DNA from: Geobacteraceae bacterium
GTDB lineage: Bacteria > Desulfobacterota > Desulfuromonadia > Geobacterales > Pseudopelobacteraceae
Length of the DNA stretch: 64,000 nt
NCBI GenBank assembly: GCA_025355965.1
Contig: JANXYR010000082.1
Location: 1-64,000, forward strand
Reading direction: 5' to 3'
In this document: one piece after another, positions 1 to 64,000 of the stretch
Numbering within the stretch: position 1 is the stretch's first letter
Layout of the letters: each line of letters starts with the position of its first letter
Notes under the pieces: model-generated
Seen by the model: the letters and a program-made list of their open reading frames with translations, nothing else
What the model was told of the DNA's origin: nothing
Database searches by the model: none
Program-made: the position numbers and the translations under genes

Positions 1-85
1 CGAAGAAAATGTCCTGTTGCGCGTTGCCGCGCAGGATGACGTGGTAGAGTGCGCCGGGGTAATGTATGCGTTGCTTGCGAGCCAT
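1..85 (-). CDS. REP-associated tyrosine transposase (RAYT), N-terminal fragment cut by window edge
   Basis: Reading the minus strand from the ATG at 85 gives 28 codons beginning MARKQRIHYPGALYHVILRG and continuing NAQQDIFF before the window edge. This is the characteristic start of Y1 (IS200-like) REP-associated transposases: the YPGALYHVILRGN stretch leads into the first beta strand of the Y1 HUH nuclease fold. Such proteins are single-copy, domesticated-looking relatives of IS200/IS605 transposases that act on nearby REP hairpins. The catalytic HUH and tyrosine residues lie outside the window, so intactness cannot be judged. The AT-rich leader and a CCTGACCCCGC motif at 122-132 lie just upstream. 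Confidence 0.85.
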   Translation of the reverse strand, partial: MARKQRIHYPGALYHVILRGNAQQDIFF

Positions 86-212
86 GGGGAGGTTATACGG
101 GATTTAAAGCAATAAAGCAAGCCTGACCCCGCTGAAAGCCCCCAGCCATGTTGCGCCGATGTCGCCATTCCAGCCAATTTCTGCCGCGCCAAGCTTCGGT
201 TCTCCTGGGTTT

Positions 213-291
213 GGTTCAACGGGGTGCCCGGTTGACCTGCCGGGGGCGGTTTTTATGCCCCCGGTCACGGTCCGACCGGCTGGTTGGAACC
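213..291. repeat. imperfect long inverted repeat, attC- or REP-like
   Basis: The outer arms GGTTCAAC (213-220) and GTTGGAACC (283-291) pair with one bulged base. The middle arms CCGGTTGACC and GGTCCGACCGG pair imperfectly, and an inner perfect 8-bp stem CCGGGGGC (240-247) / GCCCCCGG (257-264) encloses a 9-nt loop. Bulged bases between paired boxes and GTT/AAC triplets at the ends are the architecture of integron attC sites. A REP-type hairpin linked to the adjacent RAYT gene is the alternative. A related element lies at 1696-1755. No T-run follows the stem, so it does not look like an intrinsic terminator. Confidence 0.5.
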
Positions 292-350
292 TCTGATTTT
301 TCGTGACATTTTAGAGGGCTACTCCCTCTTGAGTACTCCAGCGTACAAGG

Positions 351-1565
351 CTATTTTACTAGGTACGGCTTGTTGATATGTGCAGCAACGTCTGAGCCTT
401 TATAGTAGGGTTGAATCCTAATCAGTTTCCGTTCTGAAAGACCGTGACCAAACGGTTGAAGTCTCCAGTGTCCTCGCACCATAAATCTTACAAGCGGCTT
501 ACTACCTACACCAGACTTGTGAATATCACTCTGATCTTGGTCGTACTGAATAACGATTGTCCCTATTGAAGCCCCAACTTCCTGATAATCCAGTATGGAG
601 TGTTGTCTCGCAGACTGTCGCGCTTTCTTGCGTTTTGGCACTGAAACAATACTTGCTGCTCTGGCTTCAAGCTCAGGTCTCGGGGATTTTACAGAGAGCA
701 ATTCTGGTTGATCGGAAGACAGATAAAGGACCGAGTTTAAAATAATTCGGAAAAACAAAAGGCCATCAGCATAGAATTTCTTATCATCTGCTTCAGATGT
801 AGTTCCCTCAACTGTATTGAGTGAAATTCCTTGTTCTGCATTTTTGTGTGATATTTTTTCCCAATCTGTATGAAGCGCCTGTTCCAAAGTCCAGTTTTCA
901 TCCATGTAGAGTTCACGTTTGAGGCATAAATAAGAATTTGAAGGTTGCCGTGCATGCAATGCAACCATCAAAAGCTTACGTCCAGGTAAATCATTGTCAG
1001 CAGGATGCATGGTAAGAAAAACAGATACAGGAGCAGAGTAATCCAAACCAGTAGTATTGATTTGTCTACGGCCTTCAGCGCCACGAGTATTATGCATTGC
1101 ATTAATTATTGTCGGTGACGTGAATACGAATAAGCATGTCGGAAATGGCAATTCAACTAACCCTGTTTTTAAATTTATTTCAGTATTTGCAAGATGTTCA
1201 GCTAAATTGTCGCTAAAATAGAATGTCTTCTTGCCGGAAAGAGCAAAGTTGACTGCTACATGGTATTCTTGATTTACCGTTTCTCGAATCCCTGCCAACA
1301 TAACCTTCACGTCATTTGGTAGCTCTGAAGTATGCGCTTTGATTTGTTCTAAACTCATCCCTGTGAGTTGTGCGACATGATTAAGTAAGGATGATTCCAC
1401 AATACCAAGGCATTCTGAGAACCGACTTTGATAACTGTCTACGGTGTAAATAGTTGATGGAGGCGTCGGGTCGGATAGCAGATCTTTAGCGTCCTGTTCT
1501 GCCAGTTCAATAAGAAAAGGCCGAATGTTACGGATGAAATCATAATAGGTAGGAGGTAAGCTCAT
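351..1565 (-). CDS. uncharacterised 404-aa protein of accessory region, possible AcrVA2-like
   Basis: Complete gene with an ATG at 1565 preceded by GGAGAAATAA, a good ribosome binding site. There is no signal peptide or membrane segment, so a cytoplasmic protein is expected. The N-terminal third looks helical, the middle is mixed, and there is a basic stretch near residue 310 (PKRKKARQSARQH). The C-terminal end carries VRGHWRLQPFGHG followed by RIQPYYKG. From memory, proteins grouped with the Cas12a inhibitor AcrVA2 end in a comparable RGHW...G...(R/W)IxPxxKG pattern and occur on mobile elements; this was not searched. Base composition is lower in G+C than the flagellar operon beside it, and it lies between two related palindromic elements, suggesting transfer. 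Function is otherwise unknown. Confidence 0.8.
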   Translation of the reverse strand: MSLPPTYYDFIRNIRPFLIELAEQDAKDLLSDPTPPSTIYTVDSYQSRFSECLGIVESSLLNHVAQLTGMSLEQIKAHTSELPNDVKVMLAGIRETVNQEYHVAVNFALSGKKTFYFSDNLAEHLANTEINLKTGLVELPFPTCLFVFTSPTIINAMHNTRGAEGRRQINTTGLDYSAPVSVFLTMHPADNDLPGRKLLMVALHARQPSNSYLCLKRELYMDENWTLEQALHTDWEKISHKNAEQGISLNTVEGTTSEADDKKFYADGLLFFRIILNSVLYLSSDQPELLSVKSPRPELEARAASIVSVPKRKKARQSARQHSILDYQEVGASIGTIVIQYDQDQSDIHKSGVGSKPLVRFMVRGHWRLQPFGHGLSERKLIRIQPYYKGSDVAAHINKPYLVK

Positions 1566-1695
1566 TTATTTCTCCATTTCTGACATCCTGACATCACAAA
1601 ACGCCATTACTCATCATTTTTGCTCTGCATCTTTACGCCACCTTCGCCACTCAAGCCGACACAAATTGTCTGCTCAGTCTTTTTCTCAGTTTGCT

Positions 1696-1755
1696 TTCCA
1701 ACGGGGCTGAGGCTGACCTGCCGGGTTTTAGGGCGGGTCTTGCCGATGGTTAAAC
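1696..1755. repeat. second attC/REP-like element related to 213-291
   Basis: The stretch 1698-1725 shares CAACGGGG, a short variable spacer and TGACCTGCCGGG with 218-244. Here GACCTGCC (1715-1722) pairs with GGCGGGTC (1732-1739) around a short loop, and the element runs from TTCCAAC to GTTAAAC. GTTAAAC fits the GTTRRRY core of integron attC R' sites, while the left box only partly fits RYYYAAC. The 60-bp length is within the attC range. No integrase is visible in the window. Confidence 0.4.
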
Positions 1756-1808
1756 CTTCGGGCGTATCTTCGGCAAAAAGCTAAAGCCTCTCCAAGAGGA
1801 GAGATAAG

Positions 1809-1994
1809 ATGGAAGTAAAAATGAAGTTTTATTTTGCTGCTGGTTGGTTTTATGGAGCTGCGATTGTTTTAATGTTAATGGCTATCCCTTGGGGTGTGGT
1901 TCCTTTTGTCCCACTCTCTATAATTTCAATTCTTGTCGGTGCTTTGTGTTTCTTTGTCTCTATGTTTTTAGCCTACCGTGAATATTTTAAATAA
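1809..1994 (+). CDS. small membrane protein, 61 aa
   Basis: ATG at 1809 follows AAGAGGAG, a strong ribosome binding site about 7 nt upstream, which argues that this short frame is real. The product has two hydrophobic segments, roughly residues 10-27 and 31-56, separated by a Pro-rich turn (IPWGVVPFVP), so it is probably a two-helix inner-membrane protein with short charged ends. No family recognised. Its last 27 bp overlap the end of the convergent gene at 1968-2261. Confidence 0.55.
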   Translation: MEVKMKFYFAAGWFYGAAIVLMLMAIPWGVVPFVPLSIISILVGALCFFVSMFLAYREYFK

Positions 1995-2261
1995 ACATGG
2001 CCAGTTTGATAAAATTTGGAGAATAAAACCAATCGTTAAGCAAATGAGGCCGCGCCACATGTATTTATATTTTGACAACTCCCATTTTTTATATTCTTCG
2101 CTGTCAAATGGTGGCTCGTCAGCAGCAAACAACGATGGGTCATTATCGTATTTTTCGCCTTTGAACTGTTTGACTACTTCTATTGCTACGAGCCAGGCAC
2201 CGGCAATGTCAAAGGCAAGGCCAAATGAATTTAATAATTTCGGGATAATTTCAGGATTCAT
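1968..2261 (-). CDS. conserved small membrane protein, 97 aa
   Basis: ATG at 2261 with GGAG 6 nt upstream. The protein starts with a hydrophobic stretch (LNSFGLAFDIAGAWLVAIEV), has an acidic hydrophilic middle (residues 35-60), then YKKWELSKYKYMW and a second hydrophobic segment ending near LQILSNW. This pattern, a FDxxGAWLVAxEVVKQFKG start and a second TM after a KWE...KYK linker, is one I recall in scattered bacterial hypothetical proteins; I know no function. It converges with the 61-residue gene. Confidence 0.6.
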   Translation of the reverse strand: MNPEIIPKLLNSFGLAFDIAGAWLVAIEVVKQFKGEKYDNDPSLFAADEPPFDSEEYKKWELSKYKYMWRGLICLTIGFILQILSNWPCLFKIFTVG

Positions 2262-2337
2262 AGCAACTCCGATTCACTCGGTTTTTATGGTCTTTTCAAT
2301 TATTGGTTTAACATCTTATTATGCCGTTAGTGTCTGT

Positions 2338-2464
2338 CATCTACCGGTATATGCTTTCATCTACCGGTAGATACTTGCATCTACAGATAGATGCCATTCA
2401 AGTATATACATATAGATGCTTTTTCGATTTTCCGTGGTTATCCTTTGCATCTACCAGTATATGC
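2338..2464. repeat. tandem array of palindromic 17-bp units (20-bp period)
   Basis: Units start at 2338, 2358 and 2378 with an exact 20-bp period, and degenerate units lie at 2403-2419 and 2448-2464. The consensus GCATCTACCGGTAGATGC is itself a palindrome. Two units lie inside the 3' end of the minus-strand gene 2398-2787 and three lie just past its stop. In one reading frame on that strand each unit encodes a HLxVDAS-type peptide. Confidence 0.85.
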
Positions 2465-2787
2465 TTTGCTAATGTGGTGCCGACAATTTTTTCATACTTC
2501 ACAAACCAGAGCTGTTTCTCAGGATTCCATCTTGCCCCTGCTGCTTTTGCCTGTGCTTGCAAATCCTTTTCATAACCTTCAATGTGAAGTGGAACCAATG
2601 CATCAGCGGAGAATCTTGGTGGCGGTGGAGTCCAGTCCGTTCTCTCAACAACAAGTTCCACTGTTTTCAATCGTTGCTTCAACTCCGCATCATACCAGTA
2701 ACGGACACAGACCAAATCATCACCGTACTTTTCAGTAAGCCGCTTGGTTCCCTTCTGCCCCGGTTTCAGAATCAATCGCGTTTTCAT
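2398..2787 (-). CDS. conserved hypothetical protein, 129 aa, repeat-containing C-terminus
   Basis: ATG at 2787 with GGGGAA upstream. The N-terminus MKTRLILKPGQKGTKRL, then YGDDLVCVRYWYD and KTVELVVE, is a pattern I recall in small proteins of Deltaproteobacteria and relatives with no assigned function. The second half has AAGARWNPEKQLWFVKYEK, which resembles the DUF5710-like or HARP-like fold where a WNPExxxWxxxY segment is conserved. The C-terminus HILVDAK...KHLYVYT is encoded by the palindromic tandem repeats. The stop lies inside the array, and a +1 shift would continue the repeat peptide (LEWHLSVDASIYR), so length variation at the C-terminus seems likely. Confidence 0.65.
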   Translation of the reverse strand: MKTRLILKPGQKGTKRLTEKYGDDLVCVRYWYDAELKQRLKTVELVVERTDWTPPPPRFSADALVPLHIEGYEKDLQAQAKAAGARWNPEKQLWFVKYEKIVGTTLAKHILVDAKDNHGKSKKHLYVYT

Positions 2788-2874
2788 ACATTCCCCGATA
2801 ATCTATCGATGATTGTAAAAATCTCATAGCACAATTTGCATAAATAATAAACGTATTTAATCATTCCACACTAA

Positions 2875-3049
2875 CCGTCTGGCGCAACGAGTGTGAACGC
2901 CTTGGCAAAACTCCTGCACCGTAGTTATGCCAATGTGCATGAAGATGTTAGGGTGCTTGAGCTCGTTGGCCTGATCGAACGTGATGACCAGAAGCGGGTA
3001 TGTGTTCCGTGGAATGAGATTGCAACAACGCTTAAACTGGCTGGGGAAT
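2875..3049 (+). pseudogene. HTH regulator (MarR-like, HVO_A0114 type) fragment
   Basis: The frame containing NALAKLLHRSYANVHEDV, then VLELVGLIERDDQKR and VCVPWNEIATTLKLA, is the recognition-helix and wing half of a short winged-helix regulator commonly found next to toxin genes. An in-frame TAA at 2872-2874 precedes it and the first half of the HTH is absent. After KLAGE the family normally stops, but here the frame runs on into unrelated sequence. A GTG at 2893 could start translation but has no clear ribosome binding site. Probably debris rather than a gene. Confidence 0.6.
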
Positions 3050-3082
3050 CCTGCGGGGTCAGGTTAGACTTTAGGTCTTTCT

Positions 3083-3250
3083 CAGTCAAACCTGGGCTTT
3101 GCGCTCAAATACCAGAGCGACGACCCGGTCGATATGGCAACAGGGTACAAAATGAAGGACTCTTTGGGGTACGGCTGGTCGCACAATTATCGTCTCTTCG
3201 TGGAGCCACACTCAAGTTCGCCGTTCTGCTTCGGACAGCGTAGCCTCTAG
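3083..3250 (+). pseudogene. RHS/YD-repeat protein fragment
   Basis: In the frame starting CAG at 3083 the translation reads QSNLGFALKYQSDDPVD, then KMKDSLGYGWSHNYRLFVEP, and stops at TAG 3248-3250. The (L/G)GYGWSHNYxLxL signature is the N-terminal strand motif of RHS-repeat and wall-associated proteins. No start codon, signal peptide or repeat region is present, so it is a short remnant. It begins about 20 nt after the HTH fragment, at a GCGGGGTCAGG motif. Confidence 0.55.
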
Positions 3251-3375
3251 ACGCCGCCATAATTGGCGCCTCGGTAGTCACTCTGGATATAATGAACGGC
3301 ATGTCGGATTTGAAATCATGGTTGGGCCATTGAAGGCCCCAAGGGGTTTAATGGTGTGGATGTTAATTTGATGGA

Positions 3376-4362
3376 TTACACTTTCCCCTTCAACTTGTAG
3401 ACATACGCCAACACCTCGGCAACAGCTGCGTAGAGTGCCTCAGGTATCGGTTCATTTTCCTTTACCTGATCATACAGTTCACGGGCCAGAAAACGATTTT
3501 CCACTAATGTGATACTGTGTTCGCGGGCAATCTTCTTGATCGCCTCGGCCATAATATCCATCCCTTTGGCCAGTACGACCGGCGCGACCATCTTCTGCCG
3601 GTCATATTTAAGTGCTACGGCAAAGTGAGTCGGGTTTGTAATAACTACATCGGCCAGCGGAATTATTTTAGTCATCCGACGACGGGCCATCTGGAACTGC
3701 ATCTTCTTGATTTTCCCTTTTGTTTCAGGGTTTCCTTCGGACTCTTTGTGCTCGTCCTTAACCTCCTGCTTGGTCATTTTCAGGTTTTCTATATAGCGCC
3801 ACTTGACATAAAGCATGTCGATCAGGCCAAGAACGATCATAATACCACAGGTATGGGTGACGATTTTGAACGCAATGTGACCGACAAAATCAAAAATAGT
3901 CTGAATATCTGCTTCTGCAAGAAAAGTGATATTCTGCATTTCATCCCGCACCACTCCATAGGCGATCCAGGCAACGACTGAAAGTTTGAGCAACGATTTA
4001 AGCATCTCAACTAAAGCGTCTTTGTTAAACAGCCGCTTGAAGCCATTCAACGGACTGAGCTTCTTAAAATCTACTTTCAGACGTGATGTCCGAAACTCTA
4101 ATCTGCCGTTATCCTGGATGAGACTCGATAGCATTGCTGTAGCTACGATTGTTACGATGATTGGCGCCAGCAACAGGACAATTGTTCCAAACAGCTTGAG
4201 TAGCAGCATATATAGATTTGATTCTGTAAGCTGGAAGTTACCCATAGTTGACAGAATCTTGACTGTACTCTGTTTGAGGCCATCCATCATGAAGCTGCCG
4301 AAGACATAGAGACTGACAATGCCCGTTAACAGAGTCAGGGACGACGTCAGCATCTGACTCAT
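3376..4362 (-). CDS. flhB: flagellar export apparatus protein FlhB (main open frame; 5' end frameshifted)
   Basis: FlhB is the inner-membrane substrate-specificity switch of the flagellar type III exporter. The open frame has the four membrane segments (about residues 5-27, 55-80, 125-140 and 165-185) and the cytoplasmic domain with the autocleavage motif NPTH at 243-246 of this frame (273-276 if the missing N-terminus is added). It ends in AEVLAYVYKLKG, as usual. It is the last gene of the flagellar operon. The first ATG in frame, at 4362, is internal: the conserved EQPTGKKLEKSRE segment lies upstream in the same frame but has no start codon. Family length is about 350; this frame alone gives 328. 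Confidence 0.9.
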   Translation of the reverse strand: MSQMLTSSLTLLTGIVSLYVFGSFMMDGLKQSTVKILSTMGNFQLTESNLYMLLLKLFGTIVLLLAPIIVTIVATAMLSSLIQDNGRLEFRTSRLKVDFKKLSPLNGFKRLFNKDALVEMLKSLLKLSVVAWIAYGVVRDEMQNITFLAEADIQTIFDFVGHIAFKIVTHTCGIMIVLGLIDMLYVKWRYIENLKMTKQEVKDEHKESEGNPETKGKIKKMQFQMARRRMTKIIPLADVVITNPTHFAVALKYDRQKMVAPVVLAKGMDIMAEAIKKIAREHSITLVENRFLARELYDQVKENEPIPEALYAAVAEVLAYVYKLKGKV

Positions 4363-4456
4363 CGGCGGAGGGCCGTCTTCGCGCGACTTTTCTAATTTTT
4401 TACCGGTTGGTTGTTCTGTTTTGGAGTGTTTATCTGAATCTTCAGCCGTAGGTCAT
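4363..4456 (-). other. 5' end of flhB out of frame with its likely start codon
   Basis: Between the fliR stop (4453-4455) and the ATG at 4362 the flhB frame is open and encodes a normal FlhB N-terminus (AEDSDKHSKTEQPTGKKL, then EKSREDGPPP). The only ATG, 4454-4456, overlaps the fliR stop as ATGA but reads ATG ACC TAC GGC TGA. Removing one base from the GG at 4451-4452 would give ATG ACT ACG GCT GAA GAT, joining start and gene. Either a one-base insertion (mutation or sequencing error) or use of a non-standard start such as ACG must be assumed. Confidence 0.8.
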
Positions 4457-5247
4457 CCCCCCTTTGCCATAAGCCGGTAAAGCACGGCTATTTGAGCAGA
4501 AAGATGCCCGAAGGAGACTTCGAGAACATGGAAAAAAATAGTCAGGGTCATTCCAAGAATTACCAATCCCAGTCCAATGTTAAGCGGCATGCTAATCATG
4601 AAAATGTTCATCTGCGGAAAAGCACGCGCCATAATACCGAGCGCTACCGTAGTGAGGAGCAAAGCCACCATGACAGGAGCTGCCAGACGTATTCCGATGA
4701 TAAAAATATCGGCAGTGCGAATGACAAGAAAATTCACCAGTTCTCCACTCAGACGCCATCCTCCGAGCGGAATAACGCGGAAGCTGTCCATAATCGCGCG
4801 GATAAACAGGTGATGAATGTTGAGAGACAGGAACATCAAGGTCGCAAACAGGGTCTGGATGACTGACATGATCTGCGTTTGCGTACCTTGGGATGGATCC
4901 AGAATTGATGATATTGTCAGTCCCATCTGCATGCCGATGATCTGGCCGCTGAATTCTACTGCGGCGAATATGATCTGGGTTATGAATGCCAGCGTCAGGC
5001 CTATCATGACTTCACTGAACACCAGCAGAGCAAAGCTGAATGCATCAGGTGGCACTAGAGGAATATTTACCGAGAGCGTCGGGAAACAGACAAGCGTGAT
5101 CATAAATACTGTGATCACCTTTATCCGGAGCGGCATACGGCGCCCGCCAAAAACTGGCAGAGCAGCAAAAATGCCGGATACGCGACTTAACACTAGCATG
5201 AAAAATATGACTTCTCTGGTGGACGTAAAGGGGAGTAGCGGGAACAT
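4453..5247 (-). CDS. fliR: flagellar export apparatus protein FliR
   Basis: 264 residues, the normal size. FliR joins FliP and FliQ in the helical export gate of the flagellar type III secretion system. The protein has five to six hydrophobic segments. The N-terminal region has LVLSRVSGIFAALPVFGGRRMP, the family signature around the RxxG(I/L)xxxxPxF motif, and the middle has GQIIGMQMG, also typical. It starts 7 nt after fliQ ends (fliQ stop at 5254). Its stop overlaps the putative flhB ATG. Confidence 0.95.
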   Translation of the reverse strand: MFPLLPFTSTREVIFFMLVLSRVSGIFAALPVFGGRRMPLRIKVITVFMITLVCFPTLSVNIPLVPPDAFSFALLVFSEVMIGLTLAFITQIIFAAVEFSGQIIGMQMGLTISSILDPSQGTQTQIMSVIQTLFATLMFLSLNIHHLFIRAIMDSFRVIPLGGWRLSGELVNFLVIRTADIFIIGIRLAAPVMVALLLTTVALGIMARAFPQMNIFMISMPLNIGLGLVILGMTLTIFFHVLEVSFGHLSAQIAVLYRLMAKGG

Positions 5248-5253
5248 GGGAGG

Positions 5254-5523
5254 CTAACGCCTCATGATTGCGATGAAAGAATAGATTTCACGGGTAAAGT
5301 CACTCATGTATGTCATCATCCAGGGAAAGAAGATGATCATGGCAACCATGACGGCTACTATTTTCGGGGCAAAGGCCAGCGTAGCCTCGTTAATCGAGGT
5401 AACCGCCTGAAAGATACTGACCAAAAGGCCAATGACCAAGCTGGCGATCAGTAGTGGTGCTGCAAGCAACAGCATGGCTTCAAAACTGCGCCGGGCAAGT
5501 TGTACGACTAATTCTGGAGTCAT
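5254..5523 (-). CDS. fliQ: flagellar export apparatus protein FliQ
   Basis: 89 residues with the two-helix hairpin of FliQ: residues about 16-38 (LLLAAPLLIASLVIGLLVSIFQAVTS, cited in part) and 52-78. The motif QAVTSINEATLAFAPK between the helices is highly conserved in the family. FliQ wraps around the FliP5R1 core of the export gate. It lies 10 nt downstream of fliP in the operon order fliP-fliQ-fliR. Confidence 0.95.
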   Translation of the reverse strand: MTPELVVQLARRSFEAMLLLAAPLLIASLVIGLLVSIFQAVTSINEATLAFAPKIVAVMVAMIIFFPWMMTYMSDFTREIYSFIAIMRR

Positions 5524-5533
5524 GATAGATTAC

Positions 5534-6301
5534 CTAGCCAAAACTTTTTACAAGTGAACTAATAACCAGTCCCCATCCATCGACCAGAACAAAAAGCAGT
5601 ATTTTGAATGGAAGCGATATCATAACCGGGGGTAGCATCATCATACCCATCGACATCAGGACCGAAGCTACGACCATATCAACAACAATGAAAGGAATGT
5701 AAATTAAAAAACCTATCTGAAAAGCAGTCCGCAGCTCCGAAATCATAAAAGCCGGGATGATGGTCAACGTCGGAATATCCGCTGCATTTTTAGGCCTTTG
5801 CAGCTTTGAGAGACTTACAAAGAGCGCCAGATCTTTTTCTCGTGTTTGAGAGAGCATGAACGTACGCACCGGCTTTACGGCCCGCTCCATGGCCTGTTCC
5901 TGGCTGATTTGCTGCGCCTTCCACGGCTGATAGGCATCCTTGTTAATCTGCTGCCAGACCGGTGTCATGATAAAGAAGGTAAGGAACAGAGATAACGACA
6001 ATATAACCTGGTTGGAAGGAGCCGCCTGGGTACCCATGGCTGTGCGTAAAAATGACAGTACAACAGAGATACGCGTAAATGATGTCGTCATGATCAGCAA
6101 CCCTGGTGCGATCGACATGATCGTCAACAACAGGAAGATCTGAACAGTTACCGCAACATCATTCGGCTTGGTGGCGGTGCCTACCCCGATATTAAGCGAT
6201 GGAAACGGGAGCGGTTCAGCGGACGCCACAGCACCTGCCACCAGCAACAGGGCGGTTAGAGAGAGAATAATGGTGCGTTTTGATAGGTTTCTAGTGGTCA
6301 T
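5534..6301 (-). CDS. fliP: flagellar export gate protein FliP
   Basis: 255 residues. A cleavable signal peptide is visible (basic start, [18 protein letters not shown], cleavage after ASA), as expected for FliP. The conserved core follows: [20 protein letters not shown] and [18 protein letters not shown], then the C-terminal [20 protein letters not shown] segment. Five FliP subunits with FliR form the export channel. The ATG overlaps the end of fliO by 4 nt (ATGA), implying translational coupling. Confidence 0.97.
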
Positions 6302-6717
6302 GATATCTGTCTCAAACGAGTCAGCAGGGTGGCAAAACTGCTCTGCTCCGATATTTCTTCGATAACTTCGATCTCTTCGAGCATATCGATCTGCTTAATA
6401 AATGTCAGGCCTGCATCACTGTTTGACAACAGCAGGTATTCCCCAGACACCTCAACCAGCATAAGAGACTTCTTAGGCCCCAGGTAGCGCGTCTCTATCA
6501 GGCGGATATGTTTTGAAAGAAGCTGATTGCCGACCGGCAACCCTCTCATCAACTTACCGGAAAAATGCCACGTGATCAGGATCAGGCCGATAACCAAGGC
6601 AAGGGCCGCAATCATTTGCAGAAAACTTGCCAAAAAACTGAACTCCTGCCCTGAGCCCTCAACGGCAAACGCTACAGAGGGTAGTAAGAAAAGAAGTACA
6701 GAAGCCGCAACTTTCAC
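6298..6717 (-). CDS. fliO: flagellar biosynthetic protein FliO
   Basis: 139 residues. There is a signal-peptide-like N-terminus ([19 protein letters not shown]), one membrane segment around residues 32-52 ([19 protein letters not shown]) and a cytoplasmic domain with [23 protein letters not shown] cited in part, the FliO family signature. FliO acts as an assembly scaffold for the FliP ring. Overlaps fliN by 4 nt upstream and fliP by 4 nt downstream. Confidence 0.9.
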
Positions 6718-7013
6718 AAAATTTTCTCCACCCGCTCGTTAGGAGTAACGATATCCACCAGGCGGACACCAAACTTTTCGTTTACTACAACCGCTTCACC
6801 GCGAGCCACCAGCTTGGAGTTGACAAAAATATCCAACGGTTCACCGGCTAGTTTGGTCAACTCAACAACCGCACCCTGGTTAAGCTGAAGAATATCCTTG
6901 ACCAGCAGCTTGGTCCTCCCCAGCTCGACAGTCACCTGCAGGGGAATGTCAAGAATGAAATCGAGGTTTTTCTTGTCAGGTGACGTTTCGTTCGTTTCAG
7001 GTGTATCACTCAC
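6714..7013 (-). CDS. fliN: flagellar motor switch protein FliN
   Basis: 99 residues, a compact SpoA-domain FliN. After a short acidic leader, the SpoA core reads DIPLQVTVELGRTKLLVKDI, LQLNQGAVVELTKLAGEPLD, then VNSKLVARGEAVVVNEKFG and VRLVDIV, all family landmarks. FliN builds the lower C-ring with FliM and docks FliH for export. The start overlaps the fliM stop by 1 nt. Confidence 0.96.
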   Translation of the reverse strand: MSDTPETNETSPDKKNLDFILDIPLQVTVELGRTKLLVKDILQLNQGAVVELTKLAGEPLDIFVNSKLVARGEAVVVNEKFGVRLVDIVTPNERVEKIL

Positions 7014-8002
7014 TATTGCCCCCTAGTGCTGCAAATCTTGCTGATCTGAATTGCTTTGTTGCCATGCTTAATGCCGGGGACACCAAAGTATTTAGGTACC
7101 CCCTCGACTTTGACAATCATATCACTCGAACTGGCCTTATCCAGCATTATTGTATCTCCAGGGGCTAAATCCAACAATTCGCGAAGCGTGATACTGGCGT
7201 TTCCCATCTCTACTGTCGCTTCCATCGGGGCCTCCATCAGCTCCGAAGAGAGTCGGAAAGACCACTGAGGATCGATTGCCATCATGTCGAACTGCATACC
7301 AGTCTTGAGCTTGTCCCGAATCGGATCAATGGTCATGAACGGCACTGCAAACATCATATTGCCGGAGACATCATCAATCTGAATCTTGAGGGTCATTGTT
7401 ACGATCTGATATTCGGGTGGGACAATATTGACCAGGCGCGGGTTTGTTTCCATACGCAGCAGGCTCATATGGGTTGCATACAGCGGCGCCCAGGCTTTTT
7501 CAAAATCCTGCAGCGCATCTCCGACAATCTTTTCCATCAGACGCAGTTCAATTGAAGTGAACATACGATTGGCAATCGGCACCTTTGCGCTGCCTGCGCC
7601 GCCCAGGAGACTATCGACCAGTGACAGCACCAGAGTACTGTCAAAAGAAATCAGTGCAGCACCCTTGAGTGGTTCAATCTTAAAAATTCCCATGCAGACC
7701 GGTGTCGGCAGGGTTTGAAGAAAGTCATCGAATTTATAGGAACGGGCGCCGACTTTTTTTATTTCAACTGATTTACGCAGACGGTTGGAGAGATTGACAC
7801 GGTTGGAGCGAATAAAACTGTCGTAAATAATATCCAGATTAGGAACAGACCCCTTTTGGGCATCCGAGTTGACCAAATCGTAGTTTGCAACCGTTCCCTC
7901 TGCTTTTGAAAGCTCCTTTTCAGGTTCAATGCGACCCTCAAAGACAGCATTGAGCAGCGCTTCAATCTCGGCTTTTGAGAGGATTTTTTCCATTGCGGCC
8001 AC
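7013..8002 (-). CDS. fliM: flagellar motor switch protein FliM
   Basis: 329 residues. The N-terminal LSKAEIEALLNAV is the CheY-P binding peptide (LSQxEIDALL in enterics). The middle CheC-like domain contains IYDSFIRSNRVNLSNRLRKS and the SLLGGAG motif, and the C-terminal SpoA domain contains ASITLRELLDLAPGDTI. FliM is the C-ring component that receives the chemotaxis signal. The frame opens with GTG at 8002 (preceded by AGGT), and an ATG follows three codons later at 7993; either may be used. It starts 9 nt after fliL. Confidence 0.96.
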   Translation of the reverse strand: MAAMEKILSKAEIEALLNAVFEGRIEPEKELSKAEGTVANYDLVNSDAQKGSVPNLDIIYDSFIRSNRVNLSNRLRKSVEIKKVGARSYKFDDFLQTLPTPVCMGIFKIEPLKGAALISFDSTLVLSLVDSLLGGAGSAKVPIANRMFTSIELRLMEKIVGDALQDFEKAWAPLYATHMSLLRMETNPRLVNIVPPEYQIVTMTLKIQIDDVSGNMMFAVPFMTIDPIRDKLKTGMQFDMMAIDPQWSFRLSSELMEAPMEATVEMGNASITLRELLDLAPGDTIMLDKASSSDMIVKVEGVPKYFGVPGIKHGNKAIQISKICSTRGQ

Positions 8003-8010
8003 TTCAGTAC

Positions 8011-8595
8011 CTACTGAACAACAAAATCAGTGAAATACACCTTGGCAATCTTGCCGGGAGGAATATTCTTGTTGATAGCTCCGAGGATTTCATCCTTGAG
8101 CGTATTTTTTCCCTGGACATCCTGAATATCCTGAAGTGTCTTCGCGCTGAGTAAAATCAGGATCGAATCTCGGATCGCAGCAAGCCGCCCCTCAATCTCT
8201 CCCTTGATGGCCGGGCTAACCATCTCCAGCTCAACTTTAACCTTGAGGTAGCGCAGTTCCTGACCGTCGTATATATTGACGATAAAGGGATCCATCGGAA
8301 ATATGTTGGCAGACGGGCCTGCGGCAGCCCCCCCGGCAGCGGGAGCAGCACCATGGCCGCCAGCTGCCGGGGCAGCTGCAGGAGCGCCATGACCGCCAGC
8401 TGCCGGGGCAGCTGCGCCCTCAGCCTGAGCGGCATCTCCCTCTGCTTTAGTCTTCTTGTCACTCTTACCCAGCACCATGAACAGAACAATGCCCAGAATC
8501 AGCGCCACTGCAACCGCTGCACCGATGATAATCAATTTTTTCTTGCCGCCGCCTTCAGCTTCGGCTTCTACCGGTGCCTGTTCTTCCTTGGCCAT
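8011..8595 (-). CDS. fliL: flagellar basal body-associated protein FliL
   Basis: 194 residues with GGAGGATGAC before the ATG. A short cytoplasmic N-terminus is followed by one membrane helix (residues about 18-42, KLIIIGAAVAVALILGIVLF), then an unusually long Ala/Gly/Pro/His-rich linker with near-repeats of APAAGGHG (about residues 58-95), then the periplasmic stomatin-like FliL domain (MDPFIVNIYDGQELRYLKV, cited in part, ending KVYFTDFVVQ). FliL rings surround stators and support torque. The linker is the most variable part and its GC-rich repeats are prone to slippage. Confidence 0.93.
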   Translation of the reverse strand: MAKEEQAPVEAEAEGGGKKKLIIIGAAVAVALILGIVLFMVLGKSDKKTKAEGDAAQAEGAAAPAAGGHGAPAAAPAAGGHGAAPAAGGAAAGPSANIFPMDPFIVNIYDGQELRYLKVKVELEMVSPAIKGEIEGRLAAIRDSILILLSAKTLQDIQDVQGKNTLKDEILGAINKNIPPGKIAKVYFTDFVVQ

Positions 8596-8688
8596 GTCAT
8601 CCTCCGCGAATGGATAATGAATTCAATGGATTAATTCGTCGTATTATGTAAAACGAATTGACTGTTTTTGCAACCAATTAAACAGCTA

Positions 8689-8724
8689 CGGATGCGTATC
8701 CGGAATTATATGGATACGCATCCG
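8689..8724 (-). terminator. perfect 13-bp inverted repeat between flgE and fliL
   Basis: CGGATGCGTATCC (8689-8701) and GGATACGCATCCG (8712-8724) form a perfect 13-bp stem with a 10-nt AT-rich loop, 26 nt after the flgE stop on the transcribed strand. The following bases are TAGCTGTTTAATT, not a clean T-run, so it may be a weak terminator, a processing or stability hairpin that lowers fliL-flhB expression relative to flgE, or a binding site. Confidence 0.55.
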
Positions 8725-8749
8725 CCTTTACTGTCTGACTACTTCCTGA

Positions 8750-9640
8750 TTAGCGTTTGAGATTCAATACTTCCTGAGTCATTTCATCCGCCGTTGTAAT
8801 GGTTTTAGAGTTGGCGGAATATGCCCGCTGAGTCAGGATCATCTTGACGAACTGACTGGCCATATCGACGTTGCTAATTTCAAGGCGGTTTGAGTAGATG
8901 CTGTCCGATGTTCCGTTGGCTATGTTGGCGGAAGAAGCGACATTTGAAAAAGCCACTATAGGCACACCAGAATTCGCTCCGGGCTGGAAAAGAGTACCCC
9001 CGACTTTACTCAGTCCGCTAGGATTCGGAGGATTTACGATAGCTATCACCCTATTGGTAGCAGCTGTAAATGTAGCGAGTCCTACATTACCCGCCGTATT
9101 ATAAAAGTAATTATTACCTAATTTATCCTGATAAGTAATAGCTCCGTTGCTGTCGATTTTTTGTATCTTCGCGAAATCCCCAGCAGTGGGAGGGACTGTA
9201 GCAGAATCTAAAAACTGAATTGGATCTCCGTTGGTATCTAGTACCTGATAGCCGTCCGGATTGACCAGGTGAAGAGTATCATCCACTCTGAAGGCCCCTG
9301 CTCGTGTCAGGTACGCCAGGTTCTGCGTAGCGACATTTGCATCACCAGCGGGCCTGCCGAGAGCAAAAAAGCTGTTCCCCTGAATAGCCACGTCGGACAC
9401 ACTCTCGGTTGTCTCAAAAGTTCCTTGTCCAAAAACGTTATCCACCTTCTGAATCTGGGTGCCACGACCGATTTGCGAATCGTTGCCGATGCTGGCGGAA
9501 AGTACGTCGGAAAAAAGTATGCGACCGCTTTTAAAGCCAATTGTATTGACGTTGGCAAGATTGTTGCCGATAACATTGATACCTTCTGCGTTGGACAAAA
9601 GACCGGATACGCCGGTAAACATAGCGGATGTTACACTCAT
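8750..9640 (-). CDS. flgE: flagellar hook protein FlgE, short form
   Basis: 296 residues with AAGGAGG before the ATG. The N-terminal heptad region MFTGVSGLLSNAEGINVIGNN with NLANVNTIGFKS is the flagellar rod/hook signature, and the C-terminal coiled region NVDMASQFVKMILTQRAYSAN matches the FlgE/F/G family end. The variable middle domain is small: enteric FlgE is about 400 residues. The position after flgD and the TIGR02530 gene, and the SAMFTGVSGL start, favour FlgE over FlgG. It polymerises to form the hook outside the outer membrane, exported by the type III apparatus without a signal peptide. Confidence 0.88.
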   Translation of the reverse strand: MSVTSAMFTGVSGLLSNAEGINVIGNNLANVNTIGFKSGRILFSDVLSASIGNDSQIGRGTQIQKVDNVFGQGTFETTESVSDVAIQGNSFFALGRPAGDANVATQNLAYLTRAGAFRVDDTLHLVNPDGYQVLDTNGDPIQFLDSATVPPTAGDFAKIQKIDSNGAITYQDKLGNNYFYNTAGNVGLATFTAATNRVIAIVNPPNPSGLSKVGGTLFQPGANSGVPIVAFSNVASSANIANGTSDSIYSNRLEISNVDMASQFVKMILTQRAYSANSKTITTADEMTQEVLNLKR

Positions 9641-9742
9641 TTTGTTGCCTCCTTGTTTTTGCGTGAGAGTTTATTGCGTGAAACGCGTCAATCGATCGGC
9701 GTTTCGGGGGCTTCCTCTCGGAGGACCAGCCCTGTTGCGTTT

Positions 9743-10132
9743 TTAAATGATTACTGCTGAATCAATGTTGGTAAAAACATTCCCCTTCATCTGTGTTCGG
9801 TCCATGGCGGTTACAACTGTCCGGTTTTTGATACTGACTACCAGCGCAGAATCTCCCATCATGACCAGCGATTCCTTCCCCCCTTTTTGGGCGACACTGT
9901 TGACAGCCCCTTCAAGATTGGCAAGGTCATTGGCTGAAAAATTTATGTTGCGTGCCCGGAGACGATCCTGAGCGTGCTGTGAAAACTTGACCTCCTGTGC
10001 CGGCAATTTTGTATCCAGCACCGATGCGAACGACGGACCGTTTACTTGACCGGTATTACCTGTTCTTGCCGGTTGCGGGCGATCAATCTTACCCGGCTGA
10101 ACCGGATTTGGTAAAAAAATCTGATCTACCAT
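9743..10132 (-). CDS. flagellar operon protein, TIGR02530 family
   Basis: 129 residues. The C-terminal half carries VKFSQHAQDRLRARNINFS, then KGGKESLVMMGDSALVVSIKNRTVVTAMD, of which the FSxHAxxRLxxR and ALVVSxxNxTVVTA parts are the TIGR02530 landmarks. The family is found between flgD and flgE in many flagellar operons (related to Bacillus YlxF/YlzI-region proteins) and has no firmly assigned role; a part in hook assembly is inferred from position. The N-terminal 45 residues are Pro-rich and probably disordered. It lies 6 nt after flgD. Confidence 0.85.
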   Translation of the reverse strand: MVDQIFLPNPVQPGKIDRPQPARTGNTGQVNGPSFASVLDTKLPAQEVKFSQHAQDRLRARNINFSANDLANLEGAVNSVAQKGGKESLVMMGDSALVVSIKNRTVVTAMDRTQMKGNVFTNIDSAVII

Positions 10133-10138
10133 GGCGTG

Positions 10139-10798
10139 TTACACCCCCAAACTAATGACATCGGACAACGCAACTGAGGTAGAACCGATTGTCAGCCATG
10201 GTGTACTGCCAGAGAGATCAACTCCGTCTATTTTTCCTGTGGTGTAGGTGGTTGCCTTTATGGCACTGCCGCTTGCCGAGGTTGCGGTAACGGCAAAGGT
10301 ATATGACCCGGCGGGAAGTAAGACCCCACTACTGTCACGGCCATCCCAGGAAAAGCTTCTGTCACCTGAAGCGAGTGATCCGAGAGCTGCAGTTTTAACT
10401 GTATTACCGGCGCTATCAGTAACTGTAATCTGTGCTGATGCTGCAGAACTCGGCAGATTAAATTCCAGGGACGCAGAAGAGCTGCCGTCTAATGTTGCAG
10501 TGTTACCATTCGCCTTGACATCCTTACCGATAAACGAAACTGCAGTAAGGCTGATGGAGTTGTTTTGAGCTGTCAGCAGGCTATTCAGCGACGTATTACT
10601 ATTATACGACTGCTCAACCAGAGACAGCTGCGAGAGCTGATCCAGCATTGCACTAGCATCCTGTGGTTTCAGAGGATCCTGGTACTGCAACTGGGCAATA
10701 AACAGCTTCATGAAGTCATCCTTGTTCATTCCAAGAGATTTCTTCATTGCTGCTGCCGTTGCGGTTGGGTCTGTTGTTGAAGTTACGGTACTTACCAT
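10139..10798 (-). CDS. flgD: flagellar hook assembly protein FlgD
   Basis: 219 residues with GAGGTG before the ATG. The conserved N-terminal domain contains LGMNKDDFMKLFIAQLQYQD, PLKPQDASAM and QLSQLSLVEQ, which defines FlgD. The C-terminal part is a FlgD Ig-like/Tudor domain with FSWDGRDSSGVLLPAGSYTF. FlgD is the hook cap needed for FlgE polymerisation and is exported before the substrate switch. It follows fliK by 17 nt. Confidence 0.95.
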   Translation of the reverse strand: MVSTVTSTTDPTATAAAMKKSLGMNKDDFMKLFIAQLQYQDPLKPQDASAMLDQLSQLSLVEQSYNSNTSLNSLLTAQNNSISLTAVSFIGKDVKANGNTATLDGSSSASLEFNLPSSAASAQITVTDSAGNTVKTAALGSLASGDRSFSWDGRDSSGVLLPAGSYTFAVTATSASGSAIKATTYTTGKIDGVDLSGSTPWLTIGSTSVALSDVISLGV

Positions 10799-10815
10799 TT
10801 TATTTCACCTCGCTT

Positions 10816-12672
10816 TCAATAATGAATGTCGAGCATCGATTGACCTTGCTGCCTTTGATATGCAGCTTGTCCTGAGGGGAAATCCGCCTTTGTGACCTGA
10901 TAGCCGTACGGCGATGCCCAGGACTGTTGTTGCTGTTGCTGTTTGGCCAGTTCACGCCAGGCATTCTGGTTCTGCCCCTGGTTTCCTGAACCTTTTCCGC
11001 CGGTAGTAACATCAAAGGATTCCATGGTAATGTTTTGACGAGCCAGAGATTCTTTGAGTGCATCGGTGTGCTGAACGATAATATCCCGTACCGACCTGTT
11101 TTCGGTCACAATTTCAACCGAAAGTTTTTGCCCCTGAAGATTCAGGTTCATTTTCAGCTCACCAAGGCTGTCTGGTGAAAGCGTCAACGTAATCTGTTGA
11201 CTGCCAGGCTTTACATCGTGCTGCACCAGGCGTTCTTTAACCTGTTGCATAACCTGTTCCGGAACGTCCTGCCGGACAGGTTCAACAAAAGCCGCTTTTG
11301 TAGAAAGTGATGAAACCTTTTGATGTTCAGACCCCAATTGGGTGCTCATATTCTGCGCTAACGTCTGGTTATCAGAGGTGCTCCCTGATTGCCCCTGATT
11401 GCCTTCTCCCCCTTGTGAAGTGCCTGAACCCAAGGTTGATTCGCTTGCAGACTCTGCGTTTTTCAGTAATGGCGCCACTTCTTTCGCATTGCTCGGATCA
11501 TTAGCCGTTCGAACCTTTTCTATCTGCTGCTCAGGGTTAAGCTGCTTTAGAGCGGTACGTTGTCCCTGTACTAATGCTGCAGATCGATTTTCAGCTAAAA
11601 CTGCTGCAGTTGTTATCCGCGCGGTAATCGGTTGGGGCTGCGATAGTTGTATCTCTAACTCCGATTCCAATGACGGGGTTGGTGCCGATGCGGTCAGAGG
11701 AGCTGACAATTTTTCATTAGCATGCTGATTTGCATCCTGCGGGACGATTGTCTCGTCTGGCACCGCGATTGCTGCAGTTATTGGTGGGAGTATCACTGGA
11801 GCTTTTGCCGGTTCAAGTACAATTTGCTCCGCCTTGGTTTTCTCAGGTGAGGCAGAAATAATCTCCGATTTTTCTGAAGCTGCAGCTATTTTCAGCTTGT
11901 TGAGATCCGACATTCTGTCAGATTTTACCTGTTGTAATTGGTTTTCAGTGGCAGAGGACTTTAGTTCTACCGGTACCTCTTCCGGCTGTTTCATAACTGG
12001 CGGAGCAGAAATGACAACAGACTGTTCTAAAACGACGGCTACCTTCTGTAGCGTGTCAGCTGAAAGTGTTGTCAGCTTGTTGACATCCGACATTCTGTCA
12101 GATTTTACCTGTTGTGATGCGTTTTCAGCGGCAGGGGGCTGTAGTTCTAGCGGCACCTGTCCCGACCGTTTCAAAATTGGCGGAGCAGAAATGACAGCAG
12201 GCTGTTCTGAAACTACGGCTACCTTCTGTAGTGTGTCATCTGGCTGTGTTGTCAGGTTATTGACATCCGGCATTCTGTCGGGTTGTGCGTAGGCTGACAA
12301 AACCATCGCCATCTGAGACGCCAGAGCAGTTGAATCGCTGCCCTGCATTGCAGTAGCATCACTAACTTCTGTTTTTTCTGCGACCTCCGCCACTTTTGTT
12401 TCTACAGTCTCTAATGGCAATACGGAAAGCCCTGCCAGCAGATCAACAACTAGGTTCTCTGCACCGGTTTCAAGCGGCAGCTGTTCTGCTTGCCCGGAAT
12501 CAGACAGAGCCGTCAGCTTTGCAAGAGACTGAATCCCACTCAACGTTTCGGCAAAGTTTCCGCCGCTTTGCGGCACGCCGTCCGTCATTACGGCAACTGG
12601 TAAGGTTGCTTCCGGTGTTACGGGCTGCGTTACTGTCAGCATGGAAGCTGCATTTATTTGTCCATTAATCAT
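10816..12672 (-). CDS. fliK: flagellar hook-length control protein FliK
   Basis: The frame can open with GTG at 12681, but AGGAGG sits right at that codon, so the ATG at 12672 (8 nt spacing, MINGQINAAS) is the better start, giving 618 residues. The first two thirds are low-complexity, Pro/Ala/Gln-rich and contain a 60-residue tandem repeat. The C-terminal Flg_hook domain includes QQITLTLSPDSLGELKMNL, then LSVEIVTENRSVRDII and LKESLARQNI, typical of FliK. FliK is a secreted ruler that triggers FlhB to switch from hook to filament export. The tail is Gln-rich (a run of Gln in KQQQQQQ). Confidence 0.93.
   Translation of the reverse strand: MINGQINAASMLTVTQPVTPEATLPVAVMTDGVPQSGGNFAETLSGIQSLAKLTALSDSGQAEQLPLETGAENLVVDLLAGLSVLPLETVETKVAEVAEKTEVSDATAMQGSDSTALASQMAMVLSAYAQPDRMPDVNNLTTQPDDTLQKVAVVSEQPAVISAPPILKRSGQVPLELQPPAAENASQQVKSDRMSDVNKLTTLSADTLQKVAVVLEQSVVISAPPVMKQPEEVPVELKSSATENQLQQVKSDRMSDLNKLKIAAASEKSEIISASPEKTKAEQIVLEPAKAPVILPPITAAIAVPDETIVPQDANQHANEKLSAPLTASAPTPSLESELEIQLSQPQPITARITTAAVLAENRSAALVQGQRTALKQLNPEQQIEKVRTANDPSNAKEVAPLLKNAESASESTLGSGTSQGGEGNQGQSGSTSDNQTLAQNMSTQLGSEHQKVSSLSTKAAFVEPVRQDVPEQVMQQVKERLVQHDVKPGSQQITLTLSPDSLGELKMNLNLQGQKLSVEIVTENRSVRDIIVQHTDALKESLARQNITMESFDVTTGGKGSGNQGQNQNAWRELAKQQQQQQSWASPYGYQVTKADFPSGQAAYQRQQGQSMLDIHY
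11812..12279 (-). repeat. 60-residue tandem repeat inside fliK
   Basis: Three copies of a 180-bp unit start at DRMPDVNNL, DRMSDVNKL and DRMSDLNKL, exactly 60 codons apart. Each continues LQKVAVV(S/L)EQxxVISAPP, with the third copy degenerate. The DNA units are similar enough for recombination to change copy number, and FliK length sets hook length. Confidence 0.85.
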
Positions 12673-12738
12673 TGTTTTCACCTCCTTTCTGTCTGGATTT
12701 TTATGGAGTGGACATTTCTGCTGTCCATAAATTCAAAG

Positions 12739-13314
12739 TTATTTTTCCTGCAGGTTATCAGTCACCCACTTGATCACGCGCGGCTGGCTGATAAACGGTA
12801 CCAACTTAGCAACCGACTTCGTGTCCATTCTACTCAGCAGCGAAAGGGCAAGATCCTCTTTCAGCGTGTCAATCATCTTGCCGGCCTGTTCACTTTTCAT
12901 GGTTTTAAACAGTTTGACCATTTTCTGAATCTTCTCGTCCTTCTTTTTCTTCTGAGCATCAGACTGAGCTTTCAGGGAATCATCCATCCGTTTTTTGCTG
13001 TCTTCAAGCGCTTTTACCTGTGCTTCAAGCTTTGCGCTCAGTTTTTTCAGTTCCTGTTCCTTGGCAGCCAGAGCGGCCTCTTTTTCGGCCAACTGCTGAC
13101 GACGGGCATCCTGAAGTGCTTTTTCCTCACGGGCTGCATGAGTCGCATTGGCCGGCGGTTGGCTGGTTGATGCAGTGTCCTTGACCGCCTCTGCAGTGGA
13201 TTTAGACGCTGCTTCATTCTGGGCAGCAGCAAGGACAGCAGGCAGTTTGTAATGTGACAGAACGAGCGAACCCGCAAATAAAAATATAAATAATATAATT
13301 CTTTTATTATTCAC
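12739..13314 (-). CDS. motE: MotE-family flagellar protein (MgtE-N-like coiled coil)
   Basis: 191 residues. There is an N-terminal signal-anchor (residues about 5-22), a long charged coiled coil from about residue 60 to 125 rich in Lys, Glu and Ala, and a C-terminal MgtE intracellular N-like domain: KMVKLFKTMKSEQAGKMID, LALSLLSRMDTKSVAKLVPF. MotE family proteins support stator function or FliK-region functions in Rhizobiales and Geobacter relatives. It lies between fliJ and fliK, overlapping fliJ by 4 nt, so it is part of the operon. The exact role here is inferred. Confidence 0.8.
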   Translation of the reverse strand: MNNKRIILFIFLFAGSLVLSHYKLPAVLAAAQNEAASKSTAEAVKDTASTSQPPANATHAAREEKALQDARRQQLAEKEAALAAKEQELKKLSAKLEAQVKALEDSKKRMDDSLKAQSDAQKKKKDEKIQKMVKLFKTMKSEQAGKMIDTLKEDLALSLLSRMDTKSVAKLVPFISQPRVIKWVTDNLQEK

Positions 13315-13754
13315 GTCGGTTTAACCTTCTTTTGGACAGATATTTCGTCAAGAAAGTTCCGCTCCTTAGTTGCCATCTCCTGTCGAAATTCAGCTGCTTT
13401 TTTCTCTTTTAACGACTCAAGCACTTTTTTTTCCTTACTTGCTTCCATTAAATCAGATCGCTTCTCGTTCATAATACGGCCAAGTTGCTCGATCTGTTCT
13501 TTTTGCTGGACGATTGTTTCGCGCTTGCGAGCAAAAAAATCTGAATACATACGCATATCATCAATGCATTCTATCTCCTGCTGGCAACGATAAAACTCTT
13601 GCGCCAATATTTCGATCAGCTCTTCTTCTCTCTTCAGTTCCTGGTCAGCCTGTTCAAGCACTTGCTGTGATACTGCAAACTCTTGCTTGCGGAGCTTTTC
13701 CATCTCTCGGCGGTAGACCAGTACCTGCTCCAGTTCGAATTTTTTGCCAGCCAT
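13311..13754 (-). CDS. fliJ: flagellar export chaperone FliJ
   Basis: 147 residues, almost entirely predicted coiled coil (EKLRKQEFAVSQQVLEQADQ and continuing heptads), as in FliJ, which inserts into the FliI hexamer like the F1 gamma subunit. FLARKRETI-type residues near the middle match the family. It follows fliI by 30 nt and overlaps motE by 4 nt. Confidence 0.9.
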   Translation of the reverse strand: MAGKKFELEQVLVYRREMEKLRKQEFAVSQQVLEQADQELKREEELIEILAQEFYRCQQEIECIDDMRMYSDFFARKRETIVQQKEQIEQLGRIMNEKRSDLMEASKEKKVLESLKEKKAAEFRQEMATKERNFLDEISVQKKVKPT

Positions 13755-13784
13755 AGCCCATTACTCCTCGACTAACAGCCGAAA

Positions 13785-15104
13785 TCAGGATGAAAAAATT
13801 GACTTCATATCCTGTACCGCTTCTTCCAACATGACCGGGTCATGCACTGCCTGTTTCATAAATGACTGCATTTGCTTAATATGCTCTACAGCATAATCTA
13901 TACCAGTATTGCTACCTGCTTTATATGCGCCGATATTTATTAAATCCTCAGACTGCCGATAAGTTGCCAACACTTCCTTGAATTTAGATGCCAAGTCCAG
14001 ATGTTCTTCCGACGCCACGTCTGTCATTACACGACTTGCGCTCGACAAAACATCAATCGGTGGATATATGTTACGGGCCGCCATATCACGCGATAATACA
14101 ATGTGACCATCAAGAATACTGCGCATGGCGTCCGAAATAGGTTCATTGAAGTCGTCACCCTCCACGAGAACCGTGTATAGCGCAGTGATGCTCCCTTCAG
14201 GAAAATTACCCGTTCGCTCAAGCAGTTTCGGCAGCGCAGCAAAAACGGATGGGGTATAACCCTTTGTGGTGGGAGGTTCACCAATAGCAAGACCAACCTC
14301 GCGCATCGCCATTGCGAAACGGGTTGCCGAATCCATCATTAGCAGAACTTTTTTCCCCTGATTTTTAAAATACTCCGCTATCGTTGTTGCGATATAGGCA
14401 CCGCGCATCCTCACTAGAGGAGGTTGGTCGGACGTTGCTACTACTACTACAGACTTATGAAGCCCCTGTTCCTGCAGATCCTTTTCAATAAACTCACGTA
14501 GTTCGCGACCACGTTCGCCAATCAGAGCGATTACGTTCACATCGGCTTCCGTATAGCGGGCGATCATTCCCAACAAGGTTGACTTCCCTACGCCGGAGCC
14601 GGCCATTATACCAACACGCTGCCCACGGCCACAGGTCAGCAAACCATTTATGCTACGAATACCGAGATCAAGCGGTTTCCGAATCGGTGGACGCGACATC
14701 GGGTTCACTGGCAGCGCATAGATGGGATATTCTTCCTCTACATGGATCGGCCCCTTATCGTCAATCGGGTTGCCCAGACCGTCAATAACACGTCCCAACA
14801 TGAGCGGGCCGACTCCCAACGTAGCATTGTCGCGCCGGACTGAAATCAGGCTGTCAAGACCAACACCCCTTAGCTCACCAAGTGGCATCAATAGAGTTTT
14901 GTTGTTACGAAAGCCGACTACTTCTGCCGGAATAGGATCGCCTTCTACCGGCTTTATTTCACAGATGGCCCCAACCGATGTATCAGGGCAATACCCCTCG
15001 ATTACCAGGCCGACTACCTGCGTGACCTTACCATGCAGCCTGACAGGATTTGCGATCGCTAGCGCAGAACTATATTTTTTTAGATTGATCTTTGTGTCAG
15101 GCAT
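13785..15104 (-). CDS. fliI: flagellum-specific ATPase FliI
   Basis: 439 residues, the standard FliI length. The Walker A loop GSGVGKST is at residues 169-176, followed by ALIGERGRELREFIE and the Walker B region VLLMMDSATRFAMAMREVGL, and then the arginine-rich SITALYTVLVEGDD region. The hexameric ATPase energises unfolding and unloading of export substrates at the flagellar base. The Shine-Dalgarno sequence is weak, so translation may depend on fliH just upstream (stop at 15122). Confidence 0.97.
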   Translation of the reverse strand: MPDTKINLKKYSSALAIANPVRLHGKVTQVVGLVIEGYCPDTSVGAICEIKPVEGDPIPAEVVGFRNNKTLLMPLGELRGVGLDSLISVRRDNATLGVGPLMLGRVIDGLGNPIDDKGPIHVEEEYPIYALPVNPMSRPPIRKPLDLGIRSINGLLTCGRGQRVGIMAGSGVGKSTLLGMIARYTEADVNVIALIGERGRELREFIEKDLQEQGLHKSVVVVATSDQPPLVRMRGAYIATTIAEYFKNQGKKVLLMMDSATRFAMAMREVGLAIGEPPTTKGYTPSVFAALPKLLERTGNFPEGSITALYTVLVEGDDFNEPISDAMRSILDGHIVLSRDMAARNIYPPIDVLSSASRVMTDVASEEHLDLASKFKEVLATYRQSEDLINIGAYKAGSNTGIDYAVEHIKQMQSFMKQAVHDPVMLEEAVQDMKSIFSS

Positions 15105-15121
15105 ATTGCTTCATGTCAGCG

Positions 15122-15850
15122 TCACGGCTCTTCAACTACAACAGCAGCAGTGCGTTGTTCAAGGAGACTGCGGTATATTTGATCCATCTGCCCATCCAAA
15201 GATGCGTCAACAGTTCCCATTGCCGTATCCACCAGACAGAAGCCGGTAACAACCGATGGATCCGGCTTGAGCTGCAACCGCTCATTTAGCAATTCCTTCT
15301 GTAGCAATTCATCACGTCCGGAAGTAATAAGCAGGTAATCATCCGGATTTAGGCGAACGGTTATCTCTTCTCGAGCCGATAATCCTGAAAGTGCATTCTG
15401 TACTACCCCGGCAATAATCGAGCGATCCTGACTTATCTCCCTGATTATAACCTTGCGGGCTACGAGCATAACCAGTTTTATTAATTCGTCCTCTGATTCC
15501 CGTAAAATTTTATCTCTCAGGTTGTGTATTGTTTCGCTGGATGATCTCAATGCCCTAAAAACATTGATGAGACCCCGTTCAGCCAGATCTTTGCCCTCTT
15601 TGAGGCCGGCATTAAATGAATCACTTATTCTCTCGTTAAGCTCATCTTCACTTATTTCAATGGGAGCAACGACATCACCCTGCTCGGAGTCCTGAGAGTT
15701 AAAACCTTGATATAGTCCCATCGGCACAAAGCCCCCGGCACTCTCTGCTCCAGAAACTACTGCGCCCGACTGTCCGATGTTTCTAAAATTGAATTCTGAA
15801 ATACATGAACTGTCTTGATCGGCCAGCTTTATGATCTTAAACGAGGACAT
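15122..15850 (-). CDS. fliH: flagellar assembly protein FliH
   Basis: The start is taken at ATG 15850 (MSSFKIIKLADQ), preceded by GGGGAAG; the longer frame back to 15907 would overlap fliG deeply. This gives 242 residues. The N-terminal half is poorly conserved, then EISEDELNERISDSFNAGLK and EGKDLAERGL lead into the FliH C-terminal domain (KLVMLVARKVIIREISQD, EITVRLNPDDYLLI), resembling V-ATPase E subunits. FliH binds FliI and FliN, bringing the ATPase to the C-ring. It overlaps the end of fliG by 14 nt. Confidence 0.92.
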   Translation of the reverse strand: MSSFKIIKLADQDSSCISEFNFRNIGQSGAVVSGAESAGGFVPMGLYQGFNSQDSEQGDVVAPIEISEDELNERISDSFNAGLKEGKDLAERGLINVFRALRSSSETIHNLRDKILRESEDELIKLVMLVARKVIIREISQDRSIIAGVVQNALSGLSAREEITVRLNPDDYLLITSGRDELLQKELLNERLQLKPDPSVVTGFCLVDTAMGTVDASLDGQMDQIYRSLLEQRTAAVVVEEP

Positions 15851-16829
15851 CGTCACTTCCCCGGCCAGCCAGAACAATTTTCCCCTCTTCCTCCATTTTA
15901 CGCACAATCTTGATGATTTCTCCTTGAGCCTTTTCTACATCTGAAAGCCGTACCGGTCCCATGACCTCCAGGTCTTCCTTGATCATGTCTGCAGCGCGAC
16001 TTGAGATATTCCGGAATATTTTGTCCTTTACCTCGTCCGGTGAGGTTTTCATAGCCAATGTCAGTGTATCATTTGACACTTCGCGCATGACGGACTGTAC
16101 GCTGCGATCATCCAGAGCGAACACATCCTCGAATGTAAAGAGATGCTTGCGGATGATTTCTGATAAAGGTGGGCTGAGGATGTCAAGCTTGTCGAGGATC
16201 TGCTTTTCCTTGCTGCGGTCAAAGTGATTAAACATATCGACTACTTTATCAATGCCACCGACCTTATAGCGTTGAGTACCACCCATTGAGCTGAGCTCTC
16301 TTTTCATTACATCATCAAGTTCTTTGAGTATTTCAGGTGAAACCTGCTCAACATCGGCGATTCGTAAAACGACTTCAGCCTGTAACTCTTGCGGTAACAG
16401 GCTGATAATTTCGCTTGTCTGCTTTGATTTAAGCTTTGCCAGGATGACAGCAATTGTTTGGGGGTGTTCCTGTGAAAGAAAGTTGGCGATGGTTTTTGCG
16501 TCCATATTCGCCAGAATATCAACTAGATCGCCATAACTTGATGCTTGCAACTCGTCCATCAGCATCTGGGCTTTTTCGGCACCAAGTGCTTTTTCGAGAA
16601 TTTTTAATACAAATTCATCCCCCTGTGAAAAAATGCCTGATTCAGGATCAATCACAGTAGTAAAATCAGAGACAACTCCCATTATTGTTTCACGCGAGAC
16701 ATGCCCGAGTGTACCCATACTCTTACTGATTTTTTTTATTTCGCCATCATCAAGATGCTCATAAACCTTTGCTGTTACGTCATTACCAAGGTAGAGCAGC
16801 AAGATGGCAGCTTTTTCTGAACCTGTCAT
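15837..16829 (-). CDS. fliG: flagellar motor switch protein FliG
   Basis: The start is ATG 16829 (MTGSEKAAILLLYLG) with GGGATG upstream, giving 330 residues; an in-frame extension to 16919 runs into fliF and lacks conservation. Domains are an N-terminal FliF-binding region, the middle domain with EHPQTIAVILAKLKSKQTS and the C-terminal domain with LFTFEDVFALDDRSVQSVMR carrying the charged residues that meet the stator. FliG forms the upper C-ring. It begins 19 nt after fliF. Confidence 0.97.
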   Translation of the reverse strand: MTGSEKAAILLLYLGNDVTAKVYEHLDDGEIKKISKSMGTLGHVSRETIMGVVSDFTTVIDPESGIFSQGDEFVLKILEKALGAEKAQMLMDELQASSYGDLVDILANMDAKTIANFLSQEHPQTIAVILAKLKSKQTSEIISLLPQELQAEVVLRIADVEQVSPEILKELDDVMKRELSSMGGTQRYKVGGIDKVVDMFNHFDRSKEKQILDKLDILSPPLSEIIRKHLFTFEDVFALDDRSVQSVMREVSNDTLTLAMKTSPDEVKDKIFRNISSRAADMIKEDLEVMGPVRLSDVEKAQGEIIKIVRKMEEEGKIVLAGRGSDDVLV

Positions 16830-16848
16830 AACATCCCTTTTGAAGCAG

Positions 16849-18429
16849 CTATTTATCCTCAGATACCCAGTTCTGTAAAATCTGGGCGACCTGATAAGGG
16901 TCCTTCTTCGCCTGTTCAATCAAGCTTTGTTGTTCGGCCATCTGAGACTCAATCTGTGCCCGTTCAGCTGTTGTCAGCTGTTCTCCACCCCCTCCGATTG
17001 CCTCAAAACTCTCAAGTGTCGGACGCCTTACCAGCCGCAGAGAGGCAAGAAGAGGTCTAATAACAAACATGATCAACACAAGAAAACCGATTCCGATCAT
17101 GAGATTTTTAGCCAGTGACAGAAAGAATGGATTTGTCCACCAGGTAGAGACCTCACTACTGCCAGCCTCACCCGTTTCCTGGAAGGGAATATTTTGAACC
17201 GTCAACTGGTCACCGCGCTCCGGATTGAATCCAACGGCACTTTTTACAAGGGTTTCGATTTTTTGCAGTTCATCTGGTGAGCGAGGCAAATATTTTGCTT
17301 TAGCAACTTGCCCTTCCTTGACTGCAGCCGGTGATTCATATTTGCCATCAACCAGAACGGCTATGGATATTTTACTAAGTGCACCAACCGGTTCAATAAT
17401 CTTTGCAGTTGAACGGCTTACCTCATAGTTAAGAGTTTCGTCGTTTTTAGAACCACCTCCTGATGTTGCTCCCCCCCCGGGGGCTGTGCGTCCGAGGTTG
17501 GTCTGTACTCCAGGAACACCGGCAGCACTGGTAGTTGACGACCCCTTTTCCTCCGTCCGTTGTTCGCTACGCACGGCAATTGATTCCGGGTCAAACTTTT
17601 CCTCAACCCGTTCAACCTGCTTGAAATCGAATGAGGCTGTAACACGCGCTATAGACTTCCCTCCTCCGACAATCGGATCAAGCAGTGTCTGGAGACGCTC
17701 CTCTACATTTTTTTCATACGACCTTTGGGTTTCCTGCATGGCCGAGGTCATGCGGGTCGTCGCGTCGCTGCTACCCCCCTTGCTTAGAATTTTGCCGCGA
17801 CTGTCAATAATTGTGACATGTTCGGGGTCCATCCCCTCGATTGACGACGCGACTAAATGAACTACGCCTTGTACTTCTGAGTCCCGCAGCGCACGGTTTG
17901 ATTTCATCTTGAGGACAATAGAGGCGGTGGCTGGCTTCTCATTGTCTTTAAAAAGTGATTTTTCAGGTATAACCAGATGCACTCGTGCCTGTTCGACACC
18001 GGTCAGTTGTGCAATTGTCCTTGATAGCTCACCCTGAAGAGCTCTCTGATAATTGAGCTTCTGAACAAACTCCGTCATACCAAAATTTTTCCGGTCAAAT
18101 ATTTCAAAACCGACGCCACCACCCTGAGGTATGCCTTCAGAAGCCAATGTCAGCCTAAGCTCATACACCTTGTCAGACGGCACAAGTATTCCCTTACCGT
18201 CAGCAGTTATCTGATATGGTGTTTTTGCCTCCTTCATTTTTTTTACAATTTCGCCGGCATCCTCTGATGTCAGGTTCGTGAATAGTGGCCGGTAATCGGT
18301 GCGGTTGGCGACAAAGATCAGAATAGCGAATGCAAACGCAGACGCAAAAGCAACTAATGCAATCAGCATCTGTTTGCCTGGAGAAAGAGCAAGAAAAGGC
18401 TCTATTAGTCTACGAATTCCTTCTGGCAT
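16849..18429 (-). CDS. fliF: flagellar MS-ring protein FliF
   Basis: 526 residues. The first membrane segment is at about 20-43, followed by the ring-building modules with FTNLTSEDAGEIVKKMKEA, the YRALxGELSRTI-type segment (NYQRALQGELSRTIAQLTGV) and ARVHLVIPEKSLF, all FliF/YscJ signatures. A Gly/Ser-rich beta-collar loop lies near 290-325, the second membrane helix at about 437-460, and the C-terminal tail LLIEQAKKDPYQVAQILQNW binds FliG. FliF houses the export gate in the inner membrane. Confidence 0.97.
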   Translation of the reverse strand: MPEGIRRLIEPFLALSPGKQMLIALVAFASAFAFAILIFVANRTDYRPLFTNLTSEDAGEIVKKMKEAKTPYQITADGKGILVPSDKVYELRLTLASEGIPQGGGVGFEIFDRKNFGMTEFVQKLNYQRALQGELSRTIAQLTGVEQARVHLVIPEKSLFKDNEKPATASIVLKMKSNRALRDSEVQGVVHLVASSIEGMDPEHVTIIDSRGKILSKGGSSDATTRMTSAMQETQRSYEKNVEERLQTLLDPIVGGGKSIARVTASFDFKQVERVEEKFDPESIAVRSEQRTEEKGSSTTSAAGVPGVQTNLGRTAPGGGATSGGGSKNDETLNYEVSRSTAKIIEPVGALSKISIAVLVDGKYESPAAVKEGQVAKAKYLPRSPDELQKIETLVKSAVGFNPERGDQLTVQNIPFQETGEAGSSEVSTWWTNPFFLSLAKNLMIGIGFLVLIMFVIRPLLASLRLVRRPTLESFEAIGGGGEQLTTAERAQIESQMAEQQSLIEQAKKDPYQVAQILQNWVSEDK

Positions 18430-18489
18430 TGGTGAGTATTAAATTCCTTTCGATCTGTGCAATTGAACTGAAAAATCATTAAACATCTA

Positions 18490-18792
18490 CTATACCTGCA
18501 TCCGCATGACTTCCTGATATGCTTCAAGAGCCTTGTTTCGTACCTGCGACATGAACTGGAATGAGATACTTGCCTTCTCAACAGCGATCATGACCTCGTG
18601 AAGATTCTTGTTCTCTCCGCTAGCGAGACCCTGAATCGATTTATCTGATTGCACCTGTATGTCATTAACCTTGGATACAAGCTCGCTAAAAAACTTGCCC
18701 GCACCATCAGCTGTTGATGATGGCCCGACCTTGTTCAGCTCCGGAAAGGCCTTCGACATTCCGATTCCGCTTTCAATACCTGTAATTTGCAT
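18490..18792 (-). CDS. fliE: flagellar hook-basal body protein FliE
   Basis: 100 residues, the family size. The C-terminal half has [20 protein letters not shown] then [17 protein letters not shown], the conserved FliE helix that joins MS ring and rod. It is exported as an early substrate and has no signal peptide. It sits between flgC and fliF, 60 nt from each, consistent with co-transcription. Confidence 0.95.
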
Positions 18793-18849
18793 GGTTGTAC
18801 CTCGTAAGCTCTAATTTCAAATCCAGATAGAATTAACGTTCACCACAGA

Positions 18850-19287
18850 TTATCTGCCGATTTCAAGCGTTTTCATGGCCATACTTTTGGCTGCCTGAAC
18901 TGCCGTGACATTTGCTTCATATGCACGTGTAGCACCGATCATGTCGGCCATTTCTTCGACTACATTAACATTTGGCATGGCCACATACCCTTGCGGATTG
19001 GCGTCCGGGTGACTCGGATCATACTGCAGACGCGGAGGGTTTTGGTCTTCAACTATTTCTGAAACTTCAACTTTCCGCACCTGCTTGGCTGTTGCTCCAT
19101 CGAGAGCACGGTTGAATTGGTTCTCAACCGGAGTAGCCGCAAAAACTGCGTCTTTCCGCTTGTATGGCCCCCCTTCCGGTGTCCGGGTTGCATTGGCATT
19201 GGCAAGATTACTGGATATAAGGTTCATACGCGTCCGACCTGCGGTCAGGGCCGATGAGCTGACGTCCATAGAACTAAAAAAGTCCAT
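18850..19287 (-). CDS. flgC: flagellar proximal rod protein FlgC
   Basis: 145 residues with the rod signature SSALTAGRTRMNLISSNLAN at the N-terminus, the central PDANPQGYVAMPNVNVVEEM motif diagnostic of FlgC, and the C-terminal ATRAYEANVTAVQAAKSM helix. FlgC forms part of the proximal rod in the periplasm. The ATG at 19287 directly follows the flgB stop codon (19288-19290) without a gap. Confidence 0.97.
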   Translation of the reverse strand: MDFFSSMDVSSSALTAGRTRMNLISSNLANANATRTPEGGPYKRKDAVFAATPVENQFNRALDGATAKQVRKVEVSEIVEDQNPPRLQYDPSHPDANPQGYVAMPNVNVVEEMADMIGATRAYEANVTAVQAAKSMAMKTLEIGR

Positions 19288-19719
19288 TTATAACGCTCCC
19301 TTGATTGCTGTACGCAGACCCTCAAATTTTTTGTTCAACATCTGCACTGAGGCGTTAAACATTATCTGATTTTCAGCCATTCTGCCCATTTCATTTTCAA
19401 GCTCAACCGCATTACCGTCTTTACCCGGTGTCTTGGCTGGCGTTTCGATAACCTGGCCTGAAACAGATTGCACGGCGTTGCCAACGCCAGCGCCCCGAAC
19501 TGGAATGTGACGTGCGTGAGGTACAGACGAACGACGCTGTCCCTGGTGGCTTTTGAGAGCCCCCTGCAACTCTTGCTCGAAATCCAGTGTCTTTGGAATA
19601 AAGTTCGGGGTTTCTGCATTGGCTACGTTGGAAGCGATCAAAGTCTGATTTTTTGCCCTTAGGTCAACGCTTTTCCCCAAAAGGTCGATCGTGCTGCCGA
19701 ATATACCCTCGATTTGCAT
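19288..19719 (-). CDS. flgB: flagellar proximal rod protein FlgB, first gene of the flagellar operon
   Basis: 143 residues. The N-terminal NQTLIASNVANAETPNFIPK and the C-terminal ELENEMGRMAENQIMFNASV and QMLNKKFEGLRTAIKGAL regions match FlgB. AAGGAG lies 8 nt before the ATG. As the promoter-proximal gene, its sigma-54 promoter at 19746-19761 probably sets expression of the entire run to flhB. Confidence 0.97.
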   Translation of the reverse strand: MQIEGIFGSTIDLLGKSVDLRAKNQTLIASNVANAETPNFIPKTLDFEQELQGALKSHQGQRRSSVPHARHIPVRGAGVGNAVQSVSGQVIETPAKTPGKDGNAVELENEMGRMAENQIMFNASVQMLNKKFEGLRTAIKGAL

Positions 19720-19745
19720 AACTTGCTCTCCTTCGATGCACTTAC

Positions 19746-19761
19746 TGCAAAAAACGTACCA
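19746..19761 (-). promoter_or_regulatory. sigma-54 (RpoN) promoter of flgB operon
   Basis: On the minus strand the sequence is TGGTACGTTTTTTGCA, matching TGGCACG-N4-TTGCW with one difference in the -24 box and exact GG-N10-GC spacing. Transcription would start near 19735, about 15 nt before the flgB ATG. RpoN control of flagellar operons is known in Geobacter, so an enhancer-binding activator is expected. Confidence 0.75.
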
Positions 19762-19894
19762 CCGATACCAGCCTCAAAACGGCTGGCAAAGCGTTATACA
19801 TCTGCAATATCAATACTGGGAACAACTCAAAATGAGCCATTTTTTTGACCAAGTCATAATATTGACTTACCGAGAACTTACCGCTGGATGGTTT

Positions 19895-20025
19895 ATACCA
19901 ATTTCAAATCAAAGATGAAATCAAGGAGGCGAGGATTGAGGCGCCGAGGCGTACTGACCAGCACGTTGACGCTGAGGTGCCGAAGACGAGCCAACGATGA
20001 TAGCGCTTTGATTTGGAATTGGAAT
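19895..20025. repeat. 131-bp MITE-like element with 20-bp terminal inverted repeats
   Basis: The ends ATACCAATTTCAAATCAAAG (19895-19914) and CTTTGATTTGGAATTGGAAT (20006-20025) are inverted repeats matching at 18 of 20 positions. Inside are two direct near-repeats of TGAGG(C/T)GCCGA. The element fills the interval between the flgB promoter and the TPR gene, and its right end overlaps that gene's stop codon. No coding capacity. The remainder of the 19720-20024 interval holds only the flgB promoter. Confidence 0.7.
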
Positions 20026-22127
20026 TACTTTGATTCGATAGATGCCAGGGCCTGTTGGGCAAGCTTCTGCCAATCCGGATCCTTACCGCTTTTGACAAGC
20101 TGATTAAACAGCCCTTTTGCCCTACCGATATTTCCTTCGAGGAGGTTAATTTGCCCTGCTTTGTAAATGAACTCTTCATTACGTTTATTATCTGTTAGCT
20201 TGATAGCAGCCTCTATCAATCTCAAGGCCCCTTTCCGGTCGCCCATACTTTCACGGGCAGAAGCAGCAATAAAATATGCGTCCGGCACCAGACGCGGATC
20301 ACGCCCCGAGGCAGCCGCAAGAAAAAGGTCCATCGATTTTGAAGCCTGTGAATAAAGTTGAAGGGCCCAGAGCGATCGTCCCAACTGATAATAACTTTCA
20401 GCACGCTGGGCACGCTCTCCTTTATTAAGCAACCAAAGAAGTGTTTCTTTGACCTGCTGATTTTTTTCCATTGAAAAATAGATTGAGCCGAGCCGTTCCT
20501 TCATCAGCCGTGTTCGAGTGTTAGTTGGGAATTTACTCAGAAAAGCTTTAATGGTTCGCTCGGCTGTGCCCGTGTCTCCTATCAACTCGGCATTATCAAC
20601 AATACTGACATACAGTTCCGGCGCTACCGAAGCCGCCCAAGATCGTTCGACCAAATAAATCAGTAACTTGACCAGCTCAATAGGTCTACCGGCTTCGTTG
20701 TAAGCACGGGTGATAGTCGCAAGAAAGCCGGGCTGTTCTACACAACTGGATAGGTACTCATGCTGTTCATCCATGAATCGCACTAGCGACGAAGGATCCT
20801 TGCCCCAAACGGTGTGACGGTAGACTTCTGCTACCAATACCTCCCGAATGGTTCTAGCGACAGCAATATAAACACCTCGCGGAAACTTCCGCTGAAAATT
20901 CATTAACTGCTGAAGGGCCTCACCTGCTTGACCATGAATTGATTCCAGCAAAACGTATTTAAAATGTGCTTCCTCACGCATGTCCAAATCGCCACTCTGC
21001 TGAGAAGCGCTTAGGTATACATCGCTAAGAGGTCGGTAATTCCAAGGCGTGGACTGAAGAAAGTCATTGTCAGCAACCCGCATAAATGCCATCTGACTGG
21101 CTTTGTTCTCTTTGAAATTCTCCGCAACATTCAGGTATATGGCACGCGCTTCGTGTTCATGCCCCTGGCGGGTAAGTATATCGCCAAGTCTCACAAGCAG
21201 TGCCGGTGCAAATGCTTTGTCTGCTAGCCGCGCAACGAGACTGGCAAGTAAAGAGCGTGCGGATGTCAACTCTCCGCTCCTGGCAATGCTATCTCCATAA
21301 CAAAAGGTGACTCCCGGGTTTAATCCGAGATAGGCGGGCCAAAGCTTTTCCGCTTCACGAAAAGTAGCCAATGCCTGGGGATACTTTTGTAGCTTGTACC
21401 ACGTTTCTGCGAGACGATAGAGTGCTAGCGCCCTAATTGGCCCCTGACGCGAGGAGAAACGCGTAAAAAGTTCCTCCGCTTCGGTTAGGCGCCCCTTATA
21501 GAGGGCCGCCTCCGCTGCCATAAAATCTTTCTGTTCGTCTTCAGTCAGAAAGTTCTTTAGAACCTGGCGATCCGTAGGAGAAAAGGGAATCTCCGACTTC
21601 AGTGGCGGATCAAAATCCCGCACCAGCTTTTCTACACCTTTCCAGATTTTTTCACGCCCGGTCAAGGTTGGATGTGGAGTTCCAGGCTTGAAAGGGACGC
21701 CAATATCGACAGTAATGGCACTTATATCAGGCCGGGAGAGATCCCTCCATCCGGCGCTCTGTGAAATCTGGAAAGTAACCAGCAGGCAGTCACCACGTTT
21801 CTTAATAACCAATCCGCCAATATTTTTGTCGGAATAGCGCCGGAACTTTTTAAATAATGTGCCACCAGTGTCTTGTATGACAAGACGCAGACGATTGCCA
21901 GGGATCGCCGCTAGCGTATATTGTGGAGGATTTGCCAAACGAACCGTAAGGCGGGTAAAATCTTTTTGAGGGTGGATGTCTATCCGGAAGAGGCGATTAG
22001 GAATCGATGCATATGCCTGACCATGAAGCAGCATAAGGGCAAACATAAGTAGCGGCACACCGAAACTGAGCGTTCGTCGGCAAAGTTGATCACATGCTGA
22101 TTGTGAAGTTGGAGTTTGAGCCATCAT
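20025..22127 (-). CDS. exported TPR-repeat protein, 700 aa
   Basis: Two ATGs in tandem (22127, 22124) open the gene; the ribosome binding site is weak. A signal peptide or anchor spans about residues 20-41 (FGVPLLMFALMLLHGQAYA), followed by an AMIN-like beta domain (FRIDIHPQKDFTRLTVRLAN, about 47-145). From about residue 195 onward are many tetratricopeptide repeats, e.g. ALALYRLAETWYKLQKYPQA and AESYYQLGRSLWALQLYSQA. Such proteins serve as periplasmic or outer-membrane scaffolds. The position downstream of the chemotaxis-like genes and upstream of flgB suggests a motility link but no specific role is known. Confidence 0.8.
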   Translation of the reverse strand: MMAQTPTSQSACDQLCRRTLSFGVPLLMFALMLLHGQAYASIPNRLFRIDIHPQKDFTRLTVRLANPPQYTLAAIPGNRLRLVIQDTGGTLFKKFRRYSDKNIGGLVIKKRGDCLLVTFQISQSAGWRDLSRPDISAITVDIGVPFKPGTPHPTLTGREKIWKGVEKLVRDFDPPLKSEIPFSPTDRQVLKNFLTEDEQKDFMAAEAALYKGRLTEAEELFTRFSSRQGPIRALALYRLAETWYKLQKYPQALATFREAEKLWPAYLGLNPGVTFCYGDSIARSGELTSARSLLASLVARLADKAFAPALLVRLGDILTRQGHEHEARAIYLNVAENFKENKASQMAFMRVADNDFLQSTPWNYRPLSDVYLSASQQSGDLDMREEAHFKYVLLESIHGQAGEALQQLMNFQRKFPRGVYIAVARTIREVLVAEVYRHTVWGKDPSSLVRFMDEQHEYLSSCVEQPGFLATITRAYNEAGRPIELVKLLIYLVERSWAASVAPELYVSIVDNAELIGDTGTAERTIKAFLSKFPTNTRTRLMKERLGSIYFSMEKNQQVKETLLWLLNKGERAQRAESYYQLGRSLWALQLYSQASKSMDLFLAAASGRDPRLVPDAYFIAASARESMGDRKGALRLIEAAIKLTDNKRNEEFIYKAGQINLLEGNIGRAKGLFNQLVKSGKDPDWQKLAQQALASIESK

Positions 22128-22140
22128 TAGACCCGTATAG

Positions 22141-22215
22141 CCCTATAAACAGGATAAGCGCGTTCACAAAACAATTTATGCAACAAATCCACAAAAATAA
22201 TTTCTAACTTTCTAA
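22141..22215 (+). repeat. dispersed 78-bp repeat, copy A
   Basis: Starts CCCTATAAACAGGATAAG, continues with a CGCGTTCAC block and an AT-rich centre, and ends TTTCTAACTTTCTAA. Same order of blocks as copies at 24396, 55558 and 62514. It lies between the TPR gene start and the CheC-like gene stop. The most diverged of the four and 3-4 bp shorter. Confidence 0.75.
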
Positions 22216-22218
22216 AAA

Positions 22219-23286
22219 CTACACAGACGCAATTTTGCAATAGCGACTGACCTTTGAAGTCACATCGTCACTGGTGAAGGGCTTTATGATAATATCCCGC
22301 GCTCCGTATTTAAGCGCTTTCAGGACAGCCGTTCTTGTCCAGTACTCGGCACTCATGATGATCGGCGGAGGAAAATCCTGACGAATGGCATTGACTTTTA
22401 TACAGACGGCTAATTCACGATCATTCGCATCCTGAGAGCCGATGAGCACCAGTTTTACGTTTCGCCCTGCAAACAACTCTTTTATATCCGCATTTAGCGT
22501 GCCCTCTGCGATTTGAAAGCCTGTAAACAAAACCAGTTCAATCAGCTGACGGCGTTGTTCTTCGTCATCTTCGAGAACAACTATGCTATCAACTCCACTA
22601 CCAACGTCCGCTGCAGTCTCACCATCGCTTTCGCCGGCAACCTCGGAATCTTCGCCACCAGCGCCCTCTGTCTCTAACGCCCCACCATCATCAACTTCGG
22701 CAGCAACCGGTTGCGGATCATAAAGGTCTCCAAGGGCAACCGGGATAAGAACGTCAAGATGGTTCATTTCCTGACCCGGCATCTCCAGTTTCGAGCGGAA
22801 CATCAGATAATCACCATCCGGGAGCGGCTCGTCAGAAGTCAGCGGGTCAATTTCTGGTATGTATTTTTTGGGGGACAACAGCTTGAGTCGGACTTTATTC
22901 GGGAGAGCCCCCTGATAAACGGTGTTAAGCGCTCCGTTTATCATGTTCGCAATCTCTGAAAAAGCGTCAATATCATCATTTTCTATGATGGAGAGCCGCT
23001 TTTTTTCCTGGATGCGCGGAGGAGGAATGCCAAGCAAAATGCTGCTCATGACAATAGCGTCACGCAGTGAGAACACGAGGTAGAACTGCCCAACGTATGC
23101 CTCACCAGAGTCTACCCCTAGAACGAAGCAACCGTCGTCAAGCCCACCGAAATAGGAGCTCTTGCTCGTAGAAAGCGAGTCCAAAAGGGCAATGGAAAGT
23201 TCCTGCCCCAGAAGCATGCCGCTTTCTTCGCCAGCCTGCTTTAGAGCTGTTTCCAGCATCCCATATAGATTTGTATAACCATCCAT
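22219..23286 (-). CDS. CheC/CheX-like domain fused to degenerate receiver domain
   Basis: 355 residues. Residues 1-190 resemble the CheC/CheX phosphatase fold, with a FSEIANMINGALNTVY motif at 109-124 like the CheC E-I-x-N-x-x-x-x-x helix. Residues 191-233 form an acidic, low-complexity linker. Residues 234-353 form a receiver-like domain with EDDE at 239-242 and KPF at 335-337. Where the phosphoacceptor Asp should be, LVLIGSQD has Gly-Ser (283-284), so it probably cannot be phosphorylated in the usual way. It lies downstream of cheX and cheY in one minus-strand run. Probably a chemotaxis-type signalling or adaptation protein; the exact role is unknown. Confidence 0.75.
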   Translation of the reverse strand: MDGYTNLYGMLETALKQAGEESGMLLGQELSIALLDSLSTSKSSYFGGLDDGCFVLGVDSGEAYVGQFYLVFSLRDAIVMSSILLGIPPPRIQEKKRLSIIENDDIDAFSEIANMINGALNTVYQGALPNKVRLKLLSPKKYIPEIDPLTSDEPLPDGDYLMFRSKLEMPGQEMNHLDVLIPVALGDLYDPQPVAAEVDDGGALETEGAGGEDSEVAGESDGETAADVGSGVDSIVVLEDDEEQRRQLIELVLFTGFQIAEGTLNADIKELFAGRNVKLVLIGSQDANDRELAVCIKVNAIRQDFPPPIIMSAEYWTRTAVLKALKYGARDIIIKPFTSDDVTSKVSRYCKIASV

Positions 23287-23349
23287 CAGATATCGTCTTC
23301 CGGTGCAGATTCAGTATGAGTGCGGTACGTCAGGACAGTCAAAGCAGAG

Positions 23350-23856
23350 TTAATCTTCCTTCTTTAGTGTAAGCCCGACCAGCAGAGTGTAACCTTCAAC
23401 AGTAAACGGGACAACGACACAATCGTTATCAGAAAGAGAGTTAACGGTATAATCTTCGCCTGAAATCACGGTCGGAATCGACAGCTTGACGTCCAGCCCA
23501 CCTTTAGAGAGAACCTGCTTGACGCTGCCACCCAGCATGTTGGCAATTTCTCCAATGGCATCATTCAGGTCATCGTTAACCTCATCACATTCAACACCCA
23601 GCATGTTTGAGGTAACTTTCAGCGCCAAATCTACCGGGCAATGGATTGAAATTACACCGGAATATGTCCCGGCAAAGCCCACCATCCCGGTAATACTGCA
23701 TTTAAAGCGGCTAACAGGCTCCTTAAGCGGGAAGTCGCCTTTCACCTCCATCATGACCATGGTGGAAAAAACCTCCAGGGTTGCATCGATCACGTAACCC
23801 GCCAGCAGTTCTTCAGTAAAACAGGTTAAATGGGAGATGTCCGCGTTAAGACTCAT
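23350..23856 (-). CDS. cheX: CheX-like chemotaxis phosphatase
   Basis: 168 residues. The fold signature DAIGEIANMLGGSVKQVLS (about 99-117) contains the E-I-A-N-M-x-G-G motif with the Glu and Asn used by CheX/CheC to dephosphorylate CheY-P. Flanking strands CSITGMVGFAGTYSGVISIH and VVPFTVEGYTLLVGL fit the family. GGGAGG precedes the ATG, which overlaps the cheY stop by 4 nt, so both are co-translated. The target is most simply the adjacent CheY. Confidence 0.85.
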   Translation of the reverse strand: MSLNADISHLTCFTEELLAGYVIDATLEVFSTMVMMEVKGDFPLKEPVSRFKCSITGMVGFAGTYSGVISIHCPVDLALKVTSNMLGVECDEVNDDLNDAIGEIANMLGGSVKQVLSKGGLDVKLSIPTVISGEDYTVNSLSDNDCVVVPFTVEGYTLLVGLTLKKED

Positions 23857-24218
23857 ATCAGGCCTCCCAGCTTTTCCTGTAGTTGGTCTGGAGTAAACGG
23901 TTTTTTAATACTGTCACTTGCGCCACTCGACATGGCCTCAGCTATGATCTCTTCACCACCTTCTGTAGTGATCATGACAATTGGGGTTGTATTTCCGTTG
24001 CCACGTACCGCTTTGACAAACTCAAGGCCATCCATGTTCGGCATATTGATATCAGACAAAATCAACTGAATGGATTTACCTGACGCAATTACTCCCAACC
24101 CCTCGATACCGTCGCCGGCTTCATAGATATCATCAACGGCAAGACCAGCCTGACGAAGAGATCTCGAAATGATTTTACGCATGGTGGATGAATCGTCAAC
24201 AATCAGAATGTTTGCCAT
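23853..24218 (-). CDS. cheY: single-domain response regulator CheY
   Basis: The start is placed at ATG 24218 (MANILIVDDSS), which has AAAGGAG 8 nt upstream; a longer frame to 24254 adds unconserved residues. The result is 121 residues. Key residues are present: Asp8/Asp9, phosphoacceptor Asp56 (SDINMPNMDG), Thr84/85 and Lys106 (KKPF). It would carry the phosphoryl signal to FliM or another output. A good sigma-70 promoter lies at 24314-24341. Confidence 0.92.
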   Translation of the reverse strand: MANILIVDDSSTMRKIISRSLRQAGLAVDDIYEAGDGIEGLGVIASGKSIQLILSDINMPNMDGLEFVKAVRGNGNTTPIVMITTEGGEEIIAEAMSSGASDSIKKPFTPDQLQEKLGGLI

Positions 24219-24313
24219 AGCAGTGTGCTCCTTTTCGTAATGTTCCATAGTCAATATGGATAATTTCAGTAAATGTTGCCGTATCGGCTTGGATGCACGA
24301 CCCAGCGTGCACG

Positions 24314-24341
24314 ATTATAACTGATTTTTTATCCAGTGCAA
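24314..24341 (-). promoter_or_regulatory. sigma-70-type promoter of cheY-cheX operon
   Basis: Minus strand TTGCAC, 16 bp, TATAAT; transcription start expected near 24307, leaving a leader of about 90 nt. Just downstream the leader has two TCGTGCA words 13 bp apart (one per arm of GTGCACG), possibly a binding site. Confidence 0.65.
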
Positions 24342-24395
24342 CCGTGTAGTGACAATATTCAAAAATCTTTTTAGTTTCGAGAGGTATACTTCCAG

Positions 24396-24474
24396 CCAAG
24401 ATAAACAGGATAAGTGCGTTAACGAAGTTATTTATCGGCCTGAAAAGCGCAGAAAACAACTTCTAACTTACTAA
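24396..24474 (+). repeat. dispersed 78-bp repeat, copy B
   Basis: Blocks in order: GATAAACAGGATAAGTGCG, TTAACGAAGTTATTTATC, an internal GC patch, AGAAAACAACTTC, TAACTTACTAA. The inner GAAGTTATTT and AAAACAACTTC pair imperfectly. The right end includes the stop codon of the phosphohexomutase gene (24471-24473). Confidence 0.85.
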
Positions 24475-25880
24475 CAACCGGCGATCATTACCGCCTGACG
24501 CAAGAAGCGTTCTACCTGGTCCGGCGATCCCGCTTCACTGTAAAGACGCAATACCGGCTCAGTCCCGGACGGACGAATAAGCAGCCAGTCACCATTTTCA
24601 AAGATAAATTTAAAACCGTCACTAAAATTGGTGGCCACAACCAGCTTACCATCGATCTCGGTCGGAGGGTGCCTGCGCAGTTTTTCAATCAGCTGTTCTT
24701 TGGCAGCATTTTCGATACTGCGATCAATTCGTTGATAATAGAAATGGCCTATATCATCCATCGTTTCATCAAGCAATTGCCGCAACCCCTTGCCGCTGAC
24801 CGCGACAGCCTCTAACAGCAGCAGCCCAAGCAGTATTCCATCCCGCTCCGGGATATGCCCTTTCACACCCAGCCCACCGGACTCTTCGCCACCCATCAGA
24901 ATATCGCGCTCCAGCATCAGCTCGCATATATGCTTGAAGCCGATCGGTGTTTCAAAAAGTTCCAGCCCGATTTTTTCGGCCAGCAGGTCCACCATACGTG
25001 TGGTCGAAACCGTTTTGACCACCGCTCCAGTCATCTTTTTAAATTCAATCAGGTGCCGCAGAATAACTGTAAAAATACAGTGGGATGAAAAGAAGTCTCC
25101 ATTTTCATCAACAGCACCGATCCGGTCTGCATCGCCATCCAGAGCCAGACCAACCTGGTATTTTCCACCTTTTAGCAGGGCAGATAATTCCTGCAGATTC
25201 TGGCCGATCGGTTCGGGTGGCACCCCGCCAAACGAGGGATTTTCACTATTGTGGATTTCGTCAACCCACGGCAGGAGGCGCGGAATAAATCCACTGCCGG
25301 CACCATACATCGGATCAACCACCGCTGAAATCCGGGCCTTTGCGATCAGATCAAGATCGACATAGCGACTGATTTGATGGAAATATCCTTCACAGGGATC
25401 AAAAAGCTCAATTGTTCCCCTTTTCAAGGCTTCGTCATATGGGACAGATATGACGCGACGATTATTATCCTGATTATACGCAACTATCTCTTCAAGAATT
25501 CTGGTTGTCACAGGAAGAGCGGAACCACCAAACGCTTCTTTGACCTTAAAGCCGTTATATTCTGGTGGATTATGACTGGCGGTGATCATCACACCGGCAC
25601 CGGCGCCGCTCTCTCGTACGGCCCATGAAACGGCAGGCGTCGGGGAGTAATCCTCCGTTAAACGCACGTTAATGCCGTTGCCCGCCGCAACCTCTGCCAC
25701 CCGCCGTGCAAAATCTCGAGACAGAAAACGCCGATCATAGCCGATGACCAGCCCTTTATTCCCCAAACCTTCGCGGTTCAAATAATCCATAGTGGCCTGC
25801 GCCACCATTGAAAGATTTTCAAAGGTAAAATCCCGGGCAATAACTCCCCGCCATCCATCAGTACCAAACTTTATCTGCAT
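24471..25880 (-). CDS. phosphoglucomutase/phosphomannomutase family protein
   Basis: 469 residues, alpha-D-phosphohexomutase superfamily. The phosphoserine loop ITASHNPPEYNGFK is near residue 100, the metal loop DGDADR near 247, the sugar loop GEESGG near 336 and the phosphate loop RPSGTEP near 437, all intact. It interconverts hexose 1- and 6-phosphates. Being last in the run that starts upstream with glgP, a role in feeding glucose-1-phosphate from glycogen into glycolysis is likely. GGAGGG precedes the ATG. Confidence 0.93.
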   Translation of the reverse strand: MQIKFGTDGWRGVIARDFTFENLSMVAQATMDYLNREGLGNKGLVIGYDRRFLSRDFARRVAEVAAGNGINVRLTEDYSPTPAVSWAVRESGAGAGVMITASHNPPEYNGFKVKEAFGGSALPVTTRILEEIVAYNQDNNRRVISVPYDEALKRGTIELFDPCEGYFHQISRYVDLDLIAKARISAVVDPMYGAGSGFIPRLLPWVDEIHNSENPSFGGVPPEPIGQNLQELSALLKGGKYQVGLALDGDADRIGAVDENGDFFSSHCIFTVILRHLIEFKKMTGAVVKTVSTTRMVDLLAEKIGLELFETPIGFKHICELMLERDILMGGEESGGLGVKGHIPERDGILLGLLLLEAVAVSGKGLRQLLDETMDDIGHFYYQRIDRSIENAAKEQLIEKLRRHPPTEIDGKLVVATNFSDGFKFIFENGDWLLIRPSGTEPVLRLYSEAGSPDQVERFLRQAVMIAGC

Positions 25881-25901
25881 CGTCCCTCCTTACTTTTTGA
25901 T

Positions 25902-26174
25902 TTATTTTTGCCGACTCTCCATCCACTGCAGCCATACCAGCACCTCCGCAACCGCTCGATACAGCTCGGGTGGGATGAATTGATCATTATCAACCTGCAT
26001 CAACAACCTGACCAGCTCCGGTGATTCATGGACATAAACGCCGGCTTCATGGGCACAGGCAATTATCGCTTCTGCGACAACCCCCTTTCCACTGGCAACT
26101 ACAACAGGTGCATAGTATCCCTGTTTATAGGAAAGTGCCGCCGCACGACGTTCGTCATCGTCACGCTGCTTCAT
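25902..26174 (-). CDS. FlhB C-terminal domain-like protein
   Basis: 90 residues homologous only to the cytoplasmic end of FlhB/YscU: AAALSYKQGYYAPVVVASGK, VVAEAIIACAHEAGVYVHES, then LVRLLMQVDNDQFIPPELYR and AVAEVLVWLQ. There are no membrane segments and no NPTH autocleavage motif, so it cannot be an export channel part by itself. Stand-alone FlhB-C paralogues (sometimes called FhlB or FlhX) are known to substitute for FlhB-C in some bacteria. It overlaps the FliK-like gene upstream by 14 nt. Confidence 0.88.
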   Translation of the reverse strand: MKQRDDDERRAAALSYKQGYYAPVVVASGKGVVAEAIIACAHEAGVYVHESPELVRLLMQVDNDQFIPPELYRAVAEVLVWLQWMESRQK

Positions 26175-28389
26175 GGCTTATACTCATCTCTGACGGGTCG
26201 AGTCCTGCGCCCTCCATCTGTTCAGTCAGCCGTGCTCTGCCCGCTTCAAGGATCGGAACAGTAGTACTGGTTTCAGCACTGATTTTAACCGCAACTCGCT
26301 TACCATCAAGATTGAGCATAGCTGTAATCGCCCCCAATCTCGGCAAGTTGATTGTTACGCTGGTCTCCCAGCTCCGCTCGCGACCGCCAGACAGGTTACG
26401 CCCCGCATCACGCTCGGCAACTGTCCACTCCAGCCGCTGACCAGGGAAGAGATCACCTCTAAATAACAACTGACCGTTCTGCAATGCAGAGAGCTGTTCA
26501 CTGATGATCGGCAGAGAGCGCTGATCAGCTATTCCTTCATGCGCCATGCTGGTACCCGCTTTTTTAAAGAGCGCCTCCATTATTTCAGTCGAGCCGGTCC
26601 TGACCCCGGCCCGTGCAAGTTCCTCGGCAGGGATACCCGACTGCTCTACACTCTGCGACAGGCGAGGTGACAAGCGTCCCTGGGGCTCTTTGAGGATTTC
26701 TTCCAACAAATAATCTCCACCAAACCAGCTGGCAATATGAGACTCATAAAACAGGCCGCTTTCACGAAGACCCTGCTGCAACACCCGACTGAGCAGAGAT
26801 GCATCAGCTGTCGGCCCGGTTAGAAGTGTCCGGAGAATACCAAGTGTTGCCTGAGGCGGCAGCTGACCTGATGCTTCGCCCAATAAACCGCTCAACCAGC
26901 GACCGGTGTCACTGACCTGCGAATCTCCCGGTCGGCCGAAGCGTGCCATCAGAAAGGTCTGACGCGGTTCTTCGGTTATGAAAAACAGGTTAATAAAGTC
27001 ACCACGAGAAATCCCCTTCGGCAACATGAATTCGAGGTTCTGGCCAGCAACCATGACCATGAAGCGTCCACCCCCCAAAGCTGCCAGAATCTCGCCTTTA
27101 AGCTGCTGTCCCGGCGCAAAACCGGTCGGCATTGCCTGCTGATTGAGAGCCTCAAGTAGTGCAAGACGATTGCCCTTGATCACGGCTTGAAGTAGTTTGG
27201 CCATGTCATCGCTCAACACGATGCCGTTGCCTGCGGCCTCGGGAGCCTGGCGGGCTGACATAAGCGAAGCTTGCAACGCAGCAAATTGTTCCGAAGAGTT
27301 CTGTCCGCCCCTGACCGTCTGGTAGGTGATCGCCTCATCCAGAATGGCCGTAAAAGCAGGTGAATCTGGCGGAAGACTTTTTAATACGGTATTCAATCGA
27401 TCCAACACGTACATCTGCTGACTGGACACACCACCCTCACTATGCTCCAGCACACTAAGCCAGCGGCCTGCTTCGCTCAGAACACCTGACGTGCTATCGG
27501 GCATAATGCGTGGAAGAGCAAAGGTCGGCTTCGGCTGTGACGATATGTATGTCAGCCGAAGGATATCACCATTTTGGACTGTCCGAGGCAGAACCATCTC
27601 TACTGGCGTGCCGGCGACCTGAAGAAATACCCTGCCACCCGGCAAAGTGCCGACCACAACAGCTTCAACCTCTTCGCCAGGCAGGAACGGCAGAGGTGCC
27701 ACCGGCTGATTGGCGGCCTCGACCAGAATAAAACGTGAATTTTGAGCTATAGTTCGCAGGATCTGGGCGGCGTTGGTTTCAAAAGTAGCCAGCCTGACCT
27801 GCTCCGGAGTCAACCTTGGCATATTGTGCTGAAACTGCGTACCACTCTGATCCCCCGCATCATGCATGGAATCGCCAGGTGTCCGGGGTGCGGCCTTTAC
27901 TCCCTCTCGCAGAATCCCGTATGTCAAGGCCTCGTCCATCAGATTAGCCAACACACCGGTTTCGCCGGAGGAACGTCGCAACATATCGCCGATACTATTG
28001 AGCGACGAGCGAAATTTGGGATCAACTATCTGCTCGTTTGAAACCAGAAGGCTCAGCAGGCGGGAGGCGTCGGAAAGGCTTACCGGAGGAGCGATACCGG
28101 CTTGGCGGGCGATGGCAAACGTCGAACGCGGATCTGCGGAGACAAAAGTCATCTCCAGGGTCTGCCCGGTGCGAACAGCCATTGGCAGATCAAGGTTAAA
28201 CCGTTCGTTACCGACCCGGACCTGAACACGATTATTGGACATTGTAGACAGGACTTCTGCGCTGACCCGTTGACCGGGAGCCAGCAGACTCACACTGCCC
28301 ACACCCTCATCAGCAGTGACAAAAGAGATGTTGGAAGCGCGAGAAAGCAAATCAAAAACCTGCTGCTGGATGTCCGCTGTTATAGCCAT
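26161..28389 (-). CDS. FliK-like hook-length control family protein, 742 aa
   Basis: The last 110 residues (LFRGDLFPGQRLEWTVAERD, then SWETSVTINLPRLGAITAML and MEGAGLDPSEM) correspond to the Flg_hook C-terminal domain of FliK. The region before holds three similar modules, each with a LxPGQxVxAEVL-type beta motif and a VNLDLPMAVRTGQTLEM-like strand pair (around residues 30-80, 235-300 and 420-490), implying internal triplication. It is a second FliK-type protein in the window, paired with a FlhB-C protein as FliK pairs with FlhB. The ATG lies 1 nt past the glgP stop. Confidence 0.75.
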   Translation of the reverse strand: MAITADIQQQVFDLLSRASNISFVTADEGVGSVSLLAPGQRVSAEVLSTMSNNRVQVRVGNERFNLDLPMAVRTGQTLEMTFVSADPRSTFAIARQAGIAPPVSLSDASRLLSLLVSNEQIVDPKFRSSLNSIGDMLRRSSGETGVLANLMDEALTYGILREGVKAAPRTPGDSMHDAGDQSGTQFQHNMPRLTPEQVRLATFETNAAQILRTIAQNSRFILVEAANQPVAPLPFLPGEEVEAVVVGTLPGGRVFLQVAGTPVEMVLPRTVQNGDILRLTYISSQPKPTFALPRIMPDSTSGVLSEAGRWLSVLEHSEGGVSSQQMYVLDRLNTVLKSLPPDSPAFTAILDEAITYQTVRGGQNSSEQFAALQASLMSARQAPEAAGNGIVLSDDMAKLLQAVIKGNRLALLEALNQQAMPTGFAPGQQLKGEILAALGGGRFMVMVAGQNLEFMLPKGISRGDFINLFFITEEPRQTFLMARFGRPGDSQVSDTGRWLSGLLGEASGQLPPQATLGILRTLLTGPTADASLLSRVLQQGLRESGLFYESHIASWFGGDYLLEEILKEPQGRLSPRLSQSVEQSGIPAEELARAGVRTGSTEIMEALFKKAGTSMAHEGIADQRSLPIISEQLSALQNGQLLFRGDLFPGQRLEWTVAERDAGRNLSGGRERSWETSVTINLPRLGAITAMLNLDGKRVAVKISAETSTTVPILEAGRARLTEQMEGAGLDPSEMSISHEAA

Positions 28390-28390
28390 A

Positions 28391-30955
28391 CTATCCCCAG
28401 ATTAAATAACCGGGCTCATAAATGTTACCGAGAATCGGGTGGTGCGGAATAATCCGCAACATAAAACCATGCCGACCGCAGAAACGACATTCAAAGAGTC
28501 CACTGAATTGATAAACGCCCCCGCCGAAATCGTTCTTCATATCCATGGCTACGGTTTCTCCACCTTGAATATTGCCGGTAGAATCCAGTACCCCGAAATA
28601 CCCCTCAATCGATACGTGGGCAATAGGAATATTCCCAAGCGCTATCCGGGCGGAAATAGGAACCAGACTGCCGACCGCAACAGCATCTGCCGCCTGTGCC
28701 TCGGCCTGCTCGATACGTACCTGCGGCCAGGCTTTGAAAATGCCCTCTTTCCAGCGCGCCAGATCAAGCGCCAGTGCCAAACCATCATCAACTAAACGTT
28801 TCCACTGAGTATACGATGGGATGTAGGCATGCCCCGCATACTCCTGCACCATGCGATCGGTTGAAAAAACCGGACAAAGGCTCTGCATGGAGGCTTTCAT
28901 GGTGGCAATCCATGAGCGCGGAACGCCGTCACTCCCCTGTTCATAGAAATGCGGAATTACCTCTTTTTCCAGAAGATCGTACAGCGCACGCCCTTCGACC
29001 TGGTTCTGATATTCCAGGTCATCGTAAACTTCACCCTTACCGATCGCCCAACCGTTGTTCCCCTGATATCCTTCACACCACCAGCCGTCCAGAACGCTTA
29101 GATTGAGGCCGCCGTTGAAAGCAACCTTCATACCGCTGGTACCGCTCGCTTCCATCGGCCGGAGGGGTGTATTGAGCCAGACATCAACTCCCTGTACCAG
29201 ATGACGGGCAACCTCCATATCGTAATCCTCGATAAAGACAATACGGTGGCGGAATCGTTCCTGATGAGCGGCCTGAACAATCTGGCGAATCAGTTCTTTA
29301 CCCTCCTGATCCTGTGGGTGCGCTTTGCCGGCAAAGACAAACTGCACCGGCATTGTCGGATTATTGACTATACGTGCCAGACGATCAAGATCACGCAACA
29401 ACAGGGTACCACGCTTATAAGTAGCAAAACGACGAGCAAAGCCGATTGTCAGCACCTCCGGATCGAAAACCTCCTCAGCCGTAGCAATTTCCTTGGTCGT
29501 TGCGCCAACCTTGATCAGCTGCTCTTTTAGCCGCTTGCGGGCAAAGTCAACCAGCTTCTCACGGCAGCTTTGGCGGGCCCGCCATAGTTCTGCATCCGGG
29601 ATTTTGGTGATCCGGCGCCAGACGGCATGGTCGGTCGGATCCTCCAGCCAGCGGGTTCCCAGATAACGTATCAACAGACTGGCCATATGGTTCGACATCC
29701 AGGTGCGGCTATGAACGCCATTGGTGACCGAAGCCAACGGCAGTTGCTCAACCGGCAATTCAGGCCAGAGGTTCTTCCACATATTGCGCGAAACCTCGCC
29801 ATGTAGCTGGCTGACACCATTGGCATGCCCGGCCAGCTTGAGTGCCAGCACCGCCATGCAAAAAGATTCCTGCCGGTTTTTCGGGTTCTGGCGTCCCAGG
29901 CCGACGAACTCATCATGGCTGATCCCAAGCGACGTGAAATAGCTGGGGAAATATTTATCCAATAGCTCCGGTGCAAAGTGGTCGATGCCAGCCTCAACCG
30001 GGGTATGTGTCGTAAAAATATTGCCGGCTTTGACGATCTCGCGGGCCTCATTGAAGCGGATACCACGTTTCTCCATCAACAGGCGAATACGTTCCAGCGC
30101 CAGAAAAGCGGCATGCCCCTCGTTCATATGGCAGACGTTAGGGATAATGCCCAAAGTTCGCAGAGCCCTGATACCACCGATACCGAGCAGTATTTCCTGG
30201 ATCATGCGCATCTCTTTATCGCCAAAATAGAGCTGGGCCGTGATCAAACGATCTTCCGGGCTGTTCTCCTCCAGGTTGGTATCAAGCAGATAGAGCGGTA
30301 CACGCCCGACCTGAACCCGCCAGATGTGGACCTTGAACTTGCGCGGACCAAACTCCAGCGCAAAGGTTAGTGGCACGCCGTTTTCGTCACGCTCAAGGGT
30401 CAACGGCAAATTATAAAAGTCATTCTCCGGGTAATATTCCTGCTGCCACCCCTCGTTATTAAGGTACTGGCGGAAATACCCCTGTCTGTAAAGCAGGCCG
30501 ACCCCGACCAGGGGCAACCCCAGGTCTGAAGCCGATTTGAGATGATCGCCGGCTAAAATACCGAGGCCGCCGGAATAGATAGGTAGTGACTCATGCAGAC
30601 CAAACTCCATCGAGAAATAAGCAATCTTCATGGCTGAAGCGCCATCACACGTTTTTTGAAACCAGGTTTTTGCCTCGAGATAACCACTCAGCTTTTCATC
30701 CACCAGCTTGAGATGCGCCATGAAACCTTCGTCACTTTTGAGCGCTTCCAGCGTCGTCTGCTGCAGAATTCCAAGCATTTCCACCGGGTTGTGGCGAGTA
30801 GATTTCCAGAGATCCGGGTCCAGCCGCCGAAAAAGATTGGTAGCATCCGGCTCCCAACACCACCAGAGGTTGTACGCAACCCGTTGCAGCGCGGCCAATT
30901 CGTCAGTCAGGGATGGAACGACAGTGAATTTGTGCAGCATTTTGGTGAAGTCCAT
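28391..30955 (-). CDS. glgP: alpha-glucan (glycogen) phosphorylase
   Basis: 854 residues of the TIGR02094-type short phosphorylases. There is an N-terminal DUF3417-like domain (LQRVAYNLWWCWEPDA, RLDPDLWKSTRHNP), the GH/GT35 core with FSMEFGLHESLPIYSGGLG, and the PLP-binding region EASGTSGMKVAFNGGLNLSV preceding DGWW. The enzyme phosphorolyses storage glucan to glucose-1-phosphate. GGAGGATTCCC precedes the ATG. It follows gspF by 10 nt and precedes the FliK-like gene by 1 nt, so these three functions are apparently co-transcribed. Confidence 0.96.
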   Translation of the reverse strand: MDFTKMLHKFTVVPSLTDELAALQRVAYNLWWCWEPDATNLFRRLDPDLWKSTRHNPVEMLGILQQTTLEALKSDEGFMAHLKLVDEKLSGYLEAKTWFQKTCDGASAMKIAYFSMEFGLHESLPIYSGGLGILAGDHLKSASDLGLPLVGVGLLYRQGYFRQYLNNEGWQQEYYPENDFYNLPLTLERDENGVPLTFALEFGPRKFKVHIWRVQVGRVPLYLLDTNLEENSPEDRLITAQLYFGDKEMRMIQEILLGIGGIRALRTLGIIPNVCHMNEGHAAFLALERIRLLMEKRGIRFNEAREIVKAGNIFTTHTPVEAGIDHFAPELLDKYFPSYFTSLGISHDEFVGLGRQNPKNRQESFCMAVLALKLAGHANGVSQLHGEVSRNMWKNLWPELPVEQLPLASVTNGVHSRTWMSNHMASLLIRYLGTRWLEDPTDHAVWRRITKIPDAELWRARQSCREKLVDFARKRLKEQLIKVGATTKEIATAEEVFDPEVLTIGFARRFATYKRGTLLLRDLDRLARIVNNPTMPVQFVFAGKAHPQDQEGKELIRQIVQAAHQERFRHRIVFIEDYDMEVARHLVQGVDVWLNTPLRPMEASGTSGMKVAFNGGLNLSVLDGWWCEGYQGNNGWAIGKGEVYDDLEYQNQVEGRALYDLLEKEVIPHFYEQGSDGVPRSWIATMKASMQSLCPVFSTDRMVQEYAGHAYIPSYTQWKRLVDDGLALALDLARWKEGIFKAWPQVRIEQAEAQAADAVAVGSLVPISARIALGNIPIAHVSIEGYFGVLDSTGNIQGGETVAMDMKNDFGGGVYQFSGLFECRFCGRHGFMLRIIPHHPILGNIYEPGYLIWG

Positions 30956-30965
30956 GGGAATCCTC

Positions 30966-32177
30966 CTACTTGATCAACTGATTCAATTCGAAAATCGGCA
31001 GCAATACCGCCAACACCACGATGCCGACCGCTACGCCCATTGCCAGAACCAGCAGCGGCTCCATCAGCCCCATCAACTTTGTTAAACGGGAGCTGAACTC
31101 CCGTTCATAGGCGACACCGGCCTTTACCAGCATACCTTCCAGGTTGCCACTTTTCTCTCCAACCCCTACCAAGTGTACCAGAAGAGGTGGAAAAAGCTGG
31201 CTCTTCTTCAAGCTTCCTGACAGGCTCCCCCCCTGAGCAACATCCTCCATGACGCCATGGAGATAAGAGCGGTAGACCCGGTTGACAACGACTTCACCGG
31301 TGATTTCCAAAGCCTTCATAATCGGCACCCCGCTGGAAAGGAGCAGCCCCAGAACACGGGCAAAGCGGGAGAGAATAAGGCGTTGCAACATCCCACCGGC
31401 CATAGGAATTCGGAGCAACAGACTATCGCGCTTCAGGCGCAGGTCGTCGCGCTTAATGGCTTTGCGATAAAGTGGAACCGAGGCGATAATCAGGGCTGTG
31501 GGGATCCACCAGTACCCTTGCAGGAAATGACTGACTTTTATCAGGATGATCGTGATCAGCGGGAGGGAGGCTTTGCTGTCTTCGAAAATTGTCACAATGC
31601 GGGGAATGACGACCGTCAGCAGGAAGAGCATCACTCCTCCCCCAACGAATACCATCAGGATCGGGTAGGCCAGGGCGGATGTTACCTTGCTCCGCACCTG
31701 TTCCTGCTCCTCCAGAAAATCTGCCAACCGCTCTAGCACGGCATCAAGAGCGCCACCAGCTTCACCAGCCGCCACCATGCTGACATAGCTTTCGCCAAAG
31801 ATATCCGGTTCGGCCGACAGCGCCCGAGACAGGGACGCCCCTTCGGCAATGCGCTCTTTTACCCGCACCAGGGCCTGACGGAGAGGGCCGTTTTCCTCCT
31901 GCTCGCAGAGCGAACCCATCGCTTCGAAGAGCGGTATGGATGATGCGACAAGAGTGGCAAGGCGACGGGTAAAGAGTGAAAGTTCATCGGCCGGGACACC
32001 ACGGCGGAAGGAAAATGAACCGGAACGATCCTGGGCTCCACCCTCTTCCACCACTTCGCGCGGCAGAAGCCCCTTCGCTTTAAGCTGTTGCATCGCCTGC
32101 CGTTCAGAATCGGCCTCGACAGTGCCGGAAACTGAAGAGCCGGTTGTGCTGTAGGCTTTATAGCGGAACGTCGGCAT
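30966..32177 (-). CDS. gspF: type II secretion inner-membrane protein GspF
   Basis: The start is ATG 32177 (MPTFRYKAYSTTG), inside the gspE stop region, with AGGA upstream; the frame extending to 32252 is not conserved. 403 residues. Two repeated T2SSF domains are seen (LFTRRLATLVASSIPLFEAM and RFARVLGLLLSSGVPIMKAL), with membrane helices near 170, 220 and 380. GspF is the platform protein around which GspE works. A type IV pilus PilC-like protein is the alternative, but the gspCDE neighbours decide it. Confidence 0.93.
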   Translation of the reverse strand: MPTFRYKAYSTTGSSVSGTVEADSERQAMQQLKAKGLLPREVVEEGGAQDRSGSFSFRRGVPADELSLFTRRLATLVASSIPLFEAMGSLCEQEENGPLRQALVRVKERIAEGASLSRALSAEPDIFGESYVSMVAAGEAGGALDAVLERLADFLEEQEQVRSKVTSALAYPILMVFVGGGVMLFLLTVVIPRIVTIFEDSKASLPLITIILIKVSHFLQGYWWIPTALIIASVPLYRKAIKRDDLRLKRDSLLLRIPMAGGMLQRLILSRFARVLGLLLSSGVPIMKALEITGEVVVNRVYRSYLHGVMEDVAQGGSLSGSLKKSQLFPPLLVHLVGVGEKSGNLEGMLVKAGVAYEREFSSRLTKLMGLMEPLLVLAMGVAVGIVVLAVLLPIFELNQLIK

Positions 32178-33735
32178 AATCGTCCTGAGTAACGCGCAGA
32201 ACCTCTTCGATGGTGGTGATCCCGGCGGCAGCGCGGGCAATGCCGTCATCACGCAGGGTCTTCATGCCATGCGCAACAGCATATTCCTTGATCTCTCCGG
32301 CGTGACTGCGGCGGATAATCATCGAGCAGAGCTCCTGATCAATCGGCATGATTTCATAGATGGCGGTTCGTCCCAGTGTGCCGAGGCCGAAGCAGGCATC
32401 ACAGCCACGGCCACGATACAGCCTTTCCGGGAGGGTAACACCGGCATACTGCTCTACCGGACGGTACTCTTCGCGGCAATGCGGGCAGATTACCCGCACC
32501 AGCCGCTGGGCAACAACGGCTGACAGAGAGGAAGCGATCATGAACGGCTCGATTCCCATATCCACGAGGCGGGTCACGGCAGTGGCAGCATCGTTTGTGT
32601 GCAGTGTTGAAAGCACCAGATGCCCGGTCAAGCTGGCCTGTATGGCTATTTCAGCCGTTTCGGCATCACGGATTTCACCGACCATAATTATGTCAGGGTC
32701 CTGACGCAGAATTGAACGGAGACCACCGGCGAAGGTCAGATCTATCTTCGGGTTGACCTGAATCTGGCCGATTCCCCTGATCTGGTACTCGATCGGGTCT
32801 TCAATGGTGATGATGTTTTTTTCACTGGAATTAACCTTGTTCAGCGCAGCGTAGAGCGTTGTAGATTTACCGCTGCCGGTCGGTCCGGTCACGAGGATAA
32901 TGCCGCTTGTCCGGTCCAGCATCCGCTCCAATGTACGGACACCATGTTCGCCAAGACCGATATCAGAAAGGGAGAGAATGCCTTTCTTCTTGTCCAGCAA
33001 ACGGAGCACGGCACGTTCGCCATAGTAGGTCGGAATAATCGAGACGCGGATATCTACATCGCGGCCGGCAACCCGCACACGAATACGGCCATCTTGCGGG
33101 AGGCGTTTTTCGGCGATGTTGAGACCAGCCATGATCTTTATGCGCGAAACCAGCGCGTCCTGGATAATTTTAGGGGGGGATAGTTTTTCGTAGAGGATAC
33201 CGTCGATGCGAAAGCGTACCAGAAGATCCCGCTCATACGGTTCGATATGCACATCGCTGACCCTCTCTTTGACAGCTTCCGAGAGAATCGAGTTCAGCAG
33301 GCGGATAACCGGAGCTTCATCGGACAGATCAAGCAGGTCCGTGGGGTTATTAAGCTCTGTGGCTACAGTTGAGAGGTCTTCCCCCTGCAACTCCTGCAAC
33401 ACATCAAGAGCTGTCCCTGATGCACCGGCGTAGACATGGTTAATCACATCAGCCAACAGCGTAGCTGGCACCAATACCGCTTCGATCTGCTTGCCGAACA
33501 GCAGGCGCAGTTCGTCAAGCTGCAGCATTCCGGCAGCGCTGGAAACGGCAACCTTGATAACGCCATCAACTTCGCAGAGCGGCAAAATGGAGTTGGCACG
33601 GGCAAATGTCAGGGGGAGACGATTTAAAAGAGCGGAATCGACCTGGTCAGCCTGAATTTCAAGCTGATAGCTTATCCCCAGCCTACCGGCAACGGCTATT
33701 AACTCATCAGGAATGCTCACGGTACTGGTGCTCAT
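32158..33735 (-). CDS. gspE: type II secretion ATPase GspE
   Basis: 525 residues. Walker A GPTGSGKST is at 284-292, the Asp box and Walker B ILRQDPDIIMVGEIRDAETA follow, then the His box LSTLHTNDAATAVTR. The C-terminal zinc module has CPHC and CDAC pairs, normal for GspE. The N-terminal domain (1-105) binds GspL-like partners. The start overlaps the gspD stop as ATGA. Confidence 0.96.
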   Translation of the reverse strand: MSTSTVSIPDELIAVAGRLGISYQLEIQADQVDSALLNRLPLTFARANSILPLCEVDGVIKVAVSSAAGMLQLDELRLLFGKQIEAVLVPATLLADVINHVYAGASGTALDVLQELQGEDLSTVATELNNPTDLLDLSDEAPVIRLLNSILSEAVKERVSDVHIEPYERDLLVRFRIDGILYEKLSPPKIIQDALVSRIKIMAGLNIAEKRLPQDGRIRVRVAGRDVDIRVSIIPTYYGERAVLRLLDKKKGILSLSDIGLGEHGVRTLERMLDRTSGIILVTGPTGSGKSTTLYAALNKVNSSEKNIITIEDPIEYQIRGIGQIQVNPKIDLTFAGGLRSILRQDPDIIMVGEIRDAETAEIAIQASLTGHLVLSTLHTNDAATAVTRLVDMGIEPFMIASSLSAVVAQRLVRVICPHCREEYRPVEQYAGVTLPERLYRGRGCDACFGLGTLGRTAIYEIMPIDQELCSMIIRRSHAGEIKEYAVAHGMKTLRDDGIARAAAGITTIEEVLRVTQDDYADVPL

Positions 33736-35639
33736 TTGCCGGAAATCTCTTTTTGAACGTCGACCGGTTCGCTCTTCTTTGCCGATTCACCAAACGACTG
33801 GCGCTGGCTTCGAGTCATTTCCGCCAGATCAGCACCATCCTTTACTATGTGTGGCGTCAGCAAGATCATCAGGTTGGTTTTCTTACGCGTTTTTGATTTC
33901 GACTTGAAGAGCCAACCAAGCAACGGAATATCTCCCAGCAGCGGGACCTTGCTGATAGTTTCCTCTTCGGTGTCCTGGATCAGTCCACCTATAGCAACAG
34001 TCTCTTTGTCTTTTACAACAACGCTGGTCTTGGCCGAACGCTTGGTTGTGATCAGGTCGATCGCCTGCCCTTTGCTATCCTTTACAGCCGAAATTTCCTG
34101 GTTGATGTCCATGCGGATATAATCACCTTCGCTGATCTGAGGTTTGATTTTAAGATTTATGCCTATATCCTTCCGCTCAACTGATGTCGTGGTCCCGATA
34201 GTGCTCTGTGTTGCCGACCCCTGGAATGGCACGTTTTCACCAACGTTAATTTCAGCCTCTTTGTTGTCGGATGTCAAAATATTGGGGGTAGATAGAATAT
34301 TCAACAGACCCTTTTTATCGAGCGCCTTGAGCACAGCCGTTAAATTGAGCGGACTGGCGGTGATGCTGGGGGATAAAGAGCCACCTGAAGCAATAACACT
34401 ACCGATAGCACCGAGTGTCCCAAGAGGATCGTACAAACCGGCAATAGTAAGATTGCTATTCGGCGTCCCCCCGCCTATCGCCCCGATCTGCACCCCGATT
34501 TCGTTCGATTTGTCGAGTGAAACCTCGGCAATCAGCACCTGTACAAACACCTGTTTGCTGCGGCGGTCGAGCTTTTTAATGACCTGGACAAGATTGGCAT
34601 AATCGTTGGGAGAGGCCATTATGACGAGAGAATTGGAAGCTTTGTCAGGAGTAATGGTTACTTTGCCGCTTTCAAACGCAGATGTCTGAGGTGCACCGGC
34701 AGCCGGCTGGCCAGTCGCTTGGGCAGAGATCCCTTTTACAACTCCGTCCAGGACTTTTGCCATCTCGCCTGCGTCAGTGTTTTCGAGATAATAAACGTTG
34801 ACCTTGCTGCTTGCTTCAGGCGGGGTGACATCCAGTTTTTCGACGAGTTCGCGTATCGCTTTCTTGGTTGTTTCGTTACCAAAAATCAGCAGGGCATTCA
34901 GACGCTGATCCGCCAGAACGCTTGTCGTACTACCCCCGCCGGTAGCAGCGGTCGGCGCAGCAGTTTTAACATCAGAACCAGTCAGCCATTGCTTAACGGT
35001 GGTCGCAACACTTTCGGCCGAAGCATTCTTTAGATAGATGATCTCAAGCCCTTCACGGGTGCGCTCAGTATCGATTGTCTGCAGAATTCCGTGCAGCTTG
35101 CGAATGTTGATGGACGAATCAACCATCAGGAGCAGATTACCGGGACCAAAAGCGGAGAGGTGCCCATCCTTGGAAATCATCGGCTGCAGAAAAGTCACCG
35201 CTTCCTGGGCAGTGATATATTCGAGCTTGGTTACCTGGGCAACATAACTCTCGTTAACCGGAGCCTGTTCCCCCTGTGGCAACAGCTTGAAACCGGATTG
35301 CTTGGCAGATGCTGATGGGACTATTTTGGCAACCTTGCCGCTCTGCACTACAGTAAAACCCTTCAGCTCCAGCACGGAGGTAAAAACGTTATACGCTTCT
35401 TCAGTGGAGAGCTTGCTGGGGGAGTAAACCGATATCTTCCCCTTGACGCGATCATCAAGGATAAAGTTTTTGCCGGTCAGGTCACTAATGAACTTCACCA
35501 TGGTGGATATATCCACTTCATTGAAGTTCAGTACTACCCCTTTGCTGCCGGCTGCCAAAGCCGCGGTCGCAAATAGCACTCCCATAAGAATAATGCTACA
35601 AAGTGTCTGTCGTAAATATCGTATCAAGTATGCCTCCAT
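33732..35639 (-). CDS. gspD: type II secretion outer-membrane secretin GspD
   Basis: 635 residues with a signal peptide (LCSIILMGVLFATAALAAG). Then N0 (VLNFNEVDISTMVKFISDLT, cited in part) and N1-N3 domains (e.g. LDVTPPEASSKVNVYYLENT), and the secretin core from about 400, including VGENVPFQGSATQ and the C-terminal VPLLGDIPLLGWLFKSKSK signature. It forms the outer-membrane exit channel. A long Ala/Thr/Gly loop lies at about 225-240. Confidence 0.96.
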   Translation of the reverse strand: MEAYLIRYLRQTLCSIILMGVLFATAALAAGSKGVVLNFNEVDISTMVKFISDLTGKNFILDDRVKGKISVYSPSKLSTEEAYNVFTSVLELKGFTVVQSGKVAKIVPSASAKQSGFKLLPQGEQAPVNESYVAQVTKLEYITAQEAVTFLQPMISKDGHLSAFGPGNLLLMVDSSINIRKLHGILQTIDTERTREGLEIIYLKNASAESVATTVKQWLTGSDVKTAAPTAATGGGSTTSVLADQRLNALLIFGNETTKKAIRELVEKLDVTPPEASSKVNVYYLENTDAGEMAKVLDGVVKGISAQATGQPAAGAPQTSAFESGKVTITPDKASNSLVIMASPNDYANLVQVIKKLDRRSKQVFVQVLIAEVSLDKSNEIGVQIGAIGGGTPNSNLTIAGLYDPLGTLGAIGSVIASGGSLSPSITASPLNLTAVLKALDKKGLLNILSTPNILTSDNKEAEINVGENVPFQGSATQSTIGTTTSVERKDIGINLKIKPQISEGDYIRMDINQEISAVKDSKGQAIDLITTKRSAKTSVVVKDKETVAIGGLIQDTEEETISKVPLLGDIPLLGWLFKSKSKTRKKTNLMILLTPHIVKDGADLAEMTRSQRQSFGESAKKSEPVDVQKEISGK

Positions 35640-35684
35640 GTTACTGCTTCCCGTCCCCTGAGAGGAGTCGAAGGGAGGGGGAAG

Positions 35685-36566
35685 TTATCTTATATCGTAA
35701 TTGAAAGTCTGCGGCTGTCCATCACGTATAATGTCGAGCTTCAACCGGCTCTGCCCCTTAAGGGCGATGAATGACTGCAGCGCCTTATCCGGGGAATCCA
35801 TTGGAAAATCATTCAACCGCAACAATACGTCGCCGTTTTTAATGCCTATCATAGCAAAAAGCCCGCTTGGCTTGACCTCTGAGGCCCTGAATCCTTCAAC
35901 CTTGCCATCCTTCTGACTAGGGAGAAGACGGGCGTCACTCATCGCCTGAGCCGGATTATCCAGTGTAGCGTTCAGAGCTCGCTGATCGATGACATAACTG
36001 CCAGCTCCCGTGTTGGCAACCGCTGTGACCTTATTAGCTGCTCCGGTTGTTACCGGGTTGGTCTGTGGCGATGCAGGCGGCGTCATGGGGGTCAGCAGTT
36101 CGACTTTTTTATTATTGATGACTATGAAGGCTCTCTCCTTGCCAACTTCAGCCAGACGTCCGGCATCAAAGACCATATCTCCCAGCCTGAAAACACGTTC
36201 TTCCTGCTTGGTTGTATGTCGAACCAGAGCAAATGTTTCCCGGAATGATCCGACAGCGGTGCCAAGCAGCAGAAGTTCAGTCGGGGCAGTCACCGGTGCA
36301 ACCTGTGCCGATGCCGAAGCATTTGTGATCGGTGTAAGTTGCCCTAAAGTCGCCTTGCCGAACAGGCCGCTAGTCAGGATCGGGGCATAGAAGGAAAGAT
36401 CTTCAGTACGCGACGGGGTAGATGCAGAAATGTTCGATGCAGCACCACTTTTAGGGAGAAACGCTTTCCCGAGTCGGGCTGACAGCCGCTCGGTAAAAAT
36501 CCCGGCCAGCAGGGCAATAATGAAGATTCCGAGAAGAATATTTATGATGTTAACGGCACGAAACAT
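35685..36566 (-). CDS. gspC: type II secretion protein GspC
   Basis: 293 residues. A single N-terminal membrane helix (INILLGIFIIALLAGIF), a linker, the HR domain with LLLLGTAVGSFRETFALVRH and a C-terminal PDZ domain (GLFAMIGIKNGDVLLRLNDF, then MDSPDKALQSFIALKG). GspC links the inner-membrane platform to GspD. The start overlaps the dapF stop by 1 nt, tying secretion genes to the dapF promoter. Confidence 0.92.
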   Translation of the reverse strand: MFRAVNIINILLGIFIIALLAGIFTERLSARLGKAFLPKSGAASNISASTPSRTEDLSFYAPILTSGLFGKATLGQLTPITNASASAQVAPVTAPTELLLLGTAVGSFRETFALVRHTTKQEERVFRLGDMVFDAGRLAEVGKERAFIVINNKKVELLTPMTPPASPQTNPVTTGAANKVTAVANTGAGSYVIDQRALNATLDNPAQAMSDARLLPSQKDGKVEGFRASEVKPSGLFAMIGIKNGDVLLRLNDFPMDSPDKALQSFIALKGQSRLKLDIIRDGQPQTFNYDIR

Positions 36567-37402
36567 TACAGTATGATTTCTCCGCTGAATACCTCTACCG
36601 CCGGGCCGGTCATGTAAATGTTGCCGTCTTCAGCCCATTCCATTTCAAGGTCGCCGCCGGACAGATGATTGAGGATCTTTTTCTCCGTCAGCCCATTCAA
36701 TACACAGGCCGCTGTGACAGCACTGGAACCGGTGCCGCAGGCCAGGGTCTCACCGGCGCCCCTCTCCCAGGTACGCTGACGAATTTCCGTCCGTGAAATA
36801 ATCTGGATAAACTCTACGTTGGTACGACGCGGAAACATCTCGTTATTTTCAATCAAAGGGCCATAGGTTGTGACAGGAAAATTGGCAACGTCATCGACAA
36901 AGATAACACAGTGCGGATTACCCATTGAAGCACAGGTAATTTTAAAGGTGCGATCCAGAACCGTCAGCTCTTCAGCGACCACTTTTGCGGAAGGATCGCC
37001 AGTCATCGGGATTTCGGCACGCGTCAAGCGTGGCGGCCCCATATTTACCCTGACTTTTGCGATTTTACCGTCTGTGCCGTGAACCAGCTGCAGTGTCAGG
37101 ATACCGGCACCGGTCTCGGCAGTAATTTCCGTTTTTGTTACAATACCATGATCGTAAGCATATTTGGCTACACAACGGATGCCGTTGCCGCACATCTCCG
37201 ACTCGGAACCATCGGAGTTGAACATCCGCATCCTTACATCAGCAACATCCGACGGCATAATCAGAATCAATCCATCCGAACCGATCCCAAAATTGCGGTT
37301 TGAAACCTGTATGGCGGTCTGCTGTGGGTTACCCACCGTCTCCTCAAAACAGTTGACATAGACATAATCATTTCCGGCACCCTGCATCTTTGTAAATTTC
37401 AT
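36566..37402 (-). CDS. dapF: diaminopimelate epimerase
   Basis: 278 residues, DapF family. Catalytic cysteines appear in [10 protein letters not shown] (first) and [11 protein letters not shown] (second), with the expected substrate loops [12 protein letters not shown] and RERGAGE-type ERGAGETL. It makes meso-diaminopimelate for lysine and peptidoglycan. AAGGGGAT precedes the ATG. First gene of the long minus-strand run toward the phosphohexomutase gene. Confidence 0.97.
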
Positions 37403-37438
37403 CGTGCGTAATCCCCTTGCTGGTTAAAATAGTCCAGT

Positions 37439-37467
37439 AATATAGCAAAAATAGAGCATGGCAACAA
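37439..37467 (-). promoter_or_regulatory. sigma-70-type promoter of dapF-gsp operon
   Basis: Minus strand TTGTTG, 17 bp, TATATT, with transcription expected to begin about 30 nt before the dapF ATG. Divergent from the promoter at 37505. Confidence 0.5.
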
Positions 37468-37504
37468 GTAGTTTAATCTTCCTTTCCCCGTGGAAACAGC
37501 GCGA

Positions 37505-37533
37505 TTGCCAAGTCATTGCCTAGCGGTTATACT
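37505..37533 (+). promoter_or_regulatory. sigma-70-type promoter of carbonic anhydrase gene
   Basis: TTGCCA (37505-37510), 17 bp, TATACT (37528-37533); leader of about 33 nt to the ATG at 37573, with TTGAGGG as ribosome binding site. Confidence 0.55.
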
Positions 37534-37572
37534 CTGATCCGCTGCAACCATTTCTTTTGAGGGAATTCTATC

Positions 37573-38127
37573 ATGATCAAACCTTTTCAGGGTATCCACC
37601 CCACCATCGCCCCGACCGCCTTTATCGCCGAAACCGCTGTCATCATAGGCGATGTTGAGATCGGGGAGCAAGCCAGTGTCTGGTACAACTGCGTGGTTCG
37701 CGGTGACGTCAACCATATCCGCATCGGCGCCCGCAGCAATGTGCAGGATCTTTCCATGCTGCATGTCACCCACAAAAAACATGCCGACGACCCCGGTGCG
37801 CCGCTGATCATCGGTGATGATGTTACTATCGGCCATTCTGTCACCCTGCACGGCTGCACCCTTCAAAGCGGCTGTTTCATCGGGATGCAGGCCATGGTGA
37901 TGGATCATGCCGTCGTCGGTGAAGGTGCACTGATAGGGGCTCGGGCGCTAGTAACTGAAGGTACAATAATACCACCCAACACCCTTTGGGTCGGGGCACC
38001 GGCCAAATATAAACGCGACCTGACCCAGGATGAAGTGGCATGGCTGAAGAAATCACCCGGCAACTATATAAAATACTCGTTGCAGTATATAAACGACGAA
38101 CAGGAAGAGTCAGCGACAACTCCATGA
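37573..38127 (+). CDS. gamma carbonic anhydrase family protein
   Basis: 184 residues forming a left-handed beta-helix from hexapeptide repeats (e.g. IGDVEIGEQASVWYNCVVRG, IGDDVTIGHSVTLHGCTL). The metal-binding His residues are found in SMLHVTH, GHSVTLHG contexts, as in Methanosarcina Cam relatives and YrdA. Activity as a carbonic anhydrase is common but not universal in this family. It overlaps the transporter gene by 4 nt (ATGA). Confidence 0.9.
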   Translation: MIKPFQGIHPTIAPTAFIAETAVIIGDVEIGEQASVWYNCVVRGDVNHIRIGARSNVQDLSMLHVTHKKHADDPGAPLIIGDDVTIGHSVTLHGCTLQSGCFIGMQAMVMDHAVVGEGALIGARALVTEGTIIPPNTLWVGAPAKYKRDLTQDEVAWLKKSPGNYIKYSLQYINDEQEESATTP

Positions 38128-39377
38128 ACTGGTTCTCTCACATCGGCAAACAGGCGTCACGCTTGGCATCGCTGGAACTGTTCCGCTATATCGGCCCCGG
38201 TTTCTTTGTCACGGTCGGCTTTATAGATCCCGGCAACTGGGTCACCAACGTGGCGGCAGGCTCGCAATTCGGCTACAAACTGCTCTGGGTCGTTTCACTC
38301 TCAACAATCATCCTTATAGTTGTCCAGCATAACGCAGCCCACCTCGGTATTGTTACCGGGCTATGCCTATCGGAAGCTGCATCCAAATATTTCAAACCGT
38401 GGCTGCGCGTCTTGATGCTCGGAAGTGCCATGATTGCCTGCGTTGCCACCGCTCTGGCGGAACTTCTGGGGGGGGCTATCGGCCTTAATATGCTAACCGG
38501 CCTGCCCCTTGTGGCCGGAGCTGTTTTATCGGCAGGCTTCTCCGCCTGGATGCTCTTTTCAAAAAACTATCAGCGCCTGGAAAAATGGATCATGGGCTTT
38601 GTCTCGCTGATAGGGATGGCCTTCGTCTTCGAGATCTGGCTTGCCGACGTTTCGTGGGCCCAGACTGCTGTCGGCTGGGTAACGCCAACCTTCCCACTCG
38701 GGGCCCTGACCGTCATCATGGGGGTACTGGGTGCTGTTGTCATGCCGCACAATATTTTCCTGCATTCTGAAGTCATCCAGAGCCGCCAGTGGAATGCGCA
38801 GGGGGCCGACGTCATAGAAAAACAGCTAAAATACGAGTTCCTGGACACATTGACCGGGATGGGGGCCGGTTGGGCGATTAACAGCGCCATGATCATCGTG
38901 GCCGCTGCCGTATTCTATAAAAACGGGATCGTCGTAAATGAACTGCCGCAGGTTACCGTAACACTCGAGCCGATCTTCGGCAAGGCTTCAGCCGCAGTTT
39001 TTGCGCTGGGACTTCTCTTTGCCGGCCTTTCATCGTCTGTCACCGCCGCCATGGCTGGTGGCAGTGTTTTTGCCGGCATTTTTATCGAACCGTTTGACAT
39101 CAACGACCCCCATTCCCGTATCGGCCTGGGCATTACGCTTCTTGGAGCTCTGGCGGCGATTATGCTGTTGCCTGACCCATTTAAAGGTATCCTCTGGAGC
39201 CAAATAGCCCTATCCATGCAACTCCCGCTGACCATAATCCCGTTAATACTTTTGACCTCTTCAAAAAAAGTCATGGGCGAATATGCCAACAAACCCTACG
39301 GGGCTACAGTCCTCTGGATTGTAGGGTTGATTGTTATAGGGCTGAACATTGCCCTGCTTGTTGATATGGCACGATAA
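38124..39377 (+). CDS. NRAMP-family divalent metal transporter
   Basis: The start is ATG 38124 (MNWFSHIGKQAS), overlapping the previous stop; an open extension to 38040 is the wrong-frame tail of the carbonic anhydrase gene. 417 residues with about 11 membrane helices. The metal site DPGN is in helix 1 (GFIDPGNWVTN) and MPHN in helix 6 (GAVVMPHNIFLHS), matching Mn(II)/Fe(II) proton symporters. Substrate presumed Mn or Fe. The Met of the A/MPHN site favours soft transition metals. Confidence 0.93.
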   Translation: MNWFSHIGKQASRLASLELFRYIGPGFFVTVGFIDPGNWVTNVAAGSQFGYKLLWVVSLSTIILIVVQHNAAHLGIVTGLCLSEAASKYFKPWLRVLMLGSAMIACVATALAELLGGAIGLNMLTGLPLVAGAVLSAGFSAWMLFSKNYQRLEKWIMGFVSLIGMAFVFEIWLADVSWAQTAVGWVTPTFPLGALTVIMGVLGAVVMPHNIFLHSEVIQSRQWNAQGADVIEKQLKYEFLDTLTGMGAGWAINSAMIIVAAAVFYKNGIVVNELPQVTVTLEPIFGKASAAVFALGLLFAGLSSSVTAAMAGGSVFAGIFIEPFDINDPHSRIGLGITLLGALAAIMLLPDPFKGILWSQIALSMQLPLTIIPLILLTSSKKVMGEYANKPYGATVLWIVGLIVIGLNIALLVDMAR

Positions 39378-39451
39378 CCAGCCCGAGAACCGCCTTGCCT
39401 GCTTGAGACGATTCTGTTATTTTCGTGCAAATCACAAGAAAGTTGACCGGT

Positions 39452-40210
39452 ATGAAGATCACTATTTTAGGGTGTGGCACCTCCACAGGAGTGCCGATGG
39501 TTGGCTGTAACTGTAGGGTCTGCAGCTCAGGCGACCCTCAGGACAAGCGTACACGCGCATCACTCCTGATCAGCTATAACGATCATATCGTGCTGATTGA
39601 TACATCCACCGATTTGAGAGAACAGGCGCTGCGGCAGCATATCCGGCGCATTGATGCCGTACTTTTCACTCACGCGCACGCTGACCATGTCAATGGCATT
39701 GATGACCTGCGTGGTTTTCACTTTCTCCACAAAGAGATTATCCCCTGCTTTGCGTCAAGGGCAACCCTCGAAACATTGCTTAGCGGCTTCAGTTACATTT
39801 TTAACGAGAATCAAGGTTCCGGCTACACACCATTGCTGGCTGCTCACGAGATCTCTGCCCCGTTTGAGCTGTTCGGAAAAACGGTCATTCCGATTCCACT
39901 GCTGCATGGCAAAACCTTCTCGTTTGGTTACCGTATCGGGGATTTTGCATACCTGACCGATTGCAATGCTATTCCGGAACCGTCGTTAGAGCTGCTGCAG
40001 GGGTTGGAAATAATGGTAATTGACGGATTGCGCTGGACAGAGCACCCTTTTCATTTCAATATTACGGGAGCAATTGCTGCCGCCAGACAGATAAAAGCCA
40101 CCCGCACAATTATGACCCATCTTACCCATGAAATCGCATATTCTGAAAGAAACAAGCTACCATCAGGATTTGAATTGGCGTACGACGGTATGGAGTTCAA
40201 TCTGCAGTAA
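39452..40210 (+). CDS. MBL-fold metallo-hydrolase (PhnP-like)
   Basis: The start is ATG 39452 (MKITILGCGTSTGVPM); an upstream in-frame start at 39425 lacks conservation. 252 residues. The metal motif HAHADHVNGIDDLR is present, with downstream His in LLHGKTFSFGYRIG, YLTDCNAIPE and THLTHE. The opening LGCGTSTGVP with Cys residues in CNCRVCSSGD is typical of phosphoribosyl cyclic phosphodiesterase-like enzymes. Substrate unknown. Confidence 0.88.
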   Translation: MKITILGCGTSTGVPMVGCNCRVCSSGDPQDKRTRASLLISYNDHIVLIDTSTDLREQALRQHIRRIDAVLFTHAHADHVNGIDDLRGFHFLHKEIIPCFASRATLETLLSGFSYIFNENQGSGYTPLLAAHEISAPFELFGKTVIPIPLLHGKTFSFGYRIGDFAYLTDCNAIPEPSLELLQGLEIMVIDGLRWTEHPFHFNITGAIAAARQIKATRTIMTHLTHEIAYSERNKLPSGFELAYDGMEFNLQ

Positions 40211-40239
40211 TTCCCAGTTTCCAAGTTGAGGAGAAGGTG

Positions 40240-42078
40240 ATGCACAAAGACATTCGGCTGCACGGCATGATGGGAGAGCAGACAGAGTATTTTGTCATGG
40301 TAGTCGGCAACGATGCCTACCAGCGCTATTTCTTCAACATCGTCCAGGAAGAGGATCAGCTGCGCATCTTTTCACCCGGCAACGAAATGATTATTTCACC
40401 GGAGGGGATCCGTTATCAAGGCAACGGCGGCAATTTTTGTGAATATATGTTCGGAGTGGATCAACCGGCATCCGACCTGGCCAAACCGGAAATTATCAAC
40501 CGCCTGGTTATGTACGGGGCTCACTCCAACGAAGAAGGTACGGTCCGTTTCAGTGATCGTACTTCAGGCTCTGAAACGTACGACAATATTTTTTTTGAAG
40601 GAAATGCTGTCTGTAACTATTTTATTTTTGTCCACTCCAATCTGTTGTCGCGCAAGCTGAAAAGCCAGCAGGAAGAGCTGGTCAAACGGCTCGGCAAGAG
40701 TATCAAGCGCTCTGAGGCCGTGGGGGACGAGCGTGACGATGCTCTTATTTCCGAACTGTACCCGTTATTGGGCGATGACTCCTCCCAGCTGTTTTTGGTC
40801 AAGTTAATCCATCGCCATCATCGTGAATACCGTGATCTGTTTCGAAGTTTCTATTTCAAGAACAAAAAAATATCTGACGAAGATTACGTTCGCCTGGTTA
40901 CTGTCGCTACGACCTATAAAATTGATCGTTATCAGCAGGAACGCATCAGAATAGATGCCATGTACCGCAGTCCGGCAAACAAACGGATTGTAGACGAATA
41001 CCGAAACATCCTTCTGACATGCAATGCCAAGGGAGAAATCAACAACCTCGACAATGCCCGCCTGACGCGCCTGAAAACGTTGTCAGTCCGCAACAAAATT
41101 CCGGGGGCTCTGTTTTATACTCTGGATGAGATGCTAAAAAAGGGGCGTAATCTTAAAAATGATCAGGAGCCTGACTATATCGCTGCCACCCGCGAAATAT
41201 TGGAAGGGATATTTTTTCGGGAGATCGAGATTGAAAGCCGTATTGATCGGGCTGATATGCTCAAGCTGATCCAGGGCAAGAAAAGGGCGATGGAAAACAG
41301 GGATCATTCCTACGACCAGCTAATGTTGGATGCCAGCAAGGAGTGTGATGAAAAGATCAGGGATGGCGCCGATTCATCTCTACTTGACGGCTTCTCCTAT
41401 GTAATCACCTATCTGGATCGTTTTGACACTGTTTCCAACCTTGTCAGCCAGCTGGCTTTCATGGAAAACGTCAAGATCAACGAAGAGATGCTGCGCGGGC
41501 TGCTGGAGCATAAGGCCGCCTTTGACAATCTGCATGATGACTGCTTTCATGAGCTTTTTATACGGGAGCTGTTTGCTAATGCTTATCTTGGAAGTTTTGG
41601 TCGTCGCAAGGTTAAAACCCTCATGGAAGGCCTGATAGCGATTGAGACGCGGTGGTCAACGATCGAAGATCTGCACTTCAAATTGACCAAAATTGATCAG
41701 GAGGAGCGCATTTTAATTGTCCTTCTGGAGCATGTTCGCGATCGAATCCGTAATTTTTACTCCAAGTTCACCACAAAGGCTGATCAGGAAGCATTGCGCC
41801 GGGAAGTTGTCGAGGAACTAAAAACAAAGAAGCTCCTTAGCGCCGATATCCCGGATCATCTCTTTAACGAAACCATCTTTACTATCAAGAAAGAGGCCAT
41901 GTATCTGCATTCGCTATTGCCACAGATCATAGCGGAACGTAACGTCGGATTGAGAGAAGATTTTCTTGAAAACTCAGGTCTTGACCGGTTTTATGTTGAA
42001 GAACTGGAACGAGAGTATTACGAAAAAAACGGTCTGAACATAGCAGGATTGTACGAGATCAGAAAAGGGCTAAGCTGA
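40240..42078 (+). CDS. TIGR04442-like conserved protein, 612 aa
   Basis: Starts at ATG 40240 with GAGGAGAAGGTG upstream; the preceding GTG at 40237 is a less likely start. No signal peptide or membrane segment. N-terminal 120 residues are beta-rich with conserved VGNDAYQRYFFNIVQEEDQL; the remainder is mainly helical with charged heptads. I recall this as the TIGR04442 family of Deltaproteobacteria, function unknown. Position next to flgM and a sigma-54 activator suggests a motility or signalling context, but this is only proximity. Confidence 0.7.
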   Translation: MHKDIRLHGMMGEQTEYFVMVVGNDAYQRYFFNIVQEEDQLRIFSPGNEMIISPEGIRYQGNGGNFCEYMFGVDQPASDLAKPEIINRLVMYGAHSNEEGTVRFSDRTSGSETYDNIFFEGNAVCNYFIFVHSNLLSRKLKSQQEELVKRLGKSIKRSEAVGDERDDALISELYPLLGDDSSQLFLVKLIHRHHREYRDLFRSFYFKNKKISDEDYVRLVTVATTYKIDRYQQERIRIDAMYRSPANKRIVDEYRNILLTCNAKGEINNLDNARLTRLKTLSVRNKIPGALFYTLDEMLKKGRNLKNDQEPDYIAATREILEGIFFREIEIESRIDRADMLKLIQGKKRAMENRDHSYDQLMLDASKECDEKIRDGADSSLLDGFSYVITYLDRFDTVSNLVSQLAFMENVKINEEMLRGLLEHKAAFDNLHDDCFHELFIRELFANAYLGSFGRRKVKTLMEGLIAIETRWSTIEDLHFKLTKIDQEERILIVLLEHVRDRIRNFYSKFTTKADQEALRREVVEELKTKKLLSADIPDHLFNETIFTIKKEAMYLHSLLPQIIAERNVGLREDFLENSGLDRFYVEELEREYYEKNGLNIAGLYEIRKGLS

Positions 42079-42120
42079 GTTTTGGCTGCTCTACTGCGTC
42101 CGAATTGGATATAAACGTAC

Positions 42121-42148
42121 TAAAGTTTCATATAGTTTATACCGATGT
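42121..42148 (+). promoter_or_regulatory. sigma-28 (FliA)-like promoter of flgM
   Basis: TAAAGTTT at 42121-42128 is an exact -35 match to the sigma-28 consensus, and ACCGATGT at 42141-42148 fits GCCGATAA at the core CCGAT. The spacer is 12 rather than 11. It lies 44 nt before the flgM ATG. Confidence 0.6.
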
Positions 42149-42192
42149 ACATACCACTACCTAAGTAACAGAAGAGTTTTGCGGAGTTTGTT

Positions 42193-42462
42193 ATGAAAAT
42201 AGATGATCGTGTTTCAAATTACATGGCATTATTAAACAGTGAAGCGGTCAAGCCTGCTGTTCAATCAGGGGGCGCATTAGGATCACGCGCAACTGCCCCA
42301 TCCGCCGTTGAAGTTGACCTTTCTTCGGCAGCCGTTCAGCTGGCAGAAGATGAGGCCCGACGCGAGAGGCTGAATGTTATACGGCAGCAGCTGGCAGAAG
42401 GTTCCTATAATATCAGCGGTAAAGATGTTGCCGATAAAATGTTAAACATACTCAAAGGATAA
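42193..42462 (+). CDS. flgM: anti-sigma-28 factor FlgM
   Basis: 89 residues. The C-terminal half has VDLSSAAVQLAEDEARRERL, NVIRQQLAEGSYNISGKDVA and DKMLNILKG, the FlgM helices that hold FliA. The N-terminus is disordered, as in all FlgMs, which lets it pass through the export apparatus. GCGGAG precedes the ATG. The sigma-28-like promoter fits the usual feedback loop. Confidence 0.9.
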   Translation: MKIDDRVSNYMALLNSEAVKPAVQSGGALGSRATAPSAVEVDLSSAAVQLAEDEARRERLNVIRQQLAEGSYNISGKDVADKMLNILKG

Positions 42463-42517
42463 CATGGCGGTCGGCCATCATTTAAACTTCAAATCCTGAT
42501 ACAGCTCCATTTCCTCC

Positions 42518-42546
42518 TTGACCAAGCATACCTCTCGCGCTACATT
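42518..42546 (+). promoter_or_regulatory. putative sigma-70 promoter of the GAF/AAA+ regulator
   Basis: TTGACC (42518-42523), 17 bp, TACATT (42541-42546). A TATAAT at 42556-42561 is an alternative -10 without an equally good -35. Confidence 0.4.
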
Positions 42547-42599
42547 CCTGCTGTGTATAATTTATACTCATACGTGTAAATCAACTACAGGCAGGAGAT

Positions 42600-45419
42600 A
42601 TGATGCCCACCGAATCCAGGCTTAAAGACTTTCAGGCAGCAATCGTTACTTACGGAAAAGAAAATCTCGGGGAGCTGTTGTATGCTCTTGACGAGAACAC
42701 CAAACAATTGTCGGGTTGCGAACAGGTCCGTATATATCTCGAAGACCTGACACGCGGGGCTCTTGCCTGTGCCCACGCAACCGGACTGTTCGATAAAGAA
42801 CTTGTCGAGACGAGCTTTCCGATCATTTCTTCTGAAGCTATCGTTTCAAGCGTCTTTGTCAGCCAAATTCCGGCAAATTTCAAGCTCTCCGAAGTTGACA
42901 AAAACTCCCCTGACCATGAATTTGCAGTTCGCTTCAAGCTCCGCTCCAGTTACGTCATGCCAATTGTCAGTCATGGAAAGTCAATCGGAGTCCTCTGCAT
43001 CGACCAGGACCACCCTGGCGAGGTGTTAAGCAGCCGTGCAAAAAGGCAGTTATCAGAGCTGACTGCAATTGTGGCCGACCACCTTGACCAGGCCAGAATC
43101 TATCATCAGCAAGTCAGCCTCGCCAGACGACTTGAGGAGTTCAAGGCGCGTGAGGCGGCCGGAATGATGGTCAGATCAGCGGTTAAACTTATTGAGAAGG
43201 TCTCTCTGGCGGCAGTACTTGTACCAAGCCAACAGGAGGGTGTCTCGGGAGCCCTGGAAACCCTTGCCAGCTACTCGGCAGATGAGACTCTGAAAAAAAA
43301 GTATGATCAACTGGGAGCACTGGATCTTCGCAAGGGGATGTCATTGATTTCCAACTATATTAACGACCAGGGGTTTATCACTGATGACCGCCTGTTAAAG
43401 CCGCTTTTCATCCCTGATCTGACTCAACACAATTTGCAGAAACGCGCTTTAACCGAATCTCTAGAGCTCCACTCGCTATACGTAGTCCCAAGATTCAACC
43501 AGGAAACCCGCCGCATAATATGTCTACTTAATTACTACTCTCATGACCTGTACCAGTTCAGCGATTTTGAAATGGGGTTGCTGCAGACTCATGCCGAAAT
43601 GGTAGAGAGGGTCATAAGCGAGGTTGGCGGGGAACATCTGGAAATCCGCGTCCTGTCCGAAATAAGTGATCTACTGAACGAGAGAACTGAGAGCCTTCAG
43701 CCGTTCTTAACCAGGGTCCTTTCCAAGGCAACGGAACTGATCGGTGCTGACACCGGCAGCATCGCCGTTGTGAACGAACGAGACGGCACAAAATGGCTGG
43801 TGGTGGAGGACGAGAATGGCACAATCATCGGCGCAAAGAACAAGGAGTGGCTGAAGAAATATATCCCGCCGTTAGTGGTCGGCGGCAATGAGCTGCCAAA
43901 AAATGAGCGAAGTCTGACCGGATATGTCGCTTTTACCAAACAGCCAAAAATAACCGCCAGGGTTGAATCCGAACTGCAGGGAGAAGGCTTTCATCGTTCC
44001 ATGAGCACCCTGCTGAAAAGCGAAATTGCTGTTCCGATTATTTGTGATGATGAGGTCATTGCCGTAATTTGCCTCAACTCGCTCCAGTACGATTACTTCC
44101 GTGAAGAGCATCGCCGTATCCTGCAAATTATCGGCTCCCTGACGGCCCGTCACGTATCAGATTTACAGCGCATTGAGCGCCTGCAGGGTGAGGTAAACCG
44201 GCTCACAACTGATGTTGCCTATAAGGATCCGCATGTTTCCTCCTATCGACTGGGCAATATCATCGGCAACAGCCAGAAATCTCAGGAGGTTGTTGACTTC
44301 ATTAACACTGTATCGCCGCCCCTCTTCAATCGAATTGTTTTCTGGTCACAGAACATTCTGCAGGAAGCAACAATTGGGCTCCCATCTATTTTGGTAACCG
44401 GCCAGACCGGGTCGGGCAAGGAGTTCTTTTTTAATAACCTCTACAACAAAATGAATGAGCTGTATCGCCGCGATATCAATCCCGGCGGTGAATTGCCGGT
44501 CAAAAAAACAAATATAGCGGCGTATTCCGGCGACTTGACCTATTCGGAACTATTTGGTCACAAAAAAGGCGCTTTTACAGGAGCTTATACCGATAGGCGC
44601 GGGATTTTGGAGGAAACCATAGGCGGCATCGTCTTTCTGGATGAAATCGGTGACGCCGACCCCAAAACGCAGGTCCAACTACTACGCTTTCTGGACAATG
44701 GCGGTTTCATGCGCCTCGGTGACAACACAGAACGCTACAGCAGGGTTCTGCTTGTTGCAGCAACCAATAAAAATCTGGCCGATGAGATAGCTGCCGGTCG
44801 TTTTCGCGAGGATCTATACCACCGGCTTTCCGAGCTTTCGATACGCCTGCCATCACTCAACGAACGCCGCGAGGATATACCTGACCTTTCGGTTCATTTT
44901 CTGGGGAAACTCTACCGCACCTACCGTGCTGAGGGCGATACAGGGGAGACACCTCCATACCTGTCCAAAGAAGCCAAAGAGATTCTGATGCGTCACAGTT
45001 ACAAGGGCAACATCAGGGAACTGCGTAGCATTCTGCTGCGGGCGCTGTTTTTTAGACAAAAAAGCGTCATAACTGGTGAAGCAATTAGCCTGGCCATTGC
45101 CGGGACGGGTTGTCTGGAAGAACGCACTCCGCCATCAGTTACCCATGATCTGGACCAGCGACTGGCGAGTGAAATAATTAACAAGATCACTACCGGTGGT
45201 GATTTCTGGGCAGATGTCTATGAGCCGTTCTCGCGCAGCGATATTTCACGCGAAACGGTGCGCCTGGTAATTGAGAACGCACGGGCTAAGGCTGGTAAAA
45301 CCATGCCGGCTGTGGCGCGTTATTTGAAAGCGATGACAAATGATGTAGAGAAAGAGGAGGAGCAACGACAGCTGTTCCGATTTAAGAATTTTCTCTACAA
45401 GACGGTCAAGATGGGATAA
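42600..45419 (+). CDS. sigma-54-dependent activator with GAF domains
   Basis: 939 residues. About 1-180, 200-340 and 345-520 are GAF-like sensory modules (for instance SYVMPIVSHGKSIGVLCID and ALTESLELHSLYVVPRFN). The AAA+ domain follows: Walker A GQTGSGKE at about 601-608, the sigma-54 contact loop GAFTGA at about 657-662 (HKKGAFTGAYTDRR), Walker B IVFLDEIGDAD and the arginine finger region FREDLYHRL. There is no clear Fis HTH at the C-terminus; RETVRLVIENARAKAGKTMP may be a remnant helix, so DNA binding is unclear. GGCAGGAGAT precedes tandem ATGs. Next to flgM, it may control motility, but no target is shown. Confidence 0.88.
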   Translation: MMPTESRLKDFQAAIVTYGKENLGELLYALDENTKQLSGCEQVRIYLEDLTRGALACAHATGLFDKELVETSFPIISSEAIVSSVFVSQIPANFKLSEVDKNSPDHEFAVRFKLRSSYVMPIVSHGKSIGVLCIDQDHPGEVLSSRAKRQLSELTAIVADHLDQARIYHQQVSLARRLEEFKAREAAGMMVRSAVKLIEKVSLAAVLVPSQQEGVSGALETLASYSADETLKKKYDQLGALDLRKGMSLISNYINDQGFITDDRLLKPLFIPDLTQHNLQKRALTESLELHSLYVVPRFNQETRRIICLLNYYSHDLYQFSDFEMGLLQTHAEMVERVISEVGGEHLEIRVLSEISDLLNERTESLQPFLTRVLSKATELIGADTGSIAVVNERDGTKWLVVEDENGTIIGAKNKEWLKKYIPPLVVGGNELPKNERSLTGYVAFTKQPKITARVESELQGEGFHRSMSTLLKSEIAVPIICDDEVIAVICLNSLQYDYFREEHRRILQIIGSLTARHVSDLQRIERLQGEVNRLTTDVAYKDPHVSSYRLGNIIGNSQKSQEVVDFINTVSPPLFNRIVFWSQNILQEATIGLPSILVTGQTGSGKEFFFNNLYNKMNELYRRDINPGGELPVKKTNIAAYSGDLTYSELFGHKKGAFTGAYTDRRGILEETIGGIVFLDEIGDADPKTQVQLLRFLDNGGFMRLGDNTERYSRVLLVAATNKNLADEIAAGRFREDLYHRLSELSIRLPSLNERREDIPDLSVHFLGKLYRTYRAEGDTGETPPYLSKEAKEILMRHSYKGNIRELRSILLRALFFRQKSVITGEAISLAIAGTGCLEERTPPSVTHDLDQRLASEIINKITTGGDFWADVYEPFSRSDISRETVRLVIENARAKAGKTMPAVARYLKAMTNDVEKEEEQRQLFRFKNFLYKTVKMG

Positions 45420-45430
45420 AAAAATCTGAA

Positions 45431-45464
45431 AGAAGGCCGGACATTATACACTGTCCGGCCTTCT
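45431..45464. terminator. bidirectional rho-independent terminator
   Basis: A perfect 13-bp stem AGAAGGCCGGACA (45431-45443) / TGTCCGGCCTTCT (45452-45464) with an 8-nt loop, flanked by TTTTG on the plus strand and a T-run on the minus strand. It ends both the activator gene (stop at 45419) and the cytochrome operon (stop at 45490). Confidence 0.9.
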
Positions 45465-45489
45465 TTTGTATTGAAGTTGAGTTATTTCG

Positions 45490-48400
45490 CTACCATGTCT
45501 TTATGCCCGGTCCGCTATGGCATCCACTCACAACAATAGTGCCGTGGGTGCATGTTGCGCCGCTGCCGCGCGGAGTTTTCGGCACAATACCAGTAGTAGT
45601 CCGGATAACATTTATCTGGCTGGAACCGCTTGTCATAGTTTTGTTGGGGCCATGATTTACTCCGGCACCGGAACCGGATGCAACAGTACCAGCGGCTATA
45701 GTACCGGTGAACCTTCCGGTACTGGTCACATTGGGATGGCATGTTCCGCATGTCGCCCCCTGATGACTTGGGTGCCGGGCATTACTGTTACTGCCCCTGA
45801 TATTTGGCCAAGTTGTGCTTGTAGGTGCTGCTGCAGTGCTGGTGCCACCGCTCCCGTGACATGACTTGCAGTTGCCAAGGCCATTGCCTGCAATCAGCGG
45901 GCTGGCAAGAGTATGGCACGACATGCAGTCTGGTGCCGTTCCTGCAGCAGCAGGATATGGTGAAGCGCTTGTGCCCAGGCTATGACAACCACCGGCCCCG
46001 GACAAGCAGGAGGTCGATGCTGTAGCGTTATGGGTAAGGTAAGGTACGCTGTGGACTACAACACTGGAAACTTCCACTAGACCATTGATGTGTTTTGACT
46101 TGTCCACAAATATGTTTGCGTAACTGTCACCGACCGTGTTGATGTTTGAGTGACAACTACACGTGGTTCCAATTGTCGCCGTACCGGGGAAACCAGCCGG
46201 GATGGTAACTGCCGGATGACCAGATACTGTAGAAGGCGGAAAACCATGACAGGTGCTGCAGGCAGACACCGACATAGTTCCTGGCAAGAAAGTGGTGCTC
46301 CAGACGGGGGTTCTGTTAGTCCCGGTGATGTCGCCGCCTGACATCTTGGCACCATGGCAATAAATGTTGGAACACTGCCCGGTGGTGTCATTGAACGTTG
46401 ATGCTGTTCCGCCACCAGCTATCAGAAGAGCACCGCTGCCGAAAGCGACAGGATTGGCTCGCCCGGTAGCGGAGCGGGCTTTGGACCGGGCCTGGTGATC
46501 AACTGTGCCGACACCAAGACCTGTATGACAATCGGCACAGGCAAGTGTCATGGTGGCCACTTTTGTTGAGCTAGCATGCGATCCATGAACAGCGGTAATA
46601 TTTGGATAACTGCTCCCGGATGGCGGAGATGCGTGACAGGACGTGCATCCACTCTGCGTCGTCACCGGACTTGTCAGGTGGCAATTCTGACAGCCTGGCG
46701 GCACTACTGAAGCTCCCGTTACCGCATCCTGATGGCATCCCAGGCAGGTGGAAGTAAAGGTGTGGCTTAGGTACGGGACAGCATGTGGTGCTATACCGGT
46801 TGTTACATCGATAACGCCGTTAATATGTTTGGTAGGAACAGTGAAACCTGTATTTGTCAAGTTCACATGAGTATGACAGACCACACAGGCTGTGGCGGAA
46901 GTGACGCCGGTGTGTGCGCTGTTTGCCGGCGGGAAACCATGACAAGTACCGCAACCCTGCAGATAGCCTGTCTGGCCCCATTGCGGAGCTTTGTTAATGC
47001 CACCGACAAGTGATGAGCCGTGACAATAGGTATTGGTACAAGCTCCGCTATAGCTGGGACTGAGTCCACCTGTTTTTGCCAACGTGCCGAAGACAACCGG
47101 GTTTGCCTGAACGGTAGCTGACCTAAGTCTGGATCGCTCAAGATGGTCAACAGTGCCAAGCCCCAGGCCGCTGTGACATTCACTACAGGTATTTGAGACA
47201 TTCAGGGCCATGTGCGATGCATGAGACCCCGCGCTGTTGGGATAGGTAACCCCACTAGGCGGATTTGTGTGGCAAGAGATACAATTGTTCGGGTTTGCCT
47301 GCGGGTCGAGCATGTGACAGTTCTGGCACCCTGGTGGCTTGGTAGTATTTGCGGCAATCTGATGGCATCCCAGACAGAAGGAAAAGTTGCTCCTGGCTGT
47401 TGCATTATGGTTATTGTATGGGACGCCATGCGTCGCAACACCTGGCCCACTAGGATGGCAACTTCTGGTTTGACTCAGTCCATTGGAAAAAGAGAAACTG
47501 AAACAACTTGGAGCTGCAGCAAGTGGACTTACTCGCCCCTGGCTAACATCATGGCACAGCACACAGGCATTGGCTCTGTTTCCAGCTGTGCGATGAGAAT
47601 AGATACCGCTCCCTTGCCAATCAGTTGGATGCGCTTTGGCAAAAGTGTGGCAGCTGGAACAGGCACTTGTTTTTGTGCCATCAGCCAAAGTTACTCCATT
47701 AAATGCAGTTGAACCGGTGGCGCCATGGCATGCCTGGCAAACGGTCAAGTCTTTCTTTGCTTCACCTCCATGAAGTGACGGTGGAATTGTAGCGGAGGGC
47801 GCATATGGAATCTGGTGGAAATGGCAAAGAGTATTATTGAAACAGCCGGCCAGAGTCATCGTTGCCGGAAATGGCGGTTTGACCGTTGAGTTCTCGCCAG
47901 CAGTATGGCAGATAGCGCAGGTTCCAACGTTGGCTGTATCAGTACTGCTGTGTGTTGGTGTGCCGACTATCCTGGAGAACCAGGGTTTTCTGGAATGTGG
48001 TGCATAAACACCACTACCGTGACAAGCGGCGTTATTAAAGCAGGTTACCGCAGCGCCGTTGATGAATGCAGCCCCATGACATGGTTGGCATGAGGAGAAA
48101 CCGGTATCCGAAGCTGGTGCTTTTTTGGCCTCTGTACCGTGCTGGTTTGGAGCTTTCCAGCCATCAAGATGGCCCGTTACTGCGTGGCAAAGAGTGTTGT
48201 TGAAACAGCCGGTTAAACCTATTTTGTCGCCAGCCCGCGGCCCCCGCGACGAGTTGGCTCCACCAGTATGGCATACGGCACATTGGCCGGCATTGCTGAC
48301 ATCGCTTGAAACATGAGAAGTACCACCTGATGTAGATCTCCACGGACTGGCCGGATGCGGTGCAGCAACGTTAGTTCCATGACAGCCGACTGTATTTAGA

Positions 48401-49185
48401 CAGCTCTGTTCGGCAGACCCACCATCATATCCGGCACCATGACATTGAGTACAGGCAATGAAGCCATTATCTCCCCCTGATACTGACTTGGCGGCCGCAC
48501 CATGCTCGAATGATGCCTTCCATCCGGTGGCATGCCCTTCTACTCCATGACAAAGCGTATTGTTGAAACAGCCGGGGGCTGTCCCCACAGGAGGCGTGAT
48601 CGATGGTTTCCGAATCGAGTTGGCCCCGGCACTGTGGCAGACGGCGCAACCGGTTGCGTTACTAGCATCAGAGTTCGTATGAGTGCGGCCACCAATATTC
48701 GATCGCCAAGGCTTGGGTGAATGTGGGGCCATGACACCCGCACCGTGACACCCGGCACTGTTCAGGCAGGTTTTTTTGGCGCTGCCCCCGGCAAAGTCTG
48801 AGCCATGACATACCTGGCAGTGTGCAATACCGTCTTTACCCGCTGCCAAGGCTTTGGCTGATGATCCGTGGGCATTCGGTGCAGACCACCCTGCCGGATG
48901 GCCCGACGGACCTGCCGGGTGACAGTTTATACCGCTGAGTGAAGCACTGAAGCAGCTCACGCCACTTATACCACCATTCAGATTTTTGCCATGGCATTCA
49001 AAACATGCGCTGGGGCCTGCCTGGTATCTCGCAGGGTGTAGCCCCCCATCGCCCGCTGTTGTCCATCCTGACGGGTGCTTACCTGTAACCGGATTAATAC
49101 TGGTAGCCTTTTCGTTACGTTTGGAACAGGCAAAGAGGGACAGGGTTAACACCGTGAAAAGAACCGTCTTAATCATGTAATTCAT
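45490..49185 (-). CDS. giant multiheme c-type cytochrome lipoprotein, 1231 aa
   Basis: ATG at 49185 with GGGAGGATC 8 nt upstream. The N-terminus has a lipoprotein signal (LFTVLTLSLFAC, lipid Cys20). I count 24 CXXCH sites. Others are two CX4CH (CTNTYCH, CSNIYCH, each followed by a CXXCHGFPP segment like the Geobacter TIGR01904 motif), six CX5CH (CFNNTLCH type), one CX6CH, two CX9CH, one CX14CH and one CXCH. Residues 123-455 are three tandem units of about 121 residues, each CXXCH-CX5CH-CXXCH-CX5CH. If most sites are used this is a heme-rich outer-surface conductor. It is the last gene of the barrel-cytochrome operon. Confidence 0.93.
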   Translation of the reverse strand: MNYMIKTVLFTVLTLSLFACSKRNEKATSINPVTGKHPSGWTTAGDGGLHPARYQAGPSACFECHGKNLNGGISGVSCFSASLSGINCHPAGPSGHPAGWSAPNAHGSSAKALAAGKDGIAHCQVCHGSDFAGGSAKKTCLNSAGCHGAGVMAPHSPKPWRSNIGGRTHTNSDASNATGCAVCHSAGANSIRKPSITPPVGTAPGCFNNTLCHGVEGHATGWKASFEHGAAAKSVSGGDNGFIACTQCHGAGYDGGSAEQSCLNTVGCHGTNVAAPHPASPWRSTSGGTSHVSSDVSNAGQCAVCHTGGANSSRGPRAGDKIGLTGCFNNTLCHAVTGHLDGWKAPNQHGTEAKKAPASDTGFSSCQPCHGAAFINGAAVTCFNNAACHGSGVYAPHSRKPWFSRIVGTPTHSSTDTANVGTCAICHTAGENSTVKPPFPATMTLAGCFNNTLCHFHQIPYAPSATIPPSLHGGEAKKDLTVCQACHGATGSTAFNGVTLADGTKTSACSSCHTFAKAHPTDWQGSGIYSHRTAGNRANACVLCHDVSQGRVSPLAAAPSCFSFSFSNGLSQTRSCHPSGPGVATHGVPYNNHNATARSNFSFCLGCHQIAANTTKPPGCQNCHMLDPQANPNNCISCHTNPPSGVTYPNSAGSHASHMALNVSNTCSECHSGLGLGTVDHLERSRLRSATVQANPVVFGTLAKTGGLSPSYSGACTNTYCHGSSLVGGINKAPQWGQTGYLQGCGTCHGFPPANSAHTGVTSATACVVCHTHVNLTNTGFTVPTKHINGVIDVTTGIAPHAVPYLSHTFTSTCLGCHQDAVTGASVVPPGCQNCHLTSPVTTQSGCTSCHASPPSGSSYPNITAVHGSHASSTKVATMTLACADCHTGLGVGTVDHQARSKARSATGRANPVAFGSGALLIAGGGTASTFNDTTGQCSNIYCHGAKMSGGDITGTNRTPVWSTTFLPGTMSVSACSTCHGFPPSTVSGHPAVTIPAGFPGTATIGTTCSCHSNINTVGDSYANIFVDKSKHINGLVEVSSVVVHSVPYLTHNATASTSCLSGAGGCHSLGTSASPYPAAAGTAPDCMSCHTLASPLIAGNGLGNCKSCHGSGGTSTAAAPTSTTWPNIRGSNSNARHPSHQGATCGTCHPNVTSTGRFTGTIAAGTVASGSGAGVNHGPNKTMTSGSSQINVIRTTTGIVPKTPRGSGATCTHGTIVVSGCHSGPGIKTW

Positions 49186-49198
49186 GGATGATCCTCCC

Positions 49199-49678
49199 TC
49201 AGCGATGGCATGCTATGCAGCGTTCATTATTGGCTCTGCCGTGACAACGGTAGCAGCTGGCCGGATCAAGTTTTCCTTCAATCTTGTGTAACGTCATAAA
49301 ATTACCACGATGCTGGAATTCACGGTCCGGGCGATCACCATAAACGGTGGATGGCTTCATTTCAACCTTGTTGGTGTGGCAGTCATTGCAGAAGGAGCTT
49401 TTATGACAGGTAGAGCAGAGACGGTCATCCGACGCAGCGTAAAAACGATGGTTCTTGACGAAAGATTGTGTGTGACTGAATGCATTGAAGGGCTTCATTG
49501 TTCCTTTTTGCTGGTCTTCATGACATTCGGAGCAATTTACCTGTTGCCCGACAGCCAGTGTTTCCGGATGCGAAGAGGGGAGACCGGGGACGGTTTTCAT
49601 CTGGGCACAGGAAGCCACTACTATGCCTACGAGCCCGGCTACTGCAAGGAGTAAAAACCTAATAATTGTTTTTCTCAT
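49199..49678 (-). CDS. five-heme c-type cytochrome lipoprotein
   Basis: The start is ATG 49678 (MRKTIIRFLLLAV), with GGAGGAAAGAA upstream and overlapping the barrel stop as ATGA; a longer frame into the barrel gene is not conserved. 159 residues with lipobox VVASC (Cys24). Heme sites are CSECH, CSTCH, CNDCH, CYRCH and CIACH. Small lipid-anchored cytochromes beside a barrel form the inner part of porin-cytochrome conduits in Geobacter (established for the omb-oma-omc and ext clusters). It lies 13 nt before the giant cytochrome gene. Confidence 0.92.
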   Translation of the reverse strand: MRKTIIRFLLLAVAGLVGIVVASCAQMKTVPGLPSSHPETLAVGQQVNCSECHEDQQKGTMKPFNAFSHTQSFVKNHRFYAASDDRLCSTCHKSSFCNDCHTNKVEMKPSTVYGDRPDREFQHRGNFMTLHKIEGKLDPASCYRCHGRANNERCIACHR

Positions 49679-50991
49679 TTCTTTCCTCCAGTAACTTTGT
49701 GGGTCATGTTGTAGGTCAAGCGGAGCAAAGCTTTGGCTTCTTCGATAAATTGAGGATTCCTGCCATAACTTAAGTCTCCGGAAAATGCCAAGGCAGGACT
49801 GATGTGATAACCAAGCGAGGTTGTCGCTTCCCAAGCCCGGCTTTCTTCATAAATACTATTTTTAAAAAAATCGCCAAGGACGTCGATTGCAGCAAAGTAA
49901 CCCTTGGTATCGCGCATGACATAGCAGCGCAGTTCATGGTAGGAGGCCGTAGGATTGGCTCCGACAGCGAATCCTTGCCCGGCGTTCAGATAATGGTAGC
50001 CTATGCCGCCGCGAATGGAGTTGTCTTTATAGTTAACCCTGACTTCTCCGCCAAAGCGGCTCGCAGTCCCAAATTCGCGGGTATATTTTTTGTAATCGGC
50101 GACTACTTCAAGGTTTTTGTTGACTTCATGCAATAAACTCAGCCCAGCCGAACTGGACTTGTCATTGGGATTGAGGACGGCAGCTGAAAAGGAGGTCCAG
50201 GGGTAGATGTAACTCTGGTCATGCTGTTGGTTGAATTCACCCGTCAGTACCAATCGCGGGACAAGCTTGATATTTAGCAGATAACTATGCTCTGCAAACT
50301 GCTTGGTTTCAGGGTTGTAGCTGCTGTGCCCGATGATGTCGACCTTTTGGAGTGGAGTTATCCAGACATCACCCCCGACCCTCCGGTAGTCTCTTGTAAC
50401 GTGCGTAACAAGTGTTGGAGCAGCACTTTCAAAGACTCCCGACAAGCCAACCTCAAGTAAACCTTTATAGCGGTAATTGACGCGGCCACCGGAAACTACG
50501 TCCCCCCTGCCATCGCTGTTTTCACCAACAATGTTGGTTGCATGTACGGTTGCCCCTCCGAAAGCGGACAGGCCCAATCCCAGCGGCAAGTCGGTACGAG
50601 AGCTGATACCGTCTATATGCTCGTTGACGACTCCTTCATGAATAAATAATCTTCCTGCACGGATAGTGGTGTTTGCCTGTTTGAGGCGGTACTGGAGGTA
50701 ACCATAGGTGAGATTCCCGGCGGTTTTATCGTCATTGTAGCTATTACCGGCCAAGTCAGCACGCCCCCAACCATAGAAGTGAAGTGAAAGATTGCCATCG
50801 CCAAGCTTAGCGGCAGTCAAGCCGAGGAATTGGGTGGCAGGGAGAAGCGTCTCCTTTTTTGCGCCCTCTATATCACTCTGGCCAATACCAAGGATAGTTC
50901 TGGAGTCAACAGTTACATCTGCTGCCATGACACCGGTGGGTAGAGTGAAAAGTGATGCTGCGCAAAGAATGGTGCAACATGTTTTCTTCAT
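49675..50991 (-). CDS. outer-membrane beta-barrel of porin-cytochrome conduit
   Basis: The start is ATG 50991 (MKKTCCTILCAASLF) with AGGAGT upstream; an 11-residue extension is possible but less likely. 438 residues with signal peptide ending VMAAD. Alternating strands with aromatic girdles occur throughout (LSLHFYGWGRADLAG, YGYLQYRLKQANTTIRAGRL, LNIKLVPRLVLTGEF), as in the Geobacter conduit barrels (ExtB/ExtI/OmbB types). It would hold cytochromes across the outer membrane. First gene of the three-gene operon. Confidence 0.85.
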   Translation of the reverse strand: MKKTCCTILCAASLFTLPTGVMAADVTVDSRTILGIGQSDIEGAKKETLLPATQFLGLTAAKLGDGNLSLHFYGWGRADLAGNSYNDDKTAGNLTYGYLQYRLKQANTTIRAGRLFIHEGVVNEHIDGISSRTDLPLGLGLSAFGGATVHATNIVGENSDGRGDVVSGGRVNYRYKGLLEVGLSGVFESAAPTLVTHVTRDYRRVGGDVWITPLQKVDIIGHSSYNPETKQFAEHSYLLNIKLVPRLVLTGEFNQQHDQSYIYPWTSFSAAVLNPNDKSSSAGLSLLHEVNKNLEVVADYKKYTREFGTASRFGGEVRVNYKDNSIRGGIGYHYLNAGQGFAVGANPTASYHELRCYVMRDTKGYFAAIDVLGDFFKNSIYEESRAWEATTSLGYHISPALAFSGDLSYGRNPQFIEEAKALLRLTYNMTHKVTGGKK

Positions 50992-51105
50992 GGAGTGACT
51001 CCTGTCTTTTAATTGTGAGAGCACAACGATTCAGTAATACTATCTTCAATTTAGAATTTAGCAACTCAGCCAAAAAAAATATACCGTTTTAAATACAACA
51101 ATAAG

Positions 51106-51122
51106 AAGATAATAGCTATCTT
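51106..51122 (-). promoter_or_regulatory. palindrome upstream of the conduit operon, possible operator
   Basis: AAGATA (51106-51111) and TATCTT (51117-51122) form 6-bp arms around ATAGC. It lies about 115 nt upstream of the barrel ATG, in an AT-rich interval with no gene. A weak sigma-70 candidate (TTGCTA, 16 bp, TAGTAT) lies downstream of it on the minus strand. Confidence 0.3.
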
Positions 51123-51145
51123 TTTTGTCCCGTATGGCACTAATG

Positions 51146-51170
51146 AAAAGCCGGCAAATTGCCGGCTTTT
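51146..51170 (-). terminator. rho-independent terminator of leuA
   Basis: AAAAGCCGGC (51146-51155) and GCCGGCTTTT (51161-51170) form a perfect 10-bp stem with a 5-nt loop, 18 nt after the leuA stop, ending in a short T-run on the minus strand. Confidence 0.85.
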
Positions 51171-51187
51171 CACGCAGAGACTAAACG

Positions 51188-52741
51188 TTAGATAGCGTCA
51201 GCCAGCCGCTTTTGTTTGTTGCTCAATCTATTAAGAGCATGGATATAGGCTTTGGCTGAGGCAACTATAATATCTGTCGAAGCTCCCTTGCCTACAACTG
51301 CATGGGTTCCTTCGCTGACCCTCACGGTAACCTCACCCTGCGCATCTGTACCGCCGGTAATGGAACCGACGTTGTATTGGGTCAGTTTTGCCTTTGACTT
51401 GGTCAGCTTTTTAATTGCCTTGAACACTGAATCTACCGGCCCATCACCAAGTTCTGCCGTACGTACGGTCACGCCGTTAACTTCCATCTGGACTGTTGCC
51501 GTTGCCACAGTAAACGAACCGCAGGTGACTGTGACATGGTCAAGTTTATACATATCCTCTTCACGAGCCTCATCGGAGACGATTGCATCAAGATCTTCGT
51601 CAAAGACCTCTTTTTTCAGGTCTGCCAGCTCTTTGAAGCGATCAAAAGCGCGGTTAATCTTTTGATCTTCCAAATCATAACCAAGCTCTTCCAGGCGTTT
51701 TTTGAATGCGTGACGACCGGAATGCTTGCCAAGCACCAAGGCACCGGCCAGAAGTCCGACCGATTCAGGGGTCATAATTTCGTAGGTAGTTTTTTCCATC
51801 ATCATGCCGTGCTGGTGGATGCCGGCTTCGTGAGCAAAAGCGTTAGCGCCTACTATGGATTTATTTGGCTGCACTGCAATGCCGGTTACAGTCGTTAACA
51901 GACGACTGGTCGGTGTAAGCTGCTCGGTAACTATGTTAGTTGCAAAGGGAAGTATATCGCGCCTGGTTTTCAGGATCATGACAAACTCTTCAAGCGAACA
52001 GTTTCCTGCCCGCTCGCCAATGCCGTTGATCGTGCACTCTACCTGTCCGGCACCGGCCTGTATTGCAGCTATTGAGTTGGCCACCGACAGCCCCAGATCG
52101 TTATGGCAGTGCACCGAAATGATCGCCTTTTCAATATTGGGTACATTGTCCTTGAGGTATTTGATGATGTTGAAGTATTCAAACGGAATCGTGTAGCCAA
52201 CGGTATCCGGGATGTTGACAGTTGTTGCACCTGCAGCGATGACCGCCTCGACAACTTCGGCAAGGAATGGCAAACGAGTACGGACGGCATCCTCACAGGA
52301 AAATTCAACGTTGGGGGTATACGAGGCGGCACGTTTTACCGCCTTCACAGCAGAAGCAAGAACTTTGGCAGGCTCCATCTGCAGTTTGTATTTCATATGG
52401 ATGTCAGATGTTGCAATAAAAGTGTGGATGCGTCCCTTTTCACCAGCAAATTTCAAAGCTTCCCAGGCGCGATCAATATCTTTTTCACTTGAACGGCACA
52501 GTCCGGCAATTTCCGGCCCCTTGATTGTCTGGGCAATCTTTTTAACCGCTTCAAAATCCCCATCGGATGCGATCGGGAAACCGGCCTCGATAACATCGAC
52601 ATTCAGCTTTTGCAGTTGTTTGGCAAGCCGAAGTTTTTCCTCAATGTTCATACTGTTGCCGGGCGCCTGCTCTCCATCCCTCAGAGTCGTATCAAAAATT
52701 CTAATAATCTTGCGGTCATCTTTCTTCGCTGCTTTTGCCAT
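51188..52741 (-). CDS. leuA: 2-isopropylmalate synthase
   Basis: The start is ATG 52741 (MAKAAKKDDRKIIR) with AAGGGGTG upstream, 517 residues. The catalytic barrel has IFDTTLRDGEQAPGNSM at the N-terminus, the metal-binding SVHCHNDLGLSVAN and NGIGERAGNCSLEE, and GIHQHGMM. The C-terminal LeuA regulatory domain (from about 390) includes GSITGGTDAQGEVTVRV, the leucine feedback region. It condenses 2-oxoisovalerate with acetyl-CoA for leucine synthesis. Citramalate synthase was considered, but the C-terminal end and the leucine T-box favour LeuA. Confidence 0.93.
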   Translation of the reverse strand: MAKAAKKDDRKIIRIFDTTLRDGEQAPGNSMNIEEKLRLAKQLQKLNVDVIEAGFPIASDGDFEAVKKIAQTIKGPEIAGLCRSSEKDIDRAWEALKFAGEKGRIHTFIATSDIHMKYKLQMEPAKVLASAVKAVKRAASYTPNVEFSCEDAVRTRLPFLAEVVEAVIAAGATTVNIPDTVGYTIPFEYFNIIKYLKDNVPNIEKAIISVHCHNDLGLSVANSIAAIQAGAGQVECTINGIGERAGNCSLEEFVMILKTRRDILPFATNIVTEQLTPTSRLLTTVTGIAVQPNKSIVGANAFAHEAGIHQHGMMMEKTTYEIMTPESVGLLAGALVLGKHSGRHAFKKRLEELGYDLEDQKINRAFDRFKELADLKKEVFDEDLDAIVSDEAREEDMYKLDHVTVTCGSFTVATATVQMEVNGVTVRTAELGDGPVDSVFKAIKKLTKSKAKLTQYNVGSITGGTDAQGEVTVRVSEGTHAVVGKGASTDIIVASAKAYIHALNRLSNKQKRLADAI

Positions 52742-52815
52742 TGTCTGCACCCCTTTCAATGTCCTGCGAGTCGGTCTGTTTTCTCGCATGGCTGTTTTCA
52801 GCCACATAAAATAAA

Positions 52816-52850
52816 AAAACCTCTGCCCCAATATTTGGGGCAGAGGTTTT
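52816..52850 (-). terminator. T-box terminator hairpin
   Basis: A perfect 15-bp stem AAAACCTCTGCCCCA (52816-52830) / TGGGGCAGAGGTTTT (52836-52850) with a 5-nt loop, followed on the minus strand by TTTTTTTATTTT. It competes with the antiterminator. Confidence 0.93.
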
Positions 52851-53040
52851 GAACCATCCGCGGTACCACCCAATTCGCCTTAAAACGACAGGCCTCAATA
52901 CACCTTTAACGCAGGCTCACGTCTCTGACTACCTGTCACCAGAGCGGCTCCAAGGCGAGTTCACCACAATGCTTACCGGTTCGCACCAGCCACCGGCTCT
53001 CTGAAAAGCACTTAAATGATTACTACTCCTCTTCATTGCC
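52816..53040 (-). promoter_or_regulatory. T-box riboswitch, leucine-specific, controlling leuA
   Basis: The leader of leuA has all the parts of a T-box. The antiterminator motif GGGTGGTACCGCGG is at 52858-52871. Stem I distal T-loop elements appear in AGAGAG and GGTGGCTGGTGCGAACC (about 52975-53002). The specifier loop reads GGTGAACTCGCC with CTC, a leucine codon, at 52957-52959. A terminator follows. Uncharged leucyl-tRNA would pair with CUC and with the antiterminator bulge, allowing leuA transcription. T-boxes on leuA in Geobacter-type bacteria are established; outside Gram-positives they are uncommon. Confidence 0.93.
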
Positions 53041-53056
53041 TTTACAATTGAATTGC

Positions 53057-53086
53057 ATAGTAGAAAAAATGACACCTTAAAGTCAA
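53057..53086 (-). promoter_or_regulatory. sigma-70 promoter of leuA T-box transcript
   Basis: Minus strand TTGACT (53081-53086), 18 bp, TACTAT (53057-53062). The start would be near 53050, just ahead of stem I. Confidence 0.65.
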
Positions 53087-53101
53087 GCTCAAAATAAAAC
53101 T

Positions 53102-53698
53102 CTATTTCGAATGTTTGGCCAGATATGAAGCAACACCCTCAGCGGTCGGCTTCATAGCTTCTTCACCCTGTTTCCAGTTTGCTGGACAGACCTCTCCGTG
53201 CGTATCCGAAAACTGGACGGCATCAACCATACGCAGAGCTTCCTCAACATTTCTGCCCAGCGGCAGGTCATTGATTACGCAATGACGTACCTTGCCGGTC
53301 GGGTCAATCAGGAACAGACCACGCAGGGCGACTGAACCTCCGAAGAGAATTCCATACGATTTAGCTATTTCTTTATTAAGGTCCTGGACAAGCGGATATT
53401 GAATCTGCCCGATACCGCCATTTTCAATGGCAGTGTTCTTCCAAGCCAAGTGGGTAAATTTAGAGTCAACAGAAACCCCTATAAGCTCGCAATTTCTGGT
53501 TTTGAACTCTTCTACTTTTTTGTTGAACGCCAGAATCTCCGAAGGGCAGACAAAGGTGAAGTCAAGCGGATAGAAAAACAGAACAACATATTTACCCTTG
53601 AGAGCAGAGAGAGTAATCGAGCCAAAAGAGTTGTCCGGCATAACAGCCTCGGCTGTGAAATCCGGGGCTTGCTGAGTTACAAGAGTTGTAAGGCACAT
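53102..53698 (-). CDS. typical 2-Cys peroxiredoxin (AhpC/TSA)
   Basis: The start is ATG 53698 (MCLTTLVTQQAPDF) with AAAGGAG 8 nt upstream, 198 residues. The peroxidatic Cys is in DFTFVCPSEI and the resolving Cys in HGEVCPANWKQG. The C-terminal extension after VCP marks typical dimeric 2-Cys enzymes. It reduces hydrogen peroxide and organic peroxides in the cytoplasm. Monocistronic, as promoters flank it. Confidence 0.95.
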   Translation of the reverse strand: MCLTTLVTQQAPDFTAEAVMPDNSFGSITLSALKGKYVVLFFYPLDFTFVCPSEILAFNKKVEEFKTRNCELIGVSVDSKFTHLAWKNTAIENGGIGQIQYPLVQDLNKEIAKSYGILFGGSVALRGLFLIDPTGKVRHCVINDLPLGRNVEEALRMVDAVQFSDTHGEVCPANWKQGEEAMKPTAEGVASYLAKHSK

Positions 53699-53742
53699 AG
53701 TTAATTCTCCTTTGAGTTGAAAGTACAAGATCTATAGATAAT

Positions 53743-53771
53743 GTAATACCAGCCAATATTATTATTGTCAA
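53743..53771 (-). promoter_or_regulatory. sigma-70 promoter of peroxiredoxin gene
   Basis: Minus strand TTGACA (53766-53771), 17 bp, TATTAC (53743-53748); leader of about 40 nt. Confidence 0.6.
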
Positions 53772-53799
53772 TAGGATAAAAATAGTCTTTTAGTCTTTT

Positions 53800-55233
53800 T
53801 TACAGGTATGGTGCAAAAAGGTGACAAAAACTATCCCGCAGTTTTATCAGTAACGGCCTGTTCTCCAGTTTCTCAAGCGGTATTTCCTGAGCCATAATAA
53901 TTGCACGTTCGAAATGCGACCTCACCCTGCAGGCAAAAACAGTATCAAAGACGGTCATGTTCAGCTCAAAATTCAGCCGCAGACTGCGGGTGTCCAGATT
54001 GGCTGAACCGATCAAAGTCCATACGTCATCAATCTGCATGATTTTGGAGTGAACAAATGGTGGCGGCTGGTAATAAACCTTGATGCCACAGGCCACAAGT
54101 TCCCACAATAGTGATTGACCGGCCCACTGTACGAAAGGAAGATTATTGGTGCCTGGTAGCATTATGCGAACATCGACCCCGCGCAGGGAGGCAGTTATCA
54201 AAGCCGAAATCATGGACCGGTCCGGAATGAAGTATGGAGTCATGATGCAGACAGTGCGTTCCGCGCAAGAGAGCGCTCCCATGATTAGCTGTTCCAGCTT
54301 CCGGAACTCTTTGTCCGGGCCATCGCTTATGCAGCGCATAACTGCACTTCCCTGTAAATCTATTGGTGGAAAGAAAAGTGGCGCGTCGAGGCGCTCTCCG
54401 GTCACAAAGAACCAGTCCTCAAGAAAAGAGCGCTGAAGGTCGGCAACGACCGGTCCACGGACCGAGAAATGAATATCATGCAGTGCCTGGCCTGGATCTG
54501 TTGTGGCCAGGATATGTTCCCCACGGATATTCATGCCACCAGTGAAGGCCTCCCGCCCATCAACAATCAGCAGTTTTCTATGATTGCGAAGATTTATGTA
54601 GGCACCTTGCCGCAACGTTAGATAGCGTTTCAGCCGGACATGTGAGCCTCTAAAGGCTTTAACAGGGGATATTTTACTGTATTTTTCGCCGAGGGCATCA
54701 ATGATAATCCGTACCGCCACGCCACGCCCGGCAGCTTCAACAAGTTCTTCGACAAAATCAGTGCCAATTCCATCAGCGTCAAAGATATAGCTGGTAAGAT
54801 TGATGCTCTCCTTTGCCAGACGTATGGACATGAGCATTGCGGGGTAGGCGTTGTCTCCATTTTCAAGAAGATCTATCTGGTTACCAGCCCGCAGAGGTGT
54901 TGTGACGACACGGTCGCCCAGCACACGAAGATCATTAAGGTGAGCCGCCGCTGCAGGAAGCAGGGCATCAATCTGGTGCGTATCAAGGAGGGGGTAGATG
55001 GACGTGCCACTGACGCGCCGACCGCTAGCGTGCCAACTCCGTGCACGGCGCGAGATACGGTTGATACCAAGGCACCAGTACATAAAAGGCCCGATGATCG
55101 GCAGGGTGAGGTTCAAGCTGGTCCAGACCAGTGCAGAACGGGAATCGCGCTTGTACAGCAGCGCATGACCAGCCGCAATCAGTGACAGCAAGCCGGATCC
55201 GACAACAAGAAATGCAATCAGTAAATGATCCAA
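53800..55233 (-). CDS. cls: cardiolipin synthase (PLD family)
   Basis: 477 residues. Two N-terminal membrane helices (about 3-22 and 32-55), then two phospholipase D motifs: HRKLLIVDGREAFTGGMNI and HSKIMQIDDVWTLIGSANLD. It transfers phosphatidyl groups between phosphatidylglycerols. The start lies 3 nt after the Rieske gene stop, so the two are co-transcribed. The role of that pairing is unknown. Confidence 0.95.
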   Translation of the reverse strand: MDHLLIAFLVVGSGLLSLIAAGHALLYKRDSRSALVWTSLNLTLPIIGPFMYWCLGINRISRRARSWHASGRRVSGTSIYPLLDTHQIDALLPAAAAHLNDLRVLGDRVVTTPLRAGNQIDLLENGDNAYPAMLMSIRLAKESINLTSYIFDADGIGTDFVEELVEAAGRGVAVRIIIDALGEKYSKISPVKAFRGSHVRLKRYLTLRQGAYINLRNHRKLLIVDGREAFTGGMNIRGEHILATTDPGQALHDIHFSVRGPVVADLQRSFLEDWFFVTGERLDAPLFFPPIDLQGSAVMRCISDGPDKEFRKLEQLIMGALSCAERTVCIMTPYFIPDRSMISALITASLRGVDVRIMLPGTNNLPFVQWAGQSLLWELVACGIKVYYQPPPFVHSKIMQIDDVWTLIGSANLDTRSLRLNFELNMTVFDTVFACRVRSHFERAIIMAQEIPLEKLENRPLLIKLRDSFCHLFAPYL

Positions 55234-55236
55234 GGA

Positions 55237-55536
55237 TCAGCTCATATCAACGGTAATTTCATCCCCGACCAGCTGGACCGGAAAGGTTGCAAGTACGAAC
55301 TCGGGATGTTCGGCACAGCGGCCGTCCGCCAGGTTGAAACGATAGCCGTGTCGCGGACAGGAGATATAACCATCCTTGACTACAGCGGCGCTCATTGGGC
55401 TCCCCTGGTGTGGACACTCGTTCTCAACCGCATAAACAATACCTTTAACGTTGACCAGCAGAATCTCCCTGCCGGAAACTGAAACAACCTTTTTCCCGAA
55501 ATTCGGCACTTCACTGATTTTTGCGACGTTATCCAT
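55237..55536 (-). CDS. Rieske [2Fe-2S] ferredoxin, NirD-like
   Basis: 99 residues, single Rieske domain. Cluster ligands are Cys41 and His43 (CPHQGS) and Cys60 and His63 (CPRHGYRF). The protein has no signal peptide, so it is a soluble electron carrier. AAGGAGGG precedes the ATG. It is upstream of cls and downstream of repeat copy C. Confidence 0.9.
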   Translation of the reverse strand: MDNVAKISEVPNFGKKVVSVSGREILLVNVKGIVYAVENECPHQGSPMSAAVVKDGYISCPRHGYRFNLADGRCAEHPEFVLATFPVQLVGDEITVDMS

Positions 55537-55557
55537 ACAATCCCTCCTTGTGGATAA

Positions 55558-55635
55558 TTAGTAAGTTAGATGTTATTTTTTGCGATTTTTTCGCAGAAAA
55601 TAACATCGTTAACGCACTTATCCTGTTTATCAGGG
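55558..55635 (-). repeat. dispersed 78-bp repeat, copy C
   Basis: On the minus strand it reads CCCTGATAAACAGGATAAG, TGCGTTAACGATGTTATTTT, a stem-loop (GATGTTATTTT...AAAATAACATC with inner TGCGA/TCGCA) and ends CTAACTTACTAA. It is the copy with the best internal hairpin and lies immediately upstream of the Rieske gene. Confidence 0.88.
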
Positions 55636-55692
55636 CTCGAAATTAAACCTACCTTAAAAAAGTCATCCCAGTCAATTGCTCTTATTCAAATA

Positions 55693-55709
55693 TGCGCCAT
55701 AATATGGCA
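55693..55709 (+). promoter_or_regulatory. TGC-N11-GCA site, candidate NtrC-type enhancer
   Basis: TGCGCCATAATATGGCA fits the TGC-N11-GCA spacing of NtrC-type sites and contains the inner palindrome GCCATA/TATGGC. It is about 130 bp upstream of the sigma-54 promoter, a usual enhancer distance. Confidence 0.45.
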
Positions 55710-55782
55710 CGGCCTGAAGGTAATTACTGTACATAAGTGCCTATAAAATAATCAGGCATGCTGTATAGATCATCTTAATTCT

Positions 55783-55797
55783 CGGTGTTAAACACCG
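55783..55797 (+). promoter_or_regulatory. palindrome CGGTGTT-A-AACACCG, possible activator site
   Basis: Seven-bp perfect arms around one base, 41 bp upstream of the -24 element. It could bind the enhancer-binding protein or a repressor. The rest of the 55537-55999 interval contains repeat C, the sigma-54 promoter and a 135-nt leader with two small stem-loops (55863-55877 and 55899-55915). Confidence 0.4.
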
Positions 55798-55837
55798 CAT
55801 CACACAGCAAGTATCTATAATTACTGTATTTTTAACA

Positions 55838-55854
55838 TTGGCACGTTCTCTGCT
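55838..55854 (+). promoter_or_regulatory. sigma-54 promoter of the OMP-glnK-amtB operon
   Basis: TTGGCACG-TTCT-CTGCT matches the RpoN consensus with one change in the -12 box; GG-N10-GC spacing is exact. Transcription would start near 55865. glnK-amtB is classically RpoN and NtrC controlled. Confidence 0.85.
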
Positions 55855-55999
55855 GAAACAAACATTGAAAAACAATGCACCTAAAAAAATTGTAAGTATG
55901 TTGTGGCCTACAACAGTCAACTTCAACAGAACGTGCAGCGATGGAACCAACGAAGTTTTCATCTGATCACCGTTCAAAATCAACGATGAAAAGGAGAAG

Positions 56000-57192
<1,193 letters not shown>

Positions 57193-57227
57193 ATAAAGTA
57201 GCGACATACTAAATTAGGAGGAACACC

Positions 57228-58727
57228 ATGAAACTCAAACTATATCTTGCTTCAATAATGCTTGTTATCCTGGCCGGACTGATTCCGATTGCTGCAATGG
57301 CTGAAGAAACAAAAGAGGCCGCACCGGCGGCAACAGCTGTTACAACCCCGGCAGCTACTCCGGCAGCTCCCGCAGCAGGTGCTGCAAAACCTGCTGACGC
57401 CGCAGCACCGGCAGCCGCAGCACCGGCCACACCGCCTGATGTCAAACCGGTGCTCAATACCGGTGACACCGCCTGGATGCTGGTTTCATCAGCCCTGGTA
57501 TTGTTGATGATCCCCGGTCTGGCGCTGTTCTACGGCGGTATGGTCCGTCAGAAAAACGTTCTCTCGACCTTTATGCACTCCTTCGTCGCCATGGGTATCG
57601 TTGGCGTACAGTGGGCCGTTATCGGCTATTCACTCTCCTTTGGACCCGACATGGGACACATGGGTCTGATCGGCGACTTCAGCAAGTTCATGCTTAACGG
57701 CCTGATCATCATGAAGGATGCCGCCAGCGGCACCGTTGAATGGGCACTGTTCCAGAACTACACCAAGGAACCGGGCGCAATCCCTGAGCTTGTTTTCGCC
57801 ATGTATCAGGCGATGTTTGCCATAATCACCGTAGCCCTTATCTCCGGCGCAATGGCCGAGCGCGTCAAATTTTCTACCTACTGCGTATTTGTCCTGCTCT
57901 GGACCACACTGGTCTATGATCCGCTGGCCCACTGGGTCTGGATGACTGACGGCTGGCTGTTCAAAAAAGGTGCACTCGATTTCGCCGGTGGTACTGTTGT
58001 TCATCTTTCATCCGGTATTTCAGCGTTGGCCTTCCTGATATTCCTCGGCAAGCGTCATGGCTTTCCCAATGAGCGTATGGCTCCGCACAACCTGCCACTG
58101 ACTCTCCTGGGCGTCGGCTTGCTCTGGTTCGGCTGGTTCGGTTTTAATGCCGGTTCGGCAATAGTTGGTGTCAACACTTCTGATGCTGCCGGCGGGTTGG
58201 CAGGTCTGGCCTTTGCCACCACCACCATTGCCCCGGCTGCAGCCGGACTTTCCTGGATGATCGCTGAATGGATCCACTCCGGCAAGCCTTCCGCTCTCGG
58301 CTTTGGTTCCGGTGTCGTAGCCGGTCTGGTTGTCATCACCCCTGCCGCTGGTTTCGTACAGCCTGGCGCAGCCCTGCTGATGGGCATTATGGCCGGCCTT
58401 GTCTGTTACGGCGGCATCCTGCTGAAAGCAAAACTGAAATATGACGACTCGCTGGATGCCTTTGGCGTACACGGAATAGGCGGAACATTTGGAGCGATCA
58501 TGACCGGTGTATTTGCCACCGTCGGCGCCACCGGCCTGCTCGCAGGTAACTTCAAACAGCTGATGATCCAGTTGATAGCAGTCGTGGCAGCTGGTGCATA
58601 CGCCTTCATTGTAACCCTGATAATCGCCTTCATCCTTGACAAGACCATGGGTCTGCGCGTTGACAAAGAAGATGAAATCATGGGCCTCGACCAGACTCAG
58701 CATTCTGAATCCGGATACAACATGTAA
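57228..58727 (+). CDS. amtB: ammonium transporter AmtB
   Basis: 499 residues. Signal peptide (MLVILAGLIPIAAMAEE) then an unusual 55-residue Ala/Pro/Thr-rich linker before the first core helix (TAWMLVSSALVLLMIPGLAL). The pore contains the conserved twin histidines: GTVVHLSSGI and DAFGVHGIGG. The family signature LTLLGVGLLWFGWFGFNAGS is intact. Eleven core helices expected. It is 36 nt after glnK with AGGAGG before the ATG. The linker is probably periplasmic. Confidence 0.97.
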   Translation: MKLKLYLASIMLVILAGLIPIAAMAEETKEAAPAATAVTTPAATPAAPAAGAAKPADAAAPAAAAPATPPDVKPVLNTGDTAWMLVSSALVLLMIPGLALFYGGMVRQKNVLSTFMHSFVAMGIVGVQWAVIGYSLSFGPDMGHMGLIGDFSKFMLNGLIIMKDAASGTVEWALFQNYTKEPGAIPELVFAMYQAMFAIITVALISGAMAERVKFSTYCVFVLLWTTLVYDPLAHWVWMTDGWLFKKGALDFAGGTVVHLSSGISALAFLIFLGKRHGFPNERMAPHNLPLTLLGVGLLWFGWFGFNAGSAIVGVNTSDAAGGLAGLAFATTTIAPAAAGLSWMIAEWIHSGKPSALGFGSGVVAGLVVITPAAGFVQPGAALLMGIMAGLVCYGGILLKAKLKYDDSLDAFGVHGIGGTFGAIMTGVFATVGATGLLAGNFKQLMIQLIAVVAAGAYAFIVTLIIAFILDKTMGLRVDKEDEIMGLDQTQHSESGYNM

Positions 58728-58765
58728 CCTATATAATGTAAACTGTTACAACGTAACTTAGTAGC

Positions 58766-58802
58766 AATTAGCCGCTAATCTTCTAAGGATTAGCGGCTAA
58801 TT
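58766..58802 (+). terminator. rho-independent terminator after amtB
   Basis: AATTAGCCGCTAATC (58766-58780) and GATTAGCGGCTAATT (58788-58802) form a 15-bp stem with a 7-nt loop, followed by TAATTTTC. Confidence 0.88.
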
Positions 58803-59079
58803 TAATTTTCTTTGGCACTGTAGCGAGCCTTTATTCAACACGATGATCATTGCAGCGCAACACTCATGATTCTTGCGGGTAAAACAGGCAGCCTGCACAA
58901 AAAAAATGCAGATTTAACTTTATACCTCACATCCTGAGATTTCAATATTCAGCCGACAATACACAGACGGCGCGTATTCAGGCTTTTTATAACTGTTCGG
59001 TAAGATTCTTGCAAAAATCTGCCTGTTACCACAGAAAGTCGCTCTATCGCAGGTGACTTCTTTACCATCTGGAGCACAC
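58803..59079. other. non-coding interval before histidine kinase gene
   Basis: No gene is supported here. A weak RpoN-like sequence, TTCGGTAAGATTCTTGCA at 58996-59013, keeps GG-N10-GC spacing and a good TTGCA -12 box, but its -24 box is poor. It sits about 65 nt before the kinase start. Otherwise nothing recognised. Confidence 0.3.
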
Positions 59080-59817
59080 ATGAAAGATTCGGCCGCCAGA
59101 CATAGCGACGGCGCTATCATCTCCTCAGATCTGTTGCGGCAGTTGGCCTATAACGAGAAAATGGCCGAACTGGGCAAAATTTCTGCGGGAGTCGTACACG
59201 AACTGAATGCCCCACTTTCTGTCATAATTTCGGCATCACAAATGATCATGCGTGAAGAAGGCGTTCCGGATAGTGTGCTGGAAATGATCTCCCGCATCAG
59301 TTCGGAAGCGCAGCGACTGTCACACCTGACCAAAGGCTTGCTGAACTTCAGCAGCCACGATGAAACCGTCGTTGATGTGGATCTAAACCTCACTGTCGAT
59401 TTTATTCTTAACTTTCTGAACTATGAAGCCGCACGACGAGGAGTTATAGTCCTTAAACAGCTCAACTACTCACTGCCGGTTATACGGCTAGACACCAACC
59501 TGCTGAAGCAGATTCTACTCAATATTATTATGAACGCCCTACAGGCCATGGAAAATGGCGGTGGCAAGCTCCTGGTCGAAACTGCCGCAGTTGGAGACGA
59601 CTCCATATGCTTCAACATTACCGACAATGGGCCGGGAATCCCGGCCGAAGCGATCGACAGGATTTTTGACCGCTACTTCACAACCAAAAAACCGGGTGAG
59701 GGGACAGGATTAGGACTGTTTGTAACAAAAAATCTGGTGGAAAATATGGGTGGAAAAATTATTGTAACAAGCAGAAGCGGGGGGGGAACAACTTTTACGG
59801 TAACTCTACCGATATAG
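59080..59817 (+). CDS. sensor histidine kinase, NtrB-like, no input domain
   Basis: The start is ATG 59080 (MKDSAARHSDG) with GGAG upstream; a GTG at 59053 would add nine residues. 245 residues comprising only HisKA and HATPase_c: the H-box AGVVHELNAPLSVI, N-box NIIMNALQAM, G1 DNGPGIP, then F-box DRYFTTKKPGEGTGLGL. There is no membrane or PAS domain. The location downstream of amtB suggests nitrogen signalling, as in two-component control of nitrogen fixation in Geobacter, but no response regulator gene lies beside it. Confidence 0.88.
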   Translation: MKDSAARHSDGAIISSDLLRQLAYNEKMAELGKISAGVVHELNAPLSVIISASQMIMREEGVPDSVLEMISRISSEAQRLSHLTKGLLNFSSHDETVVDVDLNLTVDFILNFLNYEAARRGVIVLKQLNYSLPVIRLDTNLLKQILLNIIMNALQAMENGGGKLLVETAAVGDDSICFNITDNGPGIPAEAIDRIFDRYFTTKKPGEGTGLGLFVTKNLVENMGGKIIVTSRSGGGTTFTVTLPI

Positions 59818-59840
59818 GATATAGAACAGGGATATGGAGT

Positions 59841-61088
59841 TCACAACTTGTTCCGCCAGTTGTAAGCCTTTTTCTGACAGGCAATAACAGTGTCAAGCGT
59901 AATGCCCAGCTTCCCGAGAGACTCTGCAGCCTCATCAAGTTCAATCGACTCCATCATTTCCGCCAGACAAAGCAGTGTTCCCAGATCTCCTCCCCGATTT
60001 AGCAGAGCATCCTGGATCTCGTCCGACAAATTCAGTTGGGCCACAATCTCCTTCAAATCAACATCGTAAATGTCTTTCAGCATCGAAAGGGTGCCAACCA
60101 TAAACGCTTCTTCAGGTTTTGCATGGCGCAATAACTGTGGGCTATGCGGCTTGATGCGAGCCAACTCCTCCATGAATGCCGCCCGGACTGCAGCCATATC
60201 AAGAAGGGCACTTTTCAGTCCTGAACCGCCATCATCAGCAAATATGGCAAGCTGCACCCAGCGATGGAGATGCTCCAGACCGATCTGGGTAATTGCGTGA
60301 AGGACTGTGCGAATTTTCTCGCGCGTAGAACAAGAGACCGAATTTACCAGCAACAGAAGTTTGTAGGTAAGGGCCGGGCTCTGTTTAAAGGTCTGCTCTA
60401 TCTCATCAATATCAGCGTCGGTCGATAATTGCTGCATTAGTTTGAAGAAGCTACCGGCCGAGTTTTCCATACGGGACTTCTGCATCAGTGACGGACGGGC
60501 AAAAAAGTATCCCTGGAAAAGTTCAAACCCCATTTTGCGACAACGGAGATACACATGCCTGCTATCGACCTTTTCTGCCAAGAGCTTGACCGGGTAACGG
60601 CGTAATTGATCTACATCTTGGTAAAGCTCCTCCAGCGGTGTCGCAATCAGGTCAATTTTGACGATCTCTACCACTCCTGCATAGAGTTCCTCATGTGTCG
60701 GATCATAGCGATGGTCATCAAGAGCCAAAACAAACCCTTTGGCTTTAAGTGCCCGGCAACGGGCCACAATCTCCGGAGTGATTATGATGTTTTCCAATAG
60801 CTCCAGCCCGATCATGTCTGGCGGCAACAGTTCCATGGCTTCATTCAACAGCATATCGGCATCTACATTGATGAAACCACGGTAACCGCCGAGAATTTCG
60901 CGAACGCCAAAATTGGAGAGTACATTAAGGATAACGCTGGATGTAGCCTTGGAAGAGCTAAGTATGTTAGCCGAGGAGATTGATTGTGGTGAGCGGAAGA
61001 GCAACTCATAGCTGACAACCTCTTCGAGGCCGTTCAGAATTGGCTGTCTGCCCATAAGGTAGTTCAAAGCGCGCTCCGTAGAACTCAA
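59841..61088 (-). CDS. EAL/HDOD domain protein (YuxH family)
   Basis: 415 residues. Residues 1-200 form an EAL-like domain with ELLF in place of the EALL-type motif and LALDDHRYD in place of DDFGTG, so c-di-GMP hydrolysis is doubtful. Residues 200-390 form the HDOD domain (DADIDEIEQTFKQSPALTYK, LHAITQIGLEHLHRWVQLA). This architecture marks signalling proteins of unknown output. It lies at the end of the draT-nif minus-strand cluster and is preceded by about 105 nt. Confidence 0.88.
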   Translation of the reverse strand: MSSTERALNYLMGRQPILNGLEEVVSYELLFRSPQSISSANILSSSKATSSVILNVLSNFGVREILGGYRGFINVDADMLLNEAMELLPPDMIGLELLENIIITPEIVARCRALKAKGFVLALDDHRYDPTHEELYAGVVEIVKIDLIATPLEELYQDVDQLRRYPVKLLAEKVDSRHVYLRCRKMGFELFQGYFFARPSLMQKSRMENSAGSFFKLMQQLSTDADIDEIEQTFKQSPALTYKLLLLVNSVSCSTREKIRTVLHAITQIGLEHLHRWVQLAIFADDGGSGLKSALLDMAAVRAAFMEELARIKPHSPQLLRHAKPEEAFMVGTLSMLKDIYDVDLKEIVAQLNLSDEIQDALLNRGGDLGTLLCLAEMMESIELDEAAESLGKLGITLDTVIACQKKAYNWRNKL

Positions 61089-61194
61089 CAGTCAGGATCG
61101 ATGAAATCGAGGATTCTGTTAAGTACTATATAGAACAACTGACCAGATTGGCAAGTTCAAACCAGATGCTAAATATATATGGTTCTGCCATACA

Positions 61195-61992
61195 CTAATC
61201 GACCGTACACATGATCTTCCGGACCCGGTATTCTCCACCGATGACAAGATACTCCCCTTCACCTTTCATAATGCTGCCAGGCAGCAGATCATTATAGAAG
61301 AAGACTTTGCAGAGCGGCACCTGAATCTCCCAGACCGTCGAGCCGAATTCCCAGGCCCTTTCCTCTTCAGAGGTAAAAGACACAAGATTATTCAGACGGA
61401 CAATCTGACTGCGCTTGTCGATCTGTTCGATGACATCGTGCTCACTGGCGTCGTAAGTACCGCGATACAGGGGGATAATCAGGGATTTTGGATACTTGCG
61501 GAATAACTCGAACTGGCAATATTCGTAGAGGATATCAAGCTGCGATTGAATAGCGTTGGTGCGGGCACTCCCCTTCATTACATCCACCGAATAATCAAAA
61601 TAGGCTTCACTGTGAATGCCATTGATACGGGCACGGTGGAAGCTGGGCAGAATGCCCATACGGCTCTCCACCCAGCGTTTCAGAACAGCTCCTTCAACCG
61701 AATTGGAATCCATCATCCAGCCGCGCAGATAACGGAGATAGCTGTTCTTGATGCTTTTTCTTGCAGTGTCAGTCTGATCCTGCCAATGGTGCAGTTGAAA
61801 CTTCACCGACATATAATCGTTGAAGGTAAGGGCACGCTCTTCATGACTCTCGAACGTTGCAAGCTTGTCAAAAAGAAAGCGGTTTCCCTCTTTGACACCC
61901 TGGATTTCGAGCTTTTGAGGATTGTCATTGAAATGTCGCGAGGCGATGACCCAGGGCGGCAGATTGCAGTTGTTAAAGGAGCCGTTATGCAT
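61195..61992 (-). CDS. draT: NAD(+)-dinitrogen-reductase ADP-ribosyltransferase DraT
   Basis: 265 residues. The family signatures are visible: LPPWVIASRHFN at the N-terminus, MDSNSVEGAVLKRWVESRMG in the middle and ILYEYCQFELF with LIIPLYRGTYD. DraT inactivates NifH by ADP-ribosylation of an arginine when nitrogen or energy status changes, and binds PII protein; glnK is 4 kb away. GAGGTG lies 10 nt before the ATG. A DraG partner is not in the window. Confidence 0.88.
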   Translation of the reverse strand: MHNGSFNNCNLPPWVIASRHFNDNPQKLEIQGVKEGNRFLFDKLATFESHEERALTFNDYMSVKFQLHHWQDQTDTARKSIKNSYLRYLRGWMMDSNSVEGAVLKRWVESRMGILPSFHRARINGIHSEAYFDYSVDVMKGSARTNAIQSQLDILYEYCQFELFRKYPKSLIIPLYRGTYDASEHDVIEQIDKRSQIVRLNNLVSFTSEEERAWEFGSTVWEIQVPLCKVFFYNDLLPGSIMKGEGEYLVIGGEYRVRKIMCTVD

Positions 61993-62024
61993 GACGGGTC
62001 ATCACCTCGTTGTGACTTAAATAT

Positions 62025-62126
62025 CCCCTCTCCCTGAGGGAGAGGGCCAGGGTGAGGGGAAAGAGTGGCTAATAAGCGCTGCCCCCTCATCCGGCCTTCG
62101 GCCACCTTCTCCCTTAGGTAGAAGGG
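62025..62126. repeat. GC-rich palindromic repeat cluster common in proteobacteria
   Basis: A short palindrome of CCCTCTCCC and GGGAGAGGG arms is followed by a second with CCGGCCTTCGGCC and the flanking CTTCTCCC/GGTAGAAGGG arms. I recall this pair as a very widespread intergenic repeat in bacterial genomes. It lies between draT and the NifX-like gene. Confidence 0.7.
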
Positions 62127-62168
62127 ATCGGCAGATGATCAGAGCTAATACAGTTTCTATTTTACCAT

Positions 62169-62498
62169 TTACAGAATTTTTGCCAGTTCCAGCAGAGTCT
62201 GCTTGATCGGGCCGTTGATCACAAACGGTTCGACACCGAGTTTTTCCAGCTCACCTTTCGGATGTTCGCCCATCTGGGCGGTCACAACCGCACGGCATCC
62301 GGCAAGAGCAGCAGCGATACTCCGCAGTAGATGTCCCCGTAATGGATGTTCAGGATCAAAACTACAATAGCGCTCGACCATCCGCTCATCAACCAGTTTG
62401 ACGTCGCTATCCTCGATATCGTAGATCAGAAAGCGCTCAGCATGACCGAAGTGCTGATTGATCTCCTTGCCATCTTTTGATGCGACCGCGATCAACAT
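62169..62498 (-). CDS. dinitrogenase iron-molybdenum cofactor protein (NifX/NifB-C-like)
   Basis: 109 residues. MLIAVASKDGKEINQHFGHAER is the NifX/NafY/NifB C-terminal domain start, containing the INQHFGHA cofactor-binding motif. Further conserved: AGCRAVVTAQMGEHPKGEL. Such proteins carry FeMo-co or its precursor. Part of the nifX-fdxB-nifX-like-draT run. Confidence 0.85.
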   Translation of the reverse strand: MLIAVASKDGKEINQHFGHAERFLIYDIEDSDVKLVDERMVERYCSFDPEHPLRGHLLRSIAAALAGCRAVVTAQMGEHPKGELEKLGVEPFVINGPIKQTLLELAKIL

Positions 62499-62513
62499 GA
62501 CAGCACCTCCCTC

Positions 62514-62591
62514 TTAGTAAGCTAGAAATAATTTCTGCTGTATTTGATTACAGAAATAATTTCGTGAGCGCACTTATTCGGTTTATCCGGG
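62514..62591 (-). repeat. dispersed 78-bp repeat, copy D
   Basis: Minus strand CCCGGATAAACCGAATAAG, TGCGCTCACGAAATTATTTC, a GAAATTATTTCTG...CAGAAATTATTTC stem and TCTAGCTTACTAA at the end. It occupies the gap between fdxB and the NifX-like gene. Confidence 0.82.
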
Positions 62592-62855
62592 TCAGGCAAC
62601 AACAGGCTCAAACGCAAAGCACTTCTTCGAGCAGGTCCGATCGCATGCCTGACAGCCGATGCAATTACCTGCATTGGCAACCCGCATGTACATCTTGGCG
62701 GAATCATCACCATCCAGCTCTTCAAACGCCAGGACATCGTGTGCACAGACCTTGTAGCATCGACCACATCCGATGCAGAGTTCTTCGTCAATGGAGGTGA
62801 TAAACTGCGGGGTCCACTCCTGTTTGTCTCGTGTTAATCCGGTAATGTAAGCCAT
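62592..62855 (-). CDS. fdxB: nif-specific ferredoxin III FdxB
   Basis: 87 residues with two clusters: CIGCGRCYKVC followed by CIGCQACDRTC, and the N-terminus GLTRDKQEWTPQFI is typical for TIGR02936 nif ferredoxin III. It serves electrons to FeMo-co synthesis (NifB region) or nitrogenase. 48 nt downstream of nifX; the stop is next to repeat D. Confidence 0.9.
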   Translation of the reverse strand: MAYITGLTRDKQEWTPQFITSIDEELCIGCGRCYKVCAHDVLAFEELDGDDSAKMYMRVANAGNCIGCQACDRTCSKKCFAFEPVVA

Positions 62856-62903
62856 GATCTTTCTCCTCGTTTTTGATTTTTGGTTTTGAATTCAATTCAA
62901 CAT

Positions 62904-63284
62904 TCATAATTCAAAATGGCCTTTTTCGCCTCTCATCGCTTTCCTCAACCAAGGTGGCGGATTACCCCGTAGCACCTCCTGAAATCGCTCCAAGGTTTCC
63001 TTCAGGCTGACCTCTGTGTTTGTTTTCATGGGATGAATTTTCTGTGCCACCAGCTTGGCCGCTGCCGGGCCACCAATCTGCATCGTATAAACTATGGCAC
63101 AATCCGAAAGCAGCTGCGCCCGGGCCGAGATGCGATCCTCTTCATCAGCACCATGTTCACCAACGCTGACAGCCTCCAGAAACAGGGCCTCATCCGGACC
63201 TACTTCCCAGATATGGAAGCTTTGACACTGGCCGAAGTGCTGGTCGATAATTTCGCCGGTTGATGTAGTAAATGCAATTTTCAT
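62904..63284 (-). CDS. nifX: NifX, FeMo-cofactor carrier
   Basis: 126 residues, longer than the other family member. Start MKIAFTTSTGEIIDQHFGQC has the DQHFGQ cofactor-binding motif, with QLLSDCAIVYTMQIGGPAAAKL and TLERFQEVLRGNPPPWLRK as NifX-specific landmarks. The ribosome binding site is AAAGGATGG. First gene in this run, with its own sigma-54-like promoter and a leader hairpin, although in other Geobacter genomes nifEN usually lies upstream; those genes are not present here. Confidence 0.88.
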   Translation of the reverse strand: MKIAFTTSTGEIIDQHFGQCQSFHIWEVGPDEALFLEAVSVGEHGADEEDRISARAQLLSDCAIVYTMQIGGPAAAKLVAQKIHPMKTNTEVSLKETLERFQEVLRGNPPPWLRKAMRGEKGHFEL

Positions 63285-63310
63285 TTGTCACCATCCTTTC
63301 TAAAATAAAC

Positions 63311-63344
63311 AGGCGCCACCATTTAATTTTATATGGTGGCGCCT
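63311..63344 (-). terminator. terminator-like hairpin in the nifX leader
   Basis: AGGCGCCACCAT (63311-63322) and ATGGTGGCGCCT (63333-63344) form a perfect 12-bp GC-rich stem with a 10-nt AT loop. On the minus strand it is followed by GTTTATTTTAG, a fairly U-rich tail, and then the nifX ribosome binding site. It is within the transcribed leader, so it would act as an attenuator. Confidence 0.65.
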
Positions 63345-63387
63345 TTGCCGGTTTAGCTGTTTATTTTACTTTATCTGTCTCAAATTT

Positions 63388-63404
63388 AGCACATAGCATG
63401 CCAA
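63388..63404 (-). promoter_or_regulatory. sigma-54-like promoter of nifX
   Basis: Minus strand TTGGCATG-CTAT-GTGCT, with GG-N10-GC spacing; two changes from TTGGCACG-N4-TTGCT. Start near 63376 gives a leader of about 90 nt containing the hairpin. Confidence 0.6.
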
Positions 63405-63460
63405 TAGCTAATGTGCCGAAATTACAGAATAATATTTTATGGTTGCTTTTTATAAGACCT

Positions 63461-63491
63461 GCGCATCTGCATATATTTTATGCAGATGCGC
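63461..63491. promoter_or_regulatory. 12-bp inverted repeat with TGC-N11-GCA spacing
   Basis: GCGCATCTGCAT (63461-63472) and ATGCAGATGCGC (63480-63491) are perfect inverted arms. TGC at 63468-63470 and GCA at 63482-63484 are separated by 11 bases, as in NtrC-type sites. It lies about 65 bp upstream of the nifX -24 element. No T-run on either side, so a binding site is more likely than a terminator. Together with the hairpin and promoter this accounts for most of the 63285-63642 interval. Confidence 0.5.
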
Positions 63492-63642
63492 AGTGATGCG
63501 TCGATGCTACCCAAATCTATCATGCAATAACAAATATTGTATTTATCCACTCCCAACTGGACAAACATTAAAAACACAGTATAATCCGTCATAATTTCTG
63601 GCCGTAGACTGTCTATGCCCTCTATGATTGGAGTGATTTGTC

Positions 63643-64000
63643 GTGAAAACAGCCATTGTCCGCATCGCCATCTGCCTCACCTTGCTTGTCGCACCATTAA
63701 CCAGTAGCGCCGAATTTGCGACCACCCAAGAGCCTTACATCATGGGGGTGTTCCCATTTGTACCGACCGCCACCATTGAGGGGATTTTCGCTCCACTGTC
63801 AGCCGAACTTTCCCAGGCACTGGGAAGGCCGGTCAAACTCAGAAGCGCTCCCTCCTATGATAAATTCACTGAGGAACTGAAAAGTCGCGACTTTGACATC
63901 GCCTTTATTCAGCCCACTGATTACGCCAGCTTGGCAAAATCTGTAGAGTTCCTGCCGCTGGCGTGCCGTTACGAAATCTTAAGCAGCCATATTGTCGTAA
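63643..64000 (+). CDS. PhnD-like phosphate/phosphonate ABC transporter substrate-binding protein, 5' part
   Basis: Starts with GTG at 63643 after GGAG (63630-63633). The 119 codons visible encode a signal peptide (VRIAICLTLLVAPLTSSAEF) and the start of a periplasmic binding domain: MGVFPFVPTATIEGIFAPLS, then LSQALGRPVKLRS and LKSRDFDIAFIQPTDYA. That order is typical of PhnD/PtxB-type (Pfam Phosphonate-bd) proteins, which bind phosphonate or phosphite or act as signalling input. Cut by the window edge. Confidence 0.85.
   Translation, partial: MKTAIVRIAICLTLLVAPLTSSAEFATTQEPYIMGVFPFVPTATIEGIFAPLSAELSQALGRPVKLRSAPSYDKFTEELKSRDFDIAFIQPTDYASLAKSVEFLPLACRYEILSSHIVV

What the first reader, a model, noticed from the sequence alone, without database searches (positions are those of the whole stretch)
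45490..49185. Giant cytochrome with repeated CX5CH and other non-standard heme motifs
Seen: 24 CXXCH and about 13 atypical CXnCH sites (n = 1, 4, 5, 6, 9, 14), including six CX5CH in a regular CXXCH-CX5CH-CXXCH-CX5CH module repeated three times at a 121-residue period. Known: CX4CH is in the Geobacter TIGR01904 motif and CX14CH in OmcZ; expansions need care as heme attachment normally wants CXXCH. The regular placement of CX5CH suggests function rather than decay. If all sites bind heme, the total would be up to about 37.
Basis: partly seen in the sequence, partly recalled or inferred. Interest (0 to 1): 0.65.

Follow-up and report, generated by a model that had tools for sequence, protein, structure and literature searches.

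The report
Giant cytochrome with spacer-variable heme sites
A Geobacter-type bacterium encodes a surface "electron antenna" protein that probably holds 37 hemes rather than the 24 a standard motif search would count, because 13 of its heme sites use unusual spacings that relatives swap with the standard one while always keeping the heme-binding residues.

Summary
The heme-site reading is well supported by sequence; no biochemistry exists. Every mature cysteine belongs to one of 37 CXnCH sites; the only other one is the lipobox cysteine. All six CX5CH, the first CX9CH and the CX14CH are kept in 9 of 9 orthologues. In the conserved part there are 23 sites and exactly 23 invariant non-motif histidines, one distal ligand each. 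The strongest evidence is a natural experiment: at the same aligned site, homologues carry spacers of 2, 3, 4, 5, 6, 9 or 12 residues, with at least 11 changes on a tree built without the spacers. The gene is the third in a porin / 5-heme lipoprotein / surface cytochrome operon found across the order. In that slot the surface cytochrome ranges from 6 to 37 hemes, while the 5-heme partner never has an atypical site. This is a giant, modular member of the known Geobacter porin-cytochrome (Pcc) kind. Atypical motifs in Pcc surface cytochromes were reported in 2014; whether CX>4CH sites bind heme was left open. Structure predictions failed.

The parts
45490..49185 (-). Giant surface multiheme cytochrome, 1231 aa, 37 CXnCH sites
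49126..49128 (-). Lipobox cysteine (residue 20, LFAC-S): N-terminal lipid anchor, the only Cys not in a CXnCH site
   Evidence: a lipobox-type Cys is seen in the homologues
48454..48819 (-). Module 1 (residues 123-244): CXXCH-CX5CH-CXXCH-CX5CH, four invariant non-motif His
48091..48453 (-). Module 2 (residues 245-365)
47740..48090 (-). Module 3 (residues 366-482)
48919..48954 (-). CX9CH site 2 (CFSASLSGINCH)
   Evidence: 9 of 9 orthologues
48745..48768 (-). CX5CH site 4 (CLNSAGCH); spacer-variable site of module 1
48547..48570 (-). CX5CH site 6 (CFNNTLCH); spacer nearly fixed at 5
48379..48402 (-). CX5CH site 8 (CLNTVGCH); spacer-variable site of module 2
48184..48207 (-). CX5CH site 10 (CFNNTLCH)
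48019..48042 (-). CX5CH site 12 (CFNNAACH); spacer-variable site of module 3
47821..47844 (-). CX5CH site 14 (CFNNTLCH)
47455..47505 (-). CX14CH site 18
   Evidence: 9 of 9 orthologues
47020..47040 (-). CX4CH site 23 (CTNTYCH), TIGR01904-type
46354..46374 (-). CX4CH site 30 (CSNIYCH), TIGR01904-type
46150..46161 (-). CX1CH site 32 (CSCH); CXXCH in five of eight orthologues
45982..46008 (-). CX6CH site 33 (CLSGAGGCH)
45517..45552 (-). Last site 37, CX9CH (CTHGTIVVSGCH); the least conserved
49199..49678 (-). Partner: 159-aa lipoprotein with five CXXCH; its ATG overlaps the porin stop codon (ATGA), and it ends 13 nt before the giant starts
49675..50991 (-). Partner: porin-like outer-membrane protein, conserved across the order
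   Evidence: fold not confirmed

Best explanation
The protein is the outer-surface, lipid-anchored subunit of a Geobacterales porin-cytochrome electron conduit. Electrons reach the 5-heme periplasmic-side lipoprotein held in the porin, cross the outer membrane, and enter a surface chain of about 37 c-type hemes, each fixed by two Cys and a proximal His and capped by a distal His, which delivers them to extracellular acceptors. The 13 atypical sites are real heme sites whose inter-cysteine loop has been lengthened or shortened in evolution. The chain grows by whole modules, the four-heme CXXCH-CXnCH-CXXCH-CX5CH unit being present in 0 to 3 copies. Shown: motif content, lack of orphan Cys, one distal His per site in the conserved part, spacer interconversion, operon, and size variation in one slot. 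Inferred: covalent heme at each atypical site, surface display, electron flow, and a role for the loops in contacting acceptors.
For: 75 Cys = 74 in 37 sites + lipobox Cys. All CX5CH, the first CX9CH and the CX14CH kept in 9/9 orthologues. 23 sites and 23 invariant non-motif His in residues 1-725. Over 60 homologues: 1057 sites, 355 atypical, only 9 orphan Cys of 2123; non-motif His = 0.35 + 1.07 x canonical + 1.17 x atypical, R2 0.98. Same site with spacers 2-12, at least 11 changes on a spacer-free module tree; 2/4 at site 16 and 1/2 at site 32. Nearly only synonymous change at atypical sites in the closest comparisons. Operon conserved in about 60 loci across the order; 5-heme partner always CXXCH. 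OmcZ heme 1 is bound through a 14-residue loop (PMC9473688).
Against: No structure or biochemistry; AlphaFold models unusable (pLDDT 30). The porin fold is not confirmed by family or PDB search. Proteins in the regression are related, and canonical and atypical counts rise together. Modules were picked by CH spacing, so their Cys and proximal His invariance is partly by construction. Wolinella uses a dedicated synthase for CX15CH (PMC10663686), whereas this genome has only two ResB-CcsB pairs. Site 37 is lost or altered in two of eight orthologues.
Confidence: 0.86

Rival explanations
1. Only the 24 CXXCH bind heme; the atypical pairs are disulfides or structural remnants.
For: Heme attachment normally needs CXXCH, and rare alternatives such as CX15CH had dedicated synthases (PMC10663686).
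Against: Distal His are present one per site including atypical ones; CX2CH and CX3-12CH interchange at one site; the motif His is kept, which a disulfide would not need; decay would leave orphan Cys, but only 9 of 2123 are orphan.
Confidence: 0.07
2. Atypical sites bind heme, but spacer length is neutral drift that a tolerant System II synthase allows, with no functional loop. (A sub-reading of the best explanation, so the two confidences are not exclusive.)
For: Spacers of 2, 3, 4, 5, 6, 9 and 12 occur at one site; only two ResB-CcsB pairs for seven spacer lengths in one protein.
Against: The second site of each module is nearly always CX5CH with a conserved FNNTL-type loop (58 of 58 such loops); long loops occur only in the surface subunit, never in the 5-heme partner; removing the OmcZ loop impaired reduction of soluble acceptors (stated in PMC11208441).
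Confidence: 0.4
3. The giant is a periplasmic electron capacitor and not a surface subunit.
For: Many hemes; localisation rests on sequence only.
Against: Lipobox with Ser at +2 and position after a porin and a 5-heme lipoprotein in a coupled operon; the same place is taken by homologues of 6-37 hemes, as in Pcc clusters (PMC4245776).
Confidence: 0.08

Closest known systems
Geobacter porin-cytochrome (Pcc) conduits: OmbB-OmaB-OmcB, ExtABCD, ExtEFG, ExtHIJKL, GM18_3461/3467 clusters (PMC4245776, PMC6148476)
   Same: Porin gene + periplasmic multiheme cytochrome + outer-membrane cytochrome in one cluster; a 5-heme periplasmic partner and atypical CX3-15CH motifs confined to the outer-membrane subunit are reported for some of them.
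   Different: 37 sites (24 typical) against at most 15 typical motifs listed in 2014; tandem four-heme modules with CX5CH; direct homology to a named cluster could not be tested.
TIGR01904 / PF09698 (Geobacter CxxxxCH...CxxCH domain)
   Same: Two CX4CH-containing stretches in the C-terminal half match above cut-off.
   Different: The CX5CH, first CX9CH and CX14CH sites lie outside it; the first 200 residues match no NCBIfam model.
OmcZ of Geobacter sulfurreducens
   Same: A site with a 14-residue spacer; heme bound there in the solved structure (PMC9473688).
   Different: No sequence match in the PDB; OmcZ has 8 hemes and forms a filament; here a lipid-anchored conduit subunit with many atypical sites.
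PCC3 extracellular cytochromes (PMC5566968, PMC10734462)
   Same: Giant, repeat-built surface cytochromes with 10-63 heme sites beside a porin.
   Different: PCC3 has a periplasmic cytochrome of about 21-27 hemes and an inner-membrane protein; here a 5-heme lipoprotein and no such gene next to it.

Membership tests
Geobacter-type Pcc conduit | Gene cluster of porin-like protein, periplasmic multiheme cytochrome and outer-membrane multiheme cytochrome | tested here: met
   Three-gene operon, conserved over the order
Geobacter-type Pcc conduit | Porin is an outer-membrane beta-barrel | tested here: inconclusive
   AlphaFold pLDDT 30 with many predicted strands; 3 of 25 homologues weakly match PF13505; no PDB match
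Geobacter-type Pcc conduit | Surface cytochrome is a secreted lipoprotein | tested here: met
   Signal peptide and lipobox LFAC-S by inspection; a lipobox-type Cys in the homologues
Geobacter-type Pcc conduit | Sequence homology to a characterised cluster (OmcB, Ext) | not tested
[quoted passage not shown]
   Needs deletion mutants or proteoliposomes
TIGR01904 domain proteins | Score above curated cut-off | tested here: met
   69.9 bits against 27, C-terminal part only
OmcZ | Sequence relationship to OmcZ | tested here: not met
   No PDB chain matched by phmmer, none convincing by profile of the N-terminal part
[quoted passage not shown]
   The partner has five CXXCH; neighbours are LeuA and a sigma-54 regulator

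The most novel reading that the evidence does not exclude
In Geobacterales the cytochrome c synthase accepts almost any spacing between the two heme cysteines (1 to about 15 residues) at defined sites, and surface conduit cytochromes use this freedom as an evolvable trait: loop length at a fixed heme, and number of four-heme modules, vary to match extracellular acceptors while the trans-membrane part stays the same.
Probability: 0.4. Interest if true: 0.78.

Novelty: new variant of a known kind. Interest (0 to 1): 0.62.

Why it matters
Heme counts of surface cytochromes are usually made from CXXCH, sometimes up to CX4CH or CX5CH. In this family 355 of 1057 sites (a third) would be missed by CXXCH alone. 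A 2014 survey left open whether CX>4CH sites bind heme; here one site exists as CX2CH, CX3CH, CX4CH, CX5CH, CX6CH, CX9CH and CX12CH in relatives, a ready-made series for testing it. It also bears on how two System II synthase pairs can serve seven spacer lengths in one protein, when Wolinella has a separate synthase for CX15CH.

Tried and rejected
AlphaFold2 of residues 21-725 (7 sequences) and of the porin (6 sequences): mean pLDDT 30 each, so no fold search was run. PDB by sequence with single proteins and profiles: nothing for the giant, the 5-heme protein or the porin; only weak tetraheme cytochrome c hits with the N-terminal profile. A sigma-54 promoter upstream of the porin: matches in the window no more than chance (45 against 41), none in the gap before the porin. 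Decay: rejected by orphan-Cys count, codon changes and His budget. A dedicated synthase per motif: not supported, two ResB-CcsB pairs plus a CcsB-like gene beside hemA. No paper holding the term CX5CH with heme was found in the held library. A guess from memory that the G. sulfurreducens counterpart is GSU1786-1787 could not be tested.

Full report
WHAT IS THERE. The reported ORF (45490-49185, minus) encodes 1231 aa with a signal peptide and lipobox LFAC-S. It has 37 CH sites: 24 CXXCH and 13 with other spacers (CX5 six times, CX9 twice, CX4 twice, CX14, CX6 and CX1 once each). All 75 Cys are used: 74 in the 37 sites and the lipobox Cys20. There are 40 further His. Shuffled residues give about 5 CH sites and leave at least 49 Cys unpaired. 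The module CXXCH-CX5CH-CXXCH-CX5CH starts at residues 123, 245 and 366.

OPERON. Upstream on the same strand lie a porin-like gene and a 159-aa lipoprotein with five CXXCH. The lipoprotein's ATG overlaps the porin stop codon, and the giant starts 13 nt after the lipoprotein. Further upstream is leuA. A sigma-54 regulator of the GPMC cluster converges from the other side. In relatives with the window's gene order the same porin and 5-heme genes precede a cytochrome gene. The porin is found in 94 of 141 genomes of the order. I read the gene that follows in about 60 loci.

ARE THE ATYPICAL SITES HEME SITES? Five lines of evidence agree.

(1) Conservation. In nine orthologues (one of them partial) every CX5CH, the first CX9CH and the CX14CH keep both Cys and the His. 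Codon differences at atypical sites are 13 synonymous to 0 non-synonymous against the nearest orthologue and 21 to 1 against Oryzomonas japonica; the rest of the protein has 365 to 235 and 324 to 335.

(2) Ligand budget. Residues 1-725 hold 23 sites and exactly 23 invariant non-motif His (His122 is not invariant), one distal ligand per site if all 23 bind heme; the 14 CXXCH alone would leave nine unexplained.

(3) Family-wide ledger. Across 60 homologues, 1057 sites (355 atypical) leave only 9 orphan Cys of 2123. Non-motif His rise by 1.07 per canonical and 1.17 per atypical site, R2 0.98. These proteins are related, so this is consistency and not an independent test.

(4) Spacer interconversion. 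The site that is CX5CH in the giant (sites 4, 8, 12), with conserved flanks followed by APH and W, is CX2CH in many homologues and CX3CH, CX4CH, CX6CH, CX9CH or CX12CH in others. On a tree of 75 modules built without the spacer residues the spacer changed at least 11 times; shuffled labels need about 30, so it is inherited but labile. Site 16 varies between 2 and 4 and site 32 between 1 and 2.

(5) Precedent. In OmcZ a heme is bound through a 14-residue loop (PMC9473688).

Covalent attachment itself is not shown here. The last site is altered in two of eight orthologues, so 35-37 is the safe range.

MODULAR SIZE. The surface cytochrome in this slot has 6, 8, 10, 12, 14-16, 19-24, 28-30 or 37 sites, with 0 to 3 copies of the four-heme module. 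Conduits that are nearly the same carry very different antennae: the window's conduit (37 sites) and that of L054 (16 sites) share about 84% porin identity and the same gene order. On the conduit tree the three-module long form needs at least 8 changes, which points to exchange or repeated loss; many forks are weakly supported. Modules 1, 2 and 3 of the long form make separate groups, so the triplication is older than the divergence of its carriers; L045 shows a recent extra duplication. The 5-heme partner has only CXXCH motifs in every locus, so atypical spacing is confined to the surface part.

HOW IT LIKELY WORKS. Periplasmic carriers load the 5-heme lipoprotein in the porin, which passes electrons to the membrane-proximal N-terminal hemes of the lipid-anchored giant. 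A chain of bis-His hemes carries them outward, and longer antennae hold more charge and reach further. Surface display, order of flow and the role of loops are inferred. Loops could shape contact with acceptors, as was stated for OmcZ (PMC11208441), or be neutral. The variable site argues for tolerance; the fixed CFNNTLCH-type site (58 of 58 with spacer 5; the pattern searched allowed other lengths) argues for function. The genome has System II with two ResB-CcsB pairs and a CcsB-like gene beside hemA, against seven spacer lengths in this one protein, so a separate synthase per motif, as in Wolinella (PMC10663686), is unlikely.

COMPARISON AND NOVELTY. It works like a Geobacter Pcc conduit and meets the gene-cluster and lipoprotein features; barrel fold and homology to named clusters remain inconclusive or untested. 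Atypical motifs in Pcc surface cytochromes were noted in 2014, with heme binding of CX>4CH left open (PMC4245776). A 2026 study of Geobacter cytochrome evolution kept, for its mutation-rate analysis, only homologues within two hemes of the reference (PMC12977616), so that analysis would not have covered this size series. I file it as a new variant of a known kind.

Noticed in passing
window 39425-45419: GPMC-system genes: MBL-fold hydrolase (NF038231), TIGR04442 protein, sigma-54 regulator (NF038230), convergent with the conduit operon and syntenic in several relatives.
   Followed up: partly
L051 from about 13400, L052 and L053 from about 14200 to the locus end: Downstream of the conduit lie further giant cytochromes with long runs of 2-2-4 spacing (TIGR01904-like arrays), e.g. 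26 sites in 1101 aa.
   Followed up: no
L104 and L123: The surface cytochrome is split over two reading frames, either a frameshifted gene or an assembly error.
   Followed up: no
L058 (G051 porin, 6368-7689): The porin gene is read in two frames in a single-contig genome, although the operon is otherwise intact.
   Followed up: no
L119, L120: Shortest surface subunits in this slot: 6 sites in about 200 aa, half or more of them atypical, resembling the 6-heme GM18_3461/3467 description.
   Followed up: no
L122 (G000:C18): The window's own genome has a second, more distant copy of this conduit (porin about 35% identical, surface cytochrome with 14 sites: 2 9 2 9 2 4 2 9 2 2 4 2 2 3).
   Followed up: partly
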